In this document: positions 1 through 33,610 of the stretch, in pieces
How positions within the stretch are numbered: position 1 is the stretch's first letter
Layout: each line of letters starts with the position of its first letter
Source of the DNA: Cellulomonas citrea
GTDB lineage: Bacteria; Actinomycetota; Actinomycetes; Actinomycetales; Cellulomonadaceae
Assembly (NCBI RefSeq): GCF_009829685.1
Contig: NZ_VWSD01000016.1
Coordinates: 1-33,610, forward strand
DNA length: 33,610 nucleotides
Direction: 5' to 3'
Program-made: the position numbers and the translations under genes
Notes under the pieces: generated by a model
Seen by the model: only the letters and a program-made list of their open reading frames with translations
Told to the model about the DNA's origin: nothing
Database searches by the model: none

Positions 1-502
1 GCTGGGTGTACAGCGCCTGGGCGGCGCTGCGCCCGGCCGAGGTCGCCACCGGTCGGCTCAGCGCCGCGAGGGTGCGCCGGCGCCGGTCGGCCGAGAAGGA
101 GGCGAGGAGCACCCGGTCGTGCGCCCGGGTGCGCTCGATCGCGGCGGCCGTCGGACCGACCGCCGCGGCCGACTTCACGTCGATGTTGACCGCGAGGTCG
201 GGCCACGCGCCGAGCAGCTCCTCCAGCCGGGGGACCGGTTCGGTGCCGCCGATCCGCGCCCGGCGCACCTGGTCCCAGGTGAGCGAGGCCACCGCACCGG
301 TGCCGTCCGTCGTGCGGTCCAGGTGGCTGTCGTGCAGGGCGAGGGCGACCCCGTCGGCGGTCGCGTGCGCATCCGTCTCCACGTGGTCGAGCCCGAGCGC
401 ACGGGCCGCGTCGAACGCGGCCATCGAGTTCTCCCGCCCGGTGAGGTCGAAGCCCCGGTGGGCGAGCGCGAGGACCGGGTGTCGGGAGTCGAGGTAGCCC
501 AC
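1..502 (-). CDS. Glycerophosphodiester phosphodiesterase family protein (3' end outside window)
   Basis: Reading leftward from a GTG at 502, the frame gives 167 residues and runs off the window edge, so the C-terminal part is missing. It begins with HPVLALAHRGFDLTGRENS (the HRG motif with the following E-N), then an ETDAHATADGVALALHD stretch and LDRTTDGTG. These are the metal and phosphate ligands of the GDPD TIM barrel, which hydrolyses glycerophosphodiesters to glycerol-3-phosphate and an alcohol. A later NIDVKS segment fits the next barrel strand. No signal peptide is visible, so a cytosolic enzyme is likely. There is no Shine-Dalgarno; a TACAGT hexamer at 515-510 lies 7 nt before GTG 502, suggesting a leaderless start. 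An in-frame GTG at 511 is the alternative. The family is clear; the substrate is not. Confidence 0.9.
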   Translation of the reverse strand, partial: MGYLDSRHPVLALAHRGFDLTGRENSMAAFDAARALGLDHVETDAHATADGVALALHDSHLDRTTDGTGAVASLTWDQVRRARIGGTEPVPRLEELLGAWPDLAVNIDVKSAAAVGPTAAAIERTRAHDRVLLASFSADRRRRTLAALSRPVATSAGRSAAQALYTQ

Positions 503-509
503 ACCGAGC

Positions 510-515
510 ACTGTA
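510..515 (-). promoter_or_regulatory. -10 hexamer for the glycerophosphodiesterase gene
   Basis: On the minus strand TACAGT fits TANNNT and lies 7 nt before GTG 502. Transcription would then begin at or next to the start codon. The LexA-type palindrome is immediately upstream, where the -35 and spacer would be. Confidence 0.45.
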
Positions 516-520
516 GAGCG

Positions 521-536
521 TCGAACATCTGTTCGA
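521..536. promoter_or_regulatory. LexA-type SOS box in a divergent promoter
   Basis: The 16-mer TCGAACATCTGTTCGA is a full match to the actinobacterial/Bacillus SOS operator pattern CGAAC-N4-GTTCG, including the flanking T and A. It lies between two divergent -10 hexamers (515-510 leftward, 537-542 rightward), so bound LexA should block both. The pattern match is direct; regulation is inferred. Confidence 0.75.
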
Positions 537-542
537 TACACT
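537..542 (+). promoter_or_regulatory. -10 hexamer for the small unknown gene at 549
   Basis: TACACT begins one base after the SOS box and ends 6 nt before GTG 549. That spacing predicts a leaderless mRNA starting at the codon. No good -35 is seen in the region the SOS box would cover. Confidence 0.5.
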
Positions 543-548
543 CGGTGC

Positions 549-827
549 GTGCGACACGAACCCGGGCGGACGGTGGCCAACCGCGAGCTGCCCGACCAGA
601 TCCCGACGCGCCCCTCGGGGGACGTGCCGGTGATCGTCCGGGTCGTGTGGGCCGACGGGCGTGAGGAGTGGCGGCCGGCCCGTGCGGTGCGCTGGACGGC
701 CACGCACGTCATGGTCGCCTGGCGGGACGACGAGGCGGACTCGCGCTCGGAGCGGCACGAGTGGCTGCGGGCGGGTGACGTCGCCCGGGCGGTGAGCTGG
801 CTGGTGCCCCCGGGTCGTGCGGTGTGA
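549..827 (+). CDS. Small hypothetical protein, probable SOS-regulated
   Basis: This is a 92-residue soluble protein I do not recognise. The core (about residues 27-65) reads as a small beta-rich unit, with VPVIVRVVWADGREEW followed by an Arg-rich strand and THVMVAWRD. It is followed by a polar segment and an amphipathic HEWLRAGDVARAV helix. No signal peptide, membrane segment or known catalytic motif is visible. The GTG start has no Shine-Dalgarno but sits 6 nt after TACACT, so it is probably leaderless. The perfect SOS box 12 nt upstream is the best clue and suggests induction on DNA damage. Codon bias (third-position G/C) matches the neighbours, which supports a real gene. Function is unknown. 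Confidence 0.65.
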   Translation: MRHEPGRTVANRELPDQIPTRPSGDVPVIVRVVWADGREEWRPARAVRWTATHVMVAWRDDEADSRSERHEWLRAGDVARAVSWLVPPGRAV

Positions 828-862
828 CATCCGTCATGCACGGTCGCGGCGCGTCTCGCGCG

Positions 863-903
863 GGACCTAGGTCCGTGCACGGGGAGGGCTCTCCGGCTAG
901 CGT
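863..903 (+). promoter_or_regulatory. Candidate gltD promoter with a GGACCTAGGTCC palindrome
   Basis: A perfect 12-bp palindrome (863-874; GGGACCTAGGTCCG with flanks) lies directly before the -35 position of a possible promoter whose -10 is TAGCGT at 898-903. It is enclosed by a 7-bp inverted repeat, TGCACGG (836-842) and CCGTGCA (873-879). The core resembles the DosR/DevR box half-site GGGAC with opposing GTCC, but the match to the full 20-bp consensus is partial. The regulator is therefore uncertain. The 828-1064 gap holds nothing else convincing apart from GC-rich GGCCGGGCCC repeats near 1010. Confidence 0.35.
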
Positions 904-1064
904 CGCCCCAGGCGTGCATCCCGCGCCGCGCGGCCACGTGCCGCACGAGCCCCGACGGGCATCGGCGACCCCGGTGCCCGTCGCGGTGTGCTGGGGCCCG
1001 GCCGGGCCCGGCCGGGACGAGCGGGCCGAGTCGGCCGCGCCGAGCAGGACAGGTGGTCCAGGAC

Positions 1065-2534
1065 ATGGCTGACCCCCAGGGTTTCTTGAACCTGCGGCAC
1101 CGTGAGCTGCCGCCGGACCGTCCGGTCCCGGTGCGCCTGCTCGACTGGCAGGAGGTGCACACGCACCTCGCCGGCGACCCGGACGCGATCGCGCTCGTGC
1201 AGCGGCAGGCCGCGCGCTGCATGGACTGCGGCGTGCCGTTCTGCCACCACGCGTGCCCGCTGGGCAACCTCGTCCCCGAGTGGAACGACCTGGCCTGGCG
1301 CGGGCAGTGGGCCGATGCGGCCGACCGGCTGCTGGCCACCAACAACTTCCCGGAGTTCACCGGCCGGGTCTGCCCCGCGCCGTGCGAGGCGGCCTGTGTG
1401 CTCGGGCTCACCGACCCGGCCGTCACGATCAAGAACACCGAGATCGCGATCGTCGAGGAGGCGTTCGGCCGCGGCCTGGACACCCCGCAGGTGCCGCACT
1501 GGTTCACCGGTCGCACCGTCGCGGTCGTCGGCTCCGGTCCGGCCGGTCTGGCGGCGGCGCAGCAGCTCACGCGGGCCGGGCACACGGTCGCGGTGTACGA
1601 GCGGGCCGAGGAGCCCGGCGGCCTGCTGCGGTTCGGCATCCCGGAGTACAAGCTCGAGAAGCACGTGGTCGACCGGCGGATCGAGCAGATGCGCGCCGAG
1701 GGCACCCGGTTCTGGACGGGTATCGAGGTGGGCGGCGACCAGGTGAGCGGGTCGGACCTGCGCGCGCGCTACGACGCCGTGGTGCTGGCCGTCGGCTCGA
1801 CCACCCCGCGCGACCTGCAGGTGCCCGGCCGCGAGCTGCCCGGGGTGCTGCAGGCCATGGAGTACCTGCCGCAGGCGAACCGGGCCGCGGTGGGTCGCCC
1901 GCCGGCCGACCAGGTGCTGGCCGCCGGCAAGCACGTCGTGGTGATCGGCGGCGGCGACACCGGTGCCGACTGCCTGGGCACCGCGCTGCGCCAGGGCGCC
2001 GCCTCGGTGACGCAGCTCGAGATCATGCCGCGCCCGCCGCAGGAGCGTCCGGACTCCCAGCCCTGGCCGACCTACCCGATGGTGTTCCGGGTCGCCAGCG
2101 CCCACGAGGAGGGCGGTGAGCGCCTGTACGCGGTGAGCACGACGGCCTTCGTCGGCGAAGACCGGGTGCGTGCGCTGCGCCTGGTCGACGTCGAGCTGGT
2201 GGACGGCCGCGTGGTCCCACGGCCGGGGACCGAACGCGAGATCCCGGCCGACCTCGTGCTGCTGGCGATGGGGTTCACCGGGCCCGAGCGCAGCCCGCTG
2301 CTCGACCAGCTCGGCGTCACCCTCACCGCGCGCGGCACGATCACCCGCGACGAGGGCTTCGCGACGCAGGTGCCCGGGGTGTTCGTCTGCGGTGACGCCG
2401 GACGGGGTCAGTCGCTCGTCGTGTGGGCCATCGCCGAGGGGCGTTCGGCGGCCGCGGCGGCCGATGCGTTCCTGTCCGGCAGCACCCAGCTGCCCGCGCC
2501 CGTGCAGGCGAGCAGCCTGGCGCTGCGCGCCTGA
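1065..2534 (+). CDS. gltD: Glutamate synthase small-subunit-like NADPH oxidoreductase (GltD)
   Basis: This 489-residue protein has the normal GltD length. It carries the N-terminal Fe-S cysteines Cys52/55/60/64 (CMDCGVPFCHHACP) and Cys103/107/111 (VCPAPCEAAC). An FAD-binding GSGPAG lies at about 156-161, followed by a GGLLRFGIPEYKLEK segment. A second Rossmann motif, GGGDTGADC, serves NADPH, and a C-terminal GDAGRGQSLVVWAIAEG segment closes the FAD site. With GltB it would pass electrons from NADPH to glutamate formation. ATG 1065 was chosen because MADPQGF is the usual GltD start; an in-frame GTG at 1053 is the alternative. No gltB lies on either side here, so it may work with a distant GltB or with another electron acceptor. 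Confidence 0.93.
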   Translation: MADPQGFLNLRHRELPPDRPVPVRLLDWQEVHTHLAGDPDAIALVQRQAARCMDCGVPFCHHACPLGNLVPEWNDLAWRGQWADAADRLLATNNFPEFTGRVCPAPCEAACVLGLTDPAVTIKNTEIAIVEEAFGRGLDTPQVPHWFTGRTVAVVGSGPAGLAAAQQLTRAGHTVAVYERAEEPGGLLRFGIPEYKLEKHVVDRRIEQMRAEGTRFWTGIEVGGDQVSGSDLRARYDAVVLAVGSTTPRDLQVPGRELPGVLQAMEYLPQANRAAVGRPPADQVLAAGKHVVVIGGGDTGADCLGTALRQGAASVTQLEIMPRPPQERPDSQPWPTYPMVFRVASAHEEGGERLYAVSTTAFVGEDRVRALRLVDVELVDGRVVPRPGTEREIPADLVLLAMGFTGPERSPLLDQLGVTLTARGTITRDEGFATQVPGVFVCGDAGRGQSLVVWAIAEGRSAAAAADAFLSGSTQLPAPVQASSLALRA

Positions 2535-2557
2535 CGGCGTGGGGCTGCGCGCCTGAC
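2522..2557 (+). repeat. 14-bp direct repeat duplicating the gltD stop region
   Basis: GCTGCGCGCCTGAC occurs at 2522-2535 and again at 2544-2557. The first copy contains the gltD stop codon. It looks like a small local duplication; no function is evident. Confidence 0.6.
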
Positions 2558-2600
2558 CAGGAGCGTCGGGCGCGCGGGCGGGGTCAGCCTGCCGGTGGGG

Positions 2601-2948
2601 TCAGCCCGCGGCCTGCACGGCTGCGGCGCGGGCGTCGCCGGTGAGCCCGAGGACGACGCGGGCGCCCAGCTTGCTCAGGGTGTTCTGCATCGGCGGGCCC
2701 ATGTGGCCGGTGACGACGACCTGCACGCCGTGCTCGCGGCAGAACCGCACGATCCGCGCGTGGTGGGCGCCCTCGGCGCCCTGACCGTGCAGCTCGTCCC
2801 AGCCGACCTCGTGCTCCTGCCAGTCGACCACCTGGCCGTCGACGACGCGGGCGATCGCCACGTCGTGCGCCCGGCCCCAGCCACCCCCCACCTGGTCCGC
2901 GGCGAGGTTGACGGCGACGACGATGGCAGCGCTGGGGGTCTCAGTCAT
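2601..2948 (-). CDS. NifB/NifX-type dinitrogenase iron-molybdenum cofactor domain protein
   Basis: This 115-residue protein consists of a single NifX/NifB-C-like domain (Fe-Mo cofactor biosynthesis family). An N-terminal IVVAVNLAADQVGGGWGRAH strand-loop is followed by VADWxxHEVGWDELH-type sequence, and the family's hallmark GHMGPPMQNTLSKLGARV sits near the C-terminus. In nif clusters such domains bind metal-cofactor precursors. Standalone copies in non-fixing bacteria have no settled role, and nothing else nitrogenase-related is present here. It starts at ATG 2948, 29 nt after the membrane-protein gene on the same strand, so the two are probably one operon. Confidence 0.85.
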   Translation of the reverse strand: MTETPSAAIVVAVNLAADQVGGGWGRAHDVAIARVVDGQVVDWQEHEVGWDELHGQGAEGAHHARIVRFCREHGVQVVVTGHMGPPMQNTLSKLGARVVLGLTGDARAAAVQAAG

Positions 2949-2977
2949 GAGAACCAGTCTCCCAGGAGCGCGCCCGG

Positions 2978-4447
2978 TCAGGAGTCCGCGGCGGCCTGCG
3001 CCCGGGACAGGTTCCAGGCCGCCCAGCCGTCGGGCGCCTCGTGCGGCAGCGAGGTGAGCAGCCGTGACCTGTCCGGTTCGGGCAGGTCACGGGCGGCCGG
3101 GACGGCGTCGGCGGAGAGCTCGGCCAGGTAGGGCAGGTCGAGCCCGTCGAGTGCGGTGGCCGTCGCGTTGTGCCGCACGATCTGGGCGTCGGGGTTCCAC
3201 ACGGCCAGGCCCAGCGCGGCGACGACGAGCGTGCCGACCAAGGCCCGCGGCAGCCACCCAGCCCGCCACCGGACGCCCGCGGCGATCACGAGCAGCAGCC
3301 CCGCGCCGAGCACGAGCTCGGCCCAGGTCGCCATCACCCGCAGCCGGGTGAGCCCGAAGGCGTCGACGTACAGGCCCATCCGCCGCAGCGCGAACGCGAC
3401 CACACCGAGCGTCCCGAGGCACAGCAGACCCAGCCCCACCGTCGTCCAGAGCCGGTGGGTGGCGGTCGCCCGCGGTGCGCGGCGGGCCGCGACCGCGACG
3501 ACGAGCAGGGTGAGCGCGGTGGCGAGCAGGAGCTGGCCGAAGCCCTGGCGGGCGTACTCGGCGTAGCTCAGACCCGCCCTCGCGAGCAGCTGGGCGGAGC
3601 CGCCGAGCAGGCCCGACACCTGGACGAGCACGAACGCCCAGACCAGCGCGTCCAGGGTGAGCACCGGGAGCAGCCACTCGTGCAGCCGGGCGGTGCGCGC
3701 CGGCGGGCGGTGGAACCGGGCGCCCGGTGGCGGTGTCGTCACCAGGTGGGCGAGTGCGGCCGCGGCACCGGCGGCCAGCAGCCCGAGCACGATGCGGGCC
3801 GGGGCGTCGGCGAGGTCGAGGTGGGGGAGCAGCCTGGCGAAGACCGGGTCGGCGGAGGCGAACAGCGCGCCGAACACGAGCGCGAGACCGACCGCGACCG
3901 CGACGGCAGCGGCCGCGCCGACCAGTGCGCGGACCGAGGAGTGCGCCCGCCCCACCAGGCCGCGCGTCATCCACGGCAGGGTGCGCACGGCCGTGGCCGC
4001 CCCGGTGAGCGGGCTGGCGAGCACGGCCAGCGGCGAGCGGGCACCGGTCGCGGCGACCAGCGCGGCGACGACCGCCACGAGCAGTGCGGTGACGAGCACC
4101 GGCGGGCTGTCCCGCACGGCGACGACGGCGACCAGGGCCACCGCGCCGACGGCCAGCGCCAGGTCGGCCCACCGACGCCGATGCACGAGCACGGGTGCCG
4201 CCGCCGCCCAGCCGGCGATCGTGAGGAGCACGAGACCGAGCCCGGGCCGTGAGGTGAGCACCACCGCGCCGAGCAGGCCGGTGACGCCGGCACCGGCGAG
4301 GACCGAGGCCGGCACCGGTGCGCGGTAGCCCTGCCAGAACGTCCTGGCCGCGAGGGTGAGCCGGTCGGGCTGCGGCGCCCGCGGTGGGGCCCACGAGGGG
4401 GCTGCTGCTGCGGCTGCGGGTTCCGGGACCGGCGGCGTCGACGTCAT
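2978..4447 (-). CDS. DUF4153/DUF4173 domain-containing polytopic membrane protein
   Basis: This 489-residue protein starts with a Pro/Ala-rich cytosolic tail (about 1-30). It then has roughly ten or more hydrophobic helices, including GVTGLLGAVVLTS, PVLVTALLVAVVAALVAA and LVGAAAAVAVAVGLALVFGA. A conserved late block has MGLYVDAFGLTRLRVMATW, and the C-terminal NPDAQIVRHN followed by LDLPYLAELSADAVPA is typical of DUF4173 (DUF4153-like) proteins. The function of the family is unknown. TAGCGT at 4459-4454 lies 6 nt before ATG 4447, suggesting a leaderless mRNA. Three 21-bp-phased GTGCAG repeats lie further upstream. The NifX-like gene follows 29 nt downstream. Confidence 0.87.
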   Translation of the reverse strand: MTSTPPVPEPAAAAAAPSWAPPRAPQPDRLTLAARTFWQGYRAPVPASVLAGAGVTGLLGAVVLTSRPGLGLVLLTIAGWAAAAPVLVHRRRWADLALAVGAVALVAVVAVRDSPPVLVTALLVAVVAALVAATGARSPLAVLASPLTGAATAVRTLPWMTRGLVGRAHSSVRALVGAAAAVAVAVGLALVFGALFASADPVFARLLPHLDLADAPARIVLGLLAAGAAAALAHLVTTPPPGARFHRPPARTARLHEWLLPVLTLDALVWAFVLVQVSGLLGGSAQLLARAGLSYAEYARQGFGQLLLATALTLLVVAVAARRAPRATATHRLWTTVGLGLLCLGTLGVVAFALRRMGLYVDAFGLTRLRVMATWAELVLGAGLLLVIAAGVRWRAGWLPRALVGTLVVAALGLAVWNPDAQIVRHNATATALDGLDLPYLAELSADAVPAARDLPEPDRSRLLTSLPHEAPDGWAAWNLSRAQAAADS

Positions 4448-4453
4448 TCCTGA

Positions 4454-4459
4454 ACGCTA
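4454..4459 (-). promoter_or_regulatory. -10 hexamer for the DUF4153 gene
   Basis: TAGCGT on the minus strand fits TANNNT and ends 6 nt before ATG 4447. That is the spacing of the other leaderless starts in this window. Confidence 0.45.
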
Positions 4460-4502
4460 GTGAGCGGCCGACGGCCGGTGCCGAGACGGGTGGCCGGGTT
4501 CG

Positions 4503-4553
4503 GTGCAGGGTTGGGGAGCCGCTGTGCAGATCCTGAGAACGGGTGTGCAGATC
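4503..4553. repeat. Three GTGCAG repeats in 21-bp phase upstream of the DUF4153 gene
   Basis: GTGCAG begins at 4503, 4524 and 4545, exactly 21 bp (two helical turns) apart. The last two copies are extended to TGTGCAGATC (4523-4532, 4544-4553). The array lies about 45-95 bp upstream of the DUF4153 -10 hexamer, and the last copy just overlaps the stop of the neighbouring small gene. It resembles a same-face array for an activator; no regulator can be named. Confidence 0.5.
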
Positions 4554-4779
4554 AGTCCTTGCGGGGCCGCCCCGGACCGCGCTGCGGCCGGGCTCCGGTG
4601 GGGGACCGGCCGGCCTCGGCGAGGGCGCGTCGCAGCAGCAGCTCGACCTGGGCGTTGAGCGAGCGCAGGTCGTCCGCGGCCCAGCGGGCCAGTGCCTCGT
4701 GCACGGCGGGGTCGAGGCGCAGCAGGACGGCCCGACGGCGCTGGGCGCCGTCGGGCTCGTCCTGCTCGGTGGGACTCAC
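4552..4779 (-). CDS. Small Arc/CopG-type (ribbon-helix-helix) putative DNA-binding protein
   Basis: This 75-residue protein has the core [20 protein letters not shown] followed by [20 protein letters not shown]. That is the beta strand, helix, helix arrangement of Arc/CopG repressors, including the typical [13 protein letters not shown] second helix. A basic tail with [11 protein letters not shown] could act as an AT-hook-like arm. GTG 4779 was chosen because its GTGA overlaps the stop codon of the SPFH gene by 4 bp, which implies translational coupling. An in-frame upstream ATG (4830) would run deep into the SPFH gene. Pairing with SPFH genes suggests that it autoregulates the operon, possibly through the tandem GATATC palindromes upstream. 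No toxin partner is present. Confidence 0.8.
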
Positions 4780-5729
4780 GTGTACAGGCTGCCCGTGTTG
4801 ACCACGGGGGTCGCCCGGCTGTCGCCGCACAGCACGACGAGCAGGTTGGAGACCATGGCGGCCTTGCGCTCCTCGTCGAGGCTGACCACACCGTCGGACT
4901 CGAGGCGGGCGAGCGCCTCCTCGACCATCCCGACGGCGCCGTCGACGATCCGGGTGCGGGCGGCGATGATCGCGCCGGCCTGCTGGCGCTGCAGCATGGC
5001 CTGGGCGATCTCCGGGGCGTAGGCGAGGTTGGAGATGCGCGCCTCGACCACCTCGATGCCGGCGATGACGACGCGGGCGGCGACCTCGGCGGCGATCTCG
5101 GCCGAGACGACGTCGGTGGCGCCGCGCAGGGTCGCCTCGCCCTCGTCGGCGTGGTCGTAGGGGTGCGAGGTGGCCACGTGCCGCAGCGCCGACTCGGACT
5201 GCACGCGCACGAAGTCGACGTAGTCCTGCACCGCGAAGGTGGCCTTGGCCGTGTCGGCGACCTGCCAGACGATGATCGCCGCGATGTTGATCGGGTTGCC
5301 GTCGGCGTCGTTGACCTTGAGCTCGCTGGTCTCGAAGTTGCGCACCCGCACCGAGACGTTGCGCCGCACGGACAGCGGCAGGGTCCAGACCAGGCCGGTG
5401 CGCCGGATGGTCCCGACGTAGCGACCGAAGAACTGCACGACGCGCGTCTGCCCGGGGCTCACGACGGCGAGGCCGGTGAACAGGGCGACGGCGACGAGCA
5501 TGCCGACCGCGCCCACCACGCCCCAGGCGTCCTGCCCGGCGTCGGCCGCCGCGAAGGCGGCCACCGAGCCGGCGATGAGGCCGAGCGCCGCCAGGGTGAC
5601 GAGGAGGGCGACACCGGCCGGCGCGGCGGGTGCGGTGCGTTCGTCGATGTCCACGCGGGTGCCGTCGTGACCGACGGGGACGCCGGTCGGTTCGCCGCCG
5701 ACGGAACCTGCCGGCTGGAGGTCGTTCAT
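4776..5729 (-). CDS. SPFH/Band 7 (stomatin-prohibitin-flotillin) domain membrane protein
   Basis: This 317-residue protein has a polar N-terminal region and two hydrophobic helices: [20 protein letters not shown] and a second starting [20 protein letters not shown]. The SPFH domain follows, with [36 protein letters not shown] and [15 protein letters not shown]. An Ala/Glu-rich helix ([20 protein letters not shown]) and [20 protein letters not shown] come next. Such proteins oligomerise at membranes as scaffolds. ATG 5729 has GAAGGA 10 nt upstream, whereas GTG 5738 has it only 1 nt away, so ATG is preferred. It is coupled to the ribbon-helix-helix gene and diverges from marR. Confidence 0.92.
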
Positions 5730-5768
5730 GGTGCTCACGTCCTTCGGATCGCCCGGACCGTCCGGAGC

Positions 5769-5786
5769 GATATCAAAGTGATATCA
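5769..5786. promoter_or_regulatory. Tandem GATATC palindromes upstream of the SPFH operon
   Basis: GATATCA (5769-5775) and TGATATCA (5779-5786) each contain a GATATC palindrome. Their centres are exactly 11 bp apart, one helical turn. They lie 40-57 bp before the SPFH start and stand out as AT-rich in a GC-rich setting. On the minus strand a -35-like TTGATA overlaps the first. This is the kind of site bound by tandem ribbon-helix-helix dimers, so the Arc-like protein of the same operon is the leading candidate (inference). Confidence 0.55.
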
Positions 5787-5831
5787 CATTTGTCGCGGGT
5801 GGCGGAAGGGGTGGTCGGCAGTCCGTTGCGA

Positions 5832-5864
5832 ACTTGTAGATGGCAAGAGTTGCCATATGCAAGT
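5832..5864. promoter_or_regulatory. 33-bp symmetric MarR-type operator
   Basis: The site has perfect nested symmetry about base 5848: ACTTG (5832-5836) with CAAGT (5860-5864), and ATGGCAA (5840-5846) with TTGCCAT (5850-5856). The TTGCCAT arms resemble common MarR-family operators. It lies 20 bp before the MarR gene and would also be placed to influence the divergent SPFH promoter. Autoregulation is the expected role. Confidence 0.65.
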
Positions 5865-5884
5865 GTTCGGTGCATCCTGGTGCC

Positions 5885-6421
5885 GTGCCCCTCACCGACC
5901 AGCTGGTTGCCGCCACCCCTGCGGCCCGGCCGTCGGTCTCGACCGCCACCGCGCAGATCGAGACGCTGCGTGCGCTCGAGGACCTCAACCGGGCCCAGCG
6001 GGCCGTCGCACAGGCCATCCACGAGAGCGTCGACGCGCCCGTCGCAGGCGTCGCGATCGTCCGGATGCTCGCGCGCCACGAACCCCGCACCCTCGGGGAG
6101 GTGGCGGCCGCGCTGCGGGTCGACCTGTCCGTGGCCAGCCGCCAGGTCAGCTGCCTGGTCGACCAGGGCATGGTCGAGCGCAGCATCGACGACGCCGACC
6201 GGCGGATCCGCACGCTGCGCCTCACCGAGGCCGGCCGGGAGCTGTCCGAACGGGTCGGCGCCGAGCTGGCCCGCCGCACGGCCATCGGCTTCGCCAGCTG
6301 GACCGTCGAGGAGCTGCACGAGGCCGTCGGTGTGCTCGAACGCCTCGCCGAGGCCGTCGCCGCGTCCAGCCGTACCGGCCCCGCGGCACCTCCGTCTGCC
6401 CCCGCGGCACCTCCCGTCTGA
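5885..6421 (+). CDS. MarR family winged-helix transcriptional regulator
   Basis: This 178-residue protein has a winged-helix domain. VAIVRMLARHEPRTLGEVAA is the helix before recognition, RVDLSVASRQVSCLVDQGMV is the recognition helix, and the wing reads DDADRRIRTLRLTEAGREL. The helices after it (about 115-160) would form the dimer interface. The C-terminus is a Pro/Ala tail built from a short repeat. GTG 5885 was chosen because the in-frame ATG at 5840 lies inside the symmetric operator and would add a Cys-rich peptide foreign to the family. There is no Shine-Dalgarno. The gene runs toward an adjacent drug-type exporter, a common regulator/target pair. The ligand is unknown. Confidence 0.88.
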   Translation: MPLTDQLVAATPAARPSVSTATAQIETLRALEDLNRAQRAVAQAIHESVDAPVAGVAIVRMLARHEPRTLGEVAAALRVDLSVASRQVSCLVDQGMVERSIDDADRRIRTLRLTEAGRELSERVGAELARRTAIGFASWTVEELHEAVGVLERLAEAVAASSRTGPAAPPSAPAAPPV

Positions 6422-6522
6422 CCCCGCGTCACCGCACCTGCACCACCCCGAACGCCTGACCTTGCCCGCCCGGGCCACCCACCACGCCCAGGCTCCGAAG
6501 AACGCCACGATGAGGCCCCGCC

Positions 6523-8184
6523 ATGAGCTCGTCCGCCACCTCCGCCAGCACGACCCCCGCGGTCGCGACCAGTGCTCCCGCCGCCCCGACCGGCCGGCCC
6601 GCCATGAGCCGCCGTGAGGTGCTCGAGTCGCTGTCCGGCATCCTGCTCGGGATGTTCGTGTCCGTGCTGGCCACGAGCGTCGTCTCGTCCTCGTTGCCGC
6701 GGATCATCGCCGACCTGCACGGGTCGCAGTCGTCGTTCACCTGGGTGGTCACCGCCACGCTGCTGGCCACCACGGTGTCCACGCCGATCTGGGGCAAGCT
6801 CGCCGACCTCGTCGACCGCAAGGTGCTCATCCAGGTCGCCCTCGTGATCTCCGTGCTGTCCTCGGCCGTGGCCGGGATGGCGCAGGGCGTCGCCGAGCTC
6901 ATCGCGGCCCGGGCGGTCCAGGGCATCGGGGCCGGCGGCCTCATGTCGCTGTCCGTCGTGCTGATCGCCGACATCATCAGCCCGCGGGAGCGAGGCCGGT
7001 ACATGGGCCTCACCGGTGCCGTGATGGCGGTGGCCACCACGGGCGGGCCGTTGCTCGGCGGTGTCATCACCGACGGCCCGGGCTGGCGCTGGAACTTCTA
7101 CGTCGGTCTGCCGTTCGCCGTGCTCGCGCTCGTCGTGCTGCAGCGCACGCTGCACCTGCCGTCCGTGCCGCGCCGCCGGCCCCGCCTGGACTACGCCGGT
7201 GCGGCGCTGCTGAGCGCCGGTGTCACGCTCCTGCTGCTGTGGGTCACGTTCGCCAGCACCTCCTACCCGTGGGTCTCCTGGCAGTCGGCGGCCATGGTGG
7301 CCGGTGCGCTCGGGCTGCTGGCCGGCGCCGTCGTCGTCGAGTCCCGGGCCGCCGAACCGCTCATCCCGCTGCACCTGTTCACCAACCGGACCTTCGTGCT
7401 GGCGGTCATCGGCAGCGCCTCGGTCGGCGTCTCGATGTTCGGCACCTCGGTGTTCCTCGCCCAGTACATGCAGCTGGCGCGCGGACGCACCCCGACCGCC
7501 TCCGGGCTCATGACCATCCCGATGATGGCTGGGCTGTTCATCGCCTCGACGCTGTCCGGCCAGATCGTCTCGCGCACCGGCCGGTACAAGCCGGTGATGC
7601 TCGTCGGCGCCGTGCTCCAGCTCGTCGGGCTGGCCGCGATGGGCTCGATCCACTGGGACACCGGCTTCTGGTTCGTGGCGCTCGCGATGGCCGTGCTGGG
7701 CTCCGGGATCGGCATGCTCATGCAGAACTTCGTGCTCGCGGTGCAGAACACCCTCGACGTCCGGCAGATCGGGGTGGGCACGGCCTCGGTCACCTTCTTC
7801 CGCACGCTCGGCGGGGCGATCGGGGTCTCCGTGCTCGGCGCCGTGCTCTCGACTCGGGCGAGCGACCTCATCGCCGACGGGCTGGCCCGGCTCGGGGTGC
7901 ACACCGGCGCGCTCGGTGGCGGCACGCTGCCCGACCTGGCGACCCTGCCCGGACCGGTCCGGACGGTGGTCGAGCAGTCCTTCGGGGACGCGATCGCCGA
8001 GCTCTTCCTGCTGGCCGTGCCGATGGCCGTGGTGGCGCTGGTCGCGGTAATCGCGCTGCGCGAGGTGCCGCTGCACCACCGGACCGGGCTGGAGCAGCGC
8101 GCCGAGGTCGAACGGCTCATCGAGCAGGAGCCGCAGGCCGCCGACGTCGAGGTCGCCGCCGTGCCGGGCCCGCCGCGCACCTGA
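6523..8184 (+). CDS. MFS transporter, DHA2 (14-helix, EmrB/QacA-like) drug:proton antiporter family
   Basis: This 553-residue protein has a Ser/Thr/Ala-rich N-terminal tail (about 1-30). First-helix sequence LLGMFVSVLATSVVSSSLPRI is followed by the motif-A type loop GKLADLVDRKVL. Helix 4-5 sequence RAVQGIGAGGLMSLSVVLIAD leads to the antiporter motif C region (about GAVMAVATTGGPLLGG) with GWRWNFYVGLPFA after it. These are characteristic of DHA2 exporters, and the length fits 14 helices. It lies 101 nt after marR on the same strand, so the MarR protein probably controls it. The substrate cannot be read from the sequence; hydrophobic drugs or toxic metabolites are typical of the family. Confidence 0.92.
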   Translation: MSSSATSASTTPAVATSAPAAPTGRPAMSRREVLESLSGILLGMFVSVLATSVVSSSLPRIIADLHGSQSSFTWVVTATLLATTVSTPIWGKLADLVDRKVLIQVALVISVLSSAVAGMAQGVAELIAARAVQGIGAGGLMSLSVVLIADIISPRERGRYMGLTGAVMAVATTGGPLLGGVITDGPGWRWNFYVGLPFAVLALVVLQRTLHLPSVPRRRPRLDYAGAALLSAGVTLLLLWVTFASTSYPWVSWQSAAMVAGALGLLAGAVVVESRAAEPLIPLHLFTNRTFVLAVIGSASVGVSMFGTSVFLAQYMQLARGRTPTASGLMTIPMMAGLFIASTLSGQIVSRTGRYKPVMLVGAVLQLVGLAAMGSIHWDTGFWFVALAMAVLGSGIGMLMQNFVLAVQNTLDVRQIGVGTASVTFFRTLGGAIGVSVLGAVLSTRASDLIADGLARLGVHTGALGGGTLPDLATLPGPVRTVVEQSFGDAIAELFLLAVPMAVVALVAVIALREVPLHHRTGLEQRAEVERLIEQEPQAADVEVAAVPGPPRT

Positions 8185-8318
8185 CGACCACGCGTGACCT
8201 GGCAGACAGTGCGGCCCCCTCGACCCCTGCGGACGACTAAGTTGAGCGCGGGGCGGATGAGGACATCAGCCGGGCCTCCCGGTACTCCGCCGCCATCGAC
8301 GAGAACCAGGAGACGAAC

Positions 8319-9926
8319 GTGACGTCGACCATGACAGCGACGACGGACGACGAGGTCACCGTCCACGCGATGACCATCGGCGTGCCGAAGGAGAACCGGC
8401 CGGGCGAACGCCTGGTCGCGGCCACCCCCAAGACCGTCGGGCAGCTCGTGGCACTGGGCTACGAGGTCCACGTCCAGGAGGGCGCCGGCGCGGCCGCGAA
8501 CTTCCCCGACGAGGAGTACACGGCGGCCGGTGCGGTGGTCGGCCCGGCGGGCGACGCCTGGTCGGCCGACATCGTGACGGCCGTGAACGCCCCGTCCGAG
8601 GCCGACCTCGCCGCGCTGCGCACCGGCGCCACGCTGGTCTCGGTGCTCGGCCCGGCCGCGCACCCGGACCTGGTCGCGACGCTCGCGGAGCGCGGGGTGA
8701 CGGCGCTCGCGCTCGACGCCGTGCCGCGCATCTCCCGCGCCCAGGCCCTCGACGTGCTCTCGACCATGTCGAACGTCGCGGGCTACCGCGCCGTCATCGA
8801 GTCGGCCGAGGAGTACGGCGGCATGTTCGGCGGTCAGGTGACCGCCGCCGGCAAGACCGCACCGGCCAGCGTGTTCGTCATCGGTGCGGGTGTGGCCGGT
8901 CTGGCCGCGCTCGGCGCCGCCGCCAGCATGGGTGCCCAGGTGCGTGCGTTCGACGTGCGGCCCGAGGTCGGCGAGCAGATCGAGTCGATGGGCGCCACCT
9001 TCGTCCAGGCGAAGGCGGCCCAGCAGGAGGTCAGTGCCGACGGGTACGCCGCGGCGCTCACCGCCGAGCAGGAAGCGCTCACCCAGGAGATGTACGCGGC
9101 CGAGACGGCGCGCGCCGACATCGTCATCACCACCGCCCTGGTCCGCGGCACCGCACCGCGCACCATCACCGCCGCGATGGTCGCCGCCATGCGCCCCGGG
9201 TCGGTCATCGTCGACCTGGCCGCCTCCGGTGGCGGCAACTGCGAGCTCACCGTGCCGGGCGAGCGCGTGGTCACCGACAACGGTGTGGTGATCCTGGGCT
9301 ACACCGACCTCACCAGCCGGATGCCCAAGCACACGTCGCAGCTGTTCGGCACCAACGTGGTCAACCTGCTCAAGCTGCTCACCCCGGCCAAGGACGGGCA
9401 GCTCGTGCTCGACCTGGAGGACCCGGTGCAGCGGGGGATGACGGTCGCCCGCGCCGGTGAGGTGCTGTGGCCGCCGCCCCCGGTGCAGGTCTCGGCGGCC
9501 CCGGCCGCCGCGGCGCCTGCGGCCCCGGTCGAGGACCCGGCCGTCCGGGCGGCGCGTGAGGCCGCCGCGGCCAAGGCGTCGATGCGCAAGCGGCTCGTCT
9601 CGTCGGCGGTCGCGGCTGCGCTCGTCGTGCTCGCCGTGACGTTCTCCCCGGCGAGCTTCGTCGGCGCGTTCACGGTGTTCGCGCTCGCCGTCGTCGTCGG
9701 GTTCTACGTGATCAGCGGGGTGTCGCACTCGCTGCACACGCCGCTCATGGCCCAGACCAACGCCATCTCCGGGATCATCCTGGTCGGCGCGCTGCTGCAG
9801 ATCGGCTCGACGGACCCGCTCGTCATGGGCATGTCCTTCGTCGCGGCCTCGATCGCCTCGATCAACATCTTCGGCGGGTTCCTGGTGTCCTACCGGATGC
9901 TCGGCATGTTCAAGAAGGAGGCGTGA
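8319..9926 (+). CDS. pntA: NAD(P) transhydrogenase, alpha subunit (PntA)
   Basis: This 535-residue protein has the NAD(H)-binding domain I at about residues 18-390. [20 protein letters not shown] opens it, a Rossmann segment reads [20 protein letters not shown], and [18 protein letters not shown] and [13 protein letters not shown] follow. After a Pro/Ala linker, the C-terminus has about four hydrophobic helices, including [20 protein letters not shown] and [14 protein letters not shown]. This is a full-length alpha subunit, not the split PntAA/PntAB form. With PntB it couples proton entry to NADPH formation. GTG 8319 has AGGAG 6 nt upstream. Its stop overlaps a GTGA just before pntB, so the two genes are co-translated. 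Confidence 0.96.
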
Positions 9927-9928
9927 GC

Positions 9929-11386
9929 ATGCTGCTCCACTTCGTGCAGGGCCTGTACATCGTCGCCGGTGTGCTGTTCATCCTGTCCCTGGCCGGGCTG
10001 TCCAAGCAGGACACCGCCCGGATGGGCAACGTCGCCGGCATGGTCGGCATGGTGCTCGCGCTCGGCGCGACCATCACCCACTCGCTGTGGCTGTCCTCGC
10101 AGGACCCGACCGGGCGCCGCTCGGTGCTGGTCACCCTGCTGCTCATCCTGCTCGTGCTGGCCATCGGGGCCTCGATCGGCATCCCGATCGCCCGCAAGGT
10201 CGAGATGACGCAGATGCCTGAGCTCATCGCGATGCTGCACTCGTTCGTCGGCATGGCGGCCGTGCTCGTCGGCTTCAACTCCTTCAGCGAGGGCGGCGAC
10301 GCGGTGCACCTGGTCGAGGTCGCGCTCGGCGTGTTCATCGGCGCATACACCTTCACCGGGTCGATCGTCGCCTACCTCAAGCTGTCGGCGAAGATGAAGT
10401 CCGCACCGCTCACGCTGCCCGGGCGCAACATGCTCAACCTGGGCGCGTTCGTCGTGTTCTTCGTGCTCATGGTGTGGTTCGTGGTCGTGGGCAAGACCCC
10501 GTCCGGGCTGGGCTGGGCGTTGATCCTGGTGATCGCCGCGCTCGCGTTCGCCCTCGGCTTCCACATGGTGGCCGCGATCGGCGGCGGCGACATGCCGGTC
10601 GTCGTGTCGATGCTCAACTCGTACTCCGGGTGGGCCGCGGCGGCTGCCGGGTTCATGCTGGGCAACAACCTGCTCATCATCACCGGGTCCCTCGTCGGGT
10701 CCTCCGGTGCGATCCTCTCGTTCATCATGTGCCGGGCGATGAACCGCTCGTTCGTCTCGGTGATCCTCGGCGGCTTCGGCTCCGAGGGCGGGACCGTGCT
10801 CACCTCGGCCGCGGTCGAGGGCGAGCACCACGAGATCGACGCCGCGAGCACCGCCCAGCTGCTGTGGGACGCCTCCTCGGTCATCATCACCCCCGGCTAC
10901 GGCATGGCCGTGGCCAAGGCGCAGTACCCGGTCGCCGACCTCACCGCGCGGCTGCGGGCGCACGGGGTTGACGTGAAGTTCGGGGTGCACCCGGTGGCGG
11001 GTCGGCTGCCCGGGCACATGAACGTGCTGCTCGCCGAGGCGAAGGTGCCGTACGACATCGTCCTGGAGATGGACGAGATCAACCCGGACTTCGCCCACAC
11101 CGACGTCGTGCTGGTCATCGGTGCGAACGACACCGTCAACCCGGCGGCGCTGGACGACCCGGGCTCACCGATCGCCGGCATGCCGGTGCTCGAGGTGTGG
11201 AACGCCAAGCAGGTCGTCGTGTTCAAGCGCTCGATGGCCACCGGCTACGCGGGGGTGCAGAACCCGCTGTTCTTCAAGGAGAACACCGCGATGCTGTTCG
11301 GTGACGCCAAGACGCGGGTCGACGACATCATCGCCGCGCTGCCGGCCGCCGAGCCGGCCGCGACGGGTGCCCGCACCGCCAGCTGA
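9929..11386 (+). CDS. pntB: NAD(P) transhydrogenase, beta subunit (PntB)
   Basis: This 485-residue membrane protein begins with about eight or nine hydrophobic helices (domain II), including [20 protein letters not shown] and FSEGGDAVH. The C-terminal NADP(H)-binding domain III has [54 protein letters not shown] and a [17 protein letters not shown] segment that contacts NADP. It forms the other half of the proton-driven transhydrogenase in the cell membrane. ATG 9929 is preferred because GGAGG ends 7 nt upstream; the GTG at 9923 is only 1 nt from it. A strong hairpin follows the gene. Confidence 0.96.
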
Positions 11387-11404
11387 CCCCGACCGGTCAC
11401 CTGT

Positions 11405-11442
11405 CGACAGGCCCGTGCCCCTCGTGGGGTGCGGGCCTGTCG
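11405..11442. terminator. Hairpin between convergent pntB and the PTS genes
   Basis: CGACAGGCCCG pairs with CGGGCCTGTCG, and an inner CCCC/GGGG stem closes on a TCGT loop. There is no U-run. It lies 18 bp after pntB and before the end of the opposing eiiB gene, so it could terminate both. Confidence 0.65.
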
Positions 11443-11492
11443 GCCGTCGTGGCCGTGGGCCGGGCGGCCGTCGTGGCCCGGCGGGTCCGGTC

Positions 11493-11741
11493 TCAGCCGA
11501 GCCGTTCGCGCAGCGCCGCGTAGGTGGTGAGCAGGTCGCCGCGCAGCGCCACCTGGAGCTGCCCGTGCTGCCGCACCACGATCGCCACCTGCGGCAACGC
11601 GCCCAGACCGGCCTCGTCGGCGGCGCCGTCGTCGTGCAGCACGAACCGCAGCCGGGCCCAGCAGTGCGTGAGCTCGGCGACGTTCGCCGGACCGCCGACG
11701 AGGGGGAGCAGCCGGTCGGCGAGCTCGTCGGCGTCGCTCAC
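11493..11741 (-). CDS. Free-standing PTS EIIB domain (glucose/beta-glucoside family)
   Basis: This 82-residue protein is a single EIIB domain. LLPLVGGPANVAELTHCWAR contains the phospho-acceptor Cys27 in the family pattern HC-x-x-RLRF, and a VRQHGQLQVALRG strand comes later. It matches the N-terminal domain of the locus's own EIIBCA (HCATRLRF), but it has no EIIC or EIIA. Its GTG start overlaps the TGA of the antiterminator gene by 4 bp (GTGA), implying coupled translation. Because the permease already has its own EIIB, this copy may pass phosphate to or from the PRDs of BglG, or serve an EIIC elsewhere. Both roles are inference. Confidence 0.88.
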   Translation of the reverse strand: MSDADELADRLLPLVGGPANVAELTHCWARLRFVLHDDGAADEAGLGALPQVAIVVRQHGQLQVALRGDLLTTYAALRERLG

Positions 11742-12589
11742 CGGCTGGCCGCCCGTGGGGTGGTCAGCCGGTACACGTGCAACGTGAGGTAGAGCAGCTC
11801 CTCACCGGTGAGGGTCCAGCCGTAGCGTTCGCCGAGCAGCCTGGCGACGTCCTGCGCGCAGGCGAACTCCCGTGGCCGGGCCGCCCGGACCGCGTCGTGC
11901 AGCTCGTCGGCCGTCCCGGAGAGCAGACCGCCGTGCCGCTCCCGCAGGAACAGGTAGCGCAGGTGGGTGACGAACCGGGCCACCGCGACCGACTCGGCGT
12001 CGATGTCCACCTCGAACTGCGAGCGGATGAGGGCGAGCACCTCGCCGAGCACCTCGGTCATCCGGACGGTCGCGTCCAGGTCCTGGCCGAACTGGGCGTT
12101 GACGAAGTGCAGCGCCAGCGGGACCGCCTCGACGTCGGGGAGCACCACGCCGGTGCGCTGCGCGATGAGGCCGAGCGCCTCCCGGCTGAAGTCGACCTCG
12201 GCCGGGTACAGGTACTGCACCTCCCAGCGCAGCGGGTACTCGATGGGCGCCGACCCCTCGCGGACCCGGCGCAGCGCAAAGCTCACGTGGTCGGCCAGCG
12301 GGACGAGCACGTGGTCGGCGACCTGCGGCCCGAGCCGTTCGCGCGCCGCGCGCAGGATCTCCTCGGTCACCTCGATGTCGGCGATCGGGATCTCCTCGAT
12401 GAACGCCGCGAGCTTCTCGGCGCTCTGCGTCTGGGAGGACACGACGAACCGCTTCTCGACGAGCCCCTCGTCGACGGGGGTGCCGGGGGTCACCTGGAAG
12501 CCCAGTCCGCGGCCCAGCAGGACGAGCTCGGCGTCGCGGTCGTCGACGGCGAGCACGACGTTGTTGTTGAAGACCTTGCGGACCTTCAC
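11738..12589 (-). CDS. licT: BglG/LicT family transcription antiterminator
   Basis: This 283-residue protein has an N-terminal RNA-binding CAT domain (about 1-55: MKVRKVFNNNVVLAV, then LLGRGLGFQ and VEKRFV). Two PTS regulation domains follow. All four phosphorylatable histidines are in place: His101 (ADHVSFAL) and His161 (ALHFVNAQF) in PRD1, and His209 (THLRYLF) and His271 (LTLHVYRL) in PRD2. Phosphorylation by HPr and EII sets dimerisation, and the active dimer binds RAT hairpins and prevents terminator formation. Two RATs are visible in this window, before bglF and before ptsH. GTG 12589 follows a strong AGGAGGAGGGGC. It is the third gene of the beta-glucoside operon. Confidence 0.94.
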   Translation of the reverse strand: MKVRKVFNNNVVLAVDDRDAELVLLGRGLGFQVTPGTPVDEGLVEKRFVVSSQTQSAEKLAAFIEEIPIADIEVTEEILRAARERLGPQVADHVLVPLADHVSFALRRVREGSAPIEYPLRWEVQYLYPAEVDFSREALGLIAQRTGVVLPDVEAVPLALHFVNAQFGQDLDATVRMTEVLGEVLALIRSQFEVDIDAESVAVARFVTHLRYLFLRERHGGLLSGTADELHDAVRAARPREFACAQDVARLLGERYGWTLTGEELLYLTLHVYRLTTPRAASR

Positions 12590-12632
12590 GCCCCTCCTCC
12601 TTCGTCGCAGGCTGCGCCTGCACCTTCGTCGT

Positions 12633-12668
12633 CCGGTGCGGGACCGTCAAGGCTCGGACCCGCACCGG
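12633..12668 (-). terminator. Intercistronic hairpin between GH1 and licT
   Basis: CCGGTGCGGG (12633-12642) pairs perfectly with CCCGCACCGG (12659-12668) across a 16-nt loop. No U-run follows. It may be a weak terminator or an mRNA-stabilising element that lowers licT expression relative to the hydrolase. Confidence 0.45.
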
Positions 12669-12677
12669 CGTGCTGTG

Positions 12678-16045
<3,368 letters not shown>

Positions 16046-16100
16046 GATTCCTCCTCGAACCGAAGTCGTCGCGCGGGTGAGGGGAATGCCCACGGGCAAC

Positions 16101-16164
16101 AAAAAAGACCCAAGCTCACGGACGACGCCCACCACAGATGGACCAGTCGTCGGAGCTCGGGTCT
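16101..16164 (-). terminator. Intrinsic terminator in the bglF leader
   Basis: On the minus strand AGACCCGAGCTC (16164-16153) pairs with GAGCTTGGGTCT (16117-16106) over 12 bp with one G-U pair. A further GACGAC/GTCGTC stem lies inside, and a run of U follows (16106-16101). Its first 5 nt overlap the RAT, so the two structures are mutually exclusive, as in classical BglG/LicT attenuation. Confidence 0.9.
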
Positions 16165-16187
16165 TGCCTGAACCGCAGTAACAATCC
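16160..16187 (-). promoter_or_regulatory. RAT antiterminator element of bglF
   Basis: The 28-nt element begins GGATTGTTACTG and ends CAGGCAAGACC, matching the BglG/SacY-family ribonucleic antiterminator. Bound antiterminator would hold this hairpin and prevent the overlapping terminator from forming. Confidence 0.92.
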
Positions 16188-16224
16188 CAGAGTCACGCGG
16201 GGCGCGCGTAGGCGTCCCGCACGC

Positions 16225-16253
16225 AAACTAGCCCGTCGTCCAGGTCATGTAAA
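16225..16253 (-). promoter_or_regulatory. Promoter of the bglF operon
   Basis: On the minus strand TTTACA (16253-16248), a 17-bp spacer and TAGTTT (16230-16225) make a good sigma-70-like promoter. Start would be near 16218, about 30 nt before the RAT. Confidence 0.7.
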
Positions 16254-16268
16254 GCCCTCGCGGACGTC

Positions 16269-16274
16269 TAGCAT
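16269..16274 (+). promoter_or_regulatory. -10 hexamer for the histidine phosphatase gene
   Basis: TAGCAT ends 8 nt before GTG 16283, which has no Shine-Dalgarno. This suggests a leaderless or nearly leaderless start. The promoter abuts the divergent bglF promoter. Confidence 0.4.
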
Positions 16275-16282
16275 CGGTCGAC

Positions 16283-16978
16283 GTGTCCGCCCCTCGTCCC
16301 CTCACCTGGTACCTCGTCCGCCATGGCCGCACCCGGTACAACGACGAGGTCCGGCTGCAGGGCTGGTGCGACTCCGAGCTGACGCAGGAGGGCCTGGCCG
16401 GGGTGCGGGCGACGGCGCAGGCGTTGGCGGACGTCCCGTTCGTCTCGGCGTGGACCAGCCCGTCGGGCCGTGCGGCCGCCACGGCCGCCGAGATCCTGCA
16501 GTTCCACCCCCAGGTGCCGCTCACCTCGGACGAGGACCTCATGGAGTTCAGCTTCGGCGACTACGAGGCGCGCCCCGAACCCGAGCTGTGGGCCGTCGTC
16601 GACCCGCAGACCCTGTTCACCGGCGTGCGCACCGGGCGCGGGCAGACGTTGCCGGGCGGGGAGCCGTCCGACGTCTACCTGCGGCGGGTGGGCCGGGCCT
16701 TCGCCCGGGTCGCGGCGGCGCACCCCGACGGCGGTGCGGTGCTCGTCGTCAGCCACGGCGTGACGCTGCTCACGCATCTGACCCAGCAGGGCCTCGAACC
16801 GCCGACCTCGCTGCCGAACGCCAGCGTCACCGTGCTGACCAGCGGCGACGGCGGTCTTGAGCTGGTGCGCTTCGGCTGGGACCCGTCGGGTCGGGCGGTG
16901 CCGGGGCAGCCGCTCGCGCACGGCACGCTCGGCCGCCCGGACGGTCAGACCGAGCCCGCGGGGCCGGGCGCGGTTTGA
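16283..16978 (+). CDS. Histidine phosphatase family (phosphoglycerate mutase-like) protein
   Basis: This 231-residue protein carries the catalytic RHG motif at 13-15 (WYLVRHGRTRYN), followed by LQGWCDSELTQEGLAGVRAT. It has the acid Glu region EDLMEFSFGDYE and the second histidine in VLVVSHGVTLLTHL. The conserved core is typical of cofactor-independent phosphatases such as CobC/PhoE-like or fructose-2,6-bisphosphatase-like members. The substrate cannot be assigned. The last 35 residues are a Gly/Pro tail. It lies between the two RAT-controlled units, bglF (divergent) and ptsH (codirectional), so a phosphosugar role is possible. The ptsH -35 element overlaps its stop codon. Confidence 0.9.
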   Translation: MSAPRPLTWYLVRHGRTRYNDEVRLQGWCDSELTQEGLAGVRATAQALADVPFVSAWTSPSGRAAATAAEILQFHPQVPLTSDEDLMEFSFGDYEARPEPELWAVVDPQTLFTGVRTGRGQTLPGGEPSDVYLRRVGRAFARVAAAHPDGGAVLVVSHGVTLLTHLTQQGLEPPTSLPNASVTVLTSGDGGLELVRFGWDPSGRAVPGQPLAHGTLGRPDGQTEPAGPGAV

Positions 16979-17003
16979 CGCCACCGGCACCGGCGGGTAG
17001 AAC
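16975..17003 (+). promoter_or_regulatory. Promoter of ptsH
   Basis: TTGACG (16975-16980), a 17-bp spacer and TAGAAC (16998-17003) form a clear promoter. Start would be near 17010, immediately before the RAT, so all transcripts from it must pass the terminator. Confidence 0.7.
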
Positions 17004-17012
17004 CGGGGTGCA

Positions 17013-17040
17013 GGATTGTGACCACCTGGTGGGCAAGACC
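17013..17040 (+). promoter_or_regulatory. RAT antiterminator element of ptsH
   Basis: The 28-nt element begins GGATTGTGACCAC and ends GTGGGCAAGACC. It has the same length and the same conserved GGATTGT and GGCAAGACC blocks as the bglF element. The middle has changed on both sides (TACTG/CAG versus GACCAC/GTGG) in ways that keep a stem. Confidence 0.9.
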
Positions 17041-17066
17041 TGGCGCTGTGTGCGCCAGGTCTTTTT
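17036..17066 (+). terminator. Intrinsic terminator in the ptsH leader
   Basis: AGACCTGGCG (17036-17045) and CGCCAGGTCT (17053-17062) form a perfect 10-bp stem with a 7-nt loop, followed by UUUUU. Its first 5 nt overlap the RAT, so the two structures exclude each other. Confidence 0.93.
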
Positions 17067-17096
17067 CTTTGCCCCCGGGTCGAGGAGAGGACCGCC

Positions 17097-17366
17097 ATGC
17101 CCGAACGTGTCGCGACCATCGGCTCCGCCAGCGGGCTGCACGCCCGTCCGGCGGCGCTGTTCACCCAGGCTGCTGCGGCGGCCGGCCACGAGGTCTCGAT
17201 CGCACGCGAGGGAGGACCGGCGGTCCCGGCCGCCAGCGTCCTCATGGTGATGTCGCTCGGGCTCAAGCAGGGCGACCAGGTGGTGCTCTCGGCGCCCGAC
17301 GAGGCCGCCGGAGCGGCCCTGGCCGACCTGGCCGACCTGCTCGCCCGGGACCTCGACGCGCAGTAG
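17097..17366 (+). CDS. ptsH: PTS phosphocarrier protein HPr
   Basis: This 89-residue protein has the normal HPr size and fold. The EI-phosphorylated His15 sits in GLHARPAALF. Ser47 in PAASVLMVMSLGLKQGD occupies the regulatory Ser46 position of other HPr proteins. It passes phosphate from enzyme I to the EIIA domains and to PRDs of the antiterminator. ATG 17097 has a GAGGAGAGG site. No ptsI follows; the next gene encodes a membrane protein. The leader carries RAT plus terminator, so expression is probably controlled by the BglG-type protein encoded at 11738-12589. Enzyme I must come from elsewhere. Confidence 0.96.
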   Translation: MPERVATIGSASGLHARPAALFTQAAAAAGHEVSIAREGGPAVPAASVLMVMSLGLKQGDQVVLSAPDEAAGAALADLADLLARDLDAQ

Positions 17367-17379
17367 GCGTCACCCGGCC

Positions 17380-17407
17380 GGGCGCTGCGGGGTGCCGTGC
17401 AGCGCCC
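17380..17407 (+). terminator. Hairpin after ptsH
   Basis: GGGCGCTGC (17380-17388) pairs perfectly with GCAGCGCCC (17399-17407) across a 10-nt loop. No U-run follows. It separates ptsH from the next promoter. Confidence 0.55.
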
Positions 17408-17422
17408 GCGCGCCGATGCCCC

Positions 17423-17428
17423 TACCCT
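17423..17428 (+). promoter_or_regulatory. -10 hexamer for the holin-like gene
   Basis: TACCCT lies 7 nt before ATG 17436. No Shine-Dalgarno is present, so a leaderless message is likely. Confidence 0.5.
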
Positions 17429-17435
17429 TCCGAAC

Positions 17436-17828
17436 ATGGTGCGACTCCTGCTGCGGACAGCGGTCTTTCTCGGCTCCTCGGCTCTCGGCCTGCTGGTGGC
17501 CTGGCTCGTGCTGCGGCCCCGGTTCGCCCTGCACCCGCAGGGGCTGATCGTCGCTGTCGTCGTGTTCGCCCTCGCCCAGAGCGTGCTCGCGCCGTTCATC
17601 GCGACGATGGCCAAGCGGTACGCCCCGGCGTTCCTCGGCGGGATCGGGCTGCTGTCCACGTTCGTCGCACTTCTGCTCGCCACGCTCATCGGCGGCGGTC
17701 TGACCATCAGCGGGGTGAGCACGTGGCTGCTCGCCAGCCTCGTCGTGTGGCTGGTCACGGCGCTGGCGACGTTCCTGCTGCCGGCGTTCGTGCTCAAGCA
17801 GAAGCTGGGCGGGCGTAGCGACGCCTGA
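17436..17828 (+). CDS. Four-helix membrane protein, phage-holin-superfamily-IV-like
   Basis: This 130-residue protein has four hydrophobic helices. The first is LLRTAVFLGSSALGLLVAWL and the second lies around GLIVAVVVFALAQSVLAPFI. The third is GGIGLLSTFVALLLATLIGG and the fourth STWLLASLVVWLVTALATFL. A short basic tail (KQKLGGRSDA) follows. Size and topology fit the mycobacterial-type 4-TMS holin-like family, which is common in actinobacterial chromosomes outside prophages. No lysis genes or phage genes are nearby, so a phage role is unlikely. Function is unknown. It begins with a leaderless ATG after TACCCT and converges on the DUF4914 gene. Confidence 0.75.
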   Translation: MVRLLLRTAVFLGSSALGLLVAWLVLRPRFALHPQGLIVAVVVFALAQSVLAPFIATMAKRYAPAFLGGIGLLSTFVALLLATLIGGGLTISGVSTWLLASLVVWLVTALATFLLPAFVLKQKLGGRSDA

Positions 17829-17855
17829 TCCGCCGCTGCCGGTCCCGGCGATGGC

Positions 17856-17873
17856 CGGGTGAGGGATCACCCG
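17856..17873. terminator. Small hairpin between convergent genes
   Basis: CGGGTGA pairs with TCACCCG around a GGGA loop in the 63-bp gap between two convergent genes. It is a modest bidirectional terminator candidate. Confidence 0.4.
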
Positions 17874-17891
17874 ACCACCGCCGGTCGGTGC

Positions 17892-19808
17892 TCAGACGTA
17901 CAGCGGCGTGAGCCGGTCGTACTCCTCGACGTCCGCATCGGCCAGGCAGGCCTCGATGATCGAGCGGCCCAGCGGGTCCAGGTCGGGCGTGAGGTACTGC
18001 ACGAGCTCGCTCTTGAAGAAGTCGGTGAGGATGCTCGCGCCCGCGTCGTAGGCGGCCACCCCGACCTGCTCCTGGTACTCCGGCTGCAGCAGCGTCGGGC
18101 GGATCTGCTGCCCGTCGAGCTTGATCTCGGTGGGCCGGTAGCCGAACAGTGCGCAGCGTGCCGGCACGAGCTGGTCGCGGTAGATCCGGCCGCCACCGCG
18201 GCGGGCCAGGTACTCCCGGGTGAGCCACTCGGCGGCGAAACCGACCTTGTAGGCGCCGATGTGCTGGTTGGGCACGAGCACGTACCGGGTGCGGTTGTGC
18301 GCCACGATCTGGTCGAGCGCGAGGTTGGCGCCGCCGACCTTGGTGCCGGTGGAGAACGGCCAGAACGAGCCGACGCCCTCGGACACCAGACCGCCCTTGG
18401 CGATCTTCGCCTTGTCGGACTTCGACTCGCCGATCGACGGGTTCTTGTCACCGCGCGGTGCGATGAGCCGCCACAGCCACGCCAACGACGGCGGGATGAC
18501 GTGGAACATGCCCATGATCCCGTAGGTCGGGTTCTCCTTGGTGCACAGCGGCATCCGGACGCCGAAGGTGCGCACGTCGACCTCGCGCGGCTCGGAGACC
18601 ACGTGCCGGATGAACCGGCGGGGGATCACCACGCGCGGGTTCGGGCACGGCTTGCCGTTGGAGTCCAGGGTGTGGTCCCACGGCAGGCAGGTGGAGTCGG
18701 GCTGGCCGTTGAGCGAGAGGAACAGCAGCGGCTCCGGCGGGTTGATGACGGCCCGCTCGAAGGCCGGGTCGGCCCCGTACTCGGTGAGGCCGTCGACCCG
18801 CACGAACCAGCCGGCCTCGGCGTCCGTGACGACCAGGCGGCCTCGGTTGCGCTGCACCGACGGGTGGCACAGCGTCATGTCGTCGGTCACCGGCGACAGC
18901 GAGCAGACCTCGCCGAGGGTGATGTGGTACGGCTCGTCGCGCACCACGTTGACGCCCACGAGGATGCGGCCGTCGTCCTCGCGCCGGATCTCCTGGCACA
19001 TCTCGGACTTGCCGCCGCCGGAGGCGCCCTCGTGCATGATCACGGTGTCGTTCTCGTACGGCGTCGTGACCCGCACGCTCGAGGCGTGCAGCGTCAGCCA
19101 GCTCTCCTGCTGCCCGATGTCGAGCAGCACCGAGAAGACGCCCTTCTTGGCGCTCGGGCCGGGGTAGACGTTGTAGGCGAACACCTCGTGCAGCGTCTTC
19201 GTGCGGTTGTGCACGACGACCTGGCGGCCCTCGAAGTGCGTCTGCCGGAACGGCGGGGCCAGGTAGAGGATCGAGCGTGGTGTGAACGGCCCGATCTCGT
19301 CGAACGTCACCCAGCCCTGCAGGTCGACGAGCGTGAGGGCGAAGAACGCCGCGTTGAGCGGCACGATCGCCAGCGACGGGTAGCCGTGGTCCGGGCCGCC
19401 CGCCTTGAACGGCACGACGACGAGCTCCTGGGTGCCCAGCCACGCGAGCGTCTCTCGGCGCACGGGCTCGAACGGGGCGCCGTAGACGTCGGCGTAGCGG
19501 GGCTTGTCCGTCGGCAGGTCGTCGGCGATACGCATGCAGTCGGGGTCGCGCCGGCGCATGTAGTCCTCGGGGTAGTTCACCGCGACGCCGTTCTTGCAGC
19601 GCGTGACGACGGCCTCGGTGACCGGGGAGCCGTTGACGTCGTAGGTGACCTCGAAGGTGGGCCCGCCGTCGGGTCCGAGGGCCAGTGCGTACAGCTCGGC
19701 CCGGGACGTCGGGACGACGAGGCGAGGACTCGAGGACAGCACCTCGGCGACCTCGGGGGCGAGGGTGAGACGGCCGAGGATGTCGGCTGCGGTCGTGGGC
19801 GAGCTCAC
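17892..19808 (-). CDS. DUF4914 family protein with HprK/PEPCK-like P-loop
   Basis: This 638-residue soluble protein matches DUF4914, a family without an assigned activity. The N-terminal third has CKNGVAVNYPEDYMRRRDPD and GGPDHGYPSLAIVPLNAAFF. Near the middle, MHEGASGGGKSEMCQEIRR (loop about 261-269) forms a nucleotide-binding P-loop preceded by a hydrophobic strand; its GKSE ending resembles HPr kinase and the PEP carboxykinase fold. Later blocks include LVVTDAEAGWFVRVDGL, RFIRHVVSEPREVDVRTFG, KENPTYGIMGMFHVIPPS and VPNQHIGAYKVGFAAEWLTR. GTG 19808 has AAGGAGACCACCC upstream. The nearby HPr gene makes a kinase-like role tempting, but that is speculative. It does not carry canonical PEPCK motifs. 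Confidence 0.88.
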   Translation of the reverse strand: MSSPTTAADILGRLTLAPEVAEVLSSSPRLVVPTSRAELYALALGPDGGPTFEVTYDVNGSPVTEAVVTRCKNGVAVNYPEDYMRRRDPDCMRIADDLPTDKPRYADVYGAPFEPVRRETLAWLGTQELVVVPFKAGGPDHGYPSLAIVPLNAAFFALTLVDLQGWVTFDEIGPFTPRSILYLAPPFRQTHFEGRQVVVHNRTKTLHEVFAYNVYPGPSAKKGVFSVLLDIGQQESWLTLHASSVRVTTPYENDTVIMHEGASGGGKSEMCQEIRREDDGRILVGVNVVRDEPYHITLGEVCSLSPVTDDMTLCHPSVQRNRGRLVVTDAEAGWFVRVDGLTEYGADPAFERAVINPPEPLLFLSLNGQPDSTCLPWDHTLDSNGKPCPNPRVVIPRRFIRHVVSEPREVDVRTFGVRMPLCTKENPTYGIMGMFHVIPPSLAWLWRLIAPRGDKNPSIGESKSDKAKIAKGGLVSEGVGSFWPFSTGTKVGGANLALDQIVAHNRTRYVLVPNQHIGAYKVGFAAEWLTREYLARRGGGRIYRDQLVPARCALFGYRPTEIKLDGQQIRPTLLQPEYQEQVGVAAYDAGASILTDFFKSELVQYLTPDLDPLGRSIIEACLADADVEEYDRLTPLYV

Positions 19809-19906
19809 GGGTGGTCTCCTTCCACACGGGCGGCGCGGGGACGGGCACCGACAGGCGTCCGCTGCGACCCGGCATCCCCGACGGGGACAACGAGCCCGTG
19901 ACCTGG

Positions 19907-19912
19907 AGTTTA
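19907..19912 (-). promoter_or_regulatory. Possible -10 for the DUF4914 gene
   Basis: TAAACT on the minus strand, in the only AT-rich patch of the 191-bp gap, would start transcription about 90 nt before GTG 19808. No matching -35 was found at 17 bp. The rest of the 19809-19999 gap shows nothing more. Confidence 0.3.
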
Positions 19913-19999
19913 TTCAGGCATGGGACGAGTCGGGGGGACCAATGCCCTGTCCTCGTCGGTGGCGACCCACGTGCCGATGGTGCGCCCCGTCGGCGCCGG

Positions 20000-20986
20000 T
20001 CAGAGCGAGAACGGGCTCACCGGCGGGGCCGGCGGCGGCGTCCCTGCGGCCACCGGCGCCGGGGCGGGCGCGGCCTGAGCGGCGCGCCGCCGGGACCGTC
20101 GCCGGCCGAGCAGCACGAGCGGCGTGGCGATCAGGGCGAGGAACACCAGCCAGGGCAGCAGCACCCCCAGCACCAGGGCGAGCTCGCCCAACGTCGAGAC
20201 GAGCGAGTGCCAGCCGGTGGCCAGCGCCGACGGGAACGAGCTCGGGCCAGAGTCGTCGTCGGCGGCGGGCGCCGGTGGCGCGGTGAGCGTGAGGGTGAGG
20301 GTCGACAGCGCCACCTGGTCGGCCATCCGGGTGCGCTCGGAGACCATCGCCTCCAGGTCGGACTGGCGCTGCCGCACCGCTTCCTCGGCGGCCATGATGT
20401 CGGCCGTCGTGGTGGCGTGGGCCAGCACGTCCTCCATCCGGGCCACCGACACCTGCTGTGCCTTGATCCGGGCGTCGAGGTCCTGCGCCGCGGCCGTCAC
20501 GTCGTTCGTGCTGAGCGCGAGGGTCGAGACCGTGCCGAGCCCGCGGAGGGCGTCGATGACGGCGCTCACCTGGGTCGACGGGACGCGGACGGTGAGCGTC
20601 GCGGAGCCCGGGTCGTCGGCCGAACCGGCCTGCTCGGTACGGGCGTCGACGCGCCCGCCTGCCTTCTCGACGAGCGTGACCACGTCCGTGACGGTGCTCG
20701 TCGGGTGCTCGGTGACGAGGGTGAGGGTGCCCGTCGTGATGACCTGGCGGTCCGCCGCGGTCCCGGAGGTGGCGCCGTCGCCGGTGGTGCCCGCGTCCTG
20801 GTCGGACTGGGCTGCCGCACCCTGGCCACCGGCGACCGAGCCGGAGCCGGCTGCAGCACCACCGTCCGAGCCGGAGTCGGCGGTACCGCCCGCTGCCGAG
20901 CACCCGGCGACCAGCACGAGTGCACCGGCCAGCAGTGCCACCAGCCGCACCCGGTGGTGGCCCGTGGATCTCGTCCGTCCCGTCAT
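20000..20986 (-). CDS. DUF4349 domain-containing lipoprotein
   Basis: This 328-residue protein has a basic N-terminus, hydrophobic LVALLAGALVLVAGC and a lipobox with Cys29 as the lipidated residue. A Gly/Ser/Ala-rich linker (about 30-75) follows. The DUF4349 core starts around RQVITTGTLTLVTEHP and includes GGRVDARTEQ and VRVPSTQVSAVIDALRGLG. A heptad-rich helix, LDARIKAQQVSVARMEDVL onward, looks like a coiled coil (about 165-220). One transmembrane helix (VLGVLLPWLVFLALIATPLV) and an RRRSRRR tail follow. It is predicted to be anchored at both ends, with the core outside the cell. GGGGG precedes ATG 20986. Function of the family is unknown. Confidence 0.88.
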   Translation of the reverse strand: MTGRTRSTGHHRVRLVALLAGALVLVAGCSAAGGTADSGSDGGAAAGSGSVAGGQGAAAQSDQDAGTTGDGATSGTAADRQVITTGTLTLVTEHPTSTVTDVVTLVEKAGGRVDARTEQAGSADDPGSATLTVRVPSTQVSAVIDALRGLGTVSTLALSTNDVTAAAQDLDARIKAQQVSVARMEDVLAHATTTADIMAAEEAVRQRQSDLEAMVSERTRMADQVALSTLTLTLTAPPAPAADDDSGPSSFPSALATGWHSLVSTLGELALVLGVLLPWLVFLALIATPLVLLGRRRSRRRAAQAAPAPAPVAAGTPPPAPPVSPFSL

Positions 20987-21026
20987 GACGCCCCCTTCGC
21001 GCGGGGGTCACCGACTCCCGACCCCT

Positions 21027-21053
21027 GTGCCCTGACTGTGTCAGGGAAGGCAC
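21027..21053. promoter_or_regulatory. Inverted repeat upstream of the DUF4349 gene
   Basis: CCCTGAC (21030-21036) pairs with GTCAGGG (21040-21046) around TGT, within an outer GTG/CAC pairing. It lies 41-67 bp before the DUF4349 start. It may be an operator, or a late terminator of the upstream sugar operon. Confidence 0.4.
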
Positions 21054-21136
21054 CGACCTTGCGTCACGTGCCGGCGGCAGCCTGGGAACGATCCGGTCAC
21101 GTGGCGTGCGACCAGGAGACACCCGTCCACCTGCCC

Positions 21137-21172
21137 GCTCACCGCAGGGGTGAGCAGGCCGGTGAGCAGGCC
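21137..21172 (-). terminator. Terminator-like inverted repeat with tandem 12-bp repeat after the GH31 gene
   Basis: GGTGAGCAGGCC occurs twice in tandem (21149-21160, 21161-21172). GCTCACC at 21137-21143 can pair with either copy's GGTGAGC, giving two alternative hairpins just past the end of the ABC/GH31 operon. The 20987-21203 gap contains nothing coding that I can support. Confidence 0.5.
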
Positions 21173-21203
21173 GGACGTACCGGCTGGGCGTGTCGGCGGC
21201 CGA

Positions 21204-23474
21204 TCAGACCAGGTCGAGCTCGGCGACCCCGTCGGCCGCAGGCACGGCACGGTCGCCGGTCGCGAGCGACCAGGCCGTCGCGGCCGGGCCCTCGGCACGC
21301 AACCGGTCGCCGGTGCGGCGCACCGTGAACCGGGCGTCGGCCCGGCCCTCGCGACCGGGCACCAGCACCTGCCGCACGTCGCCGTCGGCCAGGCCGAACG
21401 CGGTGAGGGTGACGCCGTCGGCCCAGTCGTAGTCCGGCCGCGAGGTCTGCGCGCCCAGCGGCAGCACCGTGCCCGGCCGCACGAGCACCGGCAACGAGTC
21501 GGTGGCGTGCACCTGGTGCACCCAGCGCGGCCCGGTGAGGGTCGACCCGTCGAGCAGCGACGTCCAGGTGCCCTCCGGCACGTAGACGTCCACCTCGCCG
21601 TCGGCGTCGAGCACCGGGGCCACGAGCAGGGAGTCGCCCAGCATGTACTGGGTCTCGGCGGACAGCGCCGACCGGTCGTCACCGAACTCCAGCAGCATGT
21701 GCCGCAGCACGGGGGTGCCGTCGGTGTGCGCCTCGTCCGCGACCCGTGCCAGGTACGGCATGAGCCGGTGCTTGAGATGGGTGAACGTCCGCGTGATGTC
21801 GACGGCCTCCTCGTCGAACGCCCACGGCACCCGCACCGAGCCCGAGCCGTGCAGCCGCGAGTGCGAGGACAGCATCCCGAAGGCCAGCCAGCGCTTGAAC
21901 ACCAGCGGGTCCGGCGTGCCCTCGAAACCGCCGATGTCGTGGCTCCAGAAGCCGAACCCGGACAGCCCGAGGGACAGCCCGCCGCGCAGCGTCTCGGCCA
22001 TCGAGGCGAAGGTCGAGTCGTTGTCACCGCCCCAGTGCACCGGGAACTGCTGGCCGCCGGCCGTGGCGGACCGGGCGAACAGCACGGCCTCGCCCTCGCC
22101 CTTGACGTCCTTGAGCGTCTCGAAGACCGTCCGGTTGTACAGGTGCGTGTAGTAGTTGTGCATCCGCTCGACGTCGCCGCCGTCGTGGTAGACGACGTCG
22201 GTCGACGGGATGCGCTCGCCGAAGTCCGTCTTGAAGCAGTCGACGCCCATGGCGAGCAGCTCACGCAGGTACCCGGCGTACCAGTCGCACGCCGCCGGGT
22301 TGGTGAAGTCGACGAGCGCCATCCCGGCCTGCCACAGGTCCCACTGCCACACCGACCCGTCGGGCCGGCGCACCAGGTAGCCCTTCTCCTTGCCCTCGGT
22401 GAACAGCCGTGAGCGCTGGGCGATGTACGGGTTGATCCAGACGCAGATCTTCAGGCCCTTGGCCTTGAGCCGGGCGAGCATGCCCGCCGGGTCCGGGAAG
22501 GTCGCCGGGTCCCACACGAAGTCGGTCCAGTGGAACTCGCGCATCCAGAAGCAGTCGAAGTGGAACACCGACAGCGGCAGGTCGCGCTCGGCCATCCCGT
22601 CGACGAACGACGTGACCGTCGCCTCGTCGTACGACGTGGTGAACGACGTGGTGAGCCACAGGCCGAAGGACCAGGCCGGCACCTTCGGGGCGCGGCCGGA
22701 CAGTGCGGTGTAGCGGCGCAGCACGTCCTTGGCGCTCGGGCCGTCGATGACCAGGTACTCCAGCACCTGGCCGGGCACGGAGAACTGGGTGCGCTCGACC
22801 GCCTCGGAGCCGATCTCGAAGGAGACCTTGCCGGGGTGGTCGACGAGCACGCCGTAGCCGCGCGAGCTGAGGAAGAACGGGATGTTCTTGTACGCCTGCT
22901 CGCTCGAGGTGCCGCCGTCCAGGTTCCAGATGTCGACGCTCTGCCCGTTCTTGACCACTGGCCCGAAGCGCTCGCCGAGCCCGTAGATGAGCTCGCCCGG
23001 GGTGATCGTCAGCTGTTCGTGCACGAAGTCCCGGCCCGCGTCGTCGGTGACCGCGGCCACGGAGCGCGACGTGCTCGCGGTGAGCAGCCGGCCGGCCGAG
23101 CGGAACTCGACGTGCCAGCCCAGCCCCAGCCGGACGCTCACCTCCAGGTCGCCGGCGGTGAGCCGGCCGCCCTCGCCGTCGGCCTCGACGGTCGCGGTGA
23201 AGCCCGCGTCGCCGGTCAGCTCGAACCGGGGGTGCGGCGGCAGCCCGCCGTCGTGGTGCGCGATCCGGGTCCGCACCACACCGGGGGCGGGGGAGGAGTA
23301 GGTGACCGTGAGCAGCGGGGCGTTGAGGGTGTCGCCGCGTCCGCGGATCTGGTGGGTGGTGGCGAACACCGTGAGGGTGCCCGCCGCCGGGTCGGCGACG
23401 ATGTCGCGGACCTCGGTCGCGCGCAGCACGGTGTAGCCGTCTGGCAGCTGCCAGTAGCCGTCGGAGAACTTCAT
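21204..23474 (-). CDS. yicI: Glycoside hydrolase family 31, alpha-xylosidase (YicI-like)
   Basis: This 756-residue protein has an N-terminal beta-sandwich, the GH31 barrel and C-terminal beta domains. The nucleophile is Asp417 in CFKTDFGERIP and the acid/base is Asp484 in VHWGGDNDS. The VFHFDCFWM segment with Cys308-Phe309, Lys415 before the nucleophile and overall length match E. coli YicI-type alpha-xylosidases more than alpha-glucosidases. It has no signal peptide, so it should act on imported oligosaccharides such as isoprimeverose or xyloglucan fragments. It is the last gene of an operon with LacI, a binding protein and two permeases. An AAGGG lies upstream of ATG 23474. Confidence 0.92.
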   Translation of the reverse strand: MKFSDGYWQLPDGYTVLRATEVRDIVADPAAGTLTVFATTHQIRGRGDTLNAPLLTVTYSSPAPGVVRTRIAHHDGGLPPHPRFELTGDAGFTATVEADGEGGRLTAGDLEVSVRLGLGWHVEFRSAGRLLTASTSRSVAAVTDDAGRDFVHEQLTITPGELIYGLGERFGPVVKNGQSVDIWNLDGGTSSEQAYKNIPFFLSSRGYGVLVDHPGKVSFEIGSEAVERTQFSVPGQVLEYLVIDGPSAKDVLRRYTALSGRAPKVPAWSFGLWLTTSFTTSYDEATVTSFVDGMAERDLPLSVFHFDCFWMREFHWTDFVWDPATFPDPAGMLARLKAKGLKICVWINPYIAQRSRLFTEGKEKGYLVRRPDGSVWQWDLWQAGMALVDFTNPAACDWYAGYLRELLAMGVDCFKTDFGERIPSTDVVYHDGGDVERMHNYYTHLYNRTVFETLKDVKGEGEAVLFARSATAGGQQFPVHWGGDNDSTFASMAETLRGGLSLGLSGFGFWSHDIGGFEGTPDPLVFKRWLAFGMLSSHSRLHGSGSVRVPWAFDEEAVDITRTFTHLKHRLMPYLARVADEAHTDGTPVLRHMLLEFGDDRSALSAETQYMLGDSLLVAPVLDADGEVDVYVPEGTWTSLLDGSTLTGPRWVHQVHATDSLPVLVRPGTVLPLGAQTSRPDYDWADGVTLTAFGLADGDVRQVLVPGREGRADARFTVRRTGDRLRAEGPAATAWSLATGDRAVPAADGVAELDLV

Positions 23475-23507
23475 GGTGCGAGAGCCCTTCTGAGATCGGT
23501 CGGACGG

Positions 23508-24389
23508 CTACTTCACGGCGCCGGCGGTCACCCCACGGGTGAGCGTGCGCTGGAAGATGAGGAAGAAGATCAAGGTCGGGACCAGGGAGACCAGGGCGCC
23601 GGCGTTGAGCGTGGGCACGTCGAGCATGCGGTCGCCCTGCAACGAGGCCAGGGCGATGGGCACGGTCTGCGAACCGGGTGTGGTGAGCATGACCAGCGGG
23701 ATGAAGAACTCGTTCCAGGTCCAGATGAAGAAGAAGATCATGAGGACCGACAGCGTCGGGCGCACGATCGGGAAGACGACCTTCCACAGGATCGTCCAGG
23801 AGTTCGCCCCGTCGAGGGCCGCCGCCTCGAGCAGCGCTGGCGGGAAGGTGCCCAGCACCGAGGCGAGCAGGTAGGTGCCGAACGCCGACTGGATGACGGT
23901 GAAGATGATGACGATCGACCAGCCGGAGTTGTTGAGCCCGACCTGCTGAGCCATCGTGTAGAGCGGGTAGAGCAGGACCTCCTGCGGCAGCATGTTGGCC
24001 AGCAGGAACGCCATCACGATCCACATCCGCCCGCGCACGCGCCCGATGCCGATGGCGTAGGCGGTGAGCAGCGACAGTGCGGTGCCCAGCACGGCGACGG
24101 CGCCGGACGTCCAGATCGAGTTCCAGAGCTTGACCGGGAAGTCCACGGCGTTCCAGAACTTGACGAGGCCGTCGGTGTAGAGCGAGGTCGGCAGCGTGAG
24201 CGGGCCGCCGGAGGAGTACTGCGCCGGGTCCTTGAAGGCGTTGATCACCATGAGGATGAACGGCGCGAGCATGAGCACCGCGACGATCGCGGCGCCGGCC
24301 AGGACGAACCAGCGGAGCACGCCGCGGTGGTGCCGGTCCTTCGGCTGCCCGACGACGGGCGCGGCGGCGGTGAGCGTGGTCGAGGTCAT
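23508..24389 (-). CDS. Carbohydrate ABC transporter permease (MalG-like)
   Basis: This 293-residue membrane protein has six hydrophobic helices, the first being FVLAGAAIVAVLMLAPFILM. The cytosolic ATPase-coupling loop reads EAAALDGANSWTILWKVVFP, the EAA motif of CUT1 sugar permeases. The C-terminus ending RTLTRGVTAGAVK is typical of the MalG side. It forms the import channel with the preceding permease. ATG 24389 lies 1 nt after the stop of that gene, with AAGG 8 nt upstream. No ATPase gene is in the operon, so a shared MsiK-type ATPase is expected (established for actinobacterial CUT1 systems, inferred here). Confidence 0.94.
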   Translation of the reverse strand: MTSTTLTAAAPVVGQPKDRHHRGVLRWFVLAGAAIVAVLMLAPFILMVINAFKDPAQYSSGGPLTLPTSLYTDGLVKFWNAVDFPVKLWNSIWTSGAVAVLGTALSLLTAYAIGIGRVRGRMWIVMAFLLANMLPQEVLLYPLYTMAQQVGLNNSGWSIVIIFTVIQSAFGTYLLASVLGTFPPALLEAAALDGANSWTILWKVVFPIVRPTLSVLMIFFFIWTWNEFFIPLVMLTTPGSQTVPIALASLQGDRMLDVPTLNAGALVSLVPTLIFFLIFQRTLTRGVTAGAVK

Positions 24390-24390
24390 G

Positions 24391-25320
24391 TCAGACGCCT
24401 TCCTGTTCGCGCCGCTCCGAGCGGGCCTGCAGCAGCTGGATGACGAGGGCCACGACGATGATCACGAGGGTGAGGACGGTCGCGACGGCCGCGCCGTAGC
24501 CGACCTTGGACTTGTCGAAGAAGTTGAGGAACGAGTAGTAGCTCGGCACGAGCGTCGAGCTCTCCGGCCCGCCCCGGGTCAGCACGTAGATCGGGGCGAA
24601 CACCTTGAGCGCCGCGATGGTGCAGGTCAGCGTGATGACGAAGGTCTCCGGCTTGATCTGCGGGATGGTGATGGCGCGGAACCGGCGGAACCAGCCGGCG
24701 CCGTCCAGCTCGGCGGCCTCGTACAGCTCGGGATCCACCCGCTGCAGCGCGGACATGAAGATGACCGTCGGGTAGCCGATCTGGATCCAGACCAGCACGA
24801 GCATGACCGCAGGCAGCGCCAGGTCCGGGTTGCCGAGCCAGTTGGGTGGGTCGGTGACCCCCAGGCTGCGCAGGATCTGGTTGAGCGCGCCGGTCTCGGC
24901 GTTGAAGATCCAGTTCCACACGATGCCGGCGATGGCGACGGGCAGGATCTGCGGCAGGTAGTAGGTGGCCCGCAGGAACGAGGCGGTGCGTGAGCCGATG
25001 TGCTTGCCGATGTAGTCGAAGAGCACCGCGGCGAGCACGAGGCCGATGACCGTCGGCAGGACGACCATCGCCAGGATCATCCACAGCGAGTTCTGGAACG
25101 AGTGCCAGAACGCCTGGTCGTGCATGAGCGCGGTGTAGTTGTCCAGCCCGACCCAGATCTTGGGTGCGAGGCCGCCCTTCCACTTGTGGAGGGAGTACCA
25201 GAGGTTGAGCGCGAAGGGGATGAGGATGATCACCGTGAGCGCCACGGCGCCGGGGATCAGGTAGAGCCAGTAGACGCGCCGCGATCGGCGGCGGTGGAGC
25301 GCGACGGTCTGCACCGCCAT
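24391..25320 (-). CDS. Carbohydrate ABC transporter permease (MalF-like)
   Basis: This 309-residue protein begins with basic ALHRRRSRRVYWLYLIPGAV and has six hydrophobic helices. Its coupling loop, ELYEAAELDGAGWFRRFRAI, is the EAA motif. YNYTALM-type periplasmic sequence after helix 1 (VGLDNYTALMHDQAF) is typical of MalF-like CUT1 permeases. ATG 25320 was chosen because the longer frame would run back through the strong intercistronic hairpin. Its stop sits 1 nt before the second permease. The ligand is inferred from the operon's alpha-xylosidase to be a xylose-containing oligosaccharide. Confidence 0.93.
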   Translation of the reverse strand: MAVQTVALHRRRSRRVYWLYLIPGAVALTVIILIPFALNLWYSLHKWKGGLAPKIWVGLDNYTALMHDQAFWHSFQNSLWMILAMVVLPTVIGLVLAAVLFDYIGKHIGSRTASFLRATYYLPQILPVAIAGIVWNWIFNAETGALNQILRSLGVTDPPNWLGNPDLALPAVMLVLVWIQIGYPTVIFMSALQRVDPELYEAAELDGAGWFRRFRAITIPQIKPETFVITLTCTIAALKVFAPIYVLTRGGPESSTLVPSYYSFLNFFDKSKVGYGAAVATVLTLVIIVVALVIQLLQARSERREQEGV

Positions 25321-25353
25321 CTCGATCACCTGCTCGGTTCGTCGAAGGGTGGG

Positions 25354-25393
25354 GGTGTGCGGGGCCCCGCCCCACGGCGGGGCCCCGCACACC
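25354..25393 (-). terminator. 18-bp perfect hairpin between binding-protein and permease genes
   Basis: GGTGTGCGGGGCCCCGCC (25354-25371) pairs without mismatch with GGCGGGGCCCCGCACACC (25376-25393) around a 4-nt CCAC loop, 8 bp after the binding-protein stop. No U-run follows. It should act as a strong block to 3' exonucleases or a partial terminator, raising binding protein over permease. Confidence 0.75.
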
Positions 25394-25401
25394 TGCGGTC
25401 A

Positions 25402-26715
25402 CTACTTGCCGGTGATGTCCTTCTTGCCGGACTCGTAGTACGTGCCGAGGGCGGACAGGGCGTCCGTCGGCGACTTCGACCCGTTGATGATCGTCTGACC
25501 GAAGCTGACGACCTGGTCGTAGAAGCCCGCGACCGGCCAGTCGGGGTAGAAGGCCAGGCCGTCGTCCTTCACGACCGTGCCCCAGTTGTCGGTGAGGGTC
25601 TTGACCTGCGGGTCGGTGATCGAGCTGGTGTCAGCGGCGACGGGCAGGCCGCCCTTCTGCGCCATGACGTCCTGGGCCTTGGCACCGAGCGCGGTGTTGA
25701 TGAACTCGGCGGCGAGGTCGTGCTGCTTGGAGTTGCTCGGGATGACCAGCAGGTTGCCGGACGAGCCGGCGTTGAGGGAGTTGCCCGGGAACAGCATCTG
25801 GCCCATCGAGAACTTGACCTCGGTGTTGAGCCGGCCGAACCACCACGAGCCGGAGACCATGATCGGGTAGGTGCCTGCGATGAACGAGGTGCCCATGTCC
25901 TCGGCCTTGAGGCCGGAGGCGTCCTTCGAGACGTAGCCCTTGCTCACCCAGTCGGCGAGGTCCTGGGTGCCCTGCGCGAGCGGGCCGGAGGTCCAGGAGA
26001 CGTCGTTCTTGAACAGCTGGAAGTTGTCGACGAACGACCGGTCGGCGTGCGACAGCACGAGCTGGTACCACAGCTGGCCCAGCGGGTACTCGGCGCCGGC
26101 CGTGGCGACCGGGGTGATGCCCTTGGCGACGAACGCGTCCATCGCGGAGGTGAGCTCGGCCTTGGTCGTCGGGACGGGGATGCCGTTCGCGGCGAACATG
26201 TCCTTGTTGTAGTAGACGGTGACGTACTCGCCGTAGGTCGGGACGCCGTACCAGTTGCCCGAGCCCATGAGGCCGTTCTCGTCGTACTTGGCCGTGGTCT
26301 GCAGCGAGGACGGCAGGGTGGTGTCCCAGCCGTACTTCGTGGAGTAGTCCGTCAGGTCGGTGAGCAGCCCCTGGGAGGCGAGCTGACCGGCGGTGCCGTT
26401 GCCCTTGTTGTACTCCATGACGTCCGGCACGTCCTGGCCGGCCAGCACGATCTTGGCGTTCTTCTGCAGCTGCTCGAACGTCTGCTTCTCGACCTTGACG
26501 GTCACGTTCGGGTGCTCGGTCTGGAACTGGTCGATGGCGGCCTTCCACGACAGGTTCATCGCGGAGTCGTCGCCCTCGTAGTGCCAGAACGTGAGGGTCG
26601 TCGGCCCGCTCGACGTCGACGTGGACGACGATCCGCCGCCTGAGGAGCACGCGGCCAGGGAGAGGGCCAGCAACGCGGAGACCGCGATCGCTGAGGTGCG
26701 GGTGGAACTCTTCAT
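25402..26715 (-). CDS. Sugar ABC transporter substrate-binding lipoprotein (CUT1)
   Basis: This 437-residue protein has a lipoprotein signal: SAIAVSALLALSLAAC with Cys23 as the lipidated residue and a Gly/Ser linker after it. The mature part is a type-1 extracellular binding protein. TTLTFWHYEGDD opens it, and VPDVMEYNKGNG, WYGVPTYGEYVTVYYNKDMF, SGSWWFGRL and AQKGGLPVAADTS follow. It captures oligosaccharide outside the membrane and delivers it to the two permeases. AAGGAAGGAATCCG lies before ATG 26715. It is separated from the permeases by an 18-bp hairpin and from lacI by 57 nt. Confidence 0.94.
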   Translation of the reverse strand: MKSSTRTSAIAVSALLALSLAACSSGGGSSSTSTSSGPTTLTFWHYEGDDSAMNLSWKAAIDQFQTEHPNVTVKVEKQTFEQLQKNAKIVLAGQDVPDVMEYNKGNGTAGQLASQGLLTDLTDYSTKYGWDTTLPSSLQTTAKYDENGLMGSGNWYGVPTYGEYVTVYYNKDMFAANGIPVPTTKAELTSAMDAFVAKGITPVATAGAEYPLGQLWYQLVLSHADRSFVDNFQLFKNDVSWTSGPLAQGTQDLADWVSKGYVSKDASGLKAEDMGTSFIAGTYPIMVSGSWWFGRLNTEVKFSMGQMLFPGNSLNAGSSGNLLVIPSNSKQHDLAAEFINTALGAKAQDVMAQKGGLPVAADTSSITDPQVKTLTDNWGTVVKDDGLAFYPDWPVAGFYDQVVSFGQTIINGSKSPTDALSALGTYYESGKKDITGK

Positions 26716-26772
26716 CGGATTCCTTCCTTCGGGCGGCTCGTCGGCGAGTCGCGGGTGCGGGGCGGGGAAGAC

Positions 26773-27789
26773 TCAGGGGACCGGGACCGGTCCGGTGGTG
26801 GACTGGGGGTGCAGGGCGCACCGCAGGTTGGTGCCGCCGGTGGTGGTGCGGCCCTCGATGAGGTCGAGCAGACCGCGCACCGCGAGCCGGCCCTGGTCGG
26901 GGCCGGGTGCGGCGAGGAAGCTCAGCGGGCGGTCGTACATCTGCGAGATGTCCTCGGCGATGGCGACCGCGAGCACCGAGAAGTCGCGGGGTACCTGCAG
27001 GTCGGCCTCGCGCAGCGCGGAGGCGACCCCGAACAGGGCGAGCTCGTTCATCACGATGAGCGCGGTGAGGTCCCGGTGGCTGGCGAGCAGCTCGGTGCCG
27101 ACCCGGCGGCCGGCCGGCGGGGTGACGTCGCAGGCCACGGTGAGCGGGTCGAGCCCGTGCTCCGTCATGGCCGCGACGTAGGCGTCGCGCGCTCGCACCG
27201 CGGGGCCGTAGTGCGTGTCGAGCTGGGCCTGCGACCGGTTGAGGAAGGCGATCGAGCGGTGGCCGAGGCCCCAGAGGTGCTCGACGGCCTGGGTGAGCGC
27301 GTCCTCGAAGTCGATGTCGACCCAGACCCGGTCGCCGGGGTCCTGGGTGCGCCCGATCATGGCGCACGGCACGCCGACGGACTCGACGGCCTCGATGCGG
27401 GGGTCGTCGAGCGCGACCTCCATGAGCAGCACGCCGTCGGCGGTGCGTTGGCCGGCGAGCTCGCGCAGCACCTCGGGCTCGGTGCTGTCGACCGGCCACA
27501 GCACGAGCTCGTACCCGGACTCGCGGGCGGCCTCGACGGCGCCGCGCACGATGTCGTTGAGGGTGGCGCCCAGTGCGACGCCGTAGGTGGGGTAGGCGAG
27601 GGCGAGGACGTGGGTGCGGCGGGCCGCCAGCGCCCGGGCCGCGGCGTGCCTGCGGAAGCCGAGCTCGGCCATCGCGGCCTCGATGCGGGCGCGGGTCGCG
27701 GCGGAGACGGGGCGCTTGCCGGTGAGCGTGTAGGACACGGTCGACAGCGACACCCCGGCGAGGTTCGCCACGTCCTGCATCGTCGCCAT
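26773..27789 (-). CDS. LacI family transcriptional regulator
   Basis: This 338-residue protein has the N-terminal LacI helix-turn-helix: MQDVANLAGVSLSTVSYTLT, then the hinge region GFRRHAAARALAARRTHVLA. The periplasmic-binding-protein-like effector domain follows (DGVLLMEVALDDPRIEAV; GHRSIAFLNRSQAQLD; NELALFGVASALREADL). It starts at ATG 27789 with GGGAG 6 nt upstream; a second ATG at 27780 is possible. Two 13-bp-spaced palindromes overlap its own promoter. No separate operator is seen before the binding-protein gene, so the regulator probably controls itself and the whole transport/alpha-xylosidase operon as one unit. Confidence 0.94.
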   Translation of the reverse strand: MATMQDVANLAGVSLSTVSYTLTGKRPVSAATRARIEAAMAELGFRRHAAARALAARRTHVLALAYPTYGVALGATLNDIVRGAVEAARESGYELVLWPVDSTEPEVLRELAGQRTADGVLLMEVALDDPRIEAVESVGVPCAMIGRTQDPGDRVWVDIDFEDALTQAVEHLWGLGHRSIAFLNRSQAQLDTHYGPAVRARDAYVAAMTEHGLDPLTVACDVTPPAGRRVGTELLASHRDLTALIVMNELALFGVASALREADLQVPRDFSVLAVAIAEDISQMYDRPLSFLAAPGPDQGRLAVRGLLDLIEGRTTTGGTNLRCALHPQSTTGPVPVP

Positions 27790-27808
27790 CGCGAGCTCCC
27801 CATTGAGG

Positions 27809-27834
27809 TCGAAGCGCTTCGACGAAGCGCTTCG
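27809..27834. promoter_or_regulatory. Tandem LacI-type operators
   Basis: TCGAAGCGCTTCGA (27809-27822) and CGAAGCGCTTCG (27823-27834) are two abutting perfect palindromes with centres 13 bp apart and the central CG typical of LacI-family sites. They cover the predicted transcription start of the lacI operon. Confidence 0.8.
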
Positions 27835-27836
27835 AC

Positions 27837-27867
27837 AGAGTATGGGCGCGCTCGCCGACGCCGTCAA
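27837..27867 (-). promoter_or_regulatory. Promoter of the lacI-ABC-GH31 operon
   Basis: On the minus strand TTGACG (27867-27862), a 19-bp spacer and TACTCT (27842-27837) place the start near 27830, inside the tandem operators. The spacer is a little long. Confidence 0.55.
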
Positions 27868-27932
27868 CCGGCGACGGGCCACCGCAGCGCGCCGTGACCG
27901 AACCGTGTCCGACGACCAGGCACGATGGGGGC

Positions 27933-28739
27933 ATGCAGCCACCACGCACCGCCCTGGTCACCGGTGCCGGCCGGGGGATCGGTGCCGCCGTCGCGGCCCA
28001 TCTGGCCCGGGCTGGCTACCGCCTCGCCCTGCTCGGACGCACCCGCGCCCACCTCGAGGACGTCGCCGCGAGCCTGGCCGCGCACGGCTCGGACGCGCTC
28101 GTGCTCGCCGTCGACGTGCTCGACGCACCCGCGGTGCGCACCGCTGTCGCGCAGGCCGAGCAGCACCTGGACGGGATCGGCCTGCTCGTCAACAACGCGG
28201 GCGTGATCGAGCACGACGAGGCCGACTTCGTCGGCACCGACCTGGACGACACCTGGCGCGTCATCGAGACCAACGTGCGCGGCCCGCTCGTCGTCACCCA
28301 CGCCGTGCTGCCCGCGATGCTCGCCCGCGGGTCGGGGCGCGTGCTCAACATCAACTCCGGCTCCGGGCACCGGCCGCAGGACGCCTACACCGGCTACGCG
28401 ATCAGCAAGGGTGCGCTCGCCCGGTTCACCACCCAGCTCGACCGGCAGTACCGGGCCGCCGGGCTGCGGGTGCTCGACCTGGCGCCCGGCGTCGTGGCCA
28501 CCTCGATGACCTCAGGGATGCCGGTGCACGCCGACCGCACCCAGTGGACCGACCCGGCCGACGTCGGTGAGCTCGTGCGGGCCTTCGGCGACGGCGAGCT
28601 CGACGAGCTGTCTGGCCGGTTCGTGCGCGCCGGCGTCGACACGGTCGACTGGCTGCGGGCGCGGGCGGCGGCGATCGTGGCCGCCGACGCGCGCACGCTG
28701 CGCCTCGTCGGGGTCGGACCCGACGACCCGGTGGCCTGA
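27933..28739 (+). CDS. Short-chain dehydrogenase/reductase (SDR) family oxidoreductase
   Basis: This 268-residue protein has a classical SDR layout. The cofactor loop is TGAGRGIG (about 10-17), LVNNAGVIEHDE comes next, and the catalytic Ser precedes the YAISK active-site Tyr-Lys pair (ALNINSGSGHRPQDAYTGYA region). APGVVATSM follows. The basic residue after strand 2 (LLGRTRAHL) favours NADP. ATG 27933 (MQPPRTALVTGAG) fits the family; the upstream in-frame GTG would add a charged tail. The C-terminal 40 residues are longer than usual. The substrate is unknown. It diverges from the lacI operon and converges on ppk2. Confidence 0.9.
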   Translation: MQPPRTALVTGAGRGIGAAVAAHLARAGYRLALLGRTRAHLEDVAASLAAHGSDALVLAVDVLDAPAVRTAVAQAEQHLDGIGLLVNNAGVIEHDEADFVGTDLDDTWRVIETNVRGPLVVTHAVLPAMLARGSGRVLNINSGSGHRPQDAYTGYAISKGALARFTTQLDRQYRAAGLRVLDLAPGVVATSMTSGMPVHADRTQWTDPADVGELVRAFGDGELDELSGRFVRAGVDTVDWLRARAAAIVAADARTLRLVGVGPDDPVA

Positions 28740-28754
28740 GGCCGAGAGCTCCGG

Positions 28755-28778
28755 GCCTCGGGGTCCGGAGCCCGAGGC
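28755..28778. terminator. Bidirectional terminator between SDR and PPK2 genes
   Basis: GCCTCGGG and CCCGAGGC form a perfect 8-bp stem with an 8-nt loop in the 50-bp gap between convergent stop codons. No U-run is present. Confidence 0.55.
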
Positions 28779-28789
28779 GCCCCGACTCC

Positions 28790-29629
28790 TCAGCCCGACT
28801 CGGGGTCGCCCATGAGCTGGGCGACGTGGTCCGGCACGTAGGTCGACAGCTCGCGCGGCGGGCGCACGTAGCCGCTCGACTGCGGCGGGCGCTTCGGCAG
28901 GTCGATGGGCGTCGGGTCCACCGGGGTGTACGGGATGGTCGACAGCAGGTGCGAGATCATGTTGAGCCGCGCGTGCTTCTTCACGTCCGACTCCACGACG
29001 TACCACGGGCTGGTCGGGGTGTCGGTGTGCACCATCATCTCGTCCTTGGCGCGGGAGTAGTCTTCCCAGCGCTTGATGGACTCCAGGTCCATCGGCGACA
29101 GCTTCCACTGGCGCACCGGGTCCTTGAGCCGGGACCTGAACCGGCGCAGCTGCTCGTCGTCGGAGACCGAGAACCAGTACTTGCGCAGCAGGATCCCGTC
29201 CTCGAGGAGCATCTGCTCGAAGATCGGGGCCTGCCGCATGAACAGCGCGTACTCCGCCGGGGTGCAGAAACCCATCACCTTCTCGACACCGGCGCGGTTG
29301 TACCAGGACCGGTCGAACAGCACGATCTCGCCGGCGCTCGGCAGGTGCTCGACGTAGCGCTGGAAGTACCACTGGGTGCGCTCGCGCTCGGTCGGGGCCG
29401 GCAGCGCGGCGATGCGGGCGATGCGGGGCGACAGGTACTCGGTGATCCGCTTGATCGCACCGCCCTTGCCCGCGGCGTCGCGGCCCTCGAAGATCACGAC
29501 CACCCGGGCGCCGGTGGCGGTGGTCCAGCGCTGCAGCTTGACGAGCTCGGACTGCAGCCGGAACAGCTCCGCCTCGTAGACGGAGTTCGAGATCTTCGGC
29601 GGACGAGACCCTGCCTTGTGCTTGCCCAT
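28790..29629 (-). CDS. ppk2: Polyphosphate kinase 2 (PPK2)
   Basis: This 279-residue protein carries the PPK2 Walker A at about 47-57 (FEGRDAAGKGG) and the Walker B/lid block VLFDRSWYNRAGVE (about 103-116). Family sequences RTQWYFQRYVEHLP, FSVSDDEQLRRFRSRLKDP and KRWEDYSRAKDEMM follow. It transfers phosphate between polyphosphate and nucleotides, most often making GTP or ATP from NDP in class I enzymes of this length. ATG 29629 (MGKHKAGSRPPK) was chosen because TACCGT lies 6 nt upstream, indicating a leaderless start; a longer frame has no support. Confidence 0.94.
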   Translation of the reverse strand: MGKHKAGSRPPKISNSVYEAELFRLQSELVKLQRWTTATGARVVVIFEGRDAAGKGGAIKRITEYLSPRIARIAALPAPTERERTQWYFQRYVEHLPSAGEIVLFDRSWYNRAGVEKVMGFCTPAEYALFMRQAPIFEQMLLEDGILLRKYWFSVSDDEQLRRFRSRLKDPVRQWKLSPMDLESIKRWEDYSRAKDEMMVHTDTPTSPWYVVESDVKKHARLNMISHLLSTIPYTPVDPTPIDLPKRPPQSSGYVRPPRELSTYVPDHVAQLMGDPESG

Positions 29630-29635
29630 GCCGGG

Positions 29636-29641
29636 ACGGTA
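29636..29641 (-). promoter_or_regulatory. -10 hexamer for ppk2
   Basis: TACCGT on the minus strand ends 6 nt before ATG 29629. No Shine-Dalgarno is present. Confidence 0.5.
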
Positions 29642-29693
29642 CTCCGCCGGGGCGGCGGCGTCGCTGCAGGCCAGGGGGTGGGTCCCGGTGGGG

Positions 29694-30134
29694 TCAGAGC
29701 ACGGGTGAGGTGAGCGCCGCGGGCACCGGCGCGCCGGCCTGCCGCAGCGCCGCGCGCAGTCGCTCACCGGCCTCGTCGAGCTCGGCCGGCGGCACGTCGG
29801 AGCGTGCGTTGGCGAACGTGAGCTCGCCCTCGCCCCACGCGGGCAGCACGTGCAGGTGCAGGTGCGGCACCTCGAACCCGGCGACGACGACGGCGGCCCG
29901 GCTCGTGGGCCAGGCGGCCTCCTGCGCGCGGCCGATCTCGGCCGTCACGGCGGTGAGGTGGGTGAGCAGGTCGGCCGGTGCGTCGGTGAACCGTGCGACC
30001 GGCTCCCGGGGGACCACGAGCGTGTGCCCGGCGCTGATCGGCGCGATGGTGAGGAATGCGACGCACTGCTCGTCGGCCCAGACGAACCGGCCCGGCAGGT
30101 CGCCGGCGATGATGAGCTCGAAGACGGTTGCCAT
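29694..30134 (-). CDS. HIT family (histidine triad) hydrolase
   Basis: This 146-residue protein has ATVFELIIAGDLPGRFVWADE, VAFLTIAPISAGHTLVVPRE and the catalytic histidine triad in PHLHLHVLPAW, placing it in the HIT family of nucleotide hydrolases/transferases. Partners may be AMP-linked or dinucleoside polyphosphates; the exact substrate is not visible. ATG 30134 is preferred over GTG 30143 because TAGCGT lies 7 nt before it and overlaps the GTG. The C-terminal AELDEAGERLRAAL helix is family-typical. It lies between DUF1697 and ppk2 on the same strand, but each of HIT and ppk2 appears to have its own promoter. Confidence 0.9.
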   Translation of the reverse strand: MATVFELIIAGDLPGRFVWADEQCVAFLTIAPISAGHTLVVPREPVARFTDAPADLLTHLTAVTAEIGRAQEAAWPTSRAAVVVAGFEVPHLHLHVLPAWGEGELTFANARSDVPPAELDEAGERLRAALRQAGAPVPAALTSPVL

Positions 30135-30141
30135 GGTGGCC

Positions 30142-30147
30142 ACGCTA
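30142..30147 (-). promoter_or_regulatory. -10 hexamer for the HIT gene
   Basis: TAGCGT on the minus strand ends 7 nt before ATG 30134. No Shine-Dalgarno is present, so a leaderless start is likely. Confidence 0.5.
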
Positions 30148-30170
30148 CCCAGTCGCCACGGCGGTCACGG

Positions 30171-30713
30171 CTACCCGCCCGCGCGTTCATGGCCGAGGGC
30201 GGCCAGGGCGAGCACCGTCGACCAGTTGCGTGCGGTGCCCGTGCGGCCGGCGGCCCGCGACAGCACGTCGAGCGTGAGCCGGCTGCGACCCTGCCCGTCG
30301 GGGTACCAGACGTAGGCCTCCTGGCCGGACCACGTCACCTGCTCGGCGTCGACCCTTGCCGGATCGACGACGGCGTCGGGTGGCACCGGGCCGTCGAACG
30401 CCACGAGTGCGACCTTCGACGGGGTGGCCGCCGCTTGCTCGGGGTAGGGCAGCCGCGCGACCGCCGCGTCCCAGGCCGCCAGGTCGCGGGCGACCACCCG
30501 CACCTCGAACCCGGTGAGGTCCGTGAGTGCGGCCTCCAGCGCCGCGGCCAGCGCGGGCGGTTCGCGGTCGGTGACCGCGACCAGGTTCCCGCTCGCCAGG
30601 TACGTGGTCACCGCGGTGCAGCCCAGGCTGCCGGCCACCGCGCGCAGGTCGGCCGAGCGCAACGTGCGGCCGCCGACGTTGACGGCCCGCACGAGGGCGA
30701 CCGCGACGGTCAC
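30171..30713 (-). CDS. DUF1697 domain-containing protein
   Basis: This 180-residue protein begins VALVRAVNVGGRTLRSADLRA and has TTYLASGNLVAV, followed by LPYPEQAAATPSKVALVAF. The C-terminal half has RLTLDVLSRAAGRTGTARNWSTV. These are the fixed blocks of DUF1697, a small alpha/beta family with no known activity. Its GTG start overlaps the TGA of the NYN-domain gene by 4 bp (GTGA), so the two are translationally coupled and may act together. No membrane segment or metal site is seen. Confidence 0.88.
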   Translation of the reverse strand: MTVAVALVRAVNVGGRTLRSADLRAVAGSLGCTAVTTYLASGNLVAVTDREPPALAAALEAALTDLTGFEVRVVARDLAAWDAAVARLPYPEQAAATPSKVALVAFDGPVPPDAVVDPARVDAEQVTWSGQEAYVWYPDGQGRSRLTLDVLSRAAGRTGTARNWSTVLALAALGHERAGG

Positions 30714-31270
30714 AGGTAGCGCAGCGGGTCGAACTCGGCCAGCGGGATGATCCGCAGCCGCGGGAGCTGGACGTTGAACGCGCCGACGTCGTGCTCCAGG
30801 TCGTACACCGAGAGGTCGAGCGCGGTGAGCGCGGAGCTGGTGAACTCCCGGAACGCCAGCAGACCGACCTGGCGGTCGTCGGCGACGAGCCGCTCCAGCT
30901 CCGGTGCGAAGTCGCCGTCGTGGCTGCCGAGCAGCACGTCACCACCGCGTTCGGCGATCGCGTCGAGCATCCGCTTGATGCCGATGTCGACGACCTTCTC
31001 GTGCGCCTCGCCGGACAGCGGCACCGGGGTGAAGCCGATCGCCAGCAGGGCCTGCACGAACGACATCGGCATGAAGCCGGAGGAGGCGTTGAGGAAGAAG
31101 AGCGGCCGGACCGGCTGGGACCAGACCTGCTCGGCGAACGCGAGCACCCGCTCCCAGCGAGGCCGCTGGTCCGGGGTCGGCCGCCCGCCGAGGATGGAGG
31201 ACCCCAGCGTCGCGTCGAGGTTCTCGCCGTCGACGAGCAGGTAGGTGGTCCGTGCCGCGCCGTCGCTCAT
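30710..31270 (-). CDS. NYN domain (PIN-like) protein, putative RNase
   Basis: This 186-residue protein starts TTYLLVDGENLDATL with the first acidic catalytic residue. Later KVVDIGIKRMLDAIAERGGD and LLGSHDGDFAPELERL supply the other aspartates of the NYN/LabA fold, which is related to PIN nucleases. RNA cleavage is the expected activity, but it is not proven for this subgroup. ATG 31270 was chosen over the longer frame because TACGCT lies 6 nt upstream and the extension is non-conserved-looking Ala/Arg-rich sequence. It is coupled by GTGA overlap to the DUF1697 gene and diverges from marR. Confidence 0.88.
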   Translation of the reverse strand: MSDGAARTTYLLVDGENLDATLGSSILGGRPTPDQRPRWERVLAFAEQVWSQPVRPLFFLNASSGFMPMSFVQALLAIGFTPVPLSGEAHEKVVDIGIKRMLDAIAERGGDVLLGSHDGDFAPELERLVADDRQVGLLAFREFTSSALTALDLSVYDLEHDVGAFNVQLPRLRIIPLAEFDPLRYL

Positions 31271-31276
31271 GCTGCC

Positions 31277-31282
31277 AGCGTA
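31277..31282 (-). promoter_or_regulatory. -10 hexamer for the NYN gene
   Basis: TACGCT on the minus strand ends 6 nt before ATG 31270, with no Shine-Dalgarno. A leaderless start is likely. Confidence 0.5.
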
Positions 31283-31334
31283 TCGAGGCGCCCGTCGTCG
31301 GCCAGACTGTGCGGGTGCTGGACGGAGGATCGTG

Positions 31335-31772
31335 ATGGCTGCGGTGGACGTGCGGGCGGCGGTGGCCGCCTGGGAGGCGCTGTTCGCGGCGCAGAGCAAG
31401 CTGCTGCGCAGGTTCGAACGCGAGGAGGTGTGGGGCGACCTCACGCTGCGCGAGTACGACGTGCTCTACACGCTCACCGGTTTCGAGGACCGCACCGCGC
31501 GGCTGCGAGACCTCGCCGAGGCCACCTACCTGCCGCAGCCGAGCCTGTCGCGGATCGTCGACCGGCTCGCTGCCGCAGCTCTGGTCAGCAAGGAACCGGT
31601 GCCGGACGACGCCCGGGGGGTGGCCGTGCGGCTCACCGACGAGGGCCTCGCGGTGCAGCGCGACGTCGGACGTCGCCACGCCCGGTCGATCGGCGAGCAC
31701 GTCGGCAGTGCGCTGGAGGCCGACGAGCTCGCCGAGCTGCAACGGCTGTGCGACAAGCTGCGGGCGGCCTGA
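31335..31772 (+). CDS. MarR family transcriptional regulator (second copy)
   Basis: This 145-residue protein has an N-terminal dimerisation helix (about 1-30). The winged helix follows: LREYDVLYTLTGFEDRTARL, the recognition helix in TYLPQPSLSRIVDRLAAAAL, and the wing PVPDDARGVAVRLTDEGLAV. ATG 31335 has GGAGG 6 nt upstream. An in-frame GTG at 31332 is less well spaced. It is about as similar to the first MarR as any two members would be. It lies head-to-head with the NYN gene and 219 nt before a flavodoxin. Neither a clear operator nor a ligand could be assigned. Confidence 0.88.
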   Translation: MAAVDVRAAVAAWEALFAAQSKLLRRFEREEVWGDLTLREYDVLYTLTGFEDRTARLRDLAEATYLPQPSLSRIVDRLAAAALVSKEPVPDDARGVAVRLTDEGLAVQRDVGRRHARSIGEHVGSALEADELAELQRLCDKLRAA

Positions 31773-31888
31773 GATGGCCGTCGTCATGGGACGGGTGTGC
31801 CGCCGCGCGCCCCGGCAGGACCTTGGTTCCTGGCTGCGGGGGCCGGGTCGTGGCCTCCGGTGGAACCACGTAGCCGAGACCGCCGCCT

Positions 31889-31902
31889 GGGACTTCCGAC
31901 CT
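31889..31902 (+). promoter_or_regulatory. Possible DosR/DevR-like box upstream of the flavodoxin gene
   Basis: GGGACTTCCGACCT resembles the hypoxia/redox response box GGGACTTTCGGCCC, with three differences. It lies about 90 bp before the flavodoxin start. The rest of the 31773-31991 gap shows no coding or hairpin signal that I can support. Confidence 0.3.
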
Positions 31903-31991
31903 AGGAATCGGACATACCGCACCGGAGACGATGGGCGTCGGCCCACCGGTCCATCGGTGCGGCTCAGAGGTTCTGCGAAGGGGGCGACCCG

Positions 31992-32507
31992 ATGAACGTG
32001 CTGGTCGCCGTCGCGTCCCGGCATGGGGCGACCTGGGAGATCGGCGCCGCCATCACCTCGGTGCTCGCCGCCCGGGGCCACCGCGCGGACCTGCAGGAGC
32101 CGGCCCAGGTGAGCACCCTGGCCGGGTACGACGCCGCCGTCGTCGGCTCGGCTGTCTACCTGACGAGCCTGCTGCCCGATGCGCGGGACCTGGTCGAGCG
32201 GCTCGGCACGGAGCTTGCGGCCCGCCCGCTGTGGCTGTTCGCCTCGGGCCTCGCCTCGCCGACGAGCGGTGCCCGGACCACGTCCGAGCTGGCCGCGCTC
32301 GGCGAACGCCTCGGGGCCCGCGACAACCGGCTGTTCCGCGGTCGTCTGGAGCGCGCCGGGCTGAGCTTCGCCGAGCGGGTGGCCGCCGCTGGGGTGCTCA
32401 ACCGCGAGGGCGACCACCGCGACTTCAGCGCCATCGAGCGCTGGGCCAGCACCATCGCCGACGAGCTCGAGCAGGTCCGCGTCGAACGGGCCCGCGCGAC
32501 CGCCTGA
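31992..32507 (+). CDS. Flavodoxin domain protein (HemG-like)
   Basis: This 171-residue protein begins NVLVAVASRHGATWEIGAAI, the FMN phosphate-binding loop of flavodoxin-like proteins. GYDAAVVGSAVYLTSLLPDA and LWLFASGLASPT then form the flavin-ring loops, and a FSAIERWASTIADEL helix follows. Such proteins are annotated either as flavodoxins or as HemG-type protoporphyrinogen dehydrogenases. The ferrochelatase gene directly downstream makes a haem link possible. However, actinobacteria normally use a HemY/CgoX oxidase, so the redox partner is open. GGGGG lies 8 nt before ATG 31992. Confidence 0.82.
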   Translation: MNVLVAVASRHGATWEIGAAITSVLAARGHRADLQEPAQVSTLAGYDAAVVGSAVYLTSLLPDARDLVERLGTELAARPLWLFASGLASPTSGARTTSELAALGERLGARDNRLFRGRLERAGLSFAERVAAAGVLNREGDHRDFSAIERWASTIADELEQVRVERARATA

Positions 32508-32511
32508 GCGC

Positions 32512-32544
32512 CCGGCAGGGCCCCTCGGGCCCCGAGGTTGCCGG
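32512..32544 (+). terminator. Hairpin after the flavodoxin gene
   Basis: CCGGCA pairs with TGCCGG, and inside it CCTCGG (32523-32528) pairs with CCGAGG (32532-32537) around GCC. No U-run follows. It probably separates the flavodoxin and ferrochelatase messages. Confidence 0.5.
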
Positions 32545-32563
32545 CTCGACCTGACAGCGCGTC

Positions 32564-32584
32564 GGGACAACGTCACGTCGTCCC
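32564..32584. promoter_or_regulatory. 21-bp near-perfect palindrome upstream of ferrochelatase
   Basis: GGGACAACGT and ACGTCGTCCC flank a central C at 32574; only one position per arm breaks the symmetry. It ends 28 bp before ATG 32613, which is operator-like placement. No regulator can be named. Confidence 0.45.
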
Positions 32585-32612
32585 AGGGCAGGTCAGGCGT
32601 CGGCCCGATGCC

Positions 32613-33610
32613 ATGATCGACCGCGTGCCGCACCTGCTCGCGCCCTACGACGCCGTCCTGCTCGCCTCGTTCGGCGGCCCCGAGGGGCCCGAGGAGGTGA
32701 TGCCCTACCTGCGCCGGGTGACGGCCGGGGCGCGGATCCCGGACGAGCGGCTCGAGATGGTCGCCGAGCACTACTACGCGCGCGGCGGCATCAGCCCGAT
32801 CAACGCCCAGAACCGTGCGCTGCGGGCCGCGCTGGCGGCCGAGCTCGACCGGCGGGGCATCCCGGTGCCGGTGGTCTGGGGCAACCGGAACGCCGAGCCG
32901 TTCACCGCCCGCGCCCTCGACGAGGCGCTCGCGGCCGGTGCCACCCGCGTGCTCGCCCTCGTGACCAGCGCGTACGCCTCCTACTCGGGGTGCCGGCAGT
33001 ACCGGGAGGACTTCGCCGCGGCGCTCGTCGACCGTCCCGTCGAGCTGGACAAGGTGCGCGCCTACTTCGACCACCCCGGCTTCGTCGAGGCGAACGTCGA
33101 GGCGGTGGTCGCCGCCTTCGCGCAGGCTCCGGAGCAGGCCCGGCTCGTGTTCGTCACGCACTCGATCCCGGACGCGATGCAGGAGGCCTCCACGGTCGAC
33201 GGCCCCGGCTACGTGGAGCAGCACCTGGACGTGGCCGCCGTTGTCGCGGCGCAGGCCGGTGAGCGGCTGGGCCGGGTGCTCGACTGGGACCTGGCGTACT
33301 GCTCACGGTCGGGCCCGCCGTCGCAGCCGTGGCTCGAGCCCGACGTCAACACCCACCTCGAGGCGCTGGCCGCCGCCGGGGTGCGGGCCGTCGTGCTGTC
33401 GCCGATCGGCTTCGTGTCCGACCACATGGAGGTCGTGCACGACCTGGACACCGAGGCCGCCGACACCGCGGCCGGGCTCGGCATGCAGCTCGTGCGTGCG
33501 GCCACCGCCGGGACGCACCCGACCTTCGTCCGCGGGCTCGTCGACCTGCTGCTCGAGCGGGCCGCCGCCGAACGGGACCGGGCGGCCGGGCGACCGGTGG
33601 CCCCGCCCGT
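32613..33610 (+). CDS. hemH: Ferrochelatase (coproporphyrin/protoporphyrin type), 3' end outside window
   Basis: The visible 332 residues start MIDRVPHLLAPYDAVLLASF and continue GGPEGPEEVMPYLRRV. RGGISPINAQNRAL and VTSAYASYSGCRQYREDF follow, the latter with Cys127, a position used as an iron-sulfur ligand in actinobacterial enzymes. THSIPDAMQE is followed by DWDLAYCSRSGPPSQPWLEPD and LSPIGFVSDHMEVVHDLDTE, which hold the catalytic His and Glu. It inserts iron into the porphyrin at the end of haem synthesis; in Gram-positives the substrate is normally coproporphyrin III. No stop occurs before 33610, so the last part is missing. GTG 32625, 7 nt after CATGAT, is an alternative leaderless start. 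Confidence 0.93.
   Translation, partial: MIDRVPHLLAPYDAVLLASFGGPEGPEEVMPYLRRVTAGARIPDERLEMVAEHYYARGGISPINAQNRALRAALAAELDRRGIPVPVVWGNRNAEPFTARALDEALAAGATRVLALVTSAYASYSGCRQYREDFAAALVDRPVELDKVRAYFDHPGFVEANVEAVVAAFAQAPEQARLVFVTHSIPDAMQEASTVDGPGYVEQHLDVAAVVAAQAGERLGRVLDWDLAYCSRSGPPSQPWLEPDVNTHLEALAAAGVRAVVLSPIGFVSDHMEVVHDLDTEAADTAAGLGMQLVRAATAGTHPTFVRGLVDLLLERAAAERDRAAGRPVAPP

Follow-up and report, generated by a model that had tools for sequence, protein, structure and literature searches.

The DNA analysed here (the window, 33,610 nucleotides) spans a complete contig of genome G000, whose assembly comprises 3.4 Mb in 434 contigs. It harbors bglF, bglA and licT on one strand and an HPr gene, ptsH2, on the other; a histidine-phosphatase-family gene lies between the two leaders (Table 1). 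The licT product carries a CAT domain for RNA binding together with two PRD stretches; among solved structures it comes closest to LicT and to an antiterminator of the BglG family. When it was aligned with 1tlv and 1h99, all four conserved PRD histidines were present, the relevant ones being 100, 159, 207 and 269. A second BglG-type gene elsewhere, which the first-pass annotation had considered as a possible sole reader of the ptsH leader, was not seen: no further CAT_RBD gene was found in this assembly, which is rated 99.9% complete and in whose gaps a gene might be lost.

Table 1. Genes and leader elements around bglF and ptsH2 (positions in the window).
Feature	Position	Strand	Remarks
Stand-alone EIIB-domain frame, 81-82 aa	11493-11741	(-)	PF00367; overlaps the licT end by 4 bases
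licT, CAT-PRD-PRD antiterminator	11738..12589	(-)	sole CAT_RBD gene detected in the genome
bglA, glycoside hydrolase family 1	12678..14090	(-)	Pfam PF00232
bglF, beta-glucoside-type EII (EIIB, EIIC, EIIA)	14162..16045	(-)	Pfam PF00367, PF02378, PF00358; GTG start chosen by eye
bglF leader terminator	16101..16165	(-)	stem starts with the RAT's AAGACC; T run 16106-16101; dG -40.8
RAT, bglF leader	16160..16187	(-)	GGATTGT-TACTGCGGTTCA-GGCAAGACC; exact pattern match
bglF promoter-like sequence, TTTACA-N17-TAGTTT	16225..16253	(-)	37 nt before the RAT; 9/200 shuffles as good, weak alone
Histidine-phosphatase-family gene between the leaders	16283..16978	(+)	Pfam PF00300; stop codon overlaps the ptsH -35
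ptsH promoter-like sequence, TTGACG-N17-TAGAAC	16975..17003	(+)	ends 9 nt before the RAT; 0/200 letter shuffles as good
RAT, ptsH leader	17013..17040	(+)	GGATTGT-GACCACCTGGTG-GGCAAGACC; exact pattern match
ptsH terminator	17035..17066	(+)	perfect 12-pair stem 17035-17063, T tail to 17066; overlaps the RAT by AAGACC
ptsH2, accessory HPr (probable role)	17097..17366	(+)	PTS-HPr domain, 73.5 bits; GLHARPA present; His15 and Ser46 regions kept
DUF4914 protein, full-length	17892-19808	(-)	1040 bits; downstream of ptsH2, opposite strand

The first-pass annotation had described two 28-nt RATs sharing GGATTGT. Their positions were found to be exact, and both sites are perfect 28-mers of the form GGATTGT-N12-GGCAAGACC. 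With up to two mismatches allowed, they were the only matches in the window (mean of 100 dinucleotide shuffles, 0.01), and genome-wide no other exact match was found, the next best site having two mismatches. Both contain GG.TTGT.AC...GGCAARACC, which we take to be the LicT-class RAT core, together with a pairable upper stem. The middles of the RATs, said to differ on both arms and yet to keep a stem, indeed do so: from CUG/CAG to CCA/UGG two pairs are changed on both sides, one C-G pair is constant and pairing is retained. In the Rfam family bglG-cis-reg (RF03530), which is one library's model and not a biological definition, the bglF leader scored 28.7 bits against a gathering score of 80 bits and the ptsH leader gave no match up to E 1.

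Folding of both leaders, as proposed earlier, showed in each of them an intrinsic terminator whose 5' arm overlaps the 3' arm of the RAT. The RAT alone (28 nt) folded no better than shuffles (z -0.06). The free fold of the bglF RAT differed from the RAT hairpin. Such behaviour of the bare RAT is expected if a protein must hold the hairpin. The overlap, previously given as 5 nt, amounts to 5-6 nt, the common stretch AAGACC being the final 6 nt of the RAT. The ptsH terminator (-24.1 kcal/mol) reached a z of -6.9 versus letter shuffles. The bglF leader follows the same plan with a longer terminator, and the two terminators differ in sequence and length. In this way the bglF-like arrangement of promoter, RAT and overlapping perfect terminator claimed for ptsH was recovered; a stricter generic promoter scan found no promoter at the ptsH leader. 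Since only about 30 nt separate the ptsH terminator from the start codon, there is little room for a second ptsH promoter. Among the RAT-HPr leaders compared, near-copies included, AAGACC was folded into the terminator in 24 of 26. The other two lacked a clean terminator: in G034 there is no run of four T (tail TTTCTT), and in G035 an early T run was taken by the script. In 24 of 27 RAT-HPr leaders the promoter search settled on a TTGAC hexamer; the quality of the second hexamer varied.

A search of related genomes for RATs before ptsH, suggested by the first-pass annotation, was carried out on 60 genomes of the same genus. RAT-pattern sites were detected in 18 of them and LicT in 19, while a reversed control pattern gave 2 sites in the 60 genomes. 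All 18 RAT-pattern genomes carry a RAT directly before an HPr gene (20 loci in total). This arrangement occurred in 18 of the 19 genomes with LicT and in none of the 41 without it (Fisher p 2e-14, uncorrected for kinship). The remaining LicT genome (G027) has no RAT by pattern; its genes are ordered bglF-bglA-licT-ptsH in one direction, and by eye its leader resembles a variant RAT with a terminator. A single CAT_RBD (LicT) gene together with a ptsH RAT and another RAT was found in five of the 60 genomes (G000, G012, G014, G017 and G032), the G012 assembly being 89% complete with 6% contamination. Thirteen of the 19 LicT genomes possess two to five such genes each, so that the pairing of LicT and RAT is tentative there.

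The retention of pairing seen within the window extends to the relatives. Across a set of 16 different ptsH RATs, which includes two of clostridial-type loci, the three pairs of the upper stem were formed in 48 of 48 cells (shuffle mean 42.8, none of 20000 shuffles reaching this value). For 34 distinct RATs, entered by hand with copies removed, 100 of 102 cells were paired, compared to a mean of 86.6 in shuffles that ignore kinship, and again 0/20000 shuffles reached the value. This count covers neither the other-side RAT of G041b nor the RATs of G071, G139 and G153; in G139 and G153 the upper stem is, by eye, limited to two pairs and capped by a GAAA loop. Position 3 of the RAT (A or G) was also considered as a code by which the two RATs within a locus might be matched. 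The code looked perfect in the first loci examined and failed in G009b, G028b and Actinotalea soli.

The gene contents of the loci were compared by tblastn annotation. The module is divergent, with licT, bglA and bglF on one side and ptsH on the other, and a phosphatase-family gene sometimes between them. A divergent RAT was present in 17 of the 20 genus loci (fetched stretch or window) as well as in every one of the four Jonesia, Actinotalea (two) and Demequina loci. The units behind the RAT comprised ptsH, ptsH-ptsI, ptsH-ptsI-bglA (G037, G043), ptsH-bglA (G035, G038) and bglA alone, the latter in G009 and G028, where no HPr match was found behind the RAT (L080 8243-8269 and L085 8685-8711). 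This series of operons including bglA is the best functional hint, and it points to a role in beta-glucoside use for the unit that follows the second RAT. The statement of the first-pass annotation that ptsH is controlled without ptsI holds for our locus, but this locus is an exception: ptsI follows RAT-ptsH in 14 of 18 genomes, is lacking in G000 and G035, and cannot be judged in G012 and G041, whose contigs end too soon. Most simply, the missing ptsI at our locus is a local loss. The histidine-phosphatase-family gene was also seen between the leaders in G006, G011, G012, G043, Jonesia and Actinotalea soli.

Beyond the genus, 149 genomes of the order were scanned, of which 22 contained a RAT-like site, some of them chance occurrences by their flanks. 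Among the 30 loci listed, a RAT was located directly before HPr in G000, G139, G146, G153 and G161, and with a longer hairpin in G071, which gives at least six of 149 genomes (family codes f1, f3, f9 and f12). The RAT letters of G146 and G161 are identical to those of the Jonesia quinghaiensis and Demequina pelophila loci. The RAT-HPr layout was likewise found in Jonesia, Actinotalea and Demequina and in two further family codes. A scan of named genomes returned at least 120 stretches; 13 of 120 were kept, and 11 of these read as RAT-HPr loci (L176 and L180 do not), which sets a lower bound and does not represent a rate. The data confirm that the arrangement noticed in the window is real and conserved, and the RAT-ptsH arrangement is probably functional.

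The designation of the ptsH product as a general phosphocarrier could not be upheld. The genome possesses two HPr genes, the other of which lies directly behind fruA on contig C382, a contig without any RAT-pattern site. At the end of this contig (L105, 1-273, minus strand) the fruA-linked HPr gene is followed by what looks by eye like the first approximately 50 codons of ptsI, and then by unrelated permease-like sequence of the opposite strand. No EI N-terminal domain and no other EI were found in the assembly; the only EI-C-like match was a 941-aa frame on C39, which we guess to be pyruvate phosphate dikinase. The missing EI N-terminal domain and the cut ptsI on C382 together indicate that the EI of this genome is broken or was cut by the assembly. 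A further HPr match besides the RAT-HPr was obtained in 18 of 18 RAT-HPr genomes, and it was read as full length in our genome and in seven others. It is thus most reasonable to regard the RAT-HPr as an accessory HPr tied to a pathway. The notion that it is the sole HPr in G001, G009, G017, G028, G038, G041 and G058 was rejected, as all seven encode a full-length 89-aa HPr with no RAT-pattern site beside it. For this reason, a closed loop without bypass was dropped.

Taken together, the single licT gene, the conserved RATs, their covariation and the operon contents suggest that one beta-glucoside antiterminator most likely controls the permease, the beta-glucosidase and HPr together. Shared control by one BglG-type protein, as initially proposed, is strongly supported by the lone CAT_RBD gene and by the co-occurrence of LicT and RAT-ptsH in the genus. 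On the basis of the observed anatomy, conservation, covariation and single antiterminator, we regard it as highly probable that ptsH2 encodes the accessory HPr of the beta-glucoside PTS and belongs to one LicT regulon with the divergent bglF-bglA-licT unit, both leaders being opened by LicT.

In the primary work on LicT, phosphorylation by the EII reportedly inhibits the antiterminator and HPr~P activates it. For PRD antiterminators in general, inhibition through phosphorylation by the cognate EII and activation by HPr~P are stated in passages of PMC6148471 and PMC4706839. From this we infer the binding of LicT, its inducer and the logic of phosphorylation as follows. Each leader would be transcribed from an unregulated promoter and transcription would stop by default at the terminator. 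A beta-glucoside would drain phosphate from BglF, so that LicT would lose its inhibitory PRD1 phosphate, and HPr~P would phosphorylate PRD2, upon which the LicT dimer could bind the RAT. LicT on the RAT would keep AAGACC out of the terminator and allow readthrough into bglF-bglA-licT and ptsH, in relatives also into ptsI and sometimes bglA. Permease, hydrolase and phosphocarrier would then be supplied in step with one another. Because LicT depends on HPr~P for its licence, the circuit probably forms a positive loop, in which HPr2 would feed back on LicT and the other HPr might serve as the starter.

It is conceivable that LicT reads the ptsH RAT with little regulatory range, the terminator being leaky, HPr2 in effect constitutive and the leader a relic of a bgl operon leader. 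The absence of HPr behind such a RAT in L080 and L085 and the lack of ptsI in our locus do indicate that parts of the operon are dispensable. Nevertheless, we consider this explanation unlikely in view of the strength of the ptsH terminator and of a RAT and terminator that have stayed intact across divergent genera with compensatory changes. It could also be that the ptsH leader is read by an RNA-binding protein other than LicT, since ptsH RATs tend to differ from other RATs at position 8 (G in 9/16 versus 2/18) and at the fourth base from the end (G in 16/16 versus 9/18). However, the paired core is nearly identical in both sets, and no other CAT_RBD gene was found in our genome or in four more that carry a ptsH RAT and another RAT, which makes such a protein very improbable. 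Finally, only the short length of the motif would speak for a likeness of the leaders by chance or by a recent, functionless duplication. This is hardly credible, as the expectation from window shuffles is negligible, all 18 RAT-pattern genomes carry a RAT-HPr, the stems covary and the window's terminators are not copies of each other in sequence or length.

In the preferred reading, joint control of both units by LicT, the locus extends known systems. The LicT/BglG-controlled beta-glucoside operons are represented by bglPH and bglGFB. Our locus resembles them in the RAT core, the overlapping terminator, the CAT-PRD-PRD protein and the genes for EII and a GH1 enzyme, but here a second RAT extends the regulon to a divergent ptsH(-ptsI-bglA) unit. 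The nearest precedent for the latter is the control of ptsGHI by GlcT. Such control by a GlcT-type PRD antiterminator was reportedly described by Stulke in 1997 for Bacillus subtilis. In the GlcT system ptsG follows the leader, and glucose is the signal to which the antiterminator responds. Both cases have in common a PRD antiterminator over an operon with ptsH and ptsI, whereas here a LicT-class RAT lies directly before ptsH, and the product concerned is an accessory HPr (or HPr together with EI). The GlcT-type layout with a leader before ptsG and with ptsH and ptsI downstream is absent from our locus, where the EII gene is divergent and has its own RAT. A ptsHI promoter downstream of ptsG is mentioned in a passage of PMC6148471. 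A RAT and terminator directly before ptsH also occur in L159 (uncultured Agathobaculum) and L224, where the order RAT-ptsH-licT-EII was read by eye; an antiterminator-like frame and then an EII-like frame (whole in L224), both likewise named by eye, lie downstream. In contrast to the two divergent units described here, the genes of these loci run in one direction behind one RAT. No published case of a ptsH preceded by a LicT-type RAT was recognised for Actinomycetota in the literature searched, which covers only a minority of the subscription journals.

As a rule, HPr and EI are regarded as PTS components that are shared and present at all times. At this locus a sugar-specific antiterminator, itself expected to need HPr~P, appears to gate a paralogue of HPr and, in many relatives, of EI. 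It would represent a compact, naturally occurring circuit with positive feedback, in which the separation of paralogous phosphorelays could be studied as a test case, and LicT-type switches are predicted before ptsH in relatives with RAT-HPr loci.

The paralogues were also compared in trees. RAT-linked (19 rows) and fru-linked EIs (15 rows) were split on one branch (97/99) in a tree of 34 rows, in which Jonesia and the f3 pair were long and from which one duplicate Jonesia row had been dropped. The HPr tree required two label changes between RAT-HPrs and other HPrs over 41 rows, compared to a shuffled mean of 13.2, with few firm inner branches. Residues 11, 20, 50 and 56 were among the best separators of RAT-HPrs and fru-type HPrs; Arg11 was present in 15 of 15 RAT-HPrs and in 0 of 24 fru-type HPrs, two licT-linked rows without RAT being left out. 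Residues 11, 20 and 50 lie near the His15 face. The EI split, the near-split of the HPrs and the location of the separating residues raise the tentative possibility, which we hold to be rather doubtful, of an insulated phosphate line: BglF and LicT might be served more readily by HPr2 and the EI paralogue than by the general HPr, and the LicT-gated circuit might then be self-sustaining (bistable) once induced.

A further type of RAT with a longer upper stem (of the CCCGC...GCGGG kind) was observed 2.1-2.5 kb from a LicT gene in 12 genomes (G001, G006, G009, G011, G017, G028, G035, G037, G038, G041, G049 and G058). In G017 the divergent RAT opposite ptsH is of this kind. This type probably marks a second PTS operon. 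EIIB pieces similar to the stand-alone frame of the window adjoin licT in G012, G035, G037, G038 and G043. One possibility is that the stand-alone EIIB acts as a dedicated phosphodonor or acceptor for LicT.
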